Shown here: positions 1-64,000 of the stretch, piece after piece | Layout of the letters: each line of letters begins with the position of its first letter | Numbering within the stretch: the stretch's first letter is position 1 | NCBI RefSeq assembly: GCF_024626475.1 | Contig: NZ_JANKHH010000004.1 | Location: forward strand, 124,001 to 188,000 | DNA length: 64,000 nucleotides | Source of the DNA: Parerythrobacter lacustris | GTDB lineage: Bacteria; Pseudomonadota; Alphaproteobacteria; Sphingomonadales; Sphingomonadaceae | Reading direction: 5' to 3' | The notes under the pieces: model-generated | Told to the model about the DNA's origin: nothing | The model's database searches: none | The model's input: only the letters and a program-made list of their open reading frames with translations | Position numbers and translations under genes: made by a program

Positions 1-362
1 TCACCGTCGTCATTAGTGGCGACATAGCTGCCGTCTGCAGCCGGTTCACCGTCGGTCCAGCAAACCGGCGCCGAACCCTCTGCCGCCGCATTGAAGCAGG
101 TCTGGTCCTTGGTCATCGCCACGGTTCCGCGTTCGGCTTCCTTGCCATCGGCCATAACGGTGTAGTTGTTTGCCGCATCGATTGTGACCGTTGTTTTCGC
201 ACCATCGGCAGCGGTCACATCATAGGTGCCGGCCAGAACCTCCTCAGCCGGAGCTTCGGCAGCAGCGGTCTCGGTGGTTGCAGTTTCACCCTCTTTCGGT
301 GCCTCGGATTTCGAACACGCAGCCAGCGCAATGCAACCGGCGATCAGAATCAGTTTTTTCAC
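1..362 (-). CDS. Putative lipoprotein, 3' end outside window
   Basis: About 120 residues are visible; the gene runs off the left edge. The N-terminus is a lipoprotein signal peptide: two lysines, a hydrophobic stretch and the lipobox LAAC, with the acylated Cys at about residue 15. A Thr/Glu/Ala-rich linker follows, then a small domain rich in Thr, Asp and Gly with two cysteines. I do not recognise the family. I chose the GTG start at 362 because GAGAGGGG lies 7 nt upstream; an in-frame ATG at 404 would put 14 residues before the signal peptide. Part of the GAGAG pairs with an upstream CTCTC in a short hairpin, so initiation may be modulated (inference). Confidence 0.7.
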   Translation of the reverse strand, partial: MKKLILIAGCIALAACSKSEAPKEGETATTETAAAEAPAEEVLAGTYDVTAADGAKTTVTIDAANNYTVMADGKEAERGTVAMTKDQTCFNAAAEGSAPVCWTDGEPAADGSYVATNDDG

Positions 363-443
363 GGTGGTTCCCCTCTCGTTGAGAGCGCGCACGATACCAT
401 TCATCTCCGGCAGTGCCGAGTCTTCAGTTAGGCGAACCGGGAA

Positions 444-1640
444 TCAGGCGAGTTCGACCGCGATCGCCGTCGCCTCGCCGCCGCCAATGCACAGGCTCGC
501 GACGCCGCGCTTCTTGCCCTGATGCTTGAGCGCATTGATCAGCGTCACCACGATCCGCGTGCCGCTCGCGCCGATCGGATGGCCCAGCGCGGTCGCGCCG
601 CCGTTGACGTTGATCTTCGCGTGATCGATCCCGATGTCGCGCATGGCGAACATGGCAACGCAGGCGAAAGCCTCGTTGACTTCCCACAGGTCGACGTCGT
701 CGACGCCCCAGCCCGCGTTCTTGAGCACTTTCTCGATCGCGCCAACCGGGGCGACGGTGAAGTCTTTCGGCTCGCGCGCATGGGCCGCCATGCCGACGAT
801 CTTCGCCGCCGGCTCAAGCCCCTTCTCGGCTGCCACGCTGGCGCGGGTGAGAACCACCGCCGCCGCGCCATCGGAAATCGAGCTGGAAGTTGCGGCGGTA
901 ATCGTGCCATCTTTGGCGAAGGCGGCACGCAGGGTCGGGATCTTGTCCGGCTTGCCTTTGCCGGGCTGCTCGTCGGTATCGACTGTCATTTCGCCCGCGC
1001 GTGTGGCGAAGGTGACTGGCACGACTTCGCCCGCGAATGCCCCGCTTTCGATCGCGGCATTGGCGCGGCGCAGGGATTCGATCGAATAGCCGTCCATGTC
1101 TTCGCGGGTGAGCTGGTACTCGTTCGCGGTATCCTGCGCGAAAGTGCCCATCGCACGGCCTTCCTCGTAAGCGTCTTCAAGCCCGTCGAGGAACATATGG
1201 TCGTAGGCGGTGTCGTGGCCGATGCGCGCGCCCGAGCGGTGCTTCTTGAGCAGGTAGGGCGCATTGGTCATGCTCTCCATCCCGCCCGAGACGACGAAAT
1301 CGATCGAGCCGCTGGCGAGCGCCTCTGCGCCCATGATGATCGTCTGCATCCCGCTGCCGCACACCTTGTTGACCGTGGTCGCCTGGACCGACTTGGGCAG
1401 CCCGGCCTTGATCGTCGCCTGGCGGGCAGGGGCCTGGCCGAGCCCGGCGGGCAGGACGCAGCCCATGTATACGCGGTCGAAGTCCTCGCCCGAAACCCCC
1501 GAGCGTTCCACCGCAGCCTTGACCGCCGCTGCGCCAAGATCGGTCGCGGAAACATCGGACAGAGCACCCTGCATGCCGCCCATCGGGGTACGGGCATAGG
1601 ACAGGATGACGATCGGATCGGCTTCGGAGAACTGCGGCAT
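444..1640 (-). CDS. Acetyl-CoA C-acetyltransferase (thiolase)
   Basis: 398 residues, the normal length for a biosynthetic/degradative thiolase II. It would catalyse the reversible condensation of two acetyl-CoA to acetoacetyl-CoA, or thiolysis of 3-ketoacyl-CoA, in the cytosol. Catalytic residues are in place: nucleophilic Cys94 in VCGSGMQ, the GHPIG histidine at about 354, and the C-terminal acid/base Cys at about 384 in CIGGGEA. The ATG start at 1640 immediately precedes the conserved N-terminal strand. It is divergent from the aldehyde dehydrogenase gene across a 167 nt gap that must hold both promoters. Whether the role is PHB synthesis, isoleucine or ketone degradation, or mevalonate-like metabolism cannot be told here, as no partner genes are adjacent. 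Confidence 0.92.
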
Positions 1641-1807
1641 GGGGTGTATCCTTGGCTGCTGAATTTGTCAGCCTGCGCTGTAGTGCTGCACTGCGGCGAA
1701 GGCAAACGGGATAGGTATTCGCGCCTCGGTACGTCGTCCCGTTTCGCTTGTGTTTGCCGCACCGCTGCGCAACAACGGTGGCAAAGCGAAACCTTTAGGA
1801 GAGCATC

Positions 1808-3241
1808 ATGGCCGCCGATCACGCAAGCGAGCTTCAGTCCATCCTCGACAAACAGCGCAAGGCCTTCACCGCATCGCGCCCCGAAAGCCTCGACGTGCGC
1901 CGCGACCGCATCAAGCGGGCGATCGCGCTGCTGGTCGATCATGGCGACGCGCTGTGCGATGCGATGAGTGAAGATTTCGGCAGCCGCAGCCGGCAGCAGA
2001 GCATGATGACGGACATCGTCGGGACGATCAATCTCGGCAAATATTGCCTCAAGCACCTCGATGGCTGGGCGAAACCGGAGAAGCGCAAGCTGCAGTTCCC
2101 GCTCAGCCTGCTCGGGGCAAAGGCGCAGCTGCGGTTCGAACCCAAGGGCGTGATCGGCATCCTCAGCCCGTGGAACTTCCCGGTCAACCTCAGCATCGGC
2201 CCGCTTATGCAGGTTCTTGCAGCGGGCAACCGTTCGATGATCAAGCCGAGCGAATTCACCGAGCGGACATCGGATTTGACCAAGGAGCTGGTCGAAAAGT
2301 ACTTCTCCGAAGACGAGGTCGCAGTCTGCACCGGAGGGCCGGAAGTCGCCCATGCCTTCTCCTCGCTCCCGTTCGATCACCTGGTCTTCACCGGCTCGAC
2401 CGCGACCGGGCGCAAGGTGATGGAGGCTGCCGCGCGCAATCTCGTGCCGGTGACTCTCGAACTGGGCGGCAAGTCGCCGGTGGTGCTCGGCCGGAGCGCC
2501 AATTTCGAGCAGGCGGGCGAGCGGATCGCGATGGGCAAGATGATGAACGCCGGGCAGATCTGCCTCGCGCCCGATTACATGTATGTACCTGAAGAGCGCG
2601 AAGAGGGCGCGATCGCGGCGGTCGAGCTAGGCGTGCGCAACATGTACCCGACGCTGCTCGAGAACGACGACTACGCCTCGGTCGTCACCGATCGGCACTT
2701 CGACCGCCTGCAAGGACTGGTCGCCGACGCCCGCGACAAGGGCGCCGAGGTGATCGAGATCAACCCCGCCGACGAGGATTTCTCCAACACCAACGCGCGC
2801 AAGATGCCGCTGACTATCCTGCGCAATGTGACCGATGACATGCAGGCGATGCAGGAGGAAATTTTCGGTCCGGTCTTGCCGGTCAAGACCTACAAGTCGG
2901 TCGGCGAGGCGATCGATTACGTCAATGCGAACGACCGCCCGCTCGGCCTATACTATTTCGGCGACGATGCGGGTGAGCGCGAAGAGGTGCTGACCCGCAC
3001 CATCTCTGGCGGGGTGACGGTCAACGATGTGCTGTTCCATGTCTCGATGGAGGACCTGCCGTTCGGCGGGGTCGGCCCGTCGGGCATCGGCAGCTATCAC
3101 GGGCCGGAAGGATTCCGCGAATTCAGCCATGCGCGCTCGGTCTACACCCAGTCGAAGCGCGATATTGCCGGCATCGCGGGCTTCAAGCCGCCCTATGGCA
3201 AGAAGACGGACAAGGCGATTGCGAGCCAGCTGAAAAAATGA
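1808..3241 (+). CDS. Aldehyde dehydrogenase, coniferyl-aldehyde-dehydrogenase-like
   Basis: 477 residues of the NAD(P)-dependent aldehyde dehydrogenase superfamily, oxidising an aldehyde to the carboxylate. The cofactor-binding motif FTGSTATG (about residues 194-201), general base Glu218 in ELGGKSP and catalytic Cys252 in NAGQICLAPDY are all present. The PDY tail after the catalytic Cys and the lack of an N-terminal membrane anchor resemble the coniferyl-aldehyde/fatty-aldehyde branch (CalB-like); substrate is therefore inference. AGGAG lies just before the ATG. The stop overlaps the next ORF by 4 nt (ATGA), so the two are probably co-translated. Confidence 0.9.
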   Translation: MAADHASELQSILDKQRKAFTASRPESLDVRRDRIKRAIALLVDHGDALCDAMSEDFGSRSRQQSMMTDIVGTINLGKYCLKHLDGWAKPEKRKLQFPLSLLGAKAQLRFEPKGVIGILSPWNFPVNLSIGPLMQVLAAGNRSMIKPSEFTERTSDLTKELVEKYFSEDEVAVCTGGPEVAHAFSSLPFDHLVFTGSTATGRKVMEAAARNLVPVTLELGGKSPVVLGRSANFEQAGERIAMGKMMNAGQICLAPDYMYVPEEREEGAIAAVELGVRNMYPTLLENDDYASVVTDRHFDRLQGLVADARDKGAEVIEINPADEDFSNTNARKMPLTILRNVTDDMQAMQEEIFGPVLPVKTYKSVGEAIDYVNANDRPLGLYYFGDDAGEREEVLTRTISGGVTVNDVLFHVSMEDLPFGGVGPSGIGSYHGPEGFREFSHARSVYTQSKRDIAGIAGFKPPYGKKTDKAIASQLKK

Positions 3242-4464
3242 GGTTTCGCGTTGCCATTGCGATCCTCGCCTTGGGGATCGCAACGCCGGTTCCGGCGCAG
3301 GATTTGCCCGCATGGCGCTCGGTCGATGCGGCAACCGGCCAGATCGACGACCTTACCGGTCTGGAGCGATTGGCGAGTGATTTTCCCGACAGCACCAGCG
3401 TGCGGCGGCGGTTGCTCAATGCGCAGCTTGAGGCGGGTGATGCCGAAGGAGCGCTTGCCTCTCTGGCCTGGCTCCGGGTCCGTGGGCATGTCTTCAGCGC
3501 AGGTGCGCAGACGCAAATCCCTGACCTGGTCGGTGCGGAGCATGCTGAGGCGGCGCGGGGCCTGCTGATCCAGTATCCGATGGTGATTGCGGCAAGCGAG
3601 GTGGTTGCAACGGTGCCGGCAGAGGCGGGGCTGGTCGAATCCGTGGTCTCGCCCTTGCCGGGAGAAGTCTTCGTCGTAACGTCGATCACCGAACATGCGG
3701 TCTATCTGCACGCCCCCGACGGGCAATGGCGACGCGGAGATATAGCAGGTGCAAGCGACCTTTCGGGCATCGTCGCCGACGAAGCGCGCAACATCGCGTG
3801 GATCGCTTCGGGCAATCTCGACGAGTCGAGCGACAGCGAGGCGCGCTTTTCGGGCCTGTTCATGAAGGCACCCGACCCGGACGCCACTATCGGCGTTGCC
3901 GCGCCCGAAGGCGTTACCCTGTCCGATCTCGCGCTGGGACCGGATGGGACGGTTTATGCCAGCGACCCGCTGGGCGGCGGGGTTTACCGCGTCCGTCCGG
4001 AGAGTGAGCTGCTCGATGTGCTGGTCGCCCCCGGGATCCTGCGTTCACCGCAGGGGCTGGCTGTGACCGCCGACGGCGCGCGGCTCTATGTCAGTGATTA
4101 TCGCTATGGCCTTGCGGTTGTCGATCTCGCGAGCGGGGCTGTCGCGCGGCTGGCTAGCGATGTTCCTGCAGCCCTCGACGGGATCGACGGCTTGTGGCGT
4201 TATGATGGCGAATTGATCGCGGTGCAGAACGGCACTTCGCCCCTGCGGATCAGTGCATTTGCGCTCTCGCCTGACGGCGCGCGGATCGTTGGACATCGCG
4301 CACTCGAACAGACGCATCCGGATTGGACCGAGCCGCTCGGGGGCAGCATCGCGGACGGCGCGCTCTATTATATCGGCAACGGCCAGTGGGACAAGTTCGA
4401 GGCGGGCAAGCCGGTCGAGGGCAAACCTGTCGTCGCGACCCAAATCCGTCGCCTGAAGCTGTGA
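3238..4464 (+). CDS. Secreted beta-propeller (SMP-30/NHL-like) protein
   Basis: 408 residues. It begins with a typical Sec signal peptide (MRFRV, hydrophobic core, PVPAQD cleavage region), so the product is probably periplasmic. Residues 25-100 look like a helical TPR-like segment (LLNAQLEAGDAEGALASLAWL). The rest has recurring blade patterns such as LALGPDGTVYASDPLGGGVYRV and LAVTADGARLYVSDYRYGLAVVDL, as in SMP-30/gluconolactonase or NHL propellers. No clear set of metal ligands was identified, so an enzymatic role is unproven. The start overlaps the aldehyde dehydrogenase stop (ATGA), which suggests the pair works in one process. Confidence 0.75.
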   Translation: MRFRVAIAILALGIATPVPAQDLPAWRSVDAATGQIDDLTGLERLASDFPDSTSVRRRLLNAQLEAGDAEGALASLAWLRVRGHVFSAGAQTQIPDLVGAEHAEAARGLLIQYPMVIAASEVVATVPAEAGLVESVVSPLPGEVFVVTSITEHAVYLHAPDGQWRRGDIAGASDLSGIVADEARNIAWIASGNLDESSDSEARFSGLFMKAPDPDATIGVAAPEGVTLSDLALGPDGTVYASDPLGGGVYRVRPESELLDVLVAPGILRSPQGLAVTADGARLYVSDYRYGLAVVDLASGAVARLASDVPAALDGIDGLWRYDGELIAVQNGTSPLRISAFALSPDGARIVGHRALEQTHPDWTEPLGGSIADGALYYIGNGQWDKFEAGKPVEGKPVVATQIRRLKL

Positions 4465-4506
4465 GTGAAACGCACGGGAAATAGCCAAATATGCAAGTTC
4501 CCGCCC

Positions 4507-4534
4507 TTGCACCGGCGCGGATGGGGGCCTAGAG
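4507..4534 (+). promoter_or_regulatory. Candidate sigma-70 promoter for the nuo operon
   Basis: TTGCAC (4507-4512) and CTAGAG (4529-4534) are separated by 16 nt in the 101 nt gap before nuoA. The -35-like box is good; the -10-like box is poor. This is the only gap of this size upstream of the run of complex I genes, so a promoter is expected here, but the boxes are only a suggestion. Confidence 0.3.
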
Positions 4535-4565
4535 GCGGGCACGAATTTAACCCTGGGATTCCCGC

Positions 4566-4940
4566 GTGGTCGACTTAAGCCAATATCTCCCGATCCTGTT
4601 GTTCCTGTTCGTGGCACTGGCACTGTCGGCGGCCTTCGTGTTCCTGCCGATGGGAGTCTCGCGCCTGACCGGCACGCACAACCCGGACGCGGAAAAGCTG
4701 AGCGAATATGAGTGCGGCTTCCCCGCATTCGAGGAGCCGCGCAGCCAGTTCGACGTGCGGTTCTATCTCGTCGCGATCCTGTTCATCATCTTCGATCTCG
4801 AGGCGGCGTTCCTGTTCCCCTGGGCGGTCAGCCTCGACATCACCGGATGGGCGGGGTGGATCACGATGATGGTGTTCCTGTTCGAACTGATAGTGGGCTT
4901 CGCCTACGCATGGAAAGTGGGAGCGCTCGAATGGGAGTGA
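4566..4940 (+). CDS. nuoA: NADH-quinone oxidoreductase subunit A
   Basis: 124 residues, the usual NuoA length, starting at GTG. Three membrane helices are visible: residues 7-30, about 66-88 and about 95-118. The conserved loop after helix 1 contains the [23 protein letters not shown] region, whose ExECG and FDVRFY are family hallmarks near the quinone site. It is a membrane subunit of complex I at the junction with the peripheral arm. The last codons overlap nuoB by 10 nt. Confidence 0.97.
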
Positions 4941-5479
4941 ACGAGACCCTTCCGACCGCTCAGGCCGGAGACGTGCGCCAGCCCGATGAGGATTATTTCC
5001 GCGCGCTGCAGATCGAGGTGAACGACAAGGGCTTCCTCGTCACCAGCACCGAGGACCTGTTCCAGTGGGCGCGGACGGGCAGCCTGTGGTGGATGACCTT
5101 CGGCCTTGCGTGCTGTGCGGTCGAGATGATCCACGTCAACATGCCGCGCTACGATATGGAGCGGTTCGGAGTCGCCCCGCGCGCCAGCCCGCGCCAGTCC
5201 GATGTGATGATCGTCGCCGGCACGCTGTGCAACAAGATGGCCCCGGCGCTGCGCAAGGTCTACGACCAGATGTCGGACCCGAAATATGTTATCAGCATGG
5301 GCAGCTGCGCCAATGGCGGCGGCTATTACCACTACAGCTACAGCGTGGTGCGCGGCTGCGACCGGATCGTGCCGGTCGATATCTATATCCCCGGCTGCCC
5401 CCCGACCGCCGAGGCGCTGCTTTACGGCGTGATGCAGTTGCAGCGCAAGATCCGCCGCAGCGGGACGATCGCGCGGTGA
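4931..5479 (+). CDS. nuoB: NADH-quinone oxidoreductase subunit B
   Basis: 182 residues. It is the peripheral-arm subunit holding terminal cluster N2, which passes electrons to quinone. The four N2 ligands are visible: the adjacent Cys61-Cys62 (LACCAVEM), Cys126 (GSCANGGG) and Cys156 (PGCPPTAE). I chose the ATG at 4931, which overlaps the end of nuoA; the open frame extends further upstream but only inside nuoA. Its stop overlaps the GTG of nuoC (GTGA). Confidence 0.97.
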
Positions 5480-6360
5480 CCGTCCTGCACTCCGCCCCGA
5501 AAATCAGCTCTAACGAAGGCGTTCGTGCTACGCTTTCGAACGCGCTCGGCAGCTATCTGGTCAAGGCGCATGAGGAGCATGGCGAGATCCTGCTGCGGGT
5601 GAAGCGCGAGAGCATTGAGGACGTGCTGCGGCTGCTGCGCGACGATCATGCCTACCAGCAACTGATGGAAATCGCCGGGGCCGACTACCCGTCGCGGCCT
5701 GAGCGGTTCGAAGTGGTCTACATGCTGCTCAGCCTGACGAAGAACCACCGCATCATGGTCAAGGTCTCGACCGACGAGGCGACCCCGGTGCCGACCGTCA
5801 CCACGCTGTGGCCCAACGCGGGCTGGTTGGAGCGCGAGGTGTTCGACATGTACGGCGTGCTGTTCGACGGCAACACCGACCTGCGGCGGATCCTGACCGA
5901 TTACGGATTCGAAGGGCATCCTTTCCGCAAGGACTTCCCGCTCACCGGCTATGTCGAACTGCGCTATTCCGAGGAGGAAAAGCGGGTGGTCTACGAGCCG
6001 GTCGAGCTGGCGCAGGATTTGCGCCAATTCGATTTCATGAGCCCGTGGGAAGGTGCGGACTACGTGCTCCCGGGCGACGAGAAGGCGGCGACCTCGCCGG
6101 TCGACGAACCCAAGACGACCGAGAAGAAGGGCGATACCGGCGCGGGCGAAAAGACCGACGCCAAGGCCGCCGAAAAGGTCAGCAAGGGCTCGCCGGCTGA
6201 AAAGGGCAGCACTGCCGATAGCGACGCGCCCGAACCGACCGAGAGCCGCCCCGATCGCAAGCCGCGCAAGGGCAAGTCGAAGGACACCGCCGCCGCGACC
6301 GAGCCGGCGACCAAGCCCAGGGCCACCCGCAGCCGCAAGCCCAAGGGAGACGGTGCATGA
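5476..6360 (+). CDS. nuoC: NADH-quinone oxidoreductase subunit C with long charged tail
   Basis: 294 residues. Residues 25-195 are the 30-kDa subunit domain, including the signature around ERE-FDMYG (119-126) and the [13 protein letters not shown] motif (144-156). It binds NuoB and NuoD in the peripheral arm. Residues 201-294 are an extra tail very rich in Lys, Ala, Glu, Pro and Thr with no hydrophobic segment, so it is probably disordered; NuoC proteins of many bacteria end near residue 200. The GTG start at 5476 overlaps the nuoB stop and fits the start of the conserved domain; the frame is open further upstream but lies inside nuoB. Ends in ATGA with nuoD. Confidence 0.95.
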
Positions 6361-7568
6361 GCATGCAGCTCGAACAGTCGCCCACCACTGGCGACGAGGT
6401 GATCACCAACTACACGATCAACTTCGGCCCCCAGCACCCGGCGGCGCACGGCGTGCTGCGGATGGTGATGGAGCTGGACGGCGAGATCATCGAGCGGATC
6501 GACCCGCATGTCGGCCTGCTCCACCGCGGCACCGAAAAGCTGATCGAGCACAAGACCTACTTCCAGGCGCTGCCCTATTTCGACCGGCTCGACTACTGCA
6601 GCCCGCTGGCGCAGGAACACAGCTATGTGCTGGCGATCGAGAAGCTGCTGAACGTCGAGGTGCCGATCCGCGCGCAATATCTGCGCGTGCTGTTCGCCGA
6701 GCTGACCCGCATTTGCAACCACATGCTCAACATCGGCGCGCATGTGATGGATGTGGGCGCGATGACGCCCAACCTGTGGGTGTTCGAACTGCGCGAGGAT
6801 TGCCTCAACTTCTTCGAGCGTGCCAGCGGCGCGCGGATGCATAGCGCGTGGTTCCGCCCGGGCGGAGTGCATCAGGATGTGCCCGAAAAGCTGCTGGTCG
6901 ATATCGGCCACTGGGTCGACACGCGCCTGCCCGAGCTGTTCGGCGACGCGATGAGCCTCGTGATCGACAACCGCATCTTCAAACAGCGCAATGTCGATAT
7001 CGCGGTCGTCAGCCGCGACGACGCGGTGGCGTGGGGCTTCAGCGGCCCGATGATCCGCGCGGCGGGCATCCCGTGGGACCTGCGCAAGAGCCAGCCCTAC
7101 GATGTCTACGACCGGATGGACTTCGACATCCCCGTCGGCACCAATTCGGACTGCTATGATCGCTTCATGGTGCGGGTGAAGGAAGTCTACGAGAGCGCGA
7201 AGATCATCAAGCAGTGCCTCGCGGAGATGCCCGCCGGCCCGATCGCCAGCTCCGACGGCAAGGTCTCCCCGCCCAAGCGGGCCGAGATGAAGCAGTCGAT
7301 GGAAGCGCTGATCCACCACTTCAAGCTCTACACCGAAGGCTTCCACGTGCCGGCGGGCGAGGTCTATGTCGCGACCGAGAGCCCCAAGGGCGAATTCGGC
7401 GTCTATCTCGTGAGCGACGGGTCGAACAAACCCTACCGCTGCAAGATCCGCCCCACGGCGTTCTCTCACCTGCAGGCGATGGACTTCATGTCCAAGGGCC
7501 ACATGCTGCCCGACGCAACCGCCATCCTCGGCGCGATCGACGTGGTGTTCGGGGAGTGTGATCGGTGA
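6357..7568 (+). CDS. nuoD: NADH-quinone oxidoreductase subunit D
   Basis: 403 residues, the 49-kDa subunit that forms the quinone-binding pocket with NuoB. The N-terminal [14 protein letters not shown] motif and its quinone-contacting His are present, as is HRGTEKL. The C-terminal GECDR ends the protein as in other NuoD. The ATG at 6357 overlaps the nuoC stop; a second ATG two codons later is equally possible. Its stop overlaps the next small GTG ORF by 4 nt. Confidence 0.97.
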
Positions 7569-7747
7569 TCGCTCGCGAACTTTTCATCCTGATCGCGGCA
7601 TTCGCGGCCTTCGCTTCGGCGGTGGGGGCTTATCTCGCCGCGTTTCACGGCAGCCCGAGCGTCAAGGAAGTGCTTTCGACGGCGTTCGCGGCGGTGATCG
7701 GCCTCTATGTCGGGCGCTATCTGCAGGTGAGGTTGCCGCGTGGCTAG
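7565..7747 (+). CDS. Small two-helix membrane protein inside nuo operon
   Basis: 60 residues, unrecognised. Two hydrophobic segments (about residues 6-26 and 36-52) are separated by a short polar turn FHGSPSVKE, giving a hairpin membrane topology with a basic C-terminus ([10 protein letters not shown]). The GTG start overlaps the nuoD stop by 4 nt (GTGA) and the gene overlaps the following ORF by 8 nt, so it is embedded in the translational chain of complex I. It could be an accessory or assembly factor; that is inference from position only. Confidence 0.65.
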
Positions 7748-8738
7748 TCGATCTGCAATCATCCTCTCGGCATTCTGCGCCATGCTCTTTGCGCTGCCCC
7801 TGCACGCGCAAGATGCAAAGGCTGACAAGGCGCCGCCGCATCCGGCGATGGCCGGTTTCCTCGCGGAACTGTCGGCGGGCGACCTCGACGGGGCGGCGGC
7901 GAATATCTCTCGCATAGGCGATTTCGGCGACGAGAAATTCTTCGCCTTCGAACCGACGCGTGAAGAACTTGTCGCATTTCTGGCCGGTTGCGAGCTGGTG
8001 GCTGGGGACTACGGCCTCACGAACCAGACCGCGACACCGTTGCAGAAAACCGAGTGGGATTGTGCAGAGGGACAGCGCTATTTCATCAGCATGCTGCCGG
8101 AAGATGCGCTGGTTATACGTGTCGATCGGGCGCGCCCCTATCTCTGGGTCGCTTCGATCGAGACCGCTGAATCGCGCGCCGCCCGCGAAGCTGCGAGGCT
8201 CGCCGAGCAGGTATCGCGGCGCGCAGCTTTCGGTGGCATGGTCCCGCCTCCGCCTATTCCCGTCGTCTTTTCGGACGAGGAGCAGCGCGCGCTCCGCGAG
8301 CGGGACGAGCGGGAACGGATCGAAGCTCACTCTAACCGCGACGCAGTGGGTCAGGCGGTCTTGAGCGGCCAGCTCGATGCGATCAGGACATTCGCGACAG
8401 AAGAAACCCGCGCACGCTACGCGATACGCGATCCGTTTTTCGATGTTTCGATCGAACAGGCGCGCGGGAAGGGTGCCGATTCGGCAGTCGCGCTCCTGAA
8501 GCAGGCCATCGAGGAACTGGGCACGCCCGAATCGGTCGAATGCCATCTGTCGGAGCAAAAATTCGGGCCGCATGTCTGCCGCTGGGGATTGTCGAATTCG
8601 CAGAACGGCTTGCTGGCCGAAATGTACTTTCGCGGGCCGGGTGGTTCGCTGAATTCGTTCACCGTGTTGCGCGAGACCCCGGTCGAGACCGCTGAGTTCC
8701 GCCAACGCGCAATGGAAGCTGGAGTTATCGATGGCTGA
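7740..8738 (+). CDS. Secreted protein of unknown function between nuoD and nuoE
   Basis: 332 residues, unrecognised. It starts at GTG with a clear Sec signal peptide (MASRSAIIL, hydrophobic core, LPLHAQDA). The mature part is charged and mainly helical, with an Arg/Glu-rich stretch at about residues 140-200 (AAREAARLAEQVSRR; EEQRALRERDERERIEA) that could form a short coiled coil. Cysteines occur in pairs, one pair 24 residues apart near residues 84 and 108 and another near the C-terminus (ECHL, HVCRWG), which fits a periplasmic disulfide protein. It overlaps both the preceding small gene (8 nt) and nuoE (8 nt). Confidence 0.7.
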   Translation: MASRSAIILSAFCAMLFALPLHAQDAKADKAPPHPAMAGFLAELSAGDLDGAAANISRIGDFGDEKFFAFEPTREELVAFLAGCELVAGDYGLTNQTATPLQKTEWDCAEGQRYFISMLPEDALVIRVDRARPYLWVASIETAESRAAREAARLAEQVSRRAAFGGMVPPPPIPVVFSDEEQRALRERDERERIEAHSNRDAVGQAVLSGQLDAIRTFATEETRARYAIRDPFFDVSIEQARGKGADSAVALLKQAIEELGTPESVECHLSEQKFGPHVCRWGLSNSQNGLLAEMYFRGPGGSLNSFTVLRETPVETAEFRQRAMEAGVIDG

Positions 8739-9399
8739 CCGTCATCTCGCCCCCGATACGCCCGAGCTGCGCGCGCGGTGGGGATCGTTCGCTTTTTCGC
8801 CTGAGGTCAAGGCGAAGGCCGACTGGCATATTGCGAAGTACCCGGAAGGCCGCCAGAAATCGGCTGTGATGCCGCTGCTAGACCTCGCCCAGCGACAGGT
8901 TGGCGAGGAAACCGGGACGCAGGGCTGGCTGCCGTTGCCGGTTATGGAATATGTTGCGCAATATCTCGATATGCCGGTGATCCGGGTGGTCGAGGTCGCG
9001 ACCTTCTATTTTATGTACAACCTTGTTCCGGTCGGCAAATTCCACGTGCAGGTTTGCGGCACGACGCCGTGCGTGCTGCGCGGCAGCGACAACATCATCG
9101 CCGCGTGCAAGAAGCGCGGGATGGTGAAGGGCGGGGTTTCGGCGGATGGGCTGTGGACCCTGACCGAAGTCGAATGCATGGGCAATTGCGCGACCGCGCC
9201 GATGGTCCAGATCAACGACGACAATTACGAAGACCTGACGGTAGATCGGCTCGACGCGGTGCTCGACGCGCTGGCGGCGGGCGAGACGCCAAAGGCCGGG
9301 ACGCAGGAGCCGGGCCGGCACACGTCCGAGCCTTCGGGCGGGCCGACCACGCTCAAACAGATGGTCGACGCCAACCACGATTACCGGGGGGAATGGTGA
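8731..9399 (+). CDS. nuoE: NADH-quinone oxidoreductase subunit E
   Basis: 222 residues, the 24-kDa subunit of the NADH dehydrogenase module with a thioredoxin-like fold and a [2Fe-2S] cluster (N1a). The ligands are Cys109 and Cys114 (VCGTTPCVLRG), then Cys149 and Cys153 (ECMGNC). Residues about 190-222 are a Gly/Pro/Ser-rich tail. It overlaps the upstream secreted-protein gene by 8 nt and touches the next ORF through TGATG. Confidence 0.97.
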   Translation: MADRHLAPDTPELRARWGSFAFSPEVKAKADWHIAKYPEGRQKSAVMPLLDLAQRQVGEETGTQGWLPLPVMEYVAQYLDMPVIRVVEVATFYFMYNLVPVGKFHVQVCGTTPCVLRGSDNIIAACKKRGMVKGGVSADGLWTLTEVECMGNCATAPMVQINDDNYEDLTVDRLDAVLDALAAGETPKAGTQEPGRHTSEPSGGPTTLKQMVDANHDYRGEW

Positions 9400-9539
9400 T
9401 GGAATACGCACCCTTTATCGTTGCCGCATTGCTCGCCTTCATCGCCTACAAGGCGATCGCTGGCATCGTGAAGTTTGCCGCCATCGGCGCGCTGCTGATC
9501 GGCGCGGCCTATGTCTATTCGCAAGGCTATTTCGCATGA
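9399..9539 (+). CDS. Very small hydrophobic protein, nuoE/nuoF junction
   Basis: 46 residues (ATG at 9399; an in-frame GTG lies one codon earlier). Nearly the whole protein is hydrophobic: residues 5-22 and 26-40 could each cross the membrane, with Lys17 and Lys24 between them. GGGGGGAA in the end of nuoE serves as Shine-Dalgarno. It starts at the nuoE stop (TGATG) and overlaps the next ORF by 4 nt. Unrecognised; too short for a confident family call, but the coupling on both sides supports expression. Confidence 0.55.
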   Translation: MEYAPFIVAALLAFIAYKAIAGIVKFAAIGALLIGAAYVYSQGYFA

Positions 9540-9760
9540 TTACGGATAGCAAAAGGATACAGTGGCGGGACCGGGATGTTGGCCAAAAGATGTCGATCAT
9601 CTTCGGCTATCTGCTTTTTGCACTAGCGGCAGCATTCATGGTGTACACAACCTTTATTGCGGCACCCTTCGTTGAATGGCCCAAGCTGATTTTGGCTTTT
9701 TCCCTAGGAATGGGTTTCAATGAGTTAATTCGTCGGTGGAGGCTGCATAATGCTCGCTGA
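9536..9760 (+). CDS. Small two-helix membrane protein, nuoE/nuoF junction
   Basis: 74 residues, unrecognised. A charged N-terminus ([14 protein letters not shown]) is followed by two hydrophobic helices (about 20-40 and 48-62) and a basic end (RRWRLHNAR), so the termini probably face the cytoplasm. Base composition is visibly more A/T-rich than nuoE and nuoF, with codons such as ATA, AGG, TTA and AAA that neighbours avoid. This may mean later acquisition or weak constraint. Overlaps 4 nt upstream and 11 nt into nuoF. Confidence 0.6.
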
Positions 9761-11054
9761 CCGGGATCGCATCTTCACCAACCTCTACGGCTTCCAGGAC
9801 TGGGGGCTGAAGGCGGCGCAGGCGCGTGGGGACTGGGACGATACGAAAGCCCTGATCGCGCGCGGGCAGGATGCAATCATCGAGGAAGTCAAAGCCTCCG
9901 GTCTGCGCGGGCGGGGCGGAGCGGGTTTCCCGACCGGGCTCAAGTGGTCGTTCATGCCGAAGGAAAGCCGCGACGGCCGCCCGAGCTTCCTCGTCATCAA
10001 CGCCGACGAATCCGAGCCCGGCAGCTGCAAGGACCGCGAGATCATCCGCCACGATCCGCACAAGCTGATCGAAGGCGCGCTGGTCGCCGGTTTCGCTATG
10101 CGTGCGCGCGCGGCCTATATCTACATCCGCGGCGAGTATATCCGTGAGGCCGAGACGCTGCAGAAGGCGATCGACGAGGCCTATGCTGCGGGACTGATCG
10201 GCAAGAACGCCAGCAAGTCGGGCTACGACTTCGATGTATTCATGCACCGAGGTGCGGGCGCCTACATCTGCGGCGAAGAAACCGCGATGATCGAAAGCCT
10301 CGAGGGCAAGAAGGGCCAGCCGCGCCTCAAGCCGCCGTTCCCGGCCGGCGCGGGCCTCTATGGCTGTCCGACCACGGTGAACAATGTTGAGAGCATCGCG
10401 GTTGTGCCGACGATCCTCCGGCGCGGGGCGGCGTGGTTTTCCAGCTTCGGTCGCGAGAACAACAAGGGCACCAAGCTGTTCCAGATCAGCGGCCATGTCG
10501 AGAAGCCCTGCGTGGTCGAGGAAGCGATGAGCATCCCGTTCCGCGAGCTGATCGAAAAGCATTGCGGCGGCATCGCCGGCGGGTGGGACAATCTGCTGGC
10601 GGTGATCCCCGGCGGTTCCTCGGTACCGCTGGTTCCGGCTGCGCAGATCATGGACGCCCCGATGGATTTCGACGGGCTGAAGGATGTCGGCTCCGGCCTC
10701 GGCACGGCGGCAGTGATCGTGATGGACAAGTCGACCGACATCGTCCGCGCGATCAGCCGCATCAGCTATTTCTACAAGCACGAGAGCTGCGGCCAGTGCA
10801 CCCCCTGCCGCGAAGGCACCGGGTGGATGTGGCGGATGATGGAACGCCTGCGCACCGGCGATGCGGCGATCGAGGAAATCGACATGCTGCAACAGGTGAC
10901 CAAGCAGGTCGAAGGCCACACCATCTGCGCGCTGGGCGACGCGGCGGCATGGCCGATCCAGGGCCTGATCAAGCACTTTCGCCCCGAGCTCGAGCGGCGG
11001 ATCCACGAGCACAACGCGCAGTTTGCGCCAGAGTACGGAGTGGCGGCAGAATGA
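9750..11054 (+). CDS. nuoF: NADH-quinone oxidoreductase subunit F
   Basis: 434 residues, the 51-kDa subunit that binds NADH and FMN and carries cluster N3. The Gly-rich [11 protein letters not shown] (53-63) is the nucleotide/FMN site; Glu-rich ADESEPG and [14 protein letters not shown] (about 173-186) are further family motifs. N3 ligands are Cys347, Cys350, Cys353 (CGQCTPC) and Cys393 (TICALGD). The start overlaps the preceding small gene by 11 nt and the stop overlaps the next ORF by 4 nt. Confidence 0.97.
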
Positions 11055-11776
11055 GGAGGGGCTTCGTATCCGTTCTTGCCGTGACGGCATTGGCTGCGTC
11101 CGCATCGGCGCAGGGCCAATCTTCCATGGGCTTCAGATTGGGTCAGGATCAGCGGGATCATCGAACTGCCGGACCCGATACTCCGCCGGAGCAGACCCTG
11201 ATGCGCACGGCGAAATGCGTAGCGCAGGATCGCCCCACCGAAGTGCGTGCGTATCTGGCAGCGACCCCTGGCAGTGCTGGCGAGGAACAGGCTTACGAGG
11301 TCTTCGCGGAGAAGCTCCGGAAGTGCATGCCGAATGTCGATTTTTCCGGGGTTGGAAACATGCAGGCAGCACGAGGCGCGCTGACCATGCGGTTCGAACA
11401 CTCAACCTTGCGAGGTGCCTTGGCGGAAAGCATGCTACGCGAAGGCAAGACCGAGCTGATGCTCGACAAGATTATGCTCGGCGACGATGGCATGTTCGTC
11501 GCGGAAAGATTTCATGGCGAGCGCTCCGACACGATCGAACGCGTGTTCTCGCTGGGCTTTGCCGGTTGCGTCATGGGGCATAATGCGGGGGCGCTCGAAG
11601 CATTGTTCCAGACCGAGCCTGGCAGCGACAACGAGAAGCAGGCGATCATGGCGATGAGCCCGAGCTTCGGACAATGCGTGATGGAAGGTCAGAGCCTGAA
11701 GCTGCGCGCGCCGACGTTGCGAAATCAACTTGCCGAAGCAGCCTACTACGCGGTCAGTCTGGAGGCACCACAATGA
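11051..11776 (+). CDS. Secreted two-repeat C-x35-C protein, copy 1
   Basis: 241 residues, no family recognised. It opens with a signal peptide ([21 protein letters not shown]), so the product should be periplasmic. The mature part is an internal duplication: repeat 1 has Cys56 and Cys92, repeat 2 has Cys173 and Cys209, each pair 36 residues apart. After the first Cys both repeats share a helix and a PGS turn ([16 protein letters not shown]); after the second Cys both end with LR.(A/Q)LAE. The pairs are placed for one disulfide per repeat. ATGA overlap with nuoF and a 4 nt overlap with the next paralogue tie it to the complex I operon. The next two genes are relatives. Confidence 0.75.
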
Positions 11777-12432
11777 TCCTTCCCGCAATCCTGATGCTGT
11801 TGCAGGCGGTCCCGACCGCGCCTGCCGACCCGAAACCTGCGGAATGGCCCGATCCCGAGCGTGAAAGCGCGATGGGCGACACCCGTATTGCCGAATATGA
11901 CAGCGTGAGCGCGCGCAAGACGATGGCGCTTTACGCCGCCTGCGTCGCGGAAAGCAGCGCCGACAAGGTTTCGGCGGTGCTTGTGCGCGATTTCCGCACC
12001 ACCGAGTATCGCAACGGACTCAAGAACCTTTCCAGCGCCAACGAAGGTTGCGCGCGCAAGGTGGGGCTGCGCAACAGTGACCGGCTGCGGATGGGCAATC
12101 TGCCCTTCGCCGCTGCCTTGGCCGAAGTGATGATCGCATCCGATGGAGAGCCACTCAAGAGCCGTCTGGCCAGGGCGGCGGCGGGCAAGACCACCGAGAC
12201 TTTCGCCCCGAGCGATGCCGTCGCGATGTGCGTGGTGCGTTCGGTCCCCGACGATGTTACCGCCTTGCTCCAGAGCGAGCCGGGCTCCGAGGCCGAGACT
12301 TCGACTGAAGCGAAGCTGCTGCCGGTTGCCCGGATGTGTGCCGACGGAACGCGGGTGGAAGCGACCACACTCGGCCTGCGCTCGATCATTGCCACCGCGA
12401 CCTTTCGCCTGCTGGCCGCGCAGGAGGGCTGA
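11773..12432 (+). CDS. Secreted two-repeat C-x35-C protein, copy 2
   Basis: 219 residues, paralogue of the preceding gene. The N-terminus ([18 protein letters not shown]) is a short hydrophobic signal-like segment. Repeat 1 has Cys57 and Cys93; repeat 2 has Cys153 and Cys189, both exactly C-x35-C. Repeat 2 keeps ALLQSEPGSEAE, matching [12 protein letters not shown] in copy 1, and both repeat ends carry a helix with LR or LAE. Repeat 1 has lost the PGS turn. The start overlaps copy 1 by 4 nt. Function unknown; export to the periplasm is inferred from the N-terminus and the even number of cysteines. Confidence 0.75.
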   Translation: MILPAILMLLQAVPTAPADPKPAEWPDPERESAMGDTRIAEYDSVSARKTMALYAACVAESSADKVSAVLVRDFRTTEYRNGLKNLSSANEGCARKVGLRNSDRLRMGNLPFAAALAEVMIASDGEPLKSRLARAAAGKTTETFAPSDAVAMCVVRSVPDDVTALLQSEPGSEAETSTEAKLLPVARMCADGTRVEATTLGLRSIIATATFRLLAAQEG

Positions 12433-12480
12433 GCGATGTTCGATACTACACTTGTTTGCCGTCGGCAGGGAGACAGCGGC

Positions 12481-13131
12481 ATGAGCGCGGTCAGGATCGG
12501 CATCACGGGATGCACTGCAGCGCTGCTTGCTCTGAGCTACGCGGTTGCTGCACAGCCTCTCGAGTACGACTACGAAGATGTGGTCATTTCGACGGCGAAG
12601 ATCGACAAGATTCTGGCCTCACCGGCCGGGTGGGGCGATCCACCGGCCTATTTCATCGAGCAAGGCCGTGCGATCCATTGTTACATCGAAGAAAATCCCC
12701 AACGCGCCGCCGAAATACTGACATCCGCGCGCGAGCGGGGCCTCGACTTCACCAGCAAGGAAGCGGTCGCGTTTGATGAAAGCGATTGTCTCAAACCCTT
12801 CCTCGAAGTTGCCCGGTCGCCCAAATACGCCGACGATCCGTTCGACCTTTATGGCACCGAAATCGACTTTGCGACCTACCACAGCCTGGCCGCACGCTAC
12901 ATCGGCAGCTGCATGTGGGAAGCGGATACCCCCTTCTTCAGCCAGTTGATGGCCGATGTCGAAAATCCCGCCGGTCTCACTCCGTTCCTGCGCGAGGGTT
13001 ATTACACCGATGATTTCAACCCGGCGGGGGAGAGCTGCTTTCCCGATTACGACAAGCTCGTGAATTTCAACTACGCTTTACGATACGACGTCGTCCAGCA
13101 GTTGCTCGTGCGCAGGGGGCTCGACGACTGA
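12481..13131 (+). CDS. Secreted two-repeat Cys-pair protein, copy 3 (divergent)
   Basis: 216 residues from the ATG at 12481, chosen because GGGAGA precedes it and it places a clean signal peptide (MSAVRIGITGCTAALLAL, AVAAQ) at the N-terminus; an in-frame ATG at 12436 would add 15 polar residues. Sequence similarity to the two upstream genes is low, but the layout agrees: Cys67 and Cys103 are again C-x35-C, Cys144 and Cys186 are C-x41-C, and the second repeat ends with ALRYDVVQQLL as in the paralogues. The mature protein is acidic and rich in aromatic residues. The stop overlaps the nuoG start by 1 nt (TGATG). Confidence 0.7.
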   Translation: MSAVRIGITGCTAALLALSYAVAAQPLEYDYEDVVISTAKIDKILASPAGWGDPPAYFIEQGRAIHCYIEENPQRAAEILTSARERGLDFTSKEAVAFDESDCLKPFLEVARSPKYADDPFDLYGTEIDFATYHSLAARYIGSCMWEADTPFFSQLMADVENPAGLTPFLREGYYTDDFNPAGESCFPDYDKLVNFNYALRYDVVQQLLVRRGLDD

Positions 13132-15140
13132 TGCCCAAGGTTACCGTAGACGGCGTTGAAATCGAGGTCCCGGCGGGCGCGACCGTGCTGCAGGCGTGCG
13201 AGCTGGCGGGGAAGGAAATCCCCCGCTTCTGCTATCACGAACGGCTGAGCATCGCGGGCAATTGCCGCATGTGCCTGGTCGAGGTGAAGCCGGGGCCGCC
13301 CAAGCCGCAGGCGAGCTGCGCGCTGCCCGCAACCGACGGTCAGGACATCCGCACCGACAGCCAGATGGTCAAGACCGCGCGCGAAGGCGTGATGGAATTC
13401 CTGCTGATCAACCACCCGCTCGACTGCCCGATCTGCGACCAGGGCGGCGAGTGCGACCTGCAGGACCAGGCGGTGGCCTATGGCCGGGGCGGTTCGCGCT
13501 ACGACATGAACAAGCGGGCGGTGACCGAGAAATACATGGGACCGCTGATCAAGACGGTGATGACCCGCTGCATCCACTGCACCCGCTGCGTGCGCTTCTC
13601 CGAAGAGATCGCCGGGGTGGACGAAATCGGCGCGCTCTATCGCGGCGAGGACATGCAGATCACCACTTATCTCGAGCAGGCGGCGGAACACGAGCTCAGC
13701 GCCAATGTGATCGATTTGTGCCCGGTTGGCGCGCTGACCAGCCGCCCCTATGCGTTCGAAGCGCGCCCGTGGGAGCTGAGGAAGACGCTCAGCATCGACG
13801 TGTCCGATGCGGTCGGCGCCAACATCACGCTGCAGTCCAAGGGCCGCGAAGTCATGCGCGCGCTTCCGCGGATCAACGACGACGTCAACGAGGAATGGCT
13901 GAGCGACAAGGGCCGCTTCATGGTCGACGGGCTGGGCAAGCGCCGGCTCGACAAGGTATTCCTGCGCAAGAAGGGCGGCCTCAAGCCCGCCACCTGGGAA
14001 GAGGCGTTCGCTGCCGTTGCCAAGGCGAAGCCGGGCAAGGCAATTGCCGCGATCGCCGGCGACATGGTCGATTGCGAGACGATGTTCGCCGCCAAGGCGC
14101 TGCTGAAGGCTTGCGGGTCGGGCCTGCTCGAAGGCCGCCAGACCGGCATGGACTACGACGTCTCGAACCTCGCCGCGGTCGCTTTCAACTCGACCTTCGC
14201 CGGGATCGAGACCGCCGATGCTGTGCTGATCGTCGGCAGCCACATTCGGTGGGAAGCACCGCTGGTCAACGTCCGCCTGCGCAAGGCGGTAAAGCGCGGG
14301 GCGAAGGTCTATATCATCGGGCCGCGGTGGGACCCGACCTATCCGGCGACCTTCCTCGGAGAAGACTTGTCGGTCTTGTCCAAGCTGCCGAAGGACCTGG
14401 TCGACGCGTTCAAGGGCGCCGAGCGTCCCGCGATCATCATGGGCGGTGCGGCGCTGGCCAAGGGCGCACTCGGAGCAGGGCTGGCCGCGGCGGAGAAGCT
14501 TAAGGTCGTGCGGGATGGCTGGAACGGGTTCAACGTGCTCCACTTCAGCGCCGCGCGGATGGGCGGGCTGATGCTCGGCTATGCGCAGAAGGGTGGAATG
14601 GCGGATATCGCTGCAGCGAAGCCCAAGGTGGTGCTGAGCCTCGGCGCGGACGAGATGGATTTCGAGCCCTTCGCCGATGCGCTCAAGGTTTATATCGGCC
14701 ACCACGGCGACAAGGGCGCGCATGCGGCGGACATCGTCCTTCCGGCGGCGAGCTTTGCCGAAAAGGACGGGACCTACGTCAACACCGAAGGCCGGGTGCA
14801 GTTTGCCGAGAAGGCCGTGTTCGCACCCGGTGACGCGCGCGAGGACTGGACGATCCTGCGCGCCCTGGCCGATGCGCTGGGTGTCTCGGTCGGTTTCGAC
14901 AGCTACGCCGAATTGCAGGCCGCGATGATCGCCGAAGTCCCCTCGCTGGGCGAGGAAGGTCTGGCCGATCTCGGCGCGCTCCCCAAGGCGGACAGCAAGG
15001 CCAAGGCGGAGGGCGCGATCTCGGCCTATCCGATCAAGGACTTCTACCTCACCAACCCGATCGCCCGCGCCAGCGCGGTGATGCAGCAATGTTCGGCCGA
15101 ACTGCTGCATGGCGAAGAGCTGAAGGAAGCGGCGGAATGA
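13131..15140 (+). CDS. nuoG: NADH-quinone oxidoreductase subunit G
   Basis: 669 residues, the 75-kDa subunit. Three N-terminal Fe-S binding sets are visible: Cys34, Cys45, Cys48 and Cys63 for [2Fe-2S] N1b; His95, Cys99, Cys102 and Cys108 for N5; Cys147, Cys150, Cys153 and Cys197 for N4. The extra N7 ligand set of enterobacterial NuoG is not seen. The rest (about 215-669) is the molybdopterin-oxidoreductase-like domain without cofactor function in complex I. The length matches the alphaproteobacterial/mitochondrial type. Confidence 0.96.
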   Translation: MPKVTVDGVEIEVPAGATVLQACELAGKEIPRFCYHERLSIAGNCRMCLVEVKPGPPKPQASCALPATDGQDIRTDSQMVKTAREGVMEFLLINHPLDCPICDQGGECDLQDQAVAYGRGGSRYDMNKRAVTEKYMGPLIKTVMTRCIHCTRCVRFSEEIAGVDEIGALYRGEDMQITTYLEQAAEHELSANVIDLCPVGALTSRPYAFEARPWELRKTLSIDVSDAVGANITLQSKGREVMRALPRINDDVNEEWLSDKGRFMVDGLGKRRLDKVFLRKKGGLKPATWEEAFAAVAKAKPGKAIAAIAGDMVDCETMFAAKALLKACGSGLLEGRQTGMDYDVSNLAAVAFNSTFAGIETADAVLIVGSHIRWEAPLVNVRLRKAVKRGAKVYIIGPRWDPTYPATFLGEDLSVLSKLPKDLVDAFKGAERPAIIMGGAALAKGALGAGLAAAEKLKVVRDGWNGFNVLHFSAARMGGLMLGYAQKGGMADIAAAKPKVVLSLGADEMDFEPFADALKVYIGHHGDKGAHAADIVLPAASFAEKDGTYVNTEGRVQFAEKAVFAPGDAREDWTILRALADALGVSVGFDSYAELQAAMIAEVPSLGEEGLADLGALPKADSKAKAEGAISAYPIKDFYLTNPIARASAVMQQCSAELLHGEELKEAAE

Positions 15141-15412
15141 GTGCGCTTCCCCAATTCATTCGCCGAATGCCGCAGGTTTTCTATGCACTTGCCGTTGTCT
15201 TCTGCTTGTGGCGCTTCTGGAATGAATATGCGGTTCTTTCGCAGACACTTGCCTACGAGTCGGCAGCGAATAGCGGTACCCCGCTACGGCAGATGGCCAT
15301 GTCCGGAGCGCTGTACTGGGCTTTTGCCGAAGCTGCATACATGGTCGGTACCGGTGTCATGATACAGGTGCTCATCGCGATTTTTGACAAGGTGAAGGGG
15401 GCGGCAGAATGA
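15137..15412 (+). CDS. Small membrane protein between nuoG and nuoH (1)
   Basis: 91 residues, unrecognised. Two hydrophobic segments (about residues 13-32 and 57-84) flank a polar loop NEYAVLSQTLAYESAANSGTPLRQ. The start overlaps the nuoG stop (ATGA) and the stop overlaps the next small ORF by 4 nt. Codon use is less GC-biased than nuoG and nuoH. Function unknown; position suggests a complex I accessory or a passenger gene. Confidence 0.62.
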   Translation: MSALPQFIRRMPQVFYALAVVFCLWRFWNEYAVLSQTLAYESAANSGTPLRQMAMSGALYWAFAEAAYMVGTGVMIQVLIAIFDKVKGAAE

Positions 15413-15579
15413 GCCTCTTTGTAATCTTGGGGGGTGGAATTGCCATGCTTGTTGCTCTCCTCATCCTCGCCAAATTTGCGCCTCAAACTCTCGATCGAAT
15501 TGGCAGTGCTCCTGACGCTGGATCGTCAAGCGCTTCCGGCGGTTCGTACGGCGAAGGCGATCCGGGGGCTGATCTCTAA
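15409..15579 (+). CDS. Small single-helix protein between nuoG and nuoH (2)
   Basis: 56 residues. Residues 2-23 are strongly hydrophobic ([19 protein letters not shown]) and could be a membrane anchor or uncleaved signal; the remaining 33 residues are Ser/Gly/Asp-rich and probably flexible. It overlaps the upstream gene by 4 nt (ATGA) and its TAA overlaps the nuoH start (TAATG). A good GGGGGCGG stretch lies 8-15 nt before the ATG. The gene is short, but the tight coupling on both sides supports it. No function assigned. Confidence 0.5.
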
Positions 15580-16649
15580 TGACCGAGTTTTTCCAATCCC
15601 TCGGCATGGGCTACGAAGCCGCGTGGTTCACCGCGACCATCGCGGGCATCCTGCTGATCGCCTTCCCGCTGATGCTGGCGGTCGCGATGATCATCTATGC
15701 CGACCGCAAGATCTGGGCGGCGATGGCACTGCGCAAGGGACCGAATGTGGTCGGACCGTTCGGCCTGCTGCAGAGCTTCGCCGACGGGCTGAAGGTGTTC
15801 CTGCAGGAAACCATCATCCCCTCGGCCGCCAACAAGGGGCTGTTCCTGCTCGCGCCGATCATCACCTTCACGGTCGCGCTGATGGCCTGGGCGGTGGTGC
15901 CGTTCGGGCCGGCCGCCGTGCTGTCGGACATCAACGTCGGCCTGCTCTACGTCCTCGCGATCAGCTCGCTCGGTGTCTACGGCGTGGTCATGGCGGGCTG
16001 GGCGTCGAACTCGAAATACCCGTTTTTCTCCGCCATGCGCGCCGCCGCGCAGATGATCAGCTACGAGGTTTCGATCGGCTTCATCCTGATCTGCGTCGTG
16101 CTGTGGGCAGGCACGTTCAACATGAACGGGATCGTCCTGGCCCAGCAGAACCACGTGTGGCTGCTCAACGGCTTCGCGTTCAACCCGCTGCTGTTCCCGA
16201 TGTGGGTGATGTTCCTCATCTCCTCGCTGGCGGAAACCGCGCGCGCGCCGTTCGACCTGACCGAGGCGGAAAGCGAGCTCGTCGCCGGGTACCAGACCGA
16301 ATATTCCTCGATGGCCTTCGCGCTCTACTGGCTCGGCGAATATGCCAACGTGCTGCTGATGTGCGCGCTCAACGCGGTGCTGTTCTTCGGCGGATGGCTG
16401 CCGCCGCTCGACATTCCGATCCTGTACAATTTCTTCTTCACCGAGGGGCTGACGGCGGTCTTCTGGCTATTCGCCAAGATCCTGTTCTTCTTCTTCATCT
16501 TCAGCTGGGTGAAGGCAACCGTGCCGCGTTATCGTTATGACCAGCTGATGCGGCTCGGGTGGAAGGTGTTTCTCCCGCTGAGTCTGTTCTTCGTCGTTCT
16601 CATTTCCGGATATCTGATGGCCACCGGCCACTATGGAGCAACCGCATGA
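15579..16649 (+). CDS. nuoH: NADH-quinone oxidoreductase subunit H
   Basis: 356 residues, the ND1 homologue that forms the membrane floor of the quinone channel. Eight or so membrane helices are apparent. Family motifs include [20 protein letters not shown] (about residues 43-62), the acidic loop [26 protein letters not shown] and the C-terminal [13 protein letters not shown]. The start overlaps the preceding small ORF (TAATG) and the stop overlaps nuoI by 4 nt. Confidence 0.97.
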
Positions 16650-17134
16650 CTTCGGTCGCCCACCTCATCAAGTCGTTCACCCTGTGGGAGTTCGTAAAGG
16701 CGCACGCCCTCACGCTGAAGTATTTCTTCAAGCCCAAGGCGACGATCAACTATCCGTTCGAGAAGAACCCGCTCAGCCCGCGTTTTCGCGGGGAGCATGC
16801 GCTGCGCCGCTATCCCAACGGCGAGGAACGCTGCATCGCGTGCAAGCTGTGCGAGGCGGTGTGTCCGGCGCAGGCGATCACCATCGAGGCGGAACCGCGC
16901 GAGGACGGCAGCCGCCGCACCACCCGCTACGATATCGACATGACCAAGTGCATCTACTGTGGCTTCTGCCAGGAAGCCTGCCCGGTGGATGCCATCGTCG
17001 AGGGGCCGAACTTCGAATATGCGACCGAGACGCGCGAAGAACTGCTCTACGACAAGGCGAAACTGCTGGCCAACGGGGACAAGTGGGAGCGCGCGATTGC
17101 CGCGAACCTTGAAGCCGATGCGCCCTACCGTTAG
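16646..17134 (+). CDS. nuoI: NADH-quinone oxidoreductase subunit I
   Basis: 162 residues, the ferredoxin-like subunit with two [4Fe-4S] clusters (N6a, N6b) that link NuoG to NuoB. The ligand sets are Cys63, 66, 69, 73 ([12 protein letters not shown]) and Cys102, 105, 108, 112 ([12 protein letters not shown]). The ATG at 16646 overlaps the nuoH stop; the open frame further upstream is inside nuoH. Confidence 0.97.
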
Positions 17135-17161
17135 GGGCCGCGCCCAGGACGCTATGAACCC

Positions 17162-17782
17162 ATGATCCAGACCCTTGCCTTCTACCTTTTCGCGGTGCTC
17201 GTCATCGCCAGCGCGGTGATGGTGATTACCGCGCGCAACCCGGTGCATTCGGTGCTGTGGCTGATCCTCGCTTTTTTCAACGGGGCCGGGTTGATGGTGC
17301 TGGTCGGCGCGGAGTTCATCGCGATGCTGCTGGTGATCGTCTATGTCGGCGCGGTCGCGGTATTGTTCCTGTTCGTGGTCATGATGCTCGACATCGATTT
17401 TGCCGAACTGCGCGCGGGTTTCGTGAAGAACTTCCCGCTCGGCATCGCGGTGGCGCTCGTGCTGCTGGCGGAGCTGGTGCTCGGCATCGGAGCCTACCAG
17501 GCGGGCGCGCTGCAGCTGGGCGAGCCGAGTGGCGTGGGCGCACCGCGCATGGGCGAAAGCAATATCGAGAGCATCGGCGCGCTGCTTTACGGCAAGTATC
17601 TGTTCCTGTTTGAAACCGCAGGCATCATCCTGCTGGTCGCGATGGTCGGGGCGATCGTCCTGACGCACCGTCCGCCCAAGACCCAGCGCGGGCACCAGAA
17701 CATCTCGAAGCAGAACCAGCGCCGCCCGCAGGATGCGACGGTGATGAAGCAGCCCCCGGTCGGGCAGGGGGTGGAATTGTGA
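17162..17782 (+). CDS. nuoJ: NADH-quinone oxidoreductase subunit J
   Basis: 206 residues, the ND6 homologue with five membrane helices. The conserved [19 protein letters not shown] and the helix containing [26 protein letters not shown], with the pi-bulge region important for coupling, are visible. The C-terminus is a polar tail (about residues 170-206, [12 protein letters not shown]). It follows nuoI after 27 nt and overlaps nuoK by 4 nt. Confidence 0.96.
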
Positions 17783-18084
17783 TCGGCATCGAACACTACA
17801 TGATCGTCAGCGCGATCCTCTTCGTGCTCGGCGTGCTCGGCATCTTCCTCAACCGGAAGAACGTGATCGTGATCCTGATGGCGATCGAGTTGATCCTGCT
17901 CAGCGTCAACCTCAACCTCGTCGCCTTCAGCGCATTCCTGAACGATCTCGTCGGCCAGGTGTTCGCGATGTTCGTGCTGACCGTCGCGGCGGGCGAAGCG
18001 GCGATCGGGCTGGCGATCCTCGTCATCTATTTCCGCGGCCGCGGCACCATCGCAGTCGACGATCCAAGCCGGATGAAGGGGTAA
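17779..18084 (+). CDS. nuoK: NADH-quinone oxidoreductase subunit K
   Basis: 101 residues, the ND4L homologue, three membrane helices. The two membrane-buried glutamates used in proton transfer are present (in [15 protein letters not shown] and [14 protein letters not shown]). The GTG start overlaps the nuoJ stop (GTGA). It is followed by the only sizeable gap in the nuo run, which carries a REP-like repeat. Confidence 0.97.
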
Positions 18085-18089
18085 CACCA

Positions 18090-18185
18090 ATGAATACCCC
18101 TTTCCCGTTCGTCCTGAGCCTGTCGAAGGACGCGAGTGCACCACCGATGGGCTTCGACAAGCTCAGCCCGAACGGAGTTTGCTGA
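18090..18185 (+). CDS. Candidate 31-residue leader peptide before nuoL
   Basis: A 31-codon ORF starts at an ATG with AAGGGG 8 nt upstream and ends in TGA one base before the nuoL GTG. It is almost entirely encoded by the REP-like repeat, giving the peptide segments PFVLSLSKD and FDKLSPNG typical of such repeats. Its translation would carry ribosomes through the repeat hairpin and release them at the nuoL start, so it may act as a coupling leader rather than a functional peptide. Seen: SD, ORF and stop position. Inferred: the role. Confidence 0.35.
18104..18176. repeat. REP-like inverted repeat between nuoK and nuoL
   Basis: The left arm contains GTTCGTCCTGAGCCTGTCGA and the right arm GCTTCGACAAGCTCAGCCCG. 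The arms pair over about 25 positions with few mismatches around a 16-20 nt loop (GCGAGTGCACCACCGATG). A second copy of the same family lies at 43533-43620. Short intergenic palindromes of this kind are widespread in sphingomonad genomes. Here the element sits within a co-transcribed operon, so it must be read through. Confidence 0.8.
18174..18177 (+). promoter_or_regulatory. nuoL Shine-Dalgarno lying in the repeat arm
   Basis: GGAG is 9 nt before the nuoL GTG. Its first two bases belong to the CGAACGG arm (18169-18175) that pairs with CCGTTCG (18105-18111). In the folded repeat the ribosome binding site would be partly closed and would open when the leader ORF is translated. Confidence 0.45.
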
Positions 18186-18186
18186 G

Positions 18187-20178
18187 GTGCATCCGATCCA
18201 TTTCATCGTGTTCCTGCCCTTGCTGGCGGCGATCGTCGGCGGGCTGACCAACAAGGCCGCGCCGGCCGTCTTCACCAAAGGGCTTACCACTGGCGCGCTG
18301 TTCGTTGCCGCGGTGCTCAGCTGGATGGTCTTCCTGCCCTTCGTGGCGGGCACCGCCGAGGCGCAGGTCGTGCCGGTCCTCCAATGGGTGCAATCGGGCA
18401 CGCTGAGCTTCGACTGGGCGCTGCGGGTCGATACGCTGACGGCGGTCATGCTGGTGGTGATCACCACCGTTTCCGCGCTCGTCCACCTCTACAGCTGGGG
18501 CTATATGGAGGAAGACCCGGACCAGCCGCGGTTCTTCGCCTATCTCAGCCTGTTCACTTTCGCCATGCTGATGCTGGTGACCGCCGACAACCTGGTCCAG
18601 ATGTTCTTCGGATGGGAAGGGGTCGGCCTCGCAAGCTACCTGTTGATCGGTTTCTGGTTCAAAAAGCCGAGTGCCAATGCCGCCGCGATCAAGGCATTCG
18701 TCGTCAATCGCGTGGGCGACCTCGGCTTCATGCTCGGTATCTTCGGTACTTTTTTGGTCTTCGGCACGGTCGACATCCCGCGCATTCTCGAAATGGCCCC
18801 GGCGATGAGCGGCAGTGACATCACCTTTATGGGGATGCGCCTCTACACCATGGATATCCTGTGCATCCTGCTGTTCATCGGCGCGATGGGCAAGTCGGCG
18901 CAGCTCGGCCTGCACACCTGGCTGCCCGACGCAATGGAAGGTCCGACGCCGGTTTCCGCGCTGATCCACGCCGCGACGATGGTGACGGCGGGCGTGTTCA
19001 TGGTCTGCCGCCTTTCGCCGATGTTCGAAACCGCGCCGGTCGCGCTCGGCGTCGTCACCTTCATCGGCGCAGCGACCTGCATCTTCGCCGCCACTGTCGG
19101 CACGACGCAATGGGACATCAAGCGGGTCATCGCCTATTCGACCTGTTCACAGCTGGGCTACATGTTCTTCGCGGCGGGCGTCGGCGCCTATGGCGCGGCG
19201 ATGTTCCACCTGTTCACCCACGCCTTCTTCAAGGCGCTGCTGTTCCTTGGCGCGGGCTCGGTGATCCACGCGATGCATCACGAACAGGACATGCGCTATT
19301 ACGGCGGCCTGCGGAAGCACATCCCGCTGACATTTTACGCCATGCTGGCGGGCACGCTGGCGATCACCGGGCTCGGTGTCTATCATCTGGGGGTCGGCTT
19401 CGCGGGCTTCTGGTCGAAAGACGCGATCATCGAGGTCGCCTTTGCGCGCGGGACCGAGGTCGCCAGCTTCGCCTTCTGGATGGGCGTGTTCGCGGCCCTG
19501 CTGACCAGCTTCTACAGCTGGCGCCTGATGTTCCTGACCTTCTGGGGCAAGCCGCGCTGGATCGAGAGCGAGCATATTCAGCATTCGGTCCACAAGACCC
19601 CCGAACAGGCGGGCGAAGACACAACCGGCGGATACCATCCGCACGAAAGCCCGGTTTCGATGCTGATCCCGCTCGGCGTGCTGACCGTGGGTGCGATCGC
19701 GGCGGGGCAAGTGTTCGCCCCGGCCTTCCTCGACAGCGCCGATTTCTGGGACGGGTCGATCTTCTACAACGAGCCGCTGATCCATGCGATGCACGGCGTT
19801 CCGGTGCTGGTGAAATACGCCGCCTTCATCGTGATGCTGCTCGGCTTCGTAATCGCCTGGTACGGATATATCCGAAACACTGCATTCCCGGCCAAGGTCG
19901 CAGAGCAACTGGGTCCGGTGTACCGGTTCCTCTACAACAAGTGGTACTTCGACGAACTGTATGACCGCATCTTCGTGCGCCCGGCGTTCTGGATCGGCCG
20001 CCAGCTGTGGCAGCGGGGCGATGTCGGCATCATCGACCGTTTCGGCCCCAATGGCGCGGCCTGGGTGGTCGAGCGCGGGGTGGGCGTCGCCAAACGCGTC
20101 CAGTCGGGATATCTCACTAGCTATGCGCTGATCATGCTGCTCGGGCTGGTCGCGGCTGTTACCTGGATTTTGATGTGA
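18187..20178 (+). CDS. nuoL: NADH-quinone oxidoreductase subunit L
   Basis: 663 residues from the GTG at 18187. The first residues [19 protein letters not shown] match the usual NuoL start. Extending to the ATG at 18136 would add 17 residues translated from the REP-like repeat. It is the distal antiporter-like proton-pumping subunit. The conserved core [28 protein letters not shown] (about residues 240-267) and the lysine/histidine channel residues are present, followed by the long amphipathic lateral-helix region and final membrane anchor ([18 protein letters not shown]). Confidence 0.95.
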
Positions 20179-21743
20179 TGGACGGCTTTCCGATCCTCTC
20201 GCTGCTGCTCGCGGTGCCGCTGGTCGCGGCCGTGGCCTGCCTGTTCCTGAGCGACAATGGCGCGCGCTGGACCGCGTTGGCGGCGACGCTGGTCAACCTT
20301 GCGCTCGGCGTGGTGTTGTGGCTCAATTACGACATCGGCGGGGCGCAGTGGCAGTTCCAGGAAAGCCTGAACCTGTTCGCGGGCTTCAAATACGCACTGG
20401 GGATCGACGGCATCGCGCTGATGCTGATCGTGCTCAGCGTGTTCCTGATGCCGATCTGCATCCTTGCCAGCTGGGAATCGATCACCAGGCGGGTGGGCGA
20501 ATACATGGCCGCGTTCCTGTTCATGGAACTGCTGATGATCGGCGTGTTCGCCGCGCAGGACCTGTTCCTGTTCTACATCTTTTTCGAAGCGGGCCTGATC
20601 CCGATGTATCTCATCATCGGCATCTGGGGCGGTGATAACCGCATTTATGCGAGCTACAAGTTCTTCCTCTACACGCTGCTCGGCTCGGTGCTGATGCTGA
20701 TCGCGATGCTGTGGATGGTGGGCGAGGCCGGCACGACCGACATCCCGACGCTGATGCAGTACGACTTTCCGGCGGGCGCGCAGACCTGGCTGTGGCTCGC
20801 TTTCTTCGCCAGTTTCGCGGTCAAGATGCCGATGTGGCCAGTTCATACCTGGCTGCCCGATGCCCACGTGCAGGCGCCGACCGCCGGCTCGGTGATCCTC
20901 GCCGGCGTGCTGCTCAAGATGGGCGGATACGGCTTCATCCGTTTCAGCCTGCCGATGTTCCCCGAGGCCTCGGCGCAGTTCTTGTGGCTGGTGCTTGGCC
21001 TGTCGATGGCGGCGGTGGTCATCACCAGCCTGATCGCACTGGTGCAGCATGATATGAAGAAGCTTATCGCCTATTCGAGCGTCGCGCATATGGCGATCGT
21101 CACCGCGGGCCTGTTCGCCTTCAACCAGCAGGGCCTCGAAGGCGCGATGGTGATGATGCTGAGCCATGGCCTCGTATCGGGCGCGCTGTTCCTCTGTGTA
21201 GGGGTGATCTACGACCGGCTGCACACGCGCGAGATCGGCCGTTACGGCGGGCTGTCGATCAACATGCCCAAATATGCGCTGTTCTTCCTGCTGTTCACCA
21301 TGGCCAGCATCGGGCTGCCCGGCACCAGCGGCTTCGTCGCCGAATTCCTTAGCCTCGCGGGCATCTACGAGGTGTCGAGCGTCGCCACCTTCGTCCTGAC
21401 CACCGGCATCATCCTCGGGGCTGCTTACATGCTCTATCTCTATCGCCGCGTTGCCTTCGGCGAGCAGAAGAACGCCGACGCCGCCGCGATGCCCGATCTC
21501 AATTTGCGCGAATGGATCATGCTCGGTCCGATCGCCGCCGCCGTCCTTTGGATGGGGGTCTATCCTGAAAGCTTCCTCGCCCCGATGCGCAAGGATATCG
21601 CCGCGCTCGATGCGCGTCTTGCCCGCGCCGAGCCGGCCGGCGATGCCCGGCTCGAAGCGGGCGCGCCGCGCGAACATGCCGCGAATTACGTGGAGTCCGA
21701 AGGGCACCATGAAACGGGCGGCAAGAGCGAGGGAGAGCACTGA
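20178..21743 (+). CDS. nuoM: NADH-quinone oxidoreductase subunit M
   Basis: 521 residues, the ND4 homologue and second antiporter-like subunit. The core motif WPVHTWLPDAHVQAPTAGSV (about residues 219-238) carries the family signature. I used the ATG at 20178, which overlaps the nuoL stop (TGATG); a GTG one codon earlier is also possible. The C-terminus has an unusual Ala/Glu/His-rich polar tail of about 40 residues (EPAGDARLEAGAPREHA and on). The stop overlaps nuoN by 1 nt. Confidence 0.96.
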   Translation: MDGFPILSLLLAVPLVAAVACLFLSDNGARWTALAATLVNLALGVVLWLNYDIGGAQWQFQESLNLFAGFKYALGIDGIALMLIVLSVFLMPICILASWESITRRVGEYMAAFLFMELLMIGVFAAQDLFLFYIFFEAGLIPMYLIIGIWGGDNRIYASYKFFLYTLLGSVLMLIAMLWMVGEAGTTDIPTLMQYDFPAGAQTWLWLAFFASFAVKMPMWPVHTWLPDAHVQAPTAGSVILAGVLLKMGGYGFIRFSLPMFPEASAQFLWLVLGLSMAAVVITSLIALVQHDMKKLIAYSSVAHMAIVTAGLFAFNQQGLEGAMVMMLSHGLVSGALFLCVGVIYDRLHTREIGRYGGLSINMPKYALFFLLFTMASIGLPGTSGFVAEFLSLAGIYEVSSVATFVLTTGIILGAAYMLYLYRRVAFGEQKNADAAAMPDLNLREWIMLGPIAAAVLWMGVYPESFLAPMRKDIAALDARLARAEPAGDARLEAGAPREHAANYVESEGHHETGGKSEGEH

Positions 21744-23206
21744 TGAGCTACGCTTCCTCCTTCTACTTCACCCTGCCCGAAGTGATCCTTTCGCTGAGCG
21801 GGCTGGCACTGCTGATGGTCGCGGCCTTCGCGGGCAAGGCTTCGGCCCGGATCGTCACGATCCTCTCCGTCGCAGCGCTGTTCGGGGCGGGCATTTTCAC
21901 CGCCCATCTGCTGAGCGACCCGGCCTTCGCGCTGGGCGGCGATGCCTTCAGCGGCGTCTACCGGATGGACGCCTTCGGCAGCTACGCCAAGATCCTGATC
22001 TACCTCGCGACCATCGGCATCCTGATGGTCACGCAGCGGTATTTCGATTCCACAGGTGAATACCGGCCCGAATACCCCGTGCTGATGATCTTCGGCGCGG
22101 TAGGCATGGGGATGATGGTCTCCGCCGTCGATCTGATGACGCTCTATCTCGGCCTCGAGCTGTCGAGCCTGTCGTCCTACGTCCTCGCCAGCTACGCGCG
22201 CAGCGACGGACGTTCGGCGGAGGCGGGGCTGAAATACTTCGTTCTCGGTGCGCTGGCGTCGGGCATTCTGCTCTACGGTATGAGCCTGGTCTATGGCTTC
22301 ACCGGCGCGACCGACTACCTCTCGATCCTCGCCGCGATGTCGGACGGTCTTTCGGGCGGGATGCTGTTCGGGCTGGTCTTCGTGCTCGCCGGCCTCGCGT
22401 TCAAGATTTCGGCAGTCCCGTTCCATATGTGGACGCCCGACGTCTACGAAGGCGCGCCGACCCCGGTCACCGCCTTCTTCGCCACCGCCCCCAAAGTTGC
22501 GGCGATCGCGCTGCTGATGCGCGTCGCGCTCGACCCTTTCGGCGCGCAGGTCGATGCCTGGCGGCAGATCGTGATCTTCTCCGCGCTGGCGTCGATCGTC
22601 GTTGGCGCGCTGGGCGCGATCGGGCAGGCGAACCTCAAGCGGCTGCTCGCCTATAGCTCGATCAACAACGTCGGTTTCATCCTGATCGGCCTCGCCGCCG
22701 GGACGCAGGCAGGCGCGGGCGCAATGTTGGTCTATCTGGCGTTCTATGTCGCCATGACGCTGGGCAGCTTCGTCGCGGTGCTGATGCTGCGCGATGGTGA
22801 GGGCCGTCAGGTCGAGACTCTAGCCGACATTGCGGGCCTCTCGCGTTCGCACAAAGGACTCGCACTGTGCCTCGCGGTAATGATGTTCAGCCTCGCGGGC
22901 ATCCCGCCGCTGATGGGCTTCTGGGGCAAGTTCGTGGTGTTCCGCGCCGCGGTCGACGCCGACCTCATCCTGCTCGCCGCGGTCGGTATCGCCGCAAGCG
23001 TCATCGGTGCATTCTACTACCTCAAGATCGTCAAAGTGATGTATTTTGACGAGCCGGCCGGGGTGGTTGCGGGCAAAGGCGATGCGGCCAGTTGGGTCGT
23101 GCTTGCGCTGACTACGCTGTTCGTCTCGCCGCTCGGCTTCCTGCTGACGATCTGGCTCGGCAACTGGACGAACCGCGCGGCAGCCGCGCTCTTCTTCGCC
23201 GCTTGA
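21743..23206 (+). CDS. nuoN: NADH-quinone oxidoreductase subunit N
   Basis: 487 residues, the ND2 homologue and third antiporter-like subunit. Motif FHMWTPDVYEGAPTPVTAFFATAPKVAA (about residues 231-258) is the family core, with the channel lysines visible. About fourteen membrane helices. It is the last complex I gene; the TGA overlaps the TTG start of birA by 4 nt, so the operon continues without a break. Confidence 0.96.
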   Translation: MSYASSFYFTLPEVILSLSGLALLMVAAFAGKASARIVTILSVAALFGAGIFTAHLLSDPAFALGGDAFSGVYRMDAFGSYAKILIYLATIGILMVTQRYFDSTGEYRPEYPVLMIFGAVGMGMMVSAVDLMTLYLGLELSSLSSYVLASYARSDGRSAEAGLKYFVLGALASGILLYGMSLVYGFTGATDYLSILAAMSDGLSGGMLFGLVFVLAGLAFKISAVPFHMWTPDVYEGAPTPVTAFFATAPKVAAIALLMRVALDPFGAQVDAWRQIVIFSALASIVVGALGAIGQANLKRLLAYSSINNVGFILIGLAAGTQAGAGAMLVYLAFYVAMTLGSFVAVLMLRDGEGRQVETLADIAGLSRSHKGLALCLAVMMFSLAGIPPLMGFWGKFVVFRAAVDADLILLAAVGIAASVIGAFYYLKIVKVMYFDEPAGVVAGKGDAASWVVLALTTLFVSPLGFLLTIWLGNWTNRAAAALFFAA

Positions 23207-23922
23207 TACACACTGTCGCCGAGACCGGATCGACCAATGCCGACCTCGTCGCGCGGCTGCGTGCGGGGGAATACCTTCCCGAAGGCGACTGGCTCGTGGC
23301 CGAGCGCCAGACGGCGGGCAGGGGGCGGCAGGGCCGCAGCTGGTTCGACGGCTACGGCAATTTTATGGGTTCGACCGCGATCCACCTCGCCGCATGCGAT
23401 CCGGTGGCGCACACGCTCGCGCTGGTCGCCAGCCTCGCGCTTTACGAGGCGGTCCTGCCGCTGCTGCCCGATCCCTCTACGCTGACGCTCAAATGGCCCA
23501 ACGACCTGATGCTCGGCGGCGCGAAGCTGTCGGGGATTCTCCTGGAACGGGAAGGGCAGACGGTGGTGCTCGGCATCGGGGTCAACCTTGCCGCCGCGCC
23601 CAACCTGCCGGACCGCCGAACCGCATCGCTCGCCGACATTGCCCCGGCCCCCGATCGCGAGCTCTTCGGAACTATCCTCGCGGGCCATTTCTCGCGCGAA
23701 CTCGCGCGATGGCGTCAATTCGGCGTGGAGCCGATCCGCAGCCGCTGGCTCGCCGCCGCCCATCCCATAGGCGCGCCGATTGCGGTTCATGATGGCAGCG
23801 GTGACCAGCTGACCGGAGAATTCGCGGGCCTTTCTCCCGAAGGTTCGCTCTTGCTACGCTTGGAAGACGGCACCACACGTGCCATCCACGCGGGCGACGT
23901 GATGCTCGCCGAGGAGGCCTGA
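23203..23922 (+). CDS. birA: Biotin--[acetyl-CoA-carboxylase] ligase
   Basis: 239 residues from a TTG start at 23203 that overlaps the nuoN stop (TTGA). It attaches biotin to the carboxyl-carrier protein through biotinyl-AMP. The ATP/biotin loop AGRGRQGRSWF (39-48), KWPNDLML and GILLE motifs identify it. There is no N-terminal winged-helix, so this is the enzyme-only form and not a biotin-operon repressor. The track upstream of TTG is inside nuoN. Position between nuoN and coaX is probably a housekeeping association only. Confidence 0.93.
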   Translation: MIHTVAETGSTNADLVARLRAGEYLPEGDWLVAERQTAGRGRQGRSWFDGYGNFMGSTAIHLAACDPVAHTLALVASLALYEAVLPLLPDPSTLTLKWPNDLMLGGAKLSGILLEREGQTVVLGIGVNLAAAPNLPDRRTASLADIAPAPDRELFGTILAGHFSRELARWRQFGVEPIRSRWLAAAHPIGAPIAVHDGSGDQLTGEFAGLSPEGSLLLRLEDGTTRAIHAGDVMLAEEA

Positions 23923-24699
23923 ATGCTGCTTGCTGCAGATGTCGGTAACACCAATGTCGTCTTCGCCCTGTTTGAAGGGCGGGAGATCAAGGCGCGCTGG
24001 CGCATCGCGACCGACCCGCGCCGGACGGGCGACGAATATGCGGTTTGGCTGATCCAGTTGCTCAAGATCGAAGGTTTCGAGCGCGAAGACATCACCCAGA
24101 TCATCTTCGCCTCGGTCGTGCCGCGGGCGAACCACAACCTGACCGTGCTGGCGGAGAAATACTTCAAGATCACGCCGATCGTCGCCGGGCAGGGTGCTGC
24201 CGCGTGGCCGTTCCAGGCCGATGTCGATCAGCCGAGCTCGCTCGGGGCAGACCGTGCGCTTAATATCCTCGCCGCGCATGAGAAATACGGCGGCGACCTG
24301 ATCGTGGTCGATTTCGGCACCGCCACCAAGTTCGAGGCGATCGACTTCAACGGCAACTACAAGGGCGGGATCATTGCACCGGGGATCAACCTCTCGCTCG
24401 ATGCGCTGGTCGGCAAGACTGCTAAGCTCCCGCGCATCGCCATCCGCGCGCCCGACAACGACAGCGTGATCGGGCGCAACACCGAGGACCAGATGCTGAT
24501 CGGGGTGTTCTGGGCCCATGTCGCCATGATGGAAGGCCTGATCGCCCGCATGCGGGCGGAGATCGGTCGCCCGGCAAAGGTCGTCGCGACCGGCGGCCTC
24601 GCGATCCTGTTCGACCAGAAGACCGATATTTTCGACCATGTCGATGCCGATCTGACGATCGACGGCCTCGCCCTGCTGGCGGAGCGTGCGACCAAGTGA
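23923..24699 (+). CDS. coaX: Type III pantothenate kinase
   Basis: 258 residues, the usual length for CoaX. It phosphorylates pantothenate, the first step of coenzyme A synthesis, and belongs to the ASKHA fold. The N-terminal [14 protein letters not shown] phosphate-binding motif, the [11 protein letters not shown] motif (about 106-116) and [14 protein letters not shown] (adenosine-motif region) are visible. It begins right after the birA stop and overlaps the RNase J GTG by 4 nt. Confidence 0.95.
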
Positions 24700-26339
24700 A
24701 AAAGGACTTCACCCCCGAAGACGAACTGCTGTTTCTCGCGCTCGGCGGATCGGGCGAGATCGGGATGAACGTCAACCTCTACGGGTGCGACGGCAAATGG
24801 TTGATGGTCGATCTGGGGATGACCTTCAGCGGCAATGAGTACCCTGGCGTCGATCTGGTCTTCGCCGACCTCGAATTCATCGAGGAGCGGACGAAGGACC
24901 TTGTCGGCATCGTGCTGACCCATGGGCACGAGGACCATATCGGAGCGGTGCCCTATTTCGCGGCCGATCTGGGCGTGCCGCTGTTCGCGACGCCGTTCAC
25001 CGCGGAACTGGTGCGGCGCAAGCTGGAAGAGGCGGGTCTGTCGAAAGATGTGGCGCTGTTCGTGATCGACGATCTCGAGCCATTCGATCTCGGCCCTTTC
25101 ACCATCCGCTATGTCCCGCTGGCGCACTCGATTGCAGAAGGCAACGCGCTGCTGATCGACACGCCCTATGGGCGCATCTTCCATACCGGCGACTGGAAGC
25201 TCGACGAGGACCCGATCATCGGCGAGCCGACCACCGAGGAAGAGCTGACCGCCATCGGCGACGAGGGCGTGCTCGCGCTGGTGTGCGATTCGACCAATGC
25301 CTTCAACCCGAACCCGAGCGGGTCGGAGGGGGCGGTGTTCCAGGGCCTGATGGCCGAAGTGCGCAAGCATAGCGGGCGCCGCGTGGTGGTGACGACTTTC
25401 GCTTCCAACGTCGCGCGTATGCACACGCTGGGTGCAGTCGCGCGCGAGACCGGGCGGCAGATCTGCATTGCCGGTCGCTCGCTCGACCGCATCCTTGAGG
25501 TGTCGCAGGCCAATGGCTATCTCGAAGACTTCCCCGAGCCGGTCGATTTCGACACTGCCATGCGCCTGCCGCGCAGCGAGGTGCTGATCGTCGCCACCGG
25601 CGGGCAGGGGGAGCCGAGGGCTGCGCTGGCACGGATTGCAGAGGGCAATCACCCGATCGAGCTTGCCTCCGGCGATGTAATCCTGTTCTCCAGCCGGCAG
25701 ATCCCCGGCAACGAGATTGCGATCGGCAAGGTGCAGAACCAGCTGGCGGAACGCGGGATCGTCATGGTGACCGACCGCCAGAGCGAAATCCACGTGTCGG
25801 GCCATCCCGGCCGGCCCGAGCTCGAAGCGCTCTATAGCTGGATCAAGCCCGAGATCCTCGTTCCCGTCCATGGCGAGATGCGCCACATGCAGGAACAGGC
25901 GCGGATCGGGCGCGCTGCGGGAATCGGCGAAGCGGTGGTGCAGAAGAATGGCGACATGATCCGCCTCGCGCCGGGCAAGCCTGCCAAGTTGGCGGAGGTG
26001 CGGGCAGGGCGGCTGTTGCTCGACGGAGACATCATCGTGCCCGCCGACGGCGAGGCCATCGCCATGCGGCGGCGGATTGCCTTCAACGGCGCGGTATTCG
26101 TTGCGCTGGATCGCGATCTCACCCCGCATATCGATCCTTTGGGCCTGCCGCTCGACGAGGACGAGGCCGATTTTCTCGCCGAGACGAAGGATGAAATCGC
26201 GGCGGCCATCGCCAAGCTCAAAGGTCCGGCGCGCAAGGACCCGGCCGAGGTGATGGAGGCGGCGCGGCTCGCCACCCGCCGAGCGGCGCAGCGGTGGAGT
26301 GGCAAGAAGCCGCAGGTCCGCGTGATGATGGTGGGTTGA
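24696..26339 (+). CDS. rnj: Ribonuclease J
   Basis: 547 residues, a metallo-beta-lactamase/beta-CASP ribonuclease combining endonuclease and 5'-3' exonuclease activity in rRNA and mRNA processing. The zinc motif [10 protein letters not shown] (His76, His78, Asp80, His81) is followed by HTGDWKLD, the beta-CASP domain, and the late motif SGHPGRPEL with PVHGEMRHM. The GTG start overlaps coaX (GTGA). The DUF1467 gene follows after 7 nt. Confidence 0.95.
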
Positions 26340-26346
26340 ACGAACG

Positions 26347-26625
26347 ATGCAGTGGACCTCGATCCTCGCGATCTACGTGCTGGTATGGGTAATGACCGCT
26401 TTCGTCTCGCTTCCATTCGGGATCAGGACGCATGACGAAGTGGGTCTGCCCAAGGTCCCCGGTCAGGCCGACAGCGCCCCGGCGAATTTCCGCCCCGGCA
26501 GGTTGGCGCTCAGGACAACGCTGATCGCCGCGGTGCTGACGGCGGCCTATGTGCTGAATTACATTTATGGCTGGATCGGGATCGAGGACCTGAACTTCCT
26601 GGGTTGGATGTTCGACGGACAGTAG
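26347..26625 (+). CDS. DUF1467 family membrane protein
   Basis: 92 residues. Two membrane helices (about residues 3-23 and 55-77) frame a loop with FGIRTHDEVG, a hallmark of the alphaproteobacterial DUF1467 family. The function is not known. It is the last gene of the + strand run that starts at nuoA and converges on the coiled-coil gene, with 21 nt between the stops. I see no clear terminator there. Confidence 0.85.
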   Translation: MQWTSILAIYVLVWVMTAFVSLPFGIRTHDEVGLPKVPGQADSAPANFRPGRLALRTTLIAAVLTAAYVLNYIYGWIGIEDLNFLGWMFDGQ

Positions 26626-26646
26626 GATTGAGGTGACACGCAGTAC

Positions 26647-29262
26647 CTACTCGCGCAGCCGCTCGATCGCTTGCGCTAACGCGACATAGAGCTTGCCCAT
26701 ATCCGAACTGAGCAGGGTGACGCCAAGCGCATTGCCATCGCGGGTCGACAGCATGGTGCGCAGCATCGCCTCGAAATCGTGGATGTAGCGGCTGACATTC
26801 TCGCGGAAGTCCGGATCGAGGTCGTAGGCCTCGGCGATTTCGCGCGCCTCGGTGTTGTCGAGCAATCGGACCGCGCGGCGGGTGAAGATGCCCCGATCGC
26901 CGCGCAGGTAGGAAGCCCAGGCCGTGTCGCTGACGTCGCTCGACAAGGCCTTGGCAATATCGATCGAGTTCGAATTGAGCGCTTCGGTGATCAGCGCAAC
27001 GCGGCGCGCGAAATCGTTGCCGACCTGCTCCTCCGCCAGCTCGCGCGCACGGGCAACGCGGGTCTCGAGATTGCCCGCCAGCTCGTTCACTTTCGCTAGC
27101 TGGTCGCGCAACTGGACGGTTACCTCGCGCCCCGTACCCGCTGCCCGGTCGGCAGCCTCCTCGATCTTGGCAATCGAACTGGCCACGCCGGTATCGACCG
27201 CTTGCTCGACGCTCGCCACCGTGCGCGAGCTCACCGCTTCGGCCAGTGCTGTGAGCCGCTCGGTCATGACCAGTTCGAGCTTGTCCGGCGCGCTGCGGGC
27301 GGCATCTTCGAGCGCGGCGATTGCGTCGGAAAGGGCAGTTTTCGACTGCTCGCTCAGCGCATCGCTTTGATCGGCAAGTTCGGACAGGCCGTGCCGCAGT
27401 TGGGCAATCCGACGTTCCTGGTTATCATGCGACTCGAACAGGCGATGCTGCAATCCGTCGAGATCCTTGATCGCCTCGCGGCTCGCATCTCTTGCCGTGA
27501 TTACATAGGACGAGAGGTCCTCTCCCTTGCGGCCTGCTTCATTGATGACCGTCTGGAGCTCGCCCGTCTTGATCCGCACGGCCTCGAGCCGTTGCTCTGC
27601 GTCGGCCAAGGCACCTGGCAGCACGGCGTTGGTGTGCTGGGAACTTGCCTGGATCAGCTCCAGCAGCCGGACGCTCGCATCGGTAAGGTCGGCAACCGCC
27701 TTGTCCGCGCCAAGCAGCAGTGTCTGGCTCTCGGCAAGGCGAGCGGTCAACTGCGTGACATTGCCATCGATACTGTCCTGAGTCGCCTGCCCCTTTGCCG
27801 AAATGTCTTCCAGCGTTATCCGCAAGCTGTCGATCCTTGCCGCCAACGCTTCGCTGCGCTCGGCAACCGATTCGGAAAGCGAAAGCTGGGCTTGCTGCCG
27901 CTCTGTCATCGCCGCGTCGAGCGTGCTTAACCGTTGCTCAAGGCGGACGATCGAGGCTTCCTCTTCGCTAGCGAGCGCAGCCTGCCGCTGACGCAACTTC
28001 TCGACCAGCATCTCATCGCGCGCCGCGATATTGGCATCGACCGCTTCAGCCTCTTGCCGCAGTGCATCGAGCTTGCGATTGGCAGATTCGAGTGCCTGTT
28101 CGTCGATCCGCTGGATCTCGCCCACGGCCTCGCGCAACTGGGTATCGAGCTGCCCGATCCGCGCGTGCCAGCGGCCAAGGGCATCCTCTTCACTCGAACT
28201 GATCGACTGGCCGATGGTCTGTGCTTCCTCGCGGAGCGCGAGCAGACGCGCACGCAGTGATCGCAGCGCCTCCTCTTCCTCGCTCTCGAGCGAAGCCCGG
28301 CTGCCGGCGAACTCATCGGCCAATGCGTCGGCGCGCCGCCGGATCGCGGCGAGCGCATCGACCTCGCGATTGTCGAGCTCGGTGCGGAACTCCTCGCTCC
28401 GCTCCCTCAGTGCTGCGAAGCGCCGATCCACGATCACCTCGATCTCGGATGTCTGGTGCTCGAACGACGCCAAGGCTTCACCGATACGCGCCTGAAGCGA
28501 GCCGACCTGTTGTTCGCTCGCTCTGCCAAATGCATTCAGGCGATCGAATCCAGCGACAAGTTCAGCGACCTGCCCATGTGCGGTTCGGCCGGCGGTGCCG
28601 ATGTGGTTGGACACATCGCGCGCCGAATTGGCGATGACCGGCAAATCGTCCCGCAGGCGGTTCATGTTCTCCAGCGCGGTGTTCGAGACCTCGGCGATGA
28701 GTTCTATCTGGTGGCTGTTCTCCATCACCAGAGCCTGGAGGGCTTCGGCATTGGTGGACAATCGCTCGCTCGCGCGGCGTCCCAGGGACTCCAGCTCGCG
28801 CGATTGCGAGGCAAGGAATTCGCGCGCCAGGCTGAGTTCGCGATTGACCAACGACAGCCGCGTCTCGAGCTCGACCGACTTGAGCGACAGGCTTTCGGAC
28901 ACCTGCCCGAACCGGATTGCTTCACGGTGGCTGTTGCGGGTCGCCAGAAGGCACAACGATACCACCAGCAGCACCGGGACCGACCAGGCCACGATCCAGC
29001 CGCTCCATTGGTCCGGTGTACCACCGGCCATCATCGCGCCTCGGTTCACCCAGCCGAAAAACGCGGTCCACCCTGAGATCGCGAGGACCGCCAGCGACGG
29101 TACGATCCAGCGCGAGGCTGGAGGGCGGTAACCCTCCTCGGGCTCCCTTTCCTCGTAAACGTCCTCAGCGGCAGATTCCTGCGCCTGAGCAACTTCCGCC
29201 TTGGCAACGTCAAGCGCCGCATCTTCGGGGCCAATGGCCCTGATGTTCGATCCCCCGGTCAT
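26647..29262 (-). CDS. Large membrane-anchored coiled-coil protein
   Basis: 871 residues. An acidic N-terminus (1-50) is followed by two membrane helices (51-72 and 88-108) and then some 630 residues of nearly continuous heptad-type helix (about 118-745) with many Glu, Arg, Gln and Ala, rich in repeated LEARLS/ALREEAE-like patterns. The last 125 residues (WASYLRGDRGIFTRRAVRLLDN and on) are more globular and are probably the conserved functional domain. The topology predicts a long rod in the cytoplasm tethered to the inner membrane, as in envelope-spanning scaffolds or cell-division/polarity organisers. I do not recognise a named family. It is divergent from the HPt-like gene across 70 nt holding a perfect inverted repeat. 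Confidence 0.8.
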   Translation of the reverse strand: MTGGSNIRAIGPEDAALDVAKAEVAQAQESAAEDVYEEREPEEGYRPPASRWIVPSLAVLAISGWTAFFGWVNRGAMMAGGTPDQWSGWIVAWSVPVLLVVSLCLLATRNSHREAIRFGQVSESLSLKSVELETRLSLVNRELSLAREFLASQSRELESLGRRASERLSTNAEALQALVMENSHQIELIAEVSNTALENMNRLRDDLPVIANSARDVSNHIGTAGRTAHGQVAELVAGFDRLNAFGRASEQQVGSLQARIGEALASFEHQTSEIEVIVDRRFAALRERSEEFRTELDNREVDALAAIRRRADALADEFAGSRASLESEEEEALRSLRARLLALREEAQTIGQSISSSEEDALGRWHARIGQLDTQLREAVGEIQRIDEQALESANRKLDALRQEAEAVDANIAARDEMLVEKLRQRQAALASEEEASIVRLEQRLSTLDAAMTERQQAQLSLSESVAERSEALAARIDSLRITLEDISAKGQATQDSIDGNVTQLTARLAESQTLLLGADKAVADLTDASVRLLELIQASSQHTNAVLPGALADAEQRLEAVRIKTGELQTVINEAGRKGEDLSSYVITARDASREAIKDLDGLQHRLFESHDNQERRIAQLRHGLSELADQSDALSEQSKTALSDAIAALEDAARSAPDKLELVMTERLTALAEAVSSRTVASVEQAVDTGVASSIAKIEEAADRAAGTGREVTVQLRDQLAKVNELAGNLETRVARARELAEEQVGNDFARRVALITEALNSNSIDIAKALSSDVSDTAWASYLRGDRGIFTRRAVRLLDNTEAREIAEAYDLDPDFRENVSRYIHDFEAMLRTMLSTRDGNALGVTLLSSDMGKLYVALAQAIERLRE

Positions 29263-29289
29263 TGGCGGAAGATATCACAGTTTCCCACA

Positions 29290-29309
29290 GGTTAAACCCC
29301 GGCTTAACC
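29290..29309. promoter_or_regulatory. Inverted repeat GGTTAA-N8-TTAACC, possible operator
   Basis: Perfect 6-nt arms with an 8-nt spacer lie midway between the divergent coiled-coil and HPt-like genes. The core TTAA-N8-TTAA is close to the CtrA cell-cycle regulator site (TTAA-N7-TTAA) but one base too wide. It may be an operator for both genes; the regulator is unknown. Confidence 0.4.
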
Positions 29310-29332
29310 AAACCGCTGTTATCGCCTATCGC

Positions 29333-29641
29333 ATGGCTTTCGAAAGCGGCAATTTCGATGCGACACTCGCGGCAGCGGCAGGCGAAGACCCTGCGCTGCT
29401 GGCCGAATTGCGCGTCGCATTCGCGGAGAGTGTCGCGCGTCAGATCGACCTGCTCAAGCGGTCGCGGTGCGATGCTAACTGGGAACTGGCTGCGCAGCGC
29501 CTGAAGGGCGTGGCCGCCAGCTTCCACGCCGACTCGCTGATCGTCCTGGCGCAAGAGGCGGTGGACGCTGCCCCCGGAGAGCCCACTGTCGTCCGCCGGA
29601 TCGAGGCATTCCATCGCGAATTCGTGGGCGGTAGCGACTGA
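29333..29641 (+). CDS. HPt-like protein lacking the phosphorylatable His
   Basis: 102 residues from the ATG at 29333; the longer frame starting at 29201 runs into the divergent gene. It is all-helical, and residues 49-75 (NWELAAQRLKGVAASFHADSL) match the histidine phosphotransfer pattern A-H-x-L-K-G-x-A-x-x-x-x-A-x-x-L. The phosphate-accepting His is replaced by Gln55 (codon CAG). The nearest histidine (His65) is ten residues on, where HPt domains normally have Gly. It may bind partners without relaying phosphate. A membrane gene follows after 71 nt. Confidence 0.65.
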   Translation: MAFESGNFDATLAAAAGEDPALLAELRVAFAESVARQIDLLKRSRCDANWELAAQRLKGVAASFHADSLIVLAQEAVDAAPGEPTVVRRIEAFHREFVGGSD

Positions 29642-29712
29642 CACCCAGACATGGACTTGGCAATCGCCTGGTCTCGGTCCACATCGCATGCCATGCAGGC
29701 ATCGGGCTCACC

Positions 29713-30912
29713 ATGATTGTCGCGCTTATCGCGTCGCGCGAAACGGCATCGGACCCGGAAGGGGGGATGGTTGGCGATCTTTCGCTCGCTTCCGCCCCAT
29801 TGGTTGAACACCAAATGCGGTTGGCGCTGGAACTTGGCAGCCGGCGGATCATTTGCCTCGCCGATCGGTCGAGGCCTTCGCTTGTGCGATTGCAGCATTT
29901 GGCCGAAGCCGAGGGGGCAAGCTTCATCCTTGCGGAGCGTAATCGGGCCCTCGCTGGTCTGGTGAGTTCGGCGGATCGGTTGCTTGTGCTCACCGAGGGG
30001 ATCGTGATCGATCCAGACGCGGCCGATATGCTGAAATCCGGCAAGCCTGCGATAGTTTCGGCCCCGCCCGAAAAAGCTATCCCGCTCGGCTACGAACGGA
30101 TCGATCGCGATCGGGCGTGGGCGGGCGCGATGATCCTGCGCGGGTCGACTGTCGAGCGGCTCAGCGAGCTTTCCGACGATATCGACTGCATTTCCAGTCT
30201 TTTGCGGCTCGGGCTTCAGACCGGGACGCCGGTCGTTCCAATCGATCCGGGCGCGCTTGCGACGCAGAAATGGTGCATGGTGAAGGATTCCACCAAGGCC
30301 CAGGATTGGACGCGCATCCGGGTTGAACGGTCGATCCAGCCCGAAGGCTGGTGGTGGCCCGCAAACGCGCTCGCAGATCGTGCGGCAAGGGCGCTTGCGA
30401 TCGCCAAGGGTCCGCCCGATGCGGCACGCTGGGCGGCGCGCGGTGCGACGATCCTGCTGCTTGCCGCCGGGGTGCTGGGTGCTTGGTTCGAATATCCGGT
30501 CGCTGGCTTTTGCGCGATTGCCGCTGCGGCACTGGCGGGTCGCGTCGATGGAGCACTGGCTTCGATCCGCGCTTTTGGCTGCGGAGACAGCAAGGCATTG
30601 GTGGCATGGAACAACTGCCGGGACGGGTTGGTCGATTTTACGTTGGTTGTAGCAATCGGCTTGGCCGTGCCCAGCTATTCGAACCTGGACGCCGTTTTTG
30701 CGGCAGCGATGATAATCGGACTGCTTCGCCTGGCCTCTCTGATTCCGGGGCCACTTCGGGTCATGCTGCTGGAAGACCGGGCTGTAATCGCGATCATGTT
30801 GGCCGTGGCCGCCGCTGCCTTGCTGGTCTTGCCTGCTATCCAGTTGCTTTCTTTGCTCGTCCTCGGGCTGATCCTGCTTCCTCTTGTCCGTGCGAGGCTA
30901 ACGCGGGCTTAA
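29713..30912 (+). CDS. Membrane protein with nucleotidyltransferase-like N-domain
   Basis: 399 residues. Residues 1-225 are soluble and alternate strands and helices (LVEHQMRLALELGSRRIICLA, LLVLTEGIVIDP), loosely like a sugar-nucleotide or MobA-type transferase but without a convincing GxGxR loop. Residues 240-396 contain about six membrane helices. The loop DGALASIRAFG ... RDGLVDFTLVV is reminiscent of the CDP-alcohol phosphatidyltransferase motif DGxxAR...GxxxDxxxD, but key aspartates are missing or shifted, so the enzyme would be inactive or the likeness is chance. Bifunctional cytidylyltransferase/phosphatidyltransferase fusions have this order of domains. Function not assigned. Confidence 0.6.
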   Translation: MIVALIASRETASDPEGGMVGDLSLASAPLVEHQMRLALELGSRRIICLADRSRPSLVRLQHLAEAEGASFILAERNRALAGLVSSADRLLVLTEGIVIDPDAADMLKSGKPAIVSAPPEKAIPLGYERIDRDRAWAGAMILRGSTVERLSELSDDIDCISSLLRLGLQTGTPVVPIDPGALATQKWCMVKDSTKAQDWTRIRVERSIQPEGWWWPANALADRAARALAIAKGPPDAARWAARGATILLLAAGVLGAWFEYPVAGFCAIAAAALAGRVDGALASIRAFGCGDSKALVAWNNCRDGLVDFTLVVAIGLAVPSYSNLDAVFAAAMIIGLLRLASLIPGPLRVMLLEDRAVIAIMLAVAAAALLVLPAIQLLSLLVLGLILLPLVRARLTRA

Positions 30913-30949
30913 CTATGGCTGATTAAGGGTGACAATCGAAGAGGAAGCA

Positions 30950-31897
30950 ATGCACCCACCGTCCGACAGCCCCGTGGAGATGATCCTGCGCGATGAACTC
31001 GCGCATGGAGACGGTGTGCTGCAGTCGCTCGCACCGATCCTCGGGCATCTGGTAGCGACCGCGGGGAACCCCCTGTTCAACGATCAGGTGGTCGCTTCCA
31101 TTCGCGGGCGTGCCGCCGATGTTGCGCGCCAGCTATTGCGCGAGCAAGCTGCCGTTGCCGGTCTGGGCGATCCTGATGGCTTTGCCGATGCGGGTGTCGT
31201 CGAGCTGGCCGATGCCCTGATGAATCAGCAGGGTTTCCTCGTCCATTGTCACGCGCTGACGATCGAAGCACAGACGGCCGAGGCACTGCGCAGCCGCTCG
31301 GGGATCGATCCCGTCGTCTCGCCGATGCTTCAATCGCTGATCGCATCGAAGAGCCCGGAAATTGCTGGCGGTGCGATGGCGATCCTTGCGGCGCAGGCAC
31401 GCTTCTTCCAGCAGCATGCACGGATGGAGCTGCCGCTTCGCGAATTGCCGGGCGCGATTTTCGAGCAGGTCCTGCACACTTGGCGCAACTTCGCCGGTTC
31501 CGACGCCTCGACAATCACGGCACAGGCCGAAGGGACGCTGCGAAGCACTTTCGATGAGGGGATGAGCCGGATCGGTCTGCTCAACCGGATGATCTCGGCA
31601 CTCGGCAAGGATGCCCGACCTGCCCTTGCGGTAAGCAACGGTGGCGTTTCGCTTTTCACATCCGCCCTCGCGCATATTTCCGACCAAGCACGCGATACCA
31701 TCGTCGTCGCGACAAGCGAGCAGTTGGTCGGAAGGCTTGCGCTCTCGTTGCGCGCTGCCGGGCTTGACGCGAGCGTAGTGGCGGAGCAGTTCGCCTATTT
31801 CCATCCGGACATCGATTTGCCGGAAGGGTTCGAGGCACTACGCCAGGACCGGGCGCAGGAGCTCCTGCAGCACCGGAAAGCCGGCGATGCGGACTGA
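30950..31897 (+). CDS. Helical cytoplasmic protein of unknown function
   Basis: 315 residues from the ATG at 30950, preferred because AGAGGA precedes it; a GTG at 30929 would add 7 residues but has no spaced SD. The protein is almost wholly alpha-helical without signal peptide or membrane segment, with an Ala/Leu-rich repeat-like middle (LIASKSPEIAGGAMAILAAQARFFQ). I do not recognise the family; a HEAT-like or DUF2336-like fold is possible. It lies 37 nt after the membrane protein and 3 nt before the kinase-like gene, so the three are very likely one transcript. Confidence 0.65.
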   Translation: MHPPSDSPVEMILRDELAHGDGVLQSLAPILGHLVATAGNPLFNDQVVASIRGRAADVARQLLREQAAVAGLGDPDGFADAGVVELADALMNQQGFLVHCHALTIEAQTAEALRSRSGIDPVVSPMLQSLIASKSPEIAGGAMAILAAQARFFQQHARMELPLRELPGAIFEQVLHTWRNFAGSDASTITAQAEGTLRSTFDEGMSRIGLLNRMISALGKDARPALAVSNGGVSLFTSALAHISDQARDTIVVATSEQLVGRLALSLRAAGLDASVVAEQFAYFHPDIDLPEGFEALRQDRAQELLQHRKAGDAD

Positions 31898-31900
31898 TCG

Positions 31901-33271
31901 ATGGCACGGCTGACCGGAACTTTCCTGGCGCGCGCGCTGCTGGATGGAGAAGCAAATCTTGTCGAGGCGCAGGAGCCGCTCGCTTCGCTCCAGCTGCGTT
32001 GCGGCGGACTATTGCCCGGACCGGTCGCAATCCCCGACATTCGTGAGGCCGTGATCCAGTGCCTAGCCAACCGTCGCTCCGTGTCGCGCGGATTCCGCGC
32101 GTTCGATGGCGATGAACGGATCGAAGGCTGGATCGAGCTGGTCCCGGACGACAAGGCGGGCGGGTGTTTCCTCGGAGTGTCGGACTGGCAGGCAACGCCC
32201 TACGAGACGGAAACCGATCCGGAATACGAACAGCGACGCCTGGATGTCGATCGAACGGTTGCCGAAATCGTTGCGCGTCTGGACCCTTCGCAGGCCATAC
32301 TGGCCGTGGATGGTCAGGCGGCAGACGTGGTGGATGCGGTTCAGGCAATGCGGTCGGCTGTGGGGAGACCGTGGACGGACTACGTCGTCTTCCCGGGCGA
32401 TGGCCATCATCAGCCCTTGCATTGGCGGCTTCTGGATGGCTCCCTGTGCAAGATTGCCGGGTCAGAACGTAGCTGGTCGGTCCATCTCGTCCCGCTCGGG
32501 ACTGCTCGGGACGGCAGGGACGGATTCGAGCTGTACCTCATTCCCGACCGGATATTGTCACCCGTCGCGAGCGAACCGGCCGCAAAGGCAAAGGGAATCA
32601 CCCAATCGATCGGCCGGGAACTGGCTCCGGTGCTGCGCCAGCCGATCGCCCGGATCATTGCCAATGCCGAGACGATCCGCAACAAGATGGCCGGGCCCCT
32701 GGCGGAAGAGTACAGCGCCTACGCCGCCGACATCACCAGCGCGGGGCAGCACCTGCTGTCGCTGATCGAAGACCTGTCTGACCTCGAGGTGGTAGAAGCG
32801 GACGACTTCTCGACTGCGCCCGACCAGATCGACCTTGGCGACGTGGCACGGCGGGCTGCGGGAATCCTGTCGGTCCGGGCACAGGAAAAATCGATCGAGA
32901 TTGCGTGCCCGGAGATGACCCAGCGCGTCGCGGCAATTGCCGAGTTTCGCCGGGTGTTGCAGATCCTGCTCAACTTGATGGCCAACGCAATCCGCTATTC
33001 GCCCGAGAACTCAACAGTGACGGTGACCGTAGGTGCAACCGAACTCAGCGCGCGGCTCGTTGTGTCCGATGAGGGGCCGGGGCTGGACGAGGCGCAGCAG
33101 GCAGTGGTGTTCGAAAAGTTCGAACGCCTCGGCCGCAGCGGCGACGGCGGATCAGGCCTCGGCCTTTACATCTCTCGCCGCATCGCGCGTGCGATGGGCG
33201 GTGAATTGTCGGTCGAAAGCGTTCCGGGGCAGGGCGCGCAGTTTATCCTCGACCTGCCGCCGGACCGGTAG
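31901..33271 (+). CDS. Histidine-kinase-like protein with Pro at the H-box
   Basis: 456 residues, no membrane segment. Residues 1-225 are a sensory region of unknown type, with a PAS-like stretch at about 60-95. Residues 236-300 match the dimerisation/phosphotransfer domain: helix 1 LAPVLRQPIARIIANAETI aligns with SHELRTPLNAIIGFAE, but the phosphorylated His is Pro243 (codon CCG); helix 2 is ITSAGQHLLSLIEDLSDL. The ATPase domain looks complete: N-box NLMANAIRYSPE, G1 DEGPGLDE, F-box VFEKFERLG, G2 GGSGLGLYISRR. It should therefore bind ATP but cannot autophosphorylate at the usual site. DivL of Caulobacter is a known kinase with Tyr at this position. Convergent with gltA, 7 nt apart. Confidence 0.8.
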   Translation: MARLTGTFLARALLDGEANLVEAQEPLASLQLRCGGLLPGPVAIPDIREAVIQCLANRRSVSRGFRAFDGDERIEGWIELVPDDKAGGCFLGVSDWQATPYETETDPEYEQRRLDVDRTVAEIVARLDPSQAILAVDGQAADVVDAVQAMRSAVGRPWTDYVVFPGDGHHQPLHWRLLDGSLCKIAGSERSWSVHLVPLGTARDGRDGFELYLIPDRILSPVASEPAAKAKGITQSIGRELAPVLRQPIARIIANAETIRNKMAGPLAEEYSAYAADITSAGQHLLSLIEDLSDLEVVEADDFSTAPDQIDLGDVARRAAGILSVRAQEKSIEIACPEMTQRVAAIAEFRRVLQILLNLMANAIRYSPENSTVTVTVGATELSARLVVSDEGPGLDEAQQAVVFEKFERLGRSGDGGSGLGLYISRRIARAMGGELSVESVPGQGAQFILDLPPDR

Positions 33272-33278
33272 CCACCCT

Positions 33279-34565
33279 TCAGCGCTGCTCGACCGGCACG
33301 TAATCCCGTTCGGCCGGGCCGGTGTAAAGCTGGCGCGGACGGCCGATCACCTGGCCTGGATCGGAAATCATCTCGTTCCACTGCGCGACCCAGCCGACGG
33401 TGCGGGCGAGCGCGAAGAGCGCGGTGAACATCGTCGTCGGGAAGCCGATCGCCGAGAGGATCACGCCGGAGTAGAAGTCCACGTTGGGGAACAGCTTCTT
33501 CTCGCGGAAGTAATCGTCGCTGAGCGCCATTTCCTCGAGCCGAAGAGCGGTCTCGAACACCGGATCGGTGACCTTGAGCGCGTCGAACACTTCGCGCACG
33601 GTTTTCTGCATCACCGTCGCGCGCGGATCGTAGTTCTTGTACACGCGGTGGCCGAAACCCATCAGGCGGAACGGGTCGTTCTTGTCCTTCGCGCGCTCGA
33701 TGTAATGCGGGATGCGATCGGGCGTGCCGATTTCGCGCAGCATGTTGAGCGCGGCCTCGTTCGCACCGCCGTGCGCCGGACCCCACAGGCAGGCAATACC
33801 CGCTGAGATACAGGCAAACGGGTTCGCACCGGATGAGCCGGCGAGCCGGACGGTGCTGGTGGAGGCGTTCTGTTCGTGATCGGCGTGGAGGATGAAGATA
33901 CGGTCGAGTGCTTTTTCGACCGCCGGGATCACCTCGTACTCCTCTGCCGGAACCCCGAAGGTCATGCGCAGGAAATTGCCGGTATAGCTCAGCGAGTTGA
34001 GCGGCTGCATGAAGGGCTGGCCGACCGAGTATTTATACGCCATCGCCGCGATCGTCGGCATCTTGGCGATCAGCCGGTGGCTGGAAATCTTGCGGTGGTG
34101 CGGGTCGGAAATGTCAGTGCTGTCATGGTAGAACGCCGACAGGGCACCGACCACGCCGCACATGATCGCCATCGGGTGGGCATCGCGGCGGAACCCGCGG
34201 TAGAAAGTCGCCAACTGCTCGTGCAGCATGGTGTGACGAGTGATGGTCATCTCGAAGTCGGACAATTCCTGCGCGCTCGGCAGTTCGCCGTTGAGCAGGA
34301 GGTAGGAGACTTCCATGAAACTGGAGTTTTCGGCCAGCTGCCCGATCGGGTAGCCCCTGTGCAGCAGCACGCCCTCGTCGCCATCGATATAGGTCAGTGC
34401 GCTTTCGCAGCTAGCGGTGGACTTGTAGCCCGGGTCGAAGGTGAAATGATCGGTCGCGCCGTAAAGCTTGCGGATGTCGATCACATCGGGGCCGACACTG
34501 CCTTCCAGGATCGGGAAGTCGTAGGTCTGGTCGCCAATCTCCAGCTTCGCCTGTTTGTCCGCCAA
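33279..34565 (-). CDS. gltA: Citrate synthase
   Basis: 428 residues of the hexameric type-II citrate synthase, condensing oxaloacetate and acetyl-CoA in the TCA cycle. Catalytic histidines are in [13 protein letters not shown] and [14 protein letters not shown], with the catalytic Asp further on near VDFYSG. I chose the TTG at 34565: AAGGAG lies 7 nt upstream, the length is then normal, and the 13 residues encoded before it are basic and low-complexity. It is downstream of gltX on the same strand with a 35 nt gap. Confidence 0.95.
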
Positions 34566-34600
34566 TGTTTTTCTCCTTCGTCCAGTGTTCCCGCACCTGC

Positions 34601-36025
34601 TCAAGCGGCTTGCGCGTCGATCCGCGCCAGCGACTCCTCCCGACCGAGCAGGACCAGTACATCGAAAATGCCGGGGCTGGTTGTTGTCCCCGTCAGCGCA
34701 GCGCGCAGCGGCTGCGCCAGTTTGCCAAGACCCAATTGAAGCTCCTCGGCGAGCGCCTTCGTAGTGGCTTCGAGTGCTTCCATTGTCCAGTCATTTTCCG
34801 CCGCGAGCCGCTGCGAGACGAGGGTGAGGCGCTGTCGCGATTCGTCGTCCATCAGGGCAGCTGCCTTCGCGTCCAGATCGAACGGACGCTGCTTGAACAG
34901 GAAAGCCGCACCGGCGGCGAGTTCGTGCGTGTCCTTCGCCCTCACCTTGATGACCGGCATGGCGCGGGCGAGCAGGTCGAGATCGACTGCGCATTCGATT
35001 TCCGGCGCGACCAGCTGCGCCAACCGCGTGTCGTCCGCTTCGCGAATATGGTGTGCATTGAGGTTCAGCAGCTTCTTGAGGTCGAAGCGTGAGGGGCTCT
35101 TGCCGACGGCATCGATATCGAACAGCGCCACCGCTTCGTCACGCGTGAACTCTTCCTTGTCGCCGTGGCCCCAGCCGAGCCGGATCAGGTAGTTGAACAA
35201 GGCTTCGGGCAGTACGCCCAGCTCATCGCGATAGGCTTCGACCCCAACGGCGCCGTGGCGCTTGGACAATTTGGCACCGTCCTGCCCGTGGATCAGTGGA
35301 ACATGCGCATAGACCGGCTCGGGCCAGCCGCCCTCGATCGAATCCATCGCCTTGATGATCGGCAGCTGGCGGAAAGCGTTGTTGAGATGGTCGTCACCGC
35401 GAATGATGTGGGTGCAGCCCATATCGTGGTCGTCGACCACCACCGCCAGCATATAGGTGGGGGTGCCGTCGGCCCGCAGCAGGACATAGTCGTCGAGTTC
35501 GGCATTCGCGACGCGGACCTTGCCTTGCACCGCATCGTCGATGACCGTTTCACCTTCGATCGGGGTTTTCAGGCGAACGACAAAGGGAGTGCCGGCAGGA
35601 GCTTCGGCCGGGTCGCGGTCGCGCCAGCGGCCGTCGTACCGTAGGGGCTGCCGGTTGGCGCGCTGTTCGGTGCGCATCGCTTCCAGTTCATCGGGCGTTG
35701 CGAAGCACTTGTAGGCATGACCCGCTTCGAGCAGTTGGAGCGCGACTTCGCGGTGCCGGTCGGCGCGCTGCGACTGGAACACCGGCGGTTCGTCATAGTC
35801 GAGACCCAGCCAGTCGAGCCCTTCGATGATCTTGTCGATCGCATCCTGCGTCGAGCGCTTCAGATCGGTGTCCTCGATCCTGAGCAGTGCCTTGCCGCCA
35901 TGATGGCGGGCAAACAGCCAGTTGAACAGCGCGGTACGGGCACCGCCGAGATGCAGATATCCGGTCGGCGAAGGGGCGAAGCGCGTGACCACTTTTCCGC
36001 GATCCTGTCCGCTATCGCTTGCCAT
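34601..36025 (-). CDS. gltX: Glutamate--tRNA ligase
   Basis: 474 residues, a class I aminoacyl-tRNA synthetase charging tRNA-Glu. The HIGH-type motif is in [16 protein letters not shown] (16-31) and the KMSKS-type motif is KLSKRHG. The ATG at 36025 starts just before the conserved N-terminus; the open frame continues about 150 codons upstream over the divergent comEC gene and is not real. Start-to-start distance to comEC is 28 nt, so the promoters overlap both genes' leaders. Confidence 0.95.
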
Positions 36026-36053
36026 ATCGTCCCGCTTCCCTTCAATCACTTCC

Positions 36054-38258
36054 ATGGCGACGCGAAACGCGCACCTCGTGCCGATCGGGGCCGAGCCCGA
36101 GAGCGGCGATGTTGCAGTGCAGCGCACTTGGCGCAGCGCGGTGCGCTTGTCCAGTGTGGCAGCACGAATGGAGCGATTTCTGGGGGGGAGCGGGTTCGAT
36201 CGCGGGCCCTGGCTGACGGTCGCTTTCGCTGGGGGAATCGCGCTGTGGTTCTGGCTCGGCAATCCCTGGCAATGGGGCGTAGCGATCGCCATTTCCGTCT
36301 TGGTTGCATTAGGGGCATCGGCGAGCGCGAGGCCATTCAATGCGTTTCCGGAACTGCGCAAGGCTGCTGCAGCTCTTGGCCTGCTAGTCTCCTTCGGGAT
36401 CTGCGTGATCTGGTTGCGTTCGGAACTTGTGGGTGCCGAAGCGATCGAGCGGCCCGAGGTTCGCTCGATAGTGGCCAAGGTGCTCGAACGAGAGGAACAA
36501 CCGGGCGAGGACCGGGTCAGGCTGGTTCTCGCGTTTCAGGATGCGGAAAGCGGGCAAGCGCACAAGGTTCGAGTCAATGTGCCGATCTCGAAGGACGATC
36601 CTGCAGCGCAGGAAGAGGCTGTAATCCGGCTCCGCGTCCGCCTCATGCCGCCAGCCCCACCGATGCTTCCAGGCGGCTACGATTTCGCCCGCACGGCTTG
36701 GTTCGGCGGCCTTTCTGCGACCGGCTCGCTGATCGGCGAACTCGAGATTGCCGAACCCGCCATGCAAAGCGCCGGTCTGGCAAAGGTGCAGCGGGATCTC
36801 GCGGCGCATGTCCGGGCGCGGATCGACGGCTCGCCGGGCACAATTGCCGCCGCCTTTGCCAGCGGGGACCGCGGTGCCATCACCGATCGGGACGAGGAAG
36901 CCATGCGCGACTCCGGCCTTACGCATTTGCTTTCGGTCAGCGGCCTGCATGTGAGCGCGGTGATTGCAGCTGCCTATCTGCTCGCGTTGAAGCTGCTCGC
37001 CTTATGGGTATGGCTGACCTTGCGAGTACGGCTGCCGCTCGTCGCAGCGGCTGTCGGAGCAACGGCGGGGATCGGATACACCTTGCTGACCGGTGCGGAG
37101 GTTCCGACGGTCAGGAGCTGCGTCGGTGCGCTGCTGGTTCTTGCCGCGCTCGCGCTGGGGCGCGAGGCGCTGTCGATGCGAATGGTGGCCGCCGCTGCGT
37201 TCTTCGTTCTCCTGCTGTGGCCCGAATCGCTGGTTGGTCCGAGCTTCCAGATGAGTTTTGCGGCCGTTCTGTCGATCGTTGCGTTGCACAACAGCGTCTG
37301 GGTCAAGTCGTTCCTTGCGCCGCGCGAGGAGCGCTGGATCGCTACCATAGCACGGCGTGGTACGATGTTGCTGGTAACCGGCCTGGTGATCGAGGTCGCC
37401 CTTATGCCGATCGTGCTGTTCCACTTCCACCGGGCCGGGGTATATGGTGCGTTCGCAAATGTGATCGCCATCCCGCTTGTCACCTTCGTTTCGATGCCGC
37501 TGATCGCCCTAGCGCTTCTGCTCGACATCGTTGGAGCGGGCGGGCCGTTGTGGTGGCTCGCGGGCAAGTCGCTCGAACTCTTGCTGGGGATTGCCCATTG
37601 GACGGCGGTACAGCCCGGCGCGGTAAAGCTGATGCCCGAAATGGGCGTGGGGCTGTTCGCCATGTATGTAGCCGGCGGGCTTTGGATGGCGATGTGGCGC
37701 GGGGGAACTCGATTGTTTGGACTGGTCCCTTGGCTGGTCGCGACTCCGCTGTTCCTGCTCGCACCAATCCCCGATGTGCTCGTCTCTGGGGACGGACGGC
37801 ATGTCGGCATCGTCGGCGAGGGCGACCGGCTGCTCGTCTTGCGCGAAAGCCGGAGCGACTATGCCAAAGACAATCTGCTCGAAATGGCGGGACAGGAGGG
37901 AGAGCCGGTATCGCTGTCCGACTGGCCGGGAGCCGAATGCACACGCGACTTCTGTTCGCTCACCATAGAGCGCGGCGGCCGTCCGTGGCATCTGTTGCTC
38001 TCGCGGACCCGTGACCGGGTGGCGGAACGCGAACTGGCGGCAGCTTGCGACCTGTCCGATATCGTCGTCTCCGATCGTTATCTGCCGCGCAGTTGCCGGC
38101 CGCGCTGGCTCAAGGCCGACAGAAGCCTGCTAGATCGGACCGGTGGCCTCTCAATCGACCTCAAGAACGAGCGTTTCAAAACTGTCGCCGCAGGACAGGG
38201 CGAGCATGGCTGGTGGCGCGGGGGTCGCGACGAGCCACCCCCGCGCCGCCGTCAGTGA
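36054..38258 (+). CDS. comEC: ComEC/Rec2 family DNA-uptake membrane protein
   Basis: 734 residues. ComEC forms the inner-membrane channel for single-stranded DNA in natural transformation. Several helices near the N-terminus, a soluble OB-like DUF4131 region (about 130-220) and the competence domain are visible, the latter with the signature [18 protein letters not shown] (about 285-302) and repeated membrane helices to about residue 570. The C-terminal 150 residues lack the HxHxDH motif of a metallo-beta-lactamase domain, so the nuclease part is degenerate or of another type. The start could be this ATG or a later codon. It overlaps the convergent lexA end by 7 nt. Confidence 0.88.
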
Positions 38259-38938
38259 TAGCGGCGCAGCAGCCCCGCGAGCTTGCCTTGGACCTTGACG
38301 CGGCCCGATTGATATACCTGCGGTTCGTAGCTCGCATTGGCCGGATCGAGCCGGATCATCGCCCCATCCTTGTGCAGGAATTTGAGCGTCGCTTCCTCGT
38401 CGTCAACCAGTGCGACCACGATCTCGCCATCGCGCGCAACATCGGTGCGGCGGATCAGGGCGAAATCGCCGTCGAAAATACCCGCCTCGATCATCGAGTC
38501 GCCCGACACCTCGAGCGCATAATGCTCGCCCGGGCCGAGCAGGGCTGCGGGTACTGGAAGGCTCGATTGCCCCTCCAGCGCCTCGATCGGCATGCCGGCC
38601 GCGATCCGGCCGTGGAGCGGGATCTCGATCACATCGTTGGCCGGTGCCGCGACCTTCGTCGGGGCCGCAGTCGCACGCGAAACGGCATCGTTCGCCGCGC
38701 TCCGCGCCGAAGCCGGCAAAGCATCTTCGGGCTGCTTGAGCACTTCGAGCGCGCGCGCCCGGTTGGGAAGCCTCCGGATGAAGCCGCGTTCTTCCAGCGC
38801 CGAGATCAGCCGGTGCACGCCGGATTTGCTCTTGAGGTCCAGCGCTTCCTTCATTTCCTCGAACGAGGGCGAGACACCGGTATCCTCTAGCCGCTGATGA
38901 ATGAACCGGATCAATTCGTGCTGCTTTTTGGTCAGCAT
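38252..38938 (-). CDS. lexA: LexA repressor
   Basis: 228 residues, the SOS regulator. The N-terminal winged helix (1-65, with [25 protein letters not shown] as recognition region) is joined by an Ala-rich linker to the S24 autoprotease domain. Self-cleavage site Ala114-Gly115 (RIAAGMP), nucleophile Ser148 (SGDSM) and Lys186 (ATLKFL) are all present. I chose the ATG at 38938, giving the standard [10 protein letters not shown] start. A matching LexA box sits about 45 nt upstream, so it should repress itself. Confidence 0.97.
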
Positions 38939-38981
38939 GGCGTTAGCTCCCTGGCCGCCTGTTCCATATCGCCCGCAATGC

Positions 38982-38996
38982 GAACGAATGTGGAAC
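38982..38996 (-). promoter_or_regulatory. SOS box (LexA operator) upstream of lexA
   Basis: GAAC-N7-GAAC, read on the + strand, equals GTTC-N7-GTTC on the lexA strand, the known alphaproteobacterial LexA operator. It is 44 nt from the lexA ATG, in promoter position, and predicts autorepression. Confidence 0.85.
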
Positions 38997-39020
38997 AATT
39001 AGGCAACCAAACTCGATAGG

Positions 39021-40199
39021 TCAAGCGATTCCGCCGTTTCCGAGCAGATAGACCGGAACAGGCGTTCCCGCTTTGACCCCTGCACATCCCTCCGGCCGTT
39101 CGATAAGGCAATCCGCTGCAGCGAGAGCGGCCAATCCGCTGCTGTCCTGCTGGTCGAGTGGCACGGGGCCGCTCGGTTCCAGTCGAGCGCGGACGAATTC
39201 ACGCCGTGCCCCAACTGCCGGCAGATCGTCACCCGCGGGCAGGTGGATGCACTGTGGTGCAATCGCCGTGGCTCCCAGCATCGCCCGGATCGCGGGAAGG
39301 GCAAACAGATAGCCGGTGACATAGCTGCTGACCGGGTTTCCCGGCAGGCCGAGGATCAGCTGCCTGCCGCGTTTCGCCGCCATCAGCGGTTTGCCCGGCT
39401 TCATCGCCACCCGCCAGAAGTCGATCGACGCACCAAACTCTTCGAGCGCCGGGCGCACGAGGTCGTGATCACCCACCGAAGCCCCGCCGCTGACGATGAT
39501 CAGATCCGAATCGCGGGCATCGTCGATCGCTCTGGCGATGGCATCGAGCCGGTCGGGCAAGGGGGGAGGGGTCGCGACTGTGCAGGCCTCGGTGCGGCAC
39601 ATTGCGGCAAGCATGGCGCCATTGCTGGCCGGAATGGTACCGATGTTTGATGTAGCTTCCGCTTCTGCAAGCTCGTCTCCGCATTCGAAGATGGTCACCA
39701 GCGGGCGGGTGTGGACCGTTACTTCGCAAATTCCGCCCGCCAGCAGGAGCGCGAGCCCGGCCGGTCCGATCCGCTCTCCCTTCGCCCGTAACCGGGCTCC
39801 CTGTGCAAAGTCGAAACCCTTGCGGCGAATGTGGTTTCCGGGTGCCACGGGCTCCTGTGCGATCAGGTCGTCTCCGGAGAGTTCGGCGTTCTCCTTGATC
39901 AGAACTCCTTCGGCTCCGTTCGGCATGACCGCTCCGGTCGAGATCCTTGTCGCCTGTCCTTCCGCAATCGACCCGGCGAAAGGCGCGCCGCAGCGGCTTT
40001 CGCCGACGATCGTCCAGGGGCCAGCACCAGCCACTGCGAAGCCGTCCATTGCCGAGAGGTCGGCCGGGGGCTGGGTCCGCTTCGCCAAAACATCCGCTGC
40101 GCTATATCGACCTGAAGCATCGCGCACCGGGATTGTTTCGAGTCCGGTCGGCGTAACGATGCGCGCCAGCTGCGTCTGCGCCTCTTCCAGCGTCAACAT
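39021..40199 (-). CDS. moeA: Molybdopterin molybdenumtransferase
   Basis: 392 residues. MoeA inserts molybdate into adenylylated molybdopterin in molybdenum cofactor synthesis. The active-site motif PPADLSAMDGFAV (about residues 44-56), IVSGGASVGDHDLV and GKPLMAAKRGRQLILGLPGNPVS are visible. I used the ATG at 40199, one base beyond the moaC stop; an ATG four codons upstream would overlap moaC. Adjacent to moaC on the same strand, so it is a cofactor-synthesis pair. Confidence 0.94.
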   Translation of the reverse strand: MLTLEEAQTQLARIVTPTGLETIPVRDASGRYSAADVLAKRTQPPADLSAMDGFAVAGAGPWTIVGESRCGAPFAGSIAEGQATRISTGAVMPNGAEGVLIKENAELSGDDLIAQEPVAPGNHIRRKGFDFAQGARLRAKGERIGPAGLALLLAGGICEVTVHTRPLVTIFECGDELAEAEATSNIGTIPASNGAMLAAMCRTEACTVATPPPLPDRLDAIARAIDDARDSDLIIVSGGASVGDHDLVRPALEEFGASIDFWRVAMKPGKPLMAAKRGRQLILGLPGNPVSSYVTGYLFALPAIRAMLGATAIAPQCIHLPAGDDLPAVGARREFVRARLEPSGPVPLDQQDSSGLAALAAADCLIERPEGCAGVKAGTPVPVYLLGNGGIA

Positions 40200-40200
40200 G

Positions 40201-40680
40201 CTAGCCGGCATCGCTGCGTGTCCAGTCGCCCGATTTGCCGCCGCGCTTAGCGATGAGCCGGACCTGTTCGATGACCATGCCCTTGTCGATCGCCTTGGCC
40301 ATGTCGTAAATCGTCAGCAGCGCGAGCGATACGGCGGCGAGCGCCTCCATCTCGACCCCGGTCTTGCCGGTAAGCGAAGCCGTGGCGACAGCGCGGATGC
40401 CCTCCGGTTCGATCGCGAAATCGATGCTCACCGCATCGAGCGCCAGTGGATGGCACAACGGAATGAGTTCCCCGGTCCTTTTTGCCGCCATGATCCCGGC
40501 GATGCGCGCCGTGCCGAGAACGTCGCCCTTGGGGGCATTCCCGGCTTCGATGGCGGCGAGAGCTTCGGGCGCGATGCGGATAAAGCCTTCGGCCACTGCC
40601 AGCCGCGCCGTTTCGGCCTTGCTCCCGATATCGACCATGCGCGCGGTGCTCGATGCATCGAGATGGGTCAGCGTGTTCAT
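40201..40680 (-). CDS. moaC: Cyclic pyranopterin monophosphate synthase
   Basis: 159 residues, the normal MoaC length. With MoaA it converts GTP into cyclic pyranopterin monophosphate, the first molybdenum cofactor intermediate. Hallmarks are [23 protein letters not shown] (about 78-100), the [12 protein letters not shown] segment and the C-terminal GGKSGDWTR. It lies one base before moeA. Confidence 0.96.
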
Positions 40681-40868
40681 GCGAGGCTATCCCTGATAAT
40701 TCGGTTGAAAGGCGACACGAAGGCGACACCAAAACGCTGGTTCGACGGCGGTCGCATTTTGCACCTTCAACTACGCTCCGTTCTCGGCGCCCGATCGCCC
40801 GGCAGCGACAGACTTTTCGCAGCATGGGTGGCAGCTTACGGGCGTGTAGGACAGCTCTTTCTGCGCGT

Positions 40869-41654
40869 TCAGCCTTCGAGCAACTGCCGCGTTGCCGCCT
40901 CGACATCGTCCTGCCGCATCAGGCTTTCGCCGACCAGAAAGGTCCGCACGCCGCTAACCGCCAGACGCACGCAATCGGCGTGGCGGTTGATTCCGCTTTC
41001 GCCGACCAGCAACGCGCCTTCGGGTGCGAGCGGGGCGAGCCGCTCGGTTGTGGCGAGATCGGTGGTGAAGGTCTTGAGATTGCGGTTGTTGACCCCGATC
41101 AGGCGCGATTGCAGTGCGTGGGTGCGTTCCATCTCGGCCTCGTCGTGGACTTCAACCAGTACGTCCATTCCGCGCTCCAATGCAGCAGCCTCGATCTCCG
41201 CCATTGCGCCGTCGTCCAGTGCGGCGACGATGATCAGGATCGCGTCCGCCCCGATGCTGCGCGCCTCGGCCACTTGCCACGGATCGACCATGAAATCCTT
41301 GCGCAGGACGGGAAGGCTGCAACTCGCGTGCGCTTCGACCAGATAATCCTCATGCCCCTGGAAGTAAGGCGCATCGGTCAGCACTGAGAGGCAGGCTGCC
41401 CCGCCGCGTTCGTATTGCATCGCGTGCTCATGCGGACGGAAATCGGCGCGGATCAGGCCCTTGGAGGGGGAGGCCTTCTTGATCTCGGCAATCAGTGCGA
41501 AGCCGGTTCCGGCCTTTGCCTCCAAAGCGCTGCGGAAGCCGCGCGGGGCGGTCTGTTCCATCGCAACGGCATCGAGATCGGCGATCGTCGCGAGAGCCTT
41601 TCGAGCAGCCACTTCTTCGCGCTTTGTGGCGCAGATTTCGTCAAGCTTATTCAT
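40869..41654 (-). CDS. trpC: Indole-3-glycerol phosphate synthase
   Basis: 261 residues, (beta/alpha)8 barrel enzyme of tryptophan synthesis. Visible motifs are [15 protein letters not shown] with catalytic Lys and Glu, [33 protein letters not shown] and LVGESGI. It is followed after 188 nt by moaC. That gap contains a short tandem repeat, GAAAGGCGACAC then GAAGGCGACACC (40707-40730), and nothing else I can identify. Upstream it is separated from trpD by a 190 nt inverted-repeat element. Confidence 0.96.
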
Positions 41655-41700
41655 CGGGTCGTGCCTATGGGGAGGCGTGGTGCTGTTGTCGAGGGGGTTG

Positions 41701-41890
41701 GTTTCACGCGGAGGGCGCAGAGGAAAAGAGAGACGCAGAGATGTTGCGCTTTAGGATATGGCGTACTCCGCCGCGAAGCGGCGTTCGGCTTTTCGCCCGC
41801 CAGATTTTCCGGCCGCTTCGCGGCGGGAGTTGCAGGGTTGCCACTGCTTTCCTCCGCGTCTCCCTTCCCTCTGCGATCTCTGCGTGAAAC
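41701..41890. repeat. 190-bp nested inverted-repeat element between trpD and trpC
   Basis: The ends are a perfect 9-nt inverted repeat (GTTTCACGC ... GCGTGAAAC) that extends imperfectly to about 38 nt through CGCAGAGG and GAGACGC motifs. Nested inside are ACTCCGCCGCGAAGCGGC (41765-41782) and GCCGCTTCGCGGCGGGAGT (41812-41830), another near-perfect inverted pair. There is no transposase frame. It resembles a miniature mobile element or REP-type element; transcripts of trpD-trpC would fold strongly here. Confidence 0.75.
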
Positions 41891-41924
41891 ACTGGCCTGG
41901 TGCAGCGCCGAAGGCAAAGCCGCG

Positions 41925-42917
41925 CTATTTCGCCAGCGCGATCCACTTCGCGAGCAGCCTCTTTGCCGAGCCGCTGTCGAGAGCTTCGGCCGCGATGGCT
42001 GCGCCTTCCGCCCAATTCTCCGTCCGGCCTGCGACCATCAGCGCGGCCGCCGTATTGAACTTCACGGTTTCGCGGTAGGCACCGCGCTCGCCATCAAGCA
42101 GCGCGGCGAGGGCGCGGGCGTTGTGCGCCGGATCGCCGCCGCGGATCGCCTCGAGCGGGGCGTGCTCAAGCCCTGCTAAGGTCGCATCGACCCGGCGCAT
42201 GGCGAATTCATGTCCGGCCAAATCGGCCATTTCGTTCCCGCCGGCGAGGCTCAGTTCGTCCAGCCCCTCGTCGCCCGAGACGATGAAGGTCCGGTCGGTC
42301 CCGAGCCGCGCTGCCGCCTCGCCATAGATCGAGACATAGCCGGGGCGGGCGATGCCGATCAGCTGGCGCCTGACCCCGACCGGGTTCGACAACGGCCCCA
42401 TCAGGTTGAAGATCGTGCGCCGGCCCAGCGCTTTGCGGATCGGTTGTATCCGCACCATCGCCGGATGGTGGTTGGGGGCGAAGAGAAAACAGATGCCGAT
42501 TTCGTTCAGCGTCTTTTCCGCAGTGCGCCCCGCCGCCGCCATGTCGAGACCTAGCACTTCGAGCGTGTCCGCCACGCCCGAGAGCGAAGAAATCGCGCGG
42601 TTGCCGTGGCGCGCCACCGGCACGCCGCACGCGGCGACGACCAGTCCTACGGCAGTCGAGACATTCAGTGTGTGATGCCCGTCGCCACCGGTGCCGCACA
42701 CATCGATCGCGTTGTCCGGCCCCGCGACAGGAATATAGCGCGCGCGCAGGGCTCGGGCCGCGCCGGCGATTTCGTCTGCCGTTTCGCTGCGTTCGGTCAT
42801 TGCGAGCAGGAAGCGGGCGATTTCCTCGTCGGTCGCCTCGCCGTCGAGAATCCAGCCGAAGACCTCCTCGGCCTCGGTTTCGCTCATATGCGGAACGGCA
42901 AGGGGAAGGTGCTTCAT
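41925..42917 (-). CDS. trpD: Anthranilate phosphoribosyltransferase
   Basis: 330 residues. It transfers the phosphoribosyl group from PRPP to anthranilate. The PRPP/Mg motif [17 protein letters not shown] (about 73-89), [12 protein letters not shown] and NLMGPLSNP are present. The ATG at 42917 overlaps the trpG stop by 4 nt (ATGA), so TrpG and TrpD are coupled; an upstream in-frame ATG at 42944 lies in trpG. Confidence 0.95.
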
Positions 42918-43513
42918 GCCAGCTCTCGCGTTTCGATCCCGCATAGGCGCAGGAAGTTCGCCAGCAGCGCGTGGCCATGCTCGGTGGCTATGCTTTCCGG
43001 GTGGAACTGCACCCCGTGGATCGGCAGCTCCCGGTGACGGAAGCCCATCACCGCGGTGCCGCCTATGCCGGGAGTTTCGCTGGTCGCATTGACCACCAGC
43101 GTCTCGGGAATGTCCTCGACGATCAGCGAGTGATAGCGGGTCGCGGTGTAGGGAGAGGGGAGCCCAGCGAACACGCCGCTGCCGTCATGTTCGACCGGGC
43201 TGGTCTTGCCGTGCATCAGACCGCCGCGCACCACCCGCCCACCGAAATGCTGCCCGATCGCCTGGTGTCCGAGGCACACGCCGAGCAGTGGCTTCCCGGC
43301 ATCGGCGCAAGCCGCGACGAGGTCGAGGCTGATCCCCGCCTCGTTCGGCGTGCAGGGACCCGGCGAGATCAGGAACCCCTTGGCCCCGCTCGAAATTGCC
43401 TGCCCCGCGCTGATCGCGTCATTGCGCTCGACCCGCACCTCTGCGCCCAGTTCCATCAGGTAGTGGACCAGGTTGAAGGTGAAACTGTCGTAATTGTCGA
43501 TGACGAGGATCAT
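42914..43513 (-). CDS. trpG: Anthranilate synthase component II
   Basis: 199 residues, class I glutamine amidotransferase supplying ammonia to TrpE. The triad is visible: nucleophile Cys in [10 protein letters not shown] (about 80-89) and the His-Glu pair in [10 protein letters not shown] (about 171-180). [12 protein letters not shown] is the oxyanion/glutamine motif. It is directly upstream of trpD but separated from trpE by a REP-like repeat and two unrelated genes. Confidence 0.95.
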
Positions 43514-43532
43514 GACGAGATGCTTCCAAAAA

Positions 43533-43620
43533 CCCGTTCGGGCTGAGCTTGTCGAAGCCCAGCCACAAATGCTTGCGACACCTGTTTTGCTTGCCCTTCG
43601 ACAGGCTCAGGGCGAACGGA
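43533..43620. repeat. REP-like inverted repeat upstream of trpG
   Basis: The left arm CCCGTTCGGGCTGAGCTTGT continues through CGAAGCCC, and the right arm CCCTTCGACAGGCTCAGGGC continues through GAACGG. The arms are inverted around a loop of about 40 nt. It is the same family as the element at 18104-18176, with longer spacing. It lies between trpG and the proline iminopeptidase gene and could end or attenuate transcription of the upstream minus-strand genes. Confidence 0.8.
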
Positions 43621-43628
43621 ATATCGGA

Positions 43629-44594
43629 TCAATTCCTTATCTCCGCAAACTCGTCTGTAGCCCGCACCAGGCCGTCGACGATGCCCGGTTCGCTCGCGGC
43701 ATGGCCGGCGTCGTGGACGATGCGCAAGTCGACTTCGGGCCAGGCTTGCTTGAGTTCCCATGCCGAGGTCGGCGGGCAGCAGATGTCGTGGCGGCCCTGC
43801 ACGATGATGCCGGGGATGCCCTTGAGCTTGTGCGCGTCGCGCAGCAGTTGCGCTTCCTCGAGGTAGAAATCGTTGAGGAAGAACCGCGCGCAGATGCGGG
43901 CGAAGGGGACGGCCTTCGAAGGGTCGGCGAAGGCGTCGAGCAGGTCCGGATCGGGCAGCAATGTGGCGACCGAGCCTTCCCACAGCGACCATTCGCGCGC
44001 CGCGGCAAGCCGGGTGGCTTCGTCGTCGCTGGTCAGCCGGTCGTGATAGGCTTGCACCAGATTGCTGCGCTCGGCCTTGGGGATGTGGCCGGAGAATTGC
44101 TCCCACTGCTCGGCCATGATCTCGCTCGCGCCATAGGTGTAGAGCCAGTTCTTCTCCTTCTCGCGCGCGAGGAATACGCCGCGCAGGATGAGTTCGGTGG
44201 TGCGCTCGGGGTATTTCTGGCCATAGGCGAGCGCGAGGGTCGCGCCCCAGCTCCCGCCGAACACCTGCCATGCTTCATGCCCGCACATGGCGCGCAGGCG
44301 CTCGATGTCCTCGACGATGCGCCAGGTATCGTTGTGCTCGATCTCGGCGAAGGGGAGCGACTTGCCGCAGCCGCGCTGGTCGAACAGCAGGACATCGTAG
44401 CGATCGGGGTTCCACTGCCGCCGATGCGCCGGGCCCATTCCGCCGCCCGGGCCGCCGTGGAGGAAAACCGCCGGTTTCGCGCCTGGCGTCCCGACCCGTT
44501 CGTAATAGAGCAAGTGACCTTCGCCCACATCGAGCATGCCGCTCTCATAGGGTTCGATCTCGGGATAGAGCGTGCGGGTGTAGGCGATGGTCAT
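43629..44594 (-). CDS. pip: Proline iminopeptidase
   Basis: 321 residues, alpha/beta-hydrolase (S33) that removes N-terminal proline from peptides. The oxyanion motif HGGPGGGMG (46-54), nucleophile Ser115 in GGSWGATLA, and the late His in VHDAGHAASEPG are visible. I chose the ATG at 44594, which overlaps the upstream glycosidase-like gene by 4 nt; the 119 codons upstream are in another gene. DQRGCGKS after the first strand is typical of the family. Confidence 0.94.
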   Translation of the reverse strand: MTIAYTRTLYPEIEPYESGMLDVGEGHLLYYERVGTPGAKPAVFLHGGPGGGMGPAHRRQWNPDRYDVLLFDQRGCGKSLPFAEIEHNDTWRIVEDIERLRAMCGHEAWQVFGGSWGATLALAYGQKYPERTTELILRGVFLAREKEKNWLYTYGASEIMAEQWEQFSGHIPKAERSNLVQAYHDRLTSDDEATRLAAAREWSLWEGSVATLLPDPDLLDAFADPSKAVPFARICARFFLNDFYLEEAQLLRDAHKLKGIPGIIVQGRHDICCPPTSAWELKQAWPEVDLRIVHDAGHAASEPGIVDGLVRATDEFAEIRN

Positions 44595-45412
44595 TCCTTG
44601 TCCTCTACCACGATCAGCGGACCAAGCGCAGCGCCGCTGTCCATCCGGTCCTTTGCTGGGTCCCACAGGGCGGAGACATTGCCGTCGAGGAACAGCGCGT
44701 TGGGGGTCTTGAGTTCGTCGCGGAAATAGCGCGCGAGCTTGCCGAAGCTGACCGGGTCCTCGGAGATCACGAAATGCGCGCGGCCCTGCGCATCGACGCC
44801 GACGCCGTTGCGGGTCGCCTTGCTCGGTCCGTCGTCGGTGATTTCGGGATGCAGCTTGCCGCCCACCACCAGCATCGGGCCGCTCTGGGTGCCGAACTGC
44901 GGACGGTCGCCGACGTTGGAATAGAAATCCTCCGAAGTGCGCACCGCCCACTTGCCGCCCGACCCGTAGAATACGCCGTTGGGCTGCATGTGGAAATTGC
45001 CCGGTCCTGGGTTGCGGTTGAGCTCCTTCAACCGATTGCCGCCCTCGACGTAATAGCCGACCGGCTTGCCTTCGCCGTCATACATCCCGCCATTTACCGC
45101 AAAGGCGACCGGCGCGGCATCGGCCGCGCGCCCGCCAGCAAGGCTGGCGAAACCGCGATAGGGCGATCCGCCGTCCGGGCCGAGGTCCATCACGATGCGG
45201 TGCTTCGCCGGATCGGCGATGCAATGGGTGAACTTCGCCTGCTCGAAAGTGACGCTGCGGCAGGCTGAGGCGCGCGTCGGGGCCTCCGGCTCTGGAGTCG
45301 CGGTTTCCTCCGCGACGCCGCTGCCGATTTCGGTGCGCATGACAGGCTTGCCCTCCGGCTCGGGCGAGCACGCGGCGAGCAGCGCAAACGTGATGAACGC
45401 CAGATATCTCAT
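44591..45412 (-). CDS. Phosphodiester glycosidase (DUF2233) lipoprotein
   Basis: 273 residues. The signal peptide MRYLAFITFALLAAC has a lipobox (LAAC), so the protein is probably a lipid-anchored envelope protein. After a Glu/Pro/Thr-rich linker comes a domain with AVNGGMYDGEGKPVGYYVEGG (about 103-123), NGVFYG and SGPMLVVGGKLHP, the signature of the NAGPA/DUF2233 phosphodiester glycosidase family. The substrate here is unknown. It overlaps trpE and pip by 4 nt each, an odd placement inside a tryptophan gene run. Confidence 0.85.
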   Translation of the reverse strand: MRYLAFITFALLAACSPEPEGKPVMRTEIGSGVAEETATPEPEAPTRASACRSVTFEQAKFTHCIADPAKHRIVMDLGPDGGSPYRGFASLAGGRAADAAPVAFAVNGGMYDGEGKPVGYYVEGGNRLKELNRNPGPGNFHMQPNGVFYGSGGKWAVRTSEDFYSNVGDRPQFGTQSGPMLVVGGKLHPEITDDGPSKATRNGVGVDAQGRAHFVISEDPVSFGKLARYFRDELKTPNALFLDGNVSALWDPAKDRMDSGAALGPLIVVEDKE

Positions 45413-46944
45413 TGTCCGAACCCCGGCTCGCTGGCGACGCGCACTGCTTCACGCGCCGCGGCCAGTAGCGCGCCCGACTTGGCCTCGCATTCGCGCTGCT
45501 CATACGCAGGGTCGCTGTCGGCGACGATACCCGCGCCCGCCTGAACATGCATGATACCGTCCTTGACCACCGCGGTGCGCAGCACGATGCAGCTGTCGAC
45601 CGATCCGTCGGGCGCGAAATAGCCGACGCCGCCGGCGTAGGCCCCGCGCGTTTCGGGTTCGAGCTCGGCGATGATCTCGCAAGCGCGGATTTTCGGTGCG
45701 CCGCTGACGGTTCCTGCGGGGAAGCCCGCGAACAGCGCGTCGAGCGCGTCATGCCCGGGCGCAAGCTGCCCGACGACGTTGCTGACGATATGCATCACAT
45801 GGCTGTAGCGCTCGATGGTGTAGCTCGCGGTCACCTCGACCGTGCCCTGCCTTGCCACCCGCCCGACGTCGTTGCGGCCGAGGTCGAGCAGCATCAGATG
45901 CTCTGCCCGCTCCTTCGGATCGGCGAGCAGGCTCTCCTCCGCCGCGATATCCTCTGCCGGTGTCGCGCCGCGCGGCCGGGTTCCGGCGATCGGGCGGATA
46001 GTGACCTCGCCGTCGCGGACCCGCACGAGGATTTCGGGGCTCGATCCGACGACCGCAAAGCCGGGCAGGTCGAGGAAATAGAGGAAGGGCGAGGGGTTCA
46101 CCCGGCGCAAGGCGCGGTAGAGCTGGAAAGGCGGCAAGGGGAAGGGGCAGGTGAAGCGCTGCGCCAGCACCACCTGGAAGATGTCGCCCGCCTCGATGTA
46201 GCCCTTGGCGCGTCCGACCATCGCCGCGTAATCGCCCGGCGCCAGCTGCGGCTCGAGCGCCACCGGCGGCTCCTCCGCCAGTCGCGGCTGCGCGGGAGAG
46301 GGCTGTGCCAGCTTGCGCAATGTCTCGTCGATCCGCTCGCCGGCCTGAGACAGGGCTTCTGCCGGATCGCTGTCACCCGGCCACAAGGGCGCGATGGCGA
46401 ACAGGTTCTCCGTCAGCCCGTCGAACACCAGAATGATGGTCGGGCGGACGAACAGCATATCGGGCAGTTCGAGCGCGCTTTGCGGCGCGCGCGGCAGCTT
46501 CTCGACCAGGCCGATCGTCTCGTAGCCGAAGTATCCGACGAGGCAGGCGAGGGCGGGGGGCAGGCCCTCGGGCACGTCGATCCGGCATTCGCCGACCAGC
46601 GCGCGCAAGGCATCGAGCGCGCCCTCGGGACAGGAAACGAAAGCGCTGCGGTCCACCTGCCAATCTCTGTCGATCTCCGCTGCTTCGCCCGAGGCGCGAA
46701 ACACCAGATCGGGGTCGAGCCCGAGTAGACTGTACCGTCCCCGTATCTCGCCGCCTTCGACCGATTCGAGCAGGAAATCGCCGCGACCGGCGACGATGAG
46801 CTTCGCCGCCGCGCCGACCGGCGTCTCGGCATCTGCCACGATCCTGCGCCAGACCAGCGACGCCCGGCCTTCGCCGAGATCGGCGAGGGCGGCTTCGGCG
46901 TTGACGAGACCGGGTGGGACGGATGATCCTTTGCTGGGCAGCAT
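45409..46944 (-). CDS. trpE: Anthranilate synthase component I
   Basis: 511 residues, chorismate-utilising enzyme making anthranilate with TrpG. The chorismate-binding core is seen in SPEILVRVRDGEVTIRPIAGTRPRG, EERAEHLMLLDLGRNDVGRV-like segment and FPAGTVSGAPKIRACEII. N-terminal ESVEGGEIRGRYSLLG carries the tryptophan feedback-site residues. It lies 18 nt downstream of ppiD; no leader peptide or attenuator is visible. Confidence 0.95.
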   Translation of the reverse strand: MLPSKGSSVPPGLVNAEAALADLGEGRASLVWRRIVADAETPVGAAAKLIVAGRGDFLLESVEGGEIRGRYSLLGLDPDLVFRASGEAAEIDRDWQVDRSAFVSCPEGALDALRALVGECRIDVPEGLPPALACLVGYFGYETIGLVEKLPRAPQSALELPDMLFVRPTIILVFDGLTENLFAIAPLWPGDSDPAEALSQAGERIDETLRKLAQPSPAQPRLAEEPPVALEPQLAPGDYAAMVGRAKGYIEAGDIFQVVLAQRFTCPFPLPPFQLYRALRRVNPSPFLYFLDLPGFAVVGSSPEILVRVRDGEVTIRPIAGTRPRGATPAEDIAAEESLLADPKERAEHLMLLDLGRNDVGRVARQGTVEVTASYTIERYSHVMHIVSNVVGQLAPGHDALDALFAGFPAGTVSGAPKIRACEIIAELEPETRGAYAGGVGYFAPDGSVDSCIVLRTAVVKDGIMHVQAGAGIVADSDPAYEQRECEAKSGALLAAAREAVRVASEPGFGQ

Positions 46945-46962
46945 GGCGGGCGGCGTGCGCCC

Positions 46963-48897
46963 TTACTGCGCTTCGCCGACGAGTTGCTTGCGCACCGCTT
47001 CGATCCCGGCGTCGTTTTTCTCGACCCCCATCTCCTTGCGGATCGCGGCGCGCAACTGTTCGGAATATTCCTGCCCCGTCGCCTGGCTCAGTTCGGCGAT
47101 CGTGCGCGCGAGGATCGGGTCGTTCGGTTCCACCTTGCCCGGCTCGATATTGTCCAGATCGATCACGAACCAGCCCGCGTTCTGCGGTGCTTCGAGCTTC
47201 TTGAAGGTCCCTTCGGCCATGCTGAACATCAGCGCCAGCGCAGGCGGAACGCGCTGGCCCGACTGTGCGAGCTGTTCGCGCGACAAGGTGATAGTGTCGA
47301 CCCCGGGCAGCGGCTTCGACTCTTCGGCCATGGCCGCCGCAAGAGTCTTGCCCGCCTTGAGGCGGCCGAGAATCCGGTCGGCGGCCTGCTTCGCCAGCTT
47401 CCCGCCTTCGGCGATCTTCCAGTCGGCGATGACCCTTGCGCGGATATCGTTCAGCGGGGCCGCTGCCGAAGGGGTGATTTCCGCGACCTCGAAGATCAGG
47501 AACGCCTGCCCTGCGGCCAGTTCGACCAGTTGAGGCTCCTGCTCCTCCATATCGAACGCGGTTTGCAGCGCGGGAATGATGACCTGCGGGGCCTGCTCCT
47601 GCGGCTTGTCGTAGACGAGACCGCCTGCGGTAAGGGGCGCAGTCACCTCGAGCTTTCCACCAACTGCCTTGGTGATGTCGCTGATCGATGCGCCGTCGCT
47701 GATCTGGGCTTCGATATCGGCTGCGAGATCGGTCACCACGGTGCGGCGTTTGGAAACGCGCAGGGTCTCGCGGATTTCCTCGGTTGCCTGCGCGAGCGTC
47801 TTGCCGTCCTGCCGGTCGATCGAATCGACCCGCGCGACATGGAAGCCCAGCCCGCTGCGGGCAGGGGCTGCCGCACTTCCGCGCGGCGCTTCGAACACAG
47901 CCTTCGCGACGGCGGCTGAAGTCTGCGCGGCAAACTCCGCCTGCGTCAACGGGCCCAGCTTGGCGGTTTGCAGACCTGCCCCGCGCGCTTCCTGCTCGAT
48001 CGTGCTTCCGCCGTTGACCTTGTTGCGGATCGATGTTGCCGCCTGCTGCGTCGGCACGATGAACTGCGTCACCGTACGGCGTTCGGTTGCCGCGAACTGC
48101 TTGCGATTGGCGTTGTAATAGTCGGCGATTTCCTTGTCGGTCGGTTCGCCCCGGGTGCCCAGATTGTCAATCCCGAAGGTGGCGTAGCGCATCGAGCGGC
48201 GCTCGGGTCGGACATAGTCGCCGCGATTCTTGTCGTAGAATGTCTTCAGCACTTGCGCAGACGGGTCCGAGCTTGGTGCGAAGGCGGTGCTGGGAATGAC
48301 CGCTATCGATCCGCTGCGGGTTTCCTTGAGCAGTGCCGCATATTGGTTGGCGAAACTGGGAGGAGCCTTCGCGCCGAATGACGCAGGCAGAAGAAGTTGC
48401 CGGGCGAGCAGTCCTTCGCGCAGGTCTTCGCGGACGCTGGCGTCGGACAAGCCCTGGCTTGCCAGCGCCTGGCGATAGGCTTCCTGGTCGAAATTGCCGT
48501 CCGATCCGCGGAACGCAGGGATTTGCAGGATTTCGCTGTTGACGAGATTCTCGCCCGCCCGCAGGCCGAAATCTTCGGCGAACCCGGCAATCGAGGAGCG
48601 CTCGATGAGGGAGTCGAGTACCTCGTCCAGACCGCCTTGCTCGATATAGGCCGGCATCGACATCGTCGGGTTCTGCTGGCGGATATTGCGCAAGGCATTG
48701 TTGGCTGCTGCCACGAGATCCGACGAGCTGATCTTTTCGTCGCCGACTACGGCTACGCGCTCGCCCCCGGCGATGCCGCCAAACGTCCCGGTGCTCGCGA
48801 CATCGCTAGTCGCGAAGGCGAAGCCGATCAGAATCACGAAACCGAGCGTGACCGGAATGCCAAGCTTGGATTTGAAGAAGTTACGGAAAATCTGCAT
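46963..48897 (-). CDS. ppiD: Peptidyl-prolyl isomerase, PpiD-like
   Basis: 644 residues from the ATG at 48897, which puts the anchor at the start (FFKSKLGIPVTLGFVILIGFAFA, residues 6-28). SurA_N-type chaperone domain follows (to about 230), then a parvulin-like PPIase domain around residues 250-370 and a second SurA/PpiD-like C-terminal region. The product is a periplasmic folding factor tethered to the inner membrane and probably near the Sec translocon. Parvulin motif conservation is weak, as in many PpiD proteins. It heads the minus-strand run ppiD-trpE-lipoprotein-pip. Confidence 0.88.
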   Translation of the reverse strand: MQIFRNFFKSKLGIPVTLGFVILIGFAFATSDVASTGTFGGIAGGERVAVVGDEKISSSDLVAAANNALRNIRQQNPTMSMPAYIEQGGLDEVLDSLIERSSIAGFAEDFGLRAGENLVNSEILQIPAFRGSDGNFDQEAYRQALASQGLSDASVREDLREGLLARQLLLPASFGAKAPPSFANQYAALLKETRSGSIAVIPSTAFAPSSDPSAQVLKTFYDKNRGDYVRPERRSMRYATFGIDNLGTRGEPTDKEIADYYNANRKQFAATERRTVTQFIVPTQQAATSIRNKVNGGSTIEQEARGAGLQTAKLGPLTQAEFAAQTSAAVAKAVFEAPRGSAAAPARSGLGFHVARVDSIDRQDGKTLAQATEEIRETLRVSKRRTVVTDLAADIEAQISDGASISDITKAVGGKLEVTAPLTAGGLVYDKPQEQAPQVIIPALQTAFDMEEQEPQLVELAAGQAFLIFEVAEITPSAAAPLNDIRARVIADWKIAEGGKLAKQAADRILGRLKAGKTLAAAMAEESKPLPGVDTITLSREQLAQSGQRVPPALALMFSMAEGTFKKLEAPQNAGWFVIDLDNIEPGKVEPNDPILARTIAELSQATGQEYSEQLRAAIRKEMGVEKNDAGIEAVRKQLVGEAQ

Positions 48898-49089
48898 GAA
48901 ACCTGTCGATTCGCGATTGGTTGGGGGCGGTGGGATGGCCGCTTTCAAAGGCGCGCTTTATCTCCCCTGCGACTTGGCCGCAACACTTGCCGCTTTGTTT
49001 TGACCTCGCCGCCAACTCCGGCTAGCGGTCGCCTCGCCTGGCCCCATATAAGGCGGCTGCATACCTCTCTCAGAATTCGGGAATCCCCT

Positions 49090-49860
49090 ATGGCCGAACG
49101 GCCCTATATCGTTGGCAACTGGAAAATGAACGGCACCCGCGCGATGCTCGCGCAGGCGCGTTCGATCGACCGCGCGGCGCAGAATCTCATGAAGGTGGAA
49201 GTCGCGCTGGCACCACCGTTTACCCTGATCCACCCCGTGCACCGCGAGGCCGAGCAGATCGGGGTGGGAGCGCAGGATTGTCACCCGCTGCCCGACGGCG
49301 CGCACACGGGCGACATCTCGGCGTCGATGGTTGCCGATGCCGGAGCGAAATTCGTTATCCTCGGCCACAGTGAGAGGCGACAGAACCACGGCGAGAGCAA
49401 TGCCCTGGTGCGCGAGAAGGGCACCGCTGCGATCGATGCCGGTTTGCGCATTATCCTGTGCGTTGGCGAAACCGAGGAAACCCGCGATGACGGTAAGGCC
49501 GAGAGTTTCGTGACCCGCCAGTTCAAGGCCTCGCTGCCCGAGACGTTGGCTAGCCCCGAGGAAAGCCTGACCGTCGCCTATGAGCCCGTCTGGGCGATCG
49601 GCACCGGACGCACGCCGACAGTCGAGGAAATCGGGGCTATGCACCGCGCGATCCGCGCGACGCTGGTCGAGCTCTATGGCGAGGCGCAGGGAACCGCCGT
49701 CCGAATACTCTATGGCGGGTCGGTCAATGCTGAAAATGCCCGCGAATTGCTCGCCGCTGACGAAGTGGGCGGCGCGCTTGTCGGTGGCGCGAGCCTCACG
49801 GCCGAGAGCTTCCTCGGTATAGTGCTTGCGGCAGCCGAACGGCTTGATCAGCCCGCCTGA
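49090..49860 (+). CDS. tpiA: Triose-phosphate isomerase
   Basis: 256 residues. It interconverts dihydroxyacetone phosphate and glyceraldehyde 3-phosphate. Catalytic Lys12 (GNWKMNG), His in LGHSERR, Glu in AYEPVWAIGTG and the phosphate loop YGGSVNAENA are all present. The ATG at 49090 was chosen as it places the first strand at residue 5. Divergent from ppiD with about 190 nt between starts. Confidence 0.97.
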   Translation: MAERPYIVGNWKMNGTRAMLAQARSIDRAAQNLMKVEVALAPPFTLIHPVHREAEQIGVGAQDCHPLPDGAHTGDISASMVADAGAKFVILGHSERRQNHGESNALVREKGTAAIDAGLRIILCVGETEETRDDGKAESFVTRQFKASLPETLASPEESLTVAYEPVWAIGTGRTPTVEEIGAMHRAIRATLVELYGEAQGTAVRILYGGSVNAENARELLAADEVGGALVGGASLTAESFLGIVLAAAERLDQPA

Positions 49861-49937
49861 TTTTGCCATCGCCCTATGCGCTTGCCGTTGTCGGTCGTGA
49901 TGACTACATGCGGCGCGCACACAGACAGAGATATCCC

Positions 49938-50267
49938 ATGTTCCTTTTCCTCACCGTCCTTCAGGTTATCGTGGCAGCCGCGCTTGTCGGGGTCATCCTC
50001 ATGCAGCGCTCGGAGGGGGGCGGCTTGGGCGTCGGTGGCAATCCCAATGGAATGATGAGCGCGCGGGGGGCGGCAGATTTCCTCTCCCGTTCGACCAAAT
50101 GGCTGGCGGTGGCTTTCGTGGCCCTTTCGATCGCGTTGGCTGCTTTGGCGGCGGGTAGCGATGAGACTCAGGAAATCACCACCACGATCGACCGGACGGT
50201 CGCCCCGGCGGCTCCGGCGCCCGCACCAGCTCCCGGTGGCGATCCGCTGGACGGCGCTGTCCGCTAA
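49938..50267 (+). CDS. secG: Preprotein translocase subunit SecG
   Basis: 109 residues. Two membrane helices (about 2-22 and 53-75) flank the conserved loop MQRSEGGGLGVGG. SecG assists SecYE protein export. The C-terminus is a Pro/Ala-rich repeat (APAAPAPAPAPGG). The ATG at 49938 matches the usual start; the longer frame from 49863 begins in the tpiA trailer. Confidence 0.93.
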   Translation: MFLFLTVLQVIVAAALVGVILMQRSEGGGLGVGGNPNGMMSARGAADFLSRSTKWLAVAFVALSIALAALAAGSDETQEITTTIDRTVAPAAPAPAPAPGGDPLDGAVR

Positions 50268-50288
50268 GCATATTTGTGTGACGCTTGT

Positions 50289-50316
50289 GGATTGACGCGC
50301 TTTGCCGCGCCAATCC
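50289..50316 (+). other. Hairpin between secG and pyrG
   Basis: GGATTG-A-CGCG and CGCG-C-CAATCC pair around a 6-nt loop. There is no T-run, so it is not an obvious intrinsic terminator; it may stabilise or attenuate the secG-pyrG transcript. The rest of the 90 nt gap holds an AAGGG ribosome-site stretch before pyrG. Confidence 0.35.
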
Positions 50317-50345
50317 GCTTGCGCCGAATCCGATTTGAAGCGTAA

Positions 50346-51992
<1,647 letters not shown>

Positions 51993-51999
51993 AAGCGAC

Positions 52000-52206
52000 A
52001 ATTTCATAACATACTTTATCTTTCGGCAAAAATGGCGCAGAGCGTCGCCGAGGACGTGCCTGCCATCGACGTAGTTCGATGGCGGAATGCTTTCACGCAA
52101 TAGGCTTGTTCCGGTCTTGACCGTCTTCTGCGACCCGGACGGTCATCTCCGGACAAGGCGGCGTACAAGCGTCGCGGGGGCGAGCCTTCGGGTTCGCCCC
52201 CTTTGC
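52000..52206 (+). ncRNA. Candidate structured RNA downstream of pyrG
   Basis: An A/T-rich island just after pyrG (about 52000-52030, unusual in this GC-rich window) could be a promoter. It is followed by three hairpins: GCCATCGA-6-TCGATGGC (52062-52083), GACCGTC-12-GACGGTC (52119-52144) and a strong terminator at 52176-52204. There is no ORF of note. This could be a small RNA of about 150-180 nt or simply the pyrG 3' untranslated region. No known RNA family was recognised. Confidence 0.35.
52176..52204 (+). terminator. Intrinsic terminator with UUCG tetraloop
   Basis: GGGGGCGAGCC-TTCG-GGTTCGCCCCC forms an 11-bp stem (one G-U pair) closed by the very stable C(UUCG)G loop, followed by TTT. It would end transcription from pyrG or from the candidate small RNA. 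It is strong by hairpin energy, though the T-tract is short. Confidence 0.75.
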
Positions 52207-52280
52207 GTTTCAGCAGCTCTAGGAAGCGGCCCGCGCTCCGATTGGGGAGGCGGGCCGGTCCGATTTCAAATTTGGTTGTG

Positions 52281-52760
52281 TCAGGCAGCGTTGGCTTCGT
52301 CGCTCGCCTTGCTGCCTTCGATTACCGACAAACCGGACTGACCGTTGACCGCGATCTTCTTCGGTTTCATCGCTTCCGGCACTTCCCGCACGAGGTCGAT
52401 CGCCAGGAGGCCGTCTTCCAGCCCGGCATTCTCGACCCGGACGTAGTCTGCCAGCTCGAACCGGCGCTCGAAGCCGCGATTGGCGATGCCGACGTGCAGC
52501 ATTTCACCGGCGATCTCGCTTTCGTCGCGCTTTTTCCCCTGCACCACGAGCAGGTTCTGCTGAGCGGTGATATCGATATCGGCGGGCTTGAAGCCGGCTA
52601 CGGCCAGCGTGATGCGGTACTCGTCATCGCCACGGCGCTCGATGTTGAAGGGTGGGTAATTATCACCGGAGTTGGCACGGGCCTGGTTTTCGAGGATATC
52701 GAACAGGCGGTCGAAACCAACGGTCGAACGGCGATAGGGGGTAAAATCAAAACGTGACAT
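52281..52760 (-). CDS. Small heat-shock protein (Hsp20 / alpha-crystallin family)
   Basis: 159 residues, ATP-independent chaperone that holds unfolding proteins. N-terminal MSRFDFTPYRRSTVGFDRLFDIL is typical of IbpA-like proteins. The alpha-crystallin domain (about 37-130) contains YRITLAVAGFKPADIDITAQQNLLVV and the GLEDGLLAIDLVREVPE segment, followed by a C-terminal I-x-V-type motif (KKIAVNG). The ATG at 52760 is preceded by GGAGGA inside a ROSE-like leader. Expression should be heat-inducible both transcriptionally and translationally. Confidence 0.94.
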   Translation of the reverse strand: MSRFDFTPYRRSTVGFDRLFDILENQARANSGDNYPPFNIERRGDDEYRITLAVAGFKPADIDITAQQNLLVVQGKKRDESEIAGEMLHVGIANRGFERRFELADYVRVENAGLEDGLLAIDLVREVPEAMKPKKIAVNGQSGLSVIEGSKASDEANAA

Positions 52761-52860
52761 CGAAACAAATCCTCCATTGAGCAATCTGACTGTCAGGAGC
52801 GCCCGGAGACCGGCGCGCTCCACTGATCGGTCGCAAACCCGTTGCGGCGTTTGCTTCCAA
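52761..52860 (-). promoter_or_regulatory. ROSE-type RNA thermometer in hsp20 leader
   Basis: The 5' leader of about 100 nt can form several stem-loops. The last contains TTGCT (52784-52780) six bases before GGAGGAT, matching the ROSE hallmark in which U(U/C)GCU pairs with the Shine-Dalgarno via a G-G mismatch. An upstream stem is formed by GGAGCGCGCCGG and CCGGGCGCTCC-like arms. Heat would melt the last helix and release the ribosome site. ROSE elements are known in many alphaproteobacterial small heat-shock genes. Confidence 0.7.
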
Positions 52861-52865
52861 TAACC

Positions 52866-52893
52866 AGATAAGGCGCACAAGCGGTAATTCAAG
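52866..52893 (-). promoter_or_regulatory. Candidate heat-shock (RpoH) promoter of hsp20
   Basis: On the minus strand CTTGAA (52893-52888) and CCTTATCT (52873-52866) are 14 nt apart, fitting the sigma-32 pattern CTTGAA-N13-15-CCCATNT apart from the -10 deviation. It is about 110 nt before the ATG, the right distance for the ROSE leader. The divergent grxC gene begins 33 nt away on the other side. Confidence 0.55.
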
Positions 52894-52926
52894 ATCTGTC
52901 AAGACACTGAAGCTGAAGGATAAAGT

Positions 52927-53190
52927 ATGAGTGCCTCGGAAGTTGTCATCTACACCAAATTCGGCTGCGGGTTTTGTTATCGCGCAAAGCGGCTGCTCGA
53001 AAGCAAGGGCGTGGCCTTTGCCGAGCACGACATCACGATGGGCGGCCCGAAGCGAGATGAGATGCTGCAACGCGCGCCCGGTGCGCGCACGGTCCCGCAG
53101 ATTTTTGTCGGGCAGACACACGTCGGCGGTTCGGACGATCTCCATGCGCTCGAGCGTGAAGGCAAGCTCGACGCGTTGCTCGCCGGGTAG
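52927..53190 (+). CDS. grxC: Glutaredoxin 3
   Basis: 87 residues, thioredoxin-fold disulfide reductase working with glutathione. The active site is C14-G-F-C17 rather than the usual CPYC; TVPQIFVGQTHVGGSDDL contains the cis-Pro and glutathione-binding GG motif. It is divergent from hsp20. The stop overlaps the next GTG by 1 nt, so it is coupled with the nitrilase-family gene, an arrangement common in this group. Confidence 0.93.
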   Translation: MSASEVVIYTKFGCGFCYRAKRLLESKGVAFAEHDITMGGPKRDEMLQRAPGARTVPQIFVGQTHVGGSDDLHALEREGKLDALLAG

Positions 53191-54005
53191 TGCCCAGGGT
53201 CGCGATCTTTCAGGCGAATACCGGGATCGATCCGGCCCGCAATGCTGTGGCGCTTCGCAGCGCAATTACCACAGCGGCGGACGGCGGGGCGACGATGTTG
53301 TTCACTCCGGAAATGTCGGGCCTGCTCGATCGGGACCGGAAGCGCGCCACGGCGCATGTGGTTGCCGAAGGGGAGAACCCGGTGCTGGCTGCGGCATGCG
53401 ACGGCGCCGCACAACACGGCCTCTGGATCGCGCTCGGTTCGCTGGCAGTAGCGGGTGACGGTGAGCGTTGGGCCAATCGCAGCTTCGTGATCGATGATGC
53501 GGGTGCGATTGTCGCCCGCTACGACAAGATGCATATGTTCGATGTCGACCTGGCCGATGGTGAAAGCTGGCGGGAGTCCAATGCCTACGCGCCCGGATCC
53601 GAGGTCGTGACGGTCGAGACCCCGGTGGGCCGATTGGGCCTGACCGTTTGCTACGACATTCGCTTTCCCGCGCTATTCGACGCGCTGGGCCGCGCCCGGT
53701 GCGATGTTATCGCCATCCCCGCCGCCTTCACCCGCCCGACCGGGCGCGATCACTGGCATCTGCTCCAGCGGGCGCGGGCGGTCGAAGCGAGCGCGTTCGT
53801 CGTCGCGGCAGCGCAGGTGGGGGAGCACGAGGACGGACGTCAGACCTATGGCCACAGCCTTGCGATCGATCCCTGGGGCAAGGTGCTGCTCGATATGGGA
53901 GGAGAGGCTCCGGGTGTCGGCTTCGTCGATCTCGACCTCGGGCGCATCGCCGAAGTGCGGCAGCAGGTCCCGAGCCTTGCCAACCGGCGCGAAATGCCCA
54001 AGTAG
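53190..54005 (+). CDS. Carbon-nitrogen hydrolase (nitrilase superfamily)
   Basis: 271 residues. The catalytic triad is Glu41 (FTPEMSG), Lys113 (RYDKMHMFD) and Cys154 (TVCYDIRFP). This is the Nit1/Nit2-like branch, which includes deaminated-glutathione and omega-amide amidases. Placement directly behind grxC would suit glutathione repair, but that is inference. The GTG start overlaps the grxC stop (TAGTG). The DUF1178 gene follows after 6 nt. Confidence 0.9.
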   Translation: MPRVAIFQANTGIDPARNAVALRSAITTAADGGATMLFTPEMSGLLDRDRKRATAHVVAEGENPVLAAACDGAAQHGLWIALGSLAVAGDGERWANRSFVIDDAGAIVARYDKMHMFDVDLADGESWRESNAYAPGSEVVTVETPVGRLGLTVCYDIRFPALFDALGRARCDVIAIPAAFTRPTGRDHWHLLQRARAVEASAFVVAAAQVGEHEDGRQTYGHSLAIDPWGKVLLDMGGEAPGVGFVDLDLGRIAEVRQQVPSLANRREMPK

Positions 54006-54011
54006 CGCAGC

Positions 54012-54470
54012 ATGATCGTATTCGACCTCCATTGCGACCACGGCCACAGGTTCGAAGGCTGGTTCGGCTCATCTGACGACTTTGCCAGCCAGCAGGATCG
54101 CGGACTGGTCGCCTGTCCTGAATGTGGCTCCGCCGCAGTTGGGAAGGCACCAATGGCGCCAGCAGTTCCGCGCAAGGGTAACAGTGTGGAGCAAGCGGTT
54201 CGCACTGCGTCGATGACCAGTGGTGAAATCCCGGCGGAAGTCCGCAAGGCCATGAAGGCGCTCGCCGAGGCCCAGATGAAAGCGCTGGCAAAAAGCAAAT
54301 GGGTCGGTGACGAATTCGCCGAGGAATCGCGCGCGATGCATTATGGTGAAAAGGATCTGGAAGCGATCCACGGCAAGGCGACGCTGAAGGAAGCGAAGGA
54401 ACTGCTCGACGAGGGCATCGAGGTCGCGCCGTTGCCGTTCCCGATTGCCGAGCCGGACAAACTCAACTGA
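54012..54470 (+). CDS. DUF1178 family protein
   Basis: 152 residues. N-terminal MIVFDLHCDHGHRFEGWFGSSDDF with CPECGS (two pairs of potential zinc ligands, C8/H10 and C37/C40) is diagnostic of DUF1178. The C-terminal half carries VRKAMKALAEAQMKALAKSKWVGDEFAEE and ends in PLPFP. Function unknown. Last gene of the grxC-nitrilase-DUF1178 run, followed by a tRNA gene. Confidence 0.9.
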   Translation: MIVFDLHCDHGHRFEGWFGSSDDFASQQDRGLVACPECGSAAVGKAPMAPAVPRKGNSVEQAVRTASMTSGEIPAEVRKAMKALAEAQMKALAKSKWVGDEFAEESRAMHYGEKDLEAIHGKATLKEAKELLDEGIEVAPLPFPIAEPDKLN

Positions 54471-54507
54471 TTGAACCTGCCCGAAGCGCTGCTATGGAGC
54501 GCGAGGC

Positions 54508-54584
54508 GCGCCCGTAGCTCAGCAGGATAGAGCACCAGATTCCTAATTTGGGGGCCACAGGTTCGAATCCTGTCGGGCGCACCA
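54508..54584 (+). tRNA. tRNA-Arg (anticodon CCT)
   Basis: 77 nt including encoded CCA. Acceptor arms GCGCCCG (54508-54514) and CGGGCGC (54574-54580) pair perfectly. D-arm AGCTC...GAGC, anticodon stem CCAGA/TTTGG around loop TTCCTAA with anticodon CCT (54542-54544), and T-arm CAGGTTCGAATCCTG are all regular. It reads AGG codons, rare in this GC-rich genome. Discriminator A is followed by genomic CCA. Confidence 0.97.
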
Positions 54585-54620
54585 TTGCGGTTCATCCCGC
54601 AAGGGGTGATCCGCAATGGT
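54581..54620 (+). terminator. Long hairpin starting in the tRNA-Arg 3' end
   Basis: ACCATTGCGG-T-TCATCCC pairs with GGGGTGA-T-CCGCAATGGT around a GCAA tetraloop: 17 pairs with a single T-T mismatch. The first three bases of the stem are the ACC of the tRNA tail. No T-run follows, so termination is uncertain; it may instead guide 3' processing. Confidence 0.5.
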
Positions 54621-54708
54621 GGGGCCATGCAGGTTCGGACCCGGAATCGAGGCGCAGCCGAGATGAACGAGCCCGCAGGGCGAGGACAATCCTGTCGGGC
54701 GCTCCAAC
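54619..54708 (+). repeat. Interrupted copy of the tRNA-Arg 3' half
   Basis: GGGGCCA...CAGGTTCG (54621-54637) and AATCCTGTCGGGCGCTCCA (54690-54708) together repeat the variable loop, T-arm and acceptor 3' strand of the tRNA just upstream, with A to T in ACCA. Between them is an extra segment of about 50 nt containing GCGCAGCCGAGATGAACGAG. Duplicated tRNA 3' ends are the usual scar of site-specific integration, but no integrase gene is nearby. Confidence 0.65.
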
Positions 54709-54710
54709 TC

Positions 54711-55895
54711 TTAACTCTGGCCGAAGCGCTTCCAGCCGATAAACGTCAGGAGCGTTGCCGCAGCCGAGGTCAATCCAAGCAGGACGCAAATCCCGGCCCA
54801 GTGATAATGGTCGTAGACCCAGGTCCCGGCGATGCTGCCAATCCCGCCACCGATGAACATCATGACGACGTAGATCGTGGTCAGCCGGGTTCGCAAGGCC
54901 GGCTCGAGGGTCAGGTAGGTCATGCGGCTCGTCACGTCGATCGCCGGTCCGACGAGATTGCCGATGAACATGGGTATCAACAGCAACCATAGCGAGCCGC
55001 CGAGGGGATAGAACAGCAGCAGGCCGCCCAGCTGGATGACTGCGAACACCAGACGCGCCTTGCGCGCGCCTATCCGATCCGCCCACCGGCCGAGCCGCGG
55101 GGTCGAGGCGATGCTGACCGCAGCAATCGCGGCGAGATAGCCTACCGTATCGACGCCATATCCCATTTCCGGGCTGGTCAGATGCAGCGCCAGGCCAAGC
55201 CACAGCGCGATGAATGCACCGAAATTGAGCGCTTGAATCGCTCCCGACAACAGGACCTCTGGGTGCTGCCGCATCAGGGGGAACAGCGACAGGACGAGCC
55301 GGTGGTAGGGGGTCGCGGCGGCAGGCTCGGTCCGCCGCTCCTGCATCAGGAACGGCAGGGCAAGCGTGATCGCTGCCATCAGCCCGGTCGCGATCCAGTA
55401 AACCACGCGCCAGCCATACATTTCGGTCACGATGCCCGCTCCGACCCGGGCTACGAGAATGCCGAGGATTACGCCAGCCGTCAGCAGCGCGGTAATCTGC
55501 CCGAGGCGCTCGGGCGCGACGCGCTTCGATGCGTAGGCAGGCAACAGGTACGGCGCAATGGTGAAGAAGCCGAGGACCGTCGATCCGGCGGTGAAGAGGG
55601 CAAAGTCCTGTGCCAGCGCCATGACCAGCAGTGAAAGCGTCTGTCCGGCGACGAAGATGATTGTCAGCCGCTTGTTCGAAAAGCGATCGCCCAGCGGCAG
55701 AAGCAGGAAGATACCGATCGCAAGCGCAAGCTGGTTGAGCGCGGGGACTAAACCGATCTCGGCCTGGCTGACGCGGAAATAGCTCGCGACATCGCTGACG
55801 ATCGGATGGATGTAATAGGCGTTGGCCGTGACCACCGCTGCGACGACGGTAAGCGCGATTTCCTGCGACCGCGTCAGGCGGTGATCGTCATTCAA
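54711..55895 (-). CDS. MFS transporter
   Basis: 394 residues from a TTG at 55895, chosen because homologous helices start soon after it; an ATG at 55970 would add 25 Arg-rich residues with no good SD, so the start is uncertain. Twelve membrane helices are visible, with the family loop GDRFSNKRL between helices 2 and 3 and the matching GRWADRIGARKARL between 8 and 9. It is probably an efflux carrier of the AraJ/drug type; substrate unknown. The 3' end abuts the tRNA half-copy. Confidence 0.88.
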   Translation of the reverse strand: MNDDHRLTRSQEIALTVVAAVVTANAYYIHPIVSDVASYFRVSQAEIGLVPALNQLALAIGIFLLLPLGDRFSNKRLTIIFVAGQTLSLLVMALAQDFALFTAGSTVLGFFTIAPYLLPAYASKRVAPERLGQITALLTAGVILGILVARVGAGIVTEMYGWRVVYWIATGLMAAITLALPFLMQERRTEPAAATPYHRLVLSLFPLMRQHPEVLLSGAIQALNFGAFIALWLGLALHLTSPEMGYGVDTVGYLAAIAAVSIASTPRLGRWADRIGARKARLVFAVIQLGGLLLFYPLGGSLWLLLIPMFIGNLVGPAIDVTSRMTYLTLEPALRTRLTTIYVVMMFIGGGIGSIAGTWVYDHYHWAGICVLLGLTSAAATLLTFIGWKRFGQS

Positions 55896-55997
55896 CGAAT
55901 TTGCCCAAGTCCGCCCATGCCGGCGAGGCTTAGGGGTGCCGGTTCGCAATGACCATCGGCAAGTTGGCAATCGCCTAAACGATTGCTGTGCGGGGAC

Positions 55998-57149
55998 TCA
56001 ATGAGGCTTCAGCACATAGACCGGGCCGATATCGACCGCCTGTTCCATTTCGCCGAGTTCGAGGACAACTTCACCTGTGCCGGCGGCAACCGCCGCAGGC
56101 GCGCGGGTCCTGACACGGATGAGCTGCCAATTCGGTCCGACTTCCATCCGGTTCTCGGCAAAACGGGATTTACCTCCTTCGCCATGCTCGACGCTGATGC
56201 CGATCAAGGCCTTTCCGGTCGGGGTTGTAGCGGAAACGGTGCACGCGGCGATGGCGATCTGGAATTCGTCCCCTTCGGCGAGCGCTTCGCCAATCGGAAT
56301 CCTGACGGTGACGCCTGGGCCGTTGGCGGAACCGGCGGTCGAGACCAGCTTGGTTGCCTTGCCCAGCCAGATCCCCGGCTCGTCCCGCGGTTCGCTCAAG
56401 CCTGAAACCGCCGTAATTGTCCACTCCCGCGAACGCGGATCGTTCAGCAACTTGCCCTGGCCCGCTAGTGGCGGAGGGATCAGGTTTTCGACCGTCGGCG
56501 CAAGTACGGTGGGGGCGGGGGTGGAAACGGGGGTGCCCTCGATCGTCGAAGCGCCGCTGACGACGATGGCCTGCCCGATCTCGAGGATCTGTTTCGTCCG
56601 CCCGAATTGAATTGCGACAATTCCGTCTTTGCGGCGGAGTTTCTGCTCCACCGGCGCGGTCACCTCGTACCAGTCCCATTCGGTTCCGATCTCGAGGGTC
56701 TTCTCGCCGAAGCCGGGGTAGGGCGGCGCATCCTGCTGGAACCGGACGCGCACGACGCCTCTGCCATCGGGCGTACTCGCCTCTACGGTTCGGGCCCAGA
56801 AACCGATCGTGATCACATCGCCGCGATCGACATCGCGGATGAGCGGGATGTTGGTCCCCGAAGTGTAGATGAATTCGGTCGCCCGGTTGATATGGAACCG
56901 ACGCGCGGCGCCCCCACCGGGAATGCTCTCATCGACGATCGACTCGGCGTAGAAGTCCGGCCCGTAGCTGTCCCAATCGATCCGTGAGGGATCGCTCACC
57001 AGCTCGCCCGGCAGCTGCTCGTCCAGCGCCTTGAGTTCGGGCGAGAGCGACTGGGCCCCAGCTGGTGACGGTACCAGCGCAATAACCGCCAATGCCGACA
57101 GCGAGGCGAGCAGCATGTGCCCGATATTCCGGGAAGATTTGTGTTGCAC
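55998..57149 (-). CDS. Secreted protein with two tandem beta-sandwich-like modules
   Basis: 383 residues with a Sec signal peptide (about 1-32, ending PAGAQS). Residues 48-198 and 234-381 are two related modules joined by a Pro/Thr linker. Matching segments are GDVITIGFWARTVEASTPDG with GDEFQIAIAACTVSATTPTG, LEIGTEWDWYEV with MEVGPNWQLIRV, and ILEIGQAIVVSG with AVDIGPVYVLKP. The pattern resembles carbohydrate-binding CBM4/9-like jelly rolls. No catalytic domain is present, so it may bind envelope or extracellular glycans (inference). Confidence 0.7.
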   Translation of the reverse strand: MQHKSSRNIGHMLLASLSALAVIALVPSPAGAQSLSPELKALDEQLPGELVSDPSRIDWDSYGPDFYAESIVDESIPGGGAARRFHINRATEFIYTSGTNIPLIRDVDRGDVITIGFWARTVEASTPDGRGVVRVRFQQDAPPYPGFGEKTLEIGTEWDWYEVTAPVEQKLRRKDGIVAIQFGRTKQILEIGQAIVVSGASTIEGTPVSTPAPTVLAPTVENLIPPPLAGQGKLLNDPRSREWTITAVSGLSEPRDEPGIWLGKATKLVSTAGSANGPGVTVRIPIGEALAEGDEFQIAIAACTVSATTPTGKALIGISVEHGEGGKSRFAENRMEVGPNWQLIRVRTRAPAAVAAGTGEVVLELGEMEQAVDIGPVYVLKPH

Positions 57150-57254
57150 TCGAACTCTCCGCTCCCAACCGAGATTGAGAACGTTAACATTCCGTCCGAT
57201 GGAAACGCAAGAGTGAAATAGGGTGGGTCTTACACCACGAATTGAGAAGCAGTG

Positions 57255-57818
57255 TCAGCTGACCCCGTGTTCCTTGCGGGCAATCTCGTGCAGCCAGTCG
57301 GCGTGGCGTGGCGCCTTCTTGGTCTGGCTCCATTCGTCGAGCATCATCGGCGCGACACGCTTGAGCTCGGCGTATTGTTCATCGGTGCCGATATCGGTCG
57401 CCAACTCGACCCGGTGGCCATTGGGATCGAAGAAGTAGATCGACTTGAAGATGCCGTGATGCGTCGGGCCGAGTACGTCGATACCGAGGCTTTCGACATG
57501 GTCCTTGGCCGCAAGCAGTTCTTCTTCCGAGCCGACCTTGAACGCCAGATGCTGCACCCAGGCAGGGGTATTCGCATCACGCCCCATCTCGGGCTGGTTA
57601 GGCAGTTCGAAGAAAGCGAGGATATTGCCGTTCCCGGCGTCGAGGAACACATGCATGTAGGGGTCATAGGCGCCGGTGGAGGGCACGTGGTCCTCCGCAA
57701 AGGCTGTGGTGTAGTCCATGCCCAGCACCTTGCCGTACCACTCGACGGTCTCTTTCGCGTCCTTGCAGCGATAGGCGGTGTGGTGGATACCGCCCAACTT
57801 TACCGGATGCGCAGTCAT
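57255..57818 (-). CDS. VOC (glyoxalase-fold) family protein
   Basis: 187 residues. The glyoxalase-type fold is indicated by [24 protein letters not shown] (about 11-34) and the late [15 protein letters not shown] (about 127-141), with metal-ligand candidates His12, His87 region (VQHLAFKV) and Glu138. It overlaps hpd by 4 nt (ATGA), so it probably acts in tyrosine/homogentisate catabolism, for instance on a related ring-cleavage or isomerisation step. Exact reaction unknown. Confidence 0.82.
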
Positions 57819-58915
57819 TCAGCCGGCTCCTCGATCTTGAGCGCGCCGCGCTTGATCTGGTCGCGTTCCATGCTTTCGAACAGCGCCTTGAAGTTGCCTT
57901 CGCCGAAGCCCTCGTCGCCCTTGCGCTGGATGAATTCGAAGAACACGGGCCCGACCTGCGCCTCGGCGAAGATCTGGAGCAGGAGGCGCGGCTGGCCGCC
58001 TTCTGTCGTGCCATCGAGCAGGATGCCGCGCGCCTTCAACTGGCTTTCAGGTTCGCCATGGCCGGGCAAACGCTCTGACAGCATCTCGTAATAGGTTTCC
58101 GGAGGGGCGGTCATGAACTGCACGCCTAGCTGCTTGAGATTGTCCCAGCAGGTGAGCAGGTCGTCGCAAATCAGCGCGATGTGCTGGATGCCTTCACCGT
58201 TGAACTGCTTGAGGAATTCCTCGATCTGGCCTTTGCCGCCTTCGCCTTCTTCGTTGAGCGGGATGCGGATCTTGCCGTCGGGCGCGGTGAGCGCCTTGGA
58301 GGTGAGCCCGGTGTACTCGCCCTTGATGTCGAAGAAGCGGATTTCGCGGAAGTTGAACAGCGTCTCGTAATAGTCCGCCCAGTACTTCATGCGTCCATTG
58401 TAGACGTTGTGGGTCAGGTGATCGATCAGCTTGAAGCCTGCGCCGACCGGGTGCTTCTCGGCACCGGGCAGATACTCGAAATCGATGTCGTAGATCGACA
58501 GACCCTGACCGTCGTCACCTTCGTAGCGATCGATCAGGTAGACGATCGCGCCACCGATGCCGCGGATCGCGGGGATGTGCAATTCCATTGGGCCGGTTTG
58601 CACCGCCACCGGCTCCGCCCCGCGTGCGAGCAGTTCGGCATAGGCCTTGCGTGCGTCGCGAACGCGGAAAGCCATACCGCAGGCAGACGGCCCATGTTCG
58701 CGGGCGAAAAACCACGCGGCGCTCTTGGGTTCATAGTTGAGGATCAGGTTGATCTGCCCCTGCCGCCATAGCTGCACATCTTTCGAGCGGTGATTGGCGA
58801 CGTGGGTAAAGCCCATTGCCTGGAATACCGGTTCGATCGCGCCCTTCTCCGGGGCGCAGAACTCGACGAACTCGAATCCGTCGAGGCCGATGGGGTTCTC
58901 GAAAAGGTCGGGCAT
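57815..58915 (-). CDS. hpd: 4-hydroxyphenylpyruvate dioxygenase
   Basis: 366 residues from the ATG at 58915, preceded by GAGAGGAA. The Fe(II) enzyme converts 4-hydroxyphenylpyruvate to homogentisate in tyrosine breakdown. Two VOC halves are present. Iron ligands lie in [20 protein letters not shown] and [24 protein letters not shown]. It is first in a two-gene unit with the VOC protein. A palindrome upstream at 58936-58953 may be its operator. Confidence 0.95.
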
Positions 58916-58935
58916 GGGCAGGTTTCCTCTCAAAC

Positions 58936-58953
58936 TGGTTTCAGTTGTAACCA
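58936..58953. promoter_or_regulatory. Palindrome TGGTT-N8-AACCA upstream of hpd
   Basis: Perfect 5-nt arms, 21 nt before the hpd ATG in the 127 nt divergent gap with the acyl-CoA dehydrogenase gene. The adjacent CAATTG repeats (58952-58957 and 58964-58969) add symmetry. It is likely a binding site for a transcriptional regulator of tyrosine or acyl-CoA catabolism; none is encoded nearby. Confidence 0.4.
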
Positions 58954-59042
58954 ATTGCCGGGTCAATTGCAAGCTCGCTTCCCGTTTGACTCGTCGTCGC
59001 GCACCGCTAATCGCTCCAGCGGTAACGTCGAGAGGTAAGCAT

Positions 59043-60200
<1,158 letters not shown>

Positions 60201-60252
60201 AATTCAGAAATACCGCTTGATCTGCTGATTCAATTATGATTCTAGTGTAATC

Positions 60253-60573
60253 GTGACGCGTGAGGGACATCGGATAAGACTGCGCAAGGAGCAGCTCGTT
60301 CAAGGTGCGGCGCTGTGTCTCCTGCTGTTCCTCGCTGGCCTGGCCATCGCAGGGCCTAGTGGTTTGCTGGCATGGAGCGAGAATTCGCGACTGCTCGATC
60401 AGCGTAACGCTCAGGTCGTCGCCCTCATCGTGGAACGCGACCGCCTGCAGAATCTCGTTGACCTGCTCAACCCAGCGAATGCCGATCCCGATCTGGTCGG
60501 CGAGCTGCTGCGGCAGAACCAGAATATGGTTCACCCAGACGAAGTTGTGCTGACCCTGCCGGAAAGCGAATAG
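60253..60573 (+). CDS. ftsB: Septum formation initiator, FtsB-like
   Basis: 106 residues from GTG. A basic N-terminus, one membrane helix (about 18-37) and a coiled coil (about 44-70, LLDQRNAQVVALIVERDRLQNLVDLL) give the FtsB/DivIC layout; FtsB links FtsL and FtsQ in the divisome. DPDLVGELLRQNQNMVHPDEVVL is the conserved C-terminal part. In many alphaproteobacteria it sits directly before pdhA, as here. Confidence 0.85.
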   Translation: MTREGHRIRLRKEQLVQGAALCLLLFLAGLAIAGPSGLLAWSENSRLLDQRNAQVVALIVERDRLQNLVDLLNPANADPDLVGELLRQNQNMVHPDEVVLTLPESE

Positions 60574-60708
60574 GCGCTTCCATCCAATCCAATGGTTGTG
60601 CGATTTCGTATGCACGGGCCATCGGCCCGTTGCGTGACGCTACGTCTTGGGCCAATAGGCTGTGACGCGCCGCAATCGGCCCAACGACACGAACAGGGAA
60701 AATACGCC

Positions 60709-61809
60709 TTGGCAAAAGAACCACGGACCAGAAAAGCTCCAGCCAAGGCGAAGGCGTCGGTAACGGCCAAGCCGACGGCCGCGCCGGATGATTTCATTCT
60801 GCACTCGCTGCAGGAAACCCACGAAAAGTCGCGGAAATACGATGCCAGCACGGAAGAAATGCTGCATTTCTACGAGCAGATGCTGCTCATCCGCCGGTTC
60901 GAGGAAAAGGCCGGGCAACTCTACGGTCTCGGCCTGATCGGCGGGTTCTGCCATCTCTACATCGGCCAGGAAGCGGTCGCGGTCGGCCTCCAGTCGGCGC
61001 TGACCGAGAAGCTGGACAGCGTCATCACCGGTTATCGCGATCATGGGCATATGCTGGCCTATGGGATCGATCCCAAGGTCATCATGGCTGAGCTCACCGG
61101 GCGCCAGGCTGGCATCTCGAAGGGCAAGGGCGGCTCGATGCACATGTTCAGCACCGAGCATAAATTCTACGGCGGCCACGGCATCGTCGGTGCGCAGGTC
61201 GCGCTGGGCGGCGGGCTGGCGCTGGCACACCAGTACAACGAAGACGGCGGGATCTGCCTTGCCTATTTCGGTGACGGTGCATCGAACCAGGGCCAGGTGT
61301 ACGAGACGTTCAACATGGCGGCGCTGTGGAAGCTGCCGATCGTTTTCGTGATCGAGAACAATGGCTACGCCATGGGCACTGCAGTCAAGCGCGGCTCGGC
61401 CGAAACCGAATTCCACCGCCGCGGTACGGCCTTCCGCATACCCGGAATGGATGTGAACGGGATGGATGTGCTCGAAGTGCGCAACGCAGCGGAGATCGCT
61501 TTCAAGCATGTGCGCGAAGGCAACGGTCCGGTGCTGATGGAACTCAACACCTATCGCTATCGCGGCCACTCGATGTCGGATCCGGCAAAGTATCGTACTC
61601 GCGAGGAAGTGCAGGAACAGCGCGACCAGCATGACCCGATCGATGGGCTTAAGAAGGTCCTGCTCGAACACGGCAAGACCGAGGAGGATATCAAGGCAAT
61701 CGACAAGGATATTCGCAAGATCGTGGCAGAAGCGGCTGATTTCTCGGAAAGTTCGCCCGAGCCCGATCCGGCCGAACTCTACACCGATGTGCTGGTGGAG
61801 GAGTATTGA
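60709..61809 (+). CDS. pdhA: Pyruvate dehydrogenase E1 component, alpha subunit
   Basis: 366 residues from a TTG at 60709 with AGGGAAA upstream; the 39 codons before it look like untranslated leader. A basic Lys/Ala/Pro-rich N-terminal stretch (2-30) precedes the thiamine diphosphate domain. The ThDP/Mg motif GDGASNQGQVYETFNMAALWKLPIVFVIENN and phosphorylation-loop-like YRYRGHSMSDP are present. It works with PdhB as E1 heterotetramer. PdhB follows after 3 nt. Confidence 0.94.
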   Translation: MAKEPRTRKAPAKAKASVTAKPTAAPDDFILHSLQETHEKSRKYDASTEEMLHFYEQMLLIRRFEEKAGQLYGLGLIGGFCHLYIGQEAVAVGLQSALTEKLDSVITGYRDHGHMLAYGIDPKVIMAELTGRQAGISKGKGGSMHMFSTEHKFYGGHGIVGAQVALGGGLALAHQYNEDGGICLAYFGDGASNQGQVYETFNMAALWKLPIVFVIENNGYAMGTAVKRGSAETEFHRRGTAFRIPGMDVNGMDVLEVRNAAEIAFKHVREGNGPVLMELNTYRYRGHSMSDPAKYRTREEVQEQRDQHDPIDGLKKVLLEHGKTEEDIKAIDKDIRKIVAEAADFSESSPEPDPAELYTDVLVEEY

Positions 61810-61812
61810 GCC

Positions 61813-63180
<1,368 letters not shown>

Positions 63181-63189
63181 TCGAATTGC

Positions 63190-63216
63190 GCGAGCGGCCC
63201 GGTCAGGGCTCCTCGC
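63190..63216. terminator. Hairpin between convergent pdhB and tadE-like genes
   Basis: GCGAG-CG-GCCC pairs with GGGC-TC-CTCGC around a 5-nt loop, with a small internal loop. It lies in the 43 nt gap between two converging genes and may serve both, but lacks a T-run. Confidence 0.35.
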
Positions 63217-63223
63217 CGCTTGA

Positions 63224-63973
63224 TTATCCGCCGCCGCCGAACCAGTTCCAGTTCCATCCACCGGATTTGGAAGCGGGAAGGCTGGGCTTCGTTTTGTATC
63301 CGCCGAAGTTGCTGCACGCCGCAACGGGATCCGGGTCGCCCGGATCGGCTTGGTAAATCTGGGTAATGTCGCGGCTGTCGCGGACATTGAACGACGAGAA
63401 TACCGTGATTTCGCGGTCGGTGATGAAGGCATCGGTCACGACTGGCTGATAAGTGTAGGATATCTCGACGAAGATCACTGCTTCGCCAGGCATGGCGATG
63501 ACCTGCTCACCGGGCGGTCCCATGCCAAGAAACGACGGGTCGCCTTTCCCGTCTCCCTCTTCACCGTAGCTCGATGTGAAGGCCTTCTTGCCCATGCAGC
63601 GCTGCCAGTGGATGTATTGCTGCGTGTCGGAGGGATCGTCGGGATCGACCTCGAGACTGCTCACGATCACCCGGCCGTATTCCATCAGGTCGATCTTGTC
63701 GCCGGCTTGCAGGTCGACCCCATAGAGCAAATCGTTGAGGTCGGCCTCGTAGATTTTTCGGTCCACGAGGGTGCTTGTGTCCCCTACACGCGAGGCATTG
63801 TCTGCCACATGCATGGCCGCCTGGCTGATCTCCATGTGAACGATGGCATAGTTCGCCATTTCGAGGCCGTAGAGACCTACTGTCAGCATCAAAGGTGCGG
63901 CCAGCGCGAACTCGGTCATCGCTACTGCAGCCGTGTCGCGCTTCAAGCGCCGGAGGAAAATGCGCGATACCAT
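63224..63973 (-). CDS. TadE/TadG-like pilus assembly protein
   Basis: 249 residues. The N-terminal helix after a basic stretch (FLRRLKRDTAAVAMTEFALAAPLMLTVGLYGLEMANYA) is the TadE-type pseudopilin segment, with Glu21 placed like the conserved E in the TadE motif. The rest is a soluble domain with few cysteines (CMGKK, ACSNFGG) and a Gly/Trp-rich tail. Probably a minor pilin of a Flp/Tad pilus, or a secreted envelope protein. The ATG at 63973 overlaps an upstream ORF ending in TGA. Confidence 0.75.
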   Translation of the reverse strand: MVSRIFLRRLKRDTAAVAMTEFALAAPLMLTVGLYGLEMANYAIVHMEISQAAMHVADNASRVGDTSTLVDRKIYEADLNDLLYGVDLQAGDKIDLMEYGRVIVSSLEVDPDDPSDTQQYIHWQRCMGKKAFTSSYGEEGDGKGDPSFLGMGPPGEQVIAMPGEAVIFVEISYTYQPVVTDAFITDREITVFSSFNVRDSRDITQIYQADPGDPDPVAACSNFGGYKTKPSLPASKSGGWNWNWFGGGG

Positions 63974-64000
63974 CAGCCGCAGTTCCCGAAGCCGCTCTTG
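63973..64000 (-). CDS. 3' tail of an upstream gene, edge-truncated
   Basis: Only 28 nt are visible. One frame ends KSGFGNCG followed by TGA, which overlaps the ATG of the TadE-like gene (TGATG). This is what one expects of a preceding tad/pilus gene in the same operon, but the fragment is too short to identify. Confidence 0.3.

Follow-up and report, generated by a model that had tools for sequence, protein, structure and literature searches.

A conserved bacterial HPt-like protein without the phospho-accepting histidine, encoded with a pseudo-kinase in Parerythrobacter lacustris and its relatives

Signalling proteins that have the fold of a phosphorelay component and lack its phosphorylatable His have been described in plants and in bacteria. 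In Caulobacter, DivL carries a Tyr in place of the His, senses DivK-P by binding, and its role needs no kinase activity, according to the available part of PMC4211667. For bacterial Hpt domains in general, the accessible text of PMC12632262 gives missing His sites in 0.9% of the domains (90 of 10,312). The papers on pseudo-HPts among the literature matches listed are on plants, and no paper on the gene or the module described below was found among them. The gene lies in a stretch of 64,000 nucleotides from Parerythrobacter lacustris, which is referred to here as the window, and its product, which lacks the phospho-accepting His of histidine phosphotransfer (HPt) proteins, is called the pseudo-HPt.

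The pseudo-HPt gene and its neighbours

The features of the locus are collected in Table 1. An earlier note made from the DNA sequence had described the product as HPt-like with Gln in place of the phosphate-accepting His, and both parts of this description hold. When 67 His-less family sequences were aligned by hhalign to 15 His-bearing HPts, the probability was 98.3 with an E-value of 2.1e-14 and Gln55, read from a CAG codon, fell on the His, so that the HxLKG frame of the window protein has no phospho-accepting His. A profile of the same 15 His-bearing HPts finds the window gene in its own genome with an E-value of 1.3e-8, and on these two results a chance LKG motif was rejected. The structure prediction that the note had called for was carried out from the 67 sequences and gave an AF2 model (pLDDT 90.2) with five helices, namely, 6-16, 20-43, 47-63, 67-78, and 84-100, that contains the four-helix HPt bundle. 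In VIA-align the top 16 rows were all HPts, led by HptB (7c1i) with Z 12.7 and 2.2 A for 99 residues, and unrelated bundles came next at Z of about 10; for helical bundles, a Z below about 13 may reflect a widespread arrangement. None of the Foldseek E-values for the model was significant (best 0.37). Since unrelated bundles score at Z of about 10 and the Foldseek values are not significant, the fold by itself is supportive and not decisive, and it is the profile homology together with the shared locus described below that points to common descent with HPts. The only PDB sequence match of the family profile is Caulobacter ShpA (2ooc, E 0.023), which is also among the Foldseek matches.

Table 1. 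Features of the locus, with positions in the window
Feature	Position	Strand	Description
TipN-like gene (P0005)	26647..29262	-	871 aa; two N-terminal hydrophobic segments (52-72, 86-110); transcribed away from the HPt gene, 70 bp apart
Intergenic box TAAACCCCGGCTTAAC	29293..29308	+	between the TipN-like and HPt genes; TAAACCCNNNNTTAAC has its only exact genome match here
Pseudo-HPt gene (P0001)	29333..29641	+	102 aa; ATG start; contains AAQRLKGVAASF with Gln55
Gln55 codon, CAG	29495..29497	+	position of the HPt phospho-accepting His; alignment and codon read
P4	29713..30912	+	399 aa; C-terminal hydrophobic stretches; related to a CDP-alcohol phosphatidyltransferase fusion but diverged from it
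P3, DUF2336 family	30929..31897	+	322 aa; GTG start; recognised as DUF2336 through orthologues only
Pseudo-histidine kinase (P0002)	31901..33271	+	456 aa; HisKA (30.1 bits) and HATPase_c (90.6 bits)
Pro243 codon, CCG	32627..32629	+	kinase H-box His position; Pfam alignment and codon read

In Pfam, Hpt (PF01627) is the second match of the window protein by E-value (E 0.081), and its score of 13.6 bits lies below the gathering cut-off of 24.6 bits. All ten of ten further family members also fall below the cut-off, yet Hpt is the leading Pfam match in seven of them. Among the His-less members scored, 12 of 13 are below the cut-off (the window included), and of the 12 others L165 is the sole orthologue above it (25.9 bits). 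Since 12 of these 13 fall below the cut-off, domain counts like the one cited above may miss this pseudo-HPt family.

The kinase gene lies three genes downstream of the pseudo-HPt gene on the same strand. The Pfam alignment of P0002 starts at residue 245, which corresponds to HisKA position 13, and Pro243, two residues earlier, matches what we take to be the consensus His position of the Pfam model. No hydrophobic stretch was found in P0002 by a simple hydropathy scan. In the kinases encoded beside the best 80 of at least 298 pseudo-HPt relatives, the H-box residue is Pro in 71, Thr in one, Leu in one, unread in one, and His in none, and the N-box Asn is retained in 73 of the 73 readable orthologues from these loci. 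Neither P0002 nor the 73 readable orthologues have the DivL-type Tyr at this site. An H-box His was seen in none of the 73, nor in any other kinase match listed. Thus, the note was right that a kinase without its His belongs to the same gene group. Its further claim that both steps of a phosphorelay lost their chemistry together is unsupported because no His-bearing kinase orthologue was found, every readable one being already His-less; the canonical His-bearing HPts at the equivalent locus share it with a pseudo-receiver and a second HPt and no such kinase.

The divergent 871-aa gene is provisionally called TipN-like because its topology fits that of TipN. Its product matches no NCBIfam family at E up to 1 and scores above the cut-off for none in Pfam, and relatives of it are present in 182 of the 196 genomes of the order. 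A few kb from this gene, an ORF at 33279-34604 on the minus strand reads as citrate synthase by eye; the title of one paper ties citrate synthase to Caulobacter cell-cycle control, and the nearness here is probably a coincidence. P4 of the window has no Pfam match, and the P4-like neighbour in the relative L054 scores as a CDP-alcohol phosphatidyltransferase (36.2 bits, Pfam). P4 may be another enzyme turned non-catalytic; a strict CDP-alcohol motif matched none of 106 rows (the window and 105 others), missing even the Pfam-recognised L054, and so is no evidence on the inactivity of P4.

The intergenic box, of the form TAAACCCCG-N2-TTAAC, is conserved in the family and stands about 28 bp ahead of the start codon of the HPt gene. 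We take it to resemble a CtrA site. In 80 upstream regions, from the window and 79 loci (L086 was left out as its upstream DNA is too short), TAAA-N7-TTAAC is present in 50, where 0.004 would be expected for each 120 bp of these loci, and TTAAC in 76, where 0.023 would be expected; the presence of TTAA in all 80 is partly by construction, the site having been chosen by best fit. Genome-wide, the box pattern has one exact match and three with one mismatch, and the reversed control has three. Upstream of His-type HPt genes no such box was seen, and an ancestral origin of the box is therefore not supported.

Residue 55 and gene linkage in the relatives

A single-sequence search over 148 genomes, the window's own included, gave 54 with a match to the pseudo-HPt. 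Residue 55 in these 54 is Leu in 15, Met in 12, Gln in 11, Trp in eight, His in three (L042, L054, and L055), and another residue in five. A scan of genome contigs confirmed at least 298 relatives, from which the 80 closest among the matches listed were kept; these are from records titled Erythrobacter, Novosphingobium, Pontixanthobacter, Qipengyuania, Citromicrobium, Sphingobium, and others. In these best 80 of at least 298, with the window's own Gln left out, residue 55 is Met in 45, Leu in 16, Gln in nine, Trp in three, Glu in two, Ala, Gly, Thr, Asp, and Tyr in one each, and His in none. The conservation check proposed with the note thus shows that His is not the usual residue at this position; Gln itself is not conserved either, Met and Leu being commoner. 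That Gln is conserved as chemistry was rejected because the position is variable, and a recent loss in one strain was rejected because the His is missing throughout the closest orthologues listed and in 51 of the 54 relatives. Judged from these alignments, the loss of the His is a conserved trait of the family and not a one-off. One of the three exceptions, L042 (genome G035; HPt match 5010-5279, minus strand), has His55 within an otherwise pseudo-type protein that is nested in a His-less clade. Since a pseudo-kinase gene adjoins it, the His in G035 is either tolerated and retained or has been regained.

The gene order is nearly constant in the best 80 of at least 298 loci. The TipN-like gene is divergent upstream in 79, the one miss (L086) having only 89 bp of upstream DNA, and the pseudo-kinase gene follows downstream in 74; in the other six the available downstream DNA is only 0.3 to 1.8 kb long. 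P3 was found in 70, and P4 is missing in six that keep the HPt, P3, and the kinase. At the genome level (G000-G058), the kinase was matched at E <= 1.9e-58 in every HPt-positive genome but one (32 of 33), and that one is the His-bearing G007. Of the 26 HPt-negative genomes, four gave a kinase match at E <= 1e-56. The HPt search behind this count used a single sequence and missed the His-bearing HPt of G041, which a profile picked up afterwards. Outside the window's family, none of 39 genomes has a kinase match at E <= 1e-56 (best 4.6e-43). In G013, G043, and G045 the kinase gene is elsewhere in the genome, away from the HPt gene. Ten family loci without the HPt (L214 and L221-L229), which were chosen because the TipN-like gene was found and the HPt was not, have P4 in ten of ten and the kinase in nine of ten. 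Since these loci retain P4 and mostly the kinase, the module does not depend on the HPt everywhere, and taken together the linkage counts make the kinase the steadiest partner and the HPt a frequent one. L216 (G161) has a long TipN-like ORF and, next to it, a truncated HPt of about 40 matching residues, which may mark a recent loss of the gene.

Origin, divergence and selection

An order-level profile search of 196 genomes, which also finds weaker HPts, gave 36 matching genomes outside the family. From these 22 loci were taken and 20 were counted and, with the basal G041 (L208) of the window's own family, 21 loci were compared (L193-L212 and L232). L230, on a short contig with the His present and no TipN-like gene, and L231, where the match lies inside a large kinase ORF, were left out, while L209, on a 3.6-kb contig without a TipN-like gene, was kept; L213 and L215 are unrelated matches. 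An HPt with the His is present in 21 of the 21 loci and the TipN-like gene in 20, whereas P4, P3, or the pseudo-kinase was found in none of the 21. Instead, 20 of them (L193-L208, L210-L212, and L232) encode a CheY-like receiver whose motif, SNWxM, puts Asn at the site of the phospho-Asp, and 19 encode a second HPt (H-D-M/L-KGQGG), both having been located by motif anywhere in the 3.6- to 15-kb locus, with neighbouring ORFs read in a few. When the receiver of L195 (L195:6957-7508, minus strand) was aligned to CheY, the phospho-Asp was found to be Asn. Since this receiver with Asn for Asp shares its locus with a canonical HPt, active HPts may have been paired with a pseudo-receiver already at the ancestral stage. 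In the window genome no second HPt was found by a search that had no positive control, and the receiver of the ancestral locus gave only generic matches there (best 28.8 bits) and no close relative. The only Pfam-level Hpt domain in the window genome begins an ORF that reads as CheA by eye.

A quick tree with SH-aLRT support was made from 69 rows of the TipN-like tail. In it, a branch with a support of 98 separates the 20 His rows of the order-level loci from the rest, and three changes between His and non-His are needed. The HPt is absent in ten of the 69 rows, these rows being partly chosen, and the starred branches force at least four changes. Loci of mixed features are those of G086, G007, and G035. 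L054 has the His and a P4-like neighbour and no kinase in its 10 kb, and L055 has the His and neither a P4-like gene nor a kinase in its 10 kb; the tree does not clearly place these two at the base. At the level of the class, profile matches are mostly in large ORFs with few stand-alone HPts. In loci taken there with about 1.5 kb of flank, a TipN-like ORF is near the HPt in eight of 30 (L237, L239, L240, L243, L247, L255, L261, and L265, the last being of the window's own family), these TipN-like matches being weak (20-55 bits) and possibly in part a reflection of coiled-coil composition. In the seven that are outside the window's family the HPt has its His in all. The computed homology and gene order indicate that the pseudo-HPt descends from a canonical HPt encoded beside the TipN-like gene.

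What has changed in the protein was read from a column comparison of 103 pseudo-type sequences, the His-bearing L042 included, with 23 His-type sequences. Position 55 is His in 23 of 23 of the latter and Met in 46, Leu in 24, Gln in 11, and Trp in ten, among others, of the former. Arg62, in 16 of 23 His-type sequences, has become Ala in 95 of 103, and Gly65, in all 23, has become His in 72 and is still Gly in 23 of 103. Residues of the docking motif are retained in the pseudo-type (Lys58 in 83 and Gly59 in 97 of 103), and Trp50 and Arg56 are invariant in all 103. A new motif, R43-x-R-C-D-x-N49, has appeared, with R43 in 97, R45 in 97, C46 in 93, D47 in 98, and N49 in 94 of 103. These columns suggest that the former docking face has been partly retained, that the chemistry is gone, and that a new conserved stretch has been gained, which would fit a binding protein. 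The dN/dS ratio, calculated with no identity filter, has a median of 0.257 over the 454 pairs with dS < 1.2 and a maximum of 0.512 among 2543 defined pairs; 697 of 3240 pairs were undefined or saturated and were left out. With a filter for pairs more than 75% identical (48 pairs) the median was 0.146, but this filter biases the ratio downward and, therefore, the unfiltered run was used. The computed ratios indicate that the pseudo-HPt is under purifying selection.

Possible roles and comparison with described systems

We propose, with slightly better than even confidence, that the pseudo-HPt is a non-catalytic, HPt-fold adaptor for the co-encoded pseudo-kinase module. The protein has lost its His and probably works by binding partners: the four-helix bundle would be retained for protein-protein contact, and the former docking surface for a receiver or a kinase, with Met, Leu, or Trp usually at position 55, would now make a phosphate-independent contact. 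The site of action may be the cell pole marked by TipN. Since several lineages have lost the HPt and kept the rest, the pseudo-HPt would modulate the module and not found it. A wider reconstruction is tentative and less likely than not. Early in the sphingomonad family a polarity-linked phosphorelay locus may have been rebuilt into a binding-only module of a dead HPt, a dead kinase, and perhaps a CDP-alcohol transferase-like protein, the His of the HPt having been lost when the pseudo-receiver and the second HPt gave way to the pseudo-kinase cassette.

A rather unlikely alternative is that the protein is a putative decoy like plant AHP6, which would dock a receiver, for example a cell-cycle regulator, compete with phosphodonors, and damp another phosphorelay without contact with the pseudo-kinase. 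AHP6 lacks the His and inhibits cytokinin signalling, as stated in the available portion of PMC11903765, and the survival of Lys58 and Gly59 agrees with such docking, but position 55 and Arg62 of the former face are altered, the receiver of the ancestral locus has no close relative in the window genome, and the linked gene is that of a kinase and not of a receiver. It is very improbable that the protein is still a phosphotransfer protein through another residue, such as His65, ten residues on. Although most pseudo-type sequences have this His, 23 of 103 have Gly there, the residue follows the third helix (47-63) of the AF2 model, away from the docking position, and the alignment of the 54 relatives has no other conserved His column. 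We give as little credence to a decaying remnant that has no present function: the repeated loss of the gene within the family (partly chosen rows) and the fragment in G161 would agree with decay, but the low dN/dS ratios, the invariant Trp50 and Arg56, and the conserved upstream box argue against it. Finally, the reading that the protein has no kinship to HPts and is some other helical bundle in which LKG occurs by chance has hardly any probability. The Pfam scores below cut-off and the non-significant Foldseek values speak for it; against it stand the profile homology, the conserved location next to the gene that also flanks the canonical HPts, the score of L165, and the rank of Hpt as leading Pfam match in seven of ten further members.

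The family is conserved as a whole, its active ancestor can be traced, one partner gene accompanies it almost constantly, and some of the loci have mixed features (G086, G007, and G035); because of these, the role of an HPt that cannot carry phosphate is directly testable here. If a DivL-like reading of the module is true, it would be a sphingomonad polarity circuit on which there is no paper among the literature matches listed.

The closest counterparts of the pseudo-HPt are the stand-alone canonical HPts (PF01627) beside TipN-like genes in other families, with which it shares the fold, the motif frame, Trp50, and the divergent position. It differs from them in the replacement of the His by Met, Leu, Gln, or Trp, of Arg62 by Ala, and mostly of Gly65 by His, in the gain of the R-x-R-C-D-x-N motif, and in the replacement of the neighbouring genes. 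Caulobacter ShpA is likewise a single-domain HPt, and its structure is titled histidine phosphotransferase. P0002 resembles Caulobacter DivL in being a HisKA/HATPase protein with a residue other than His at the phosphosite; unlike DivL, which has a conserved Tyr and PAS domains, it carries Pro, and in a PDB search its match to a hybrid kinase (6qrj, 83.5 bits) scored above that to DivL (4q20, 64.9 bits). With AHP6 the pseudo-HPt shares an HPt fold without a phosphorylatable His (PMC11903765, in the part available), but AHP6 belongs to the plant cytokinin pathway, where an inhibitory role is reported for it, whereas the window protein is known from its sequence and a model. Pseudo-HPts as such are already known, as AHP6 illustrates, and the family of the window differs as a conserved bacterial variant that comes with a pseudo-kinase module.
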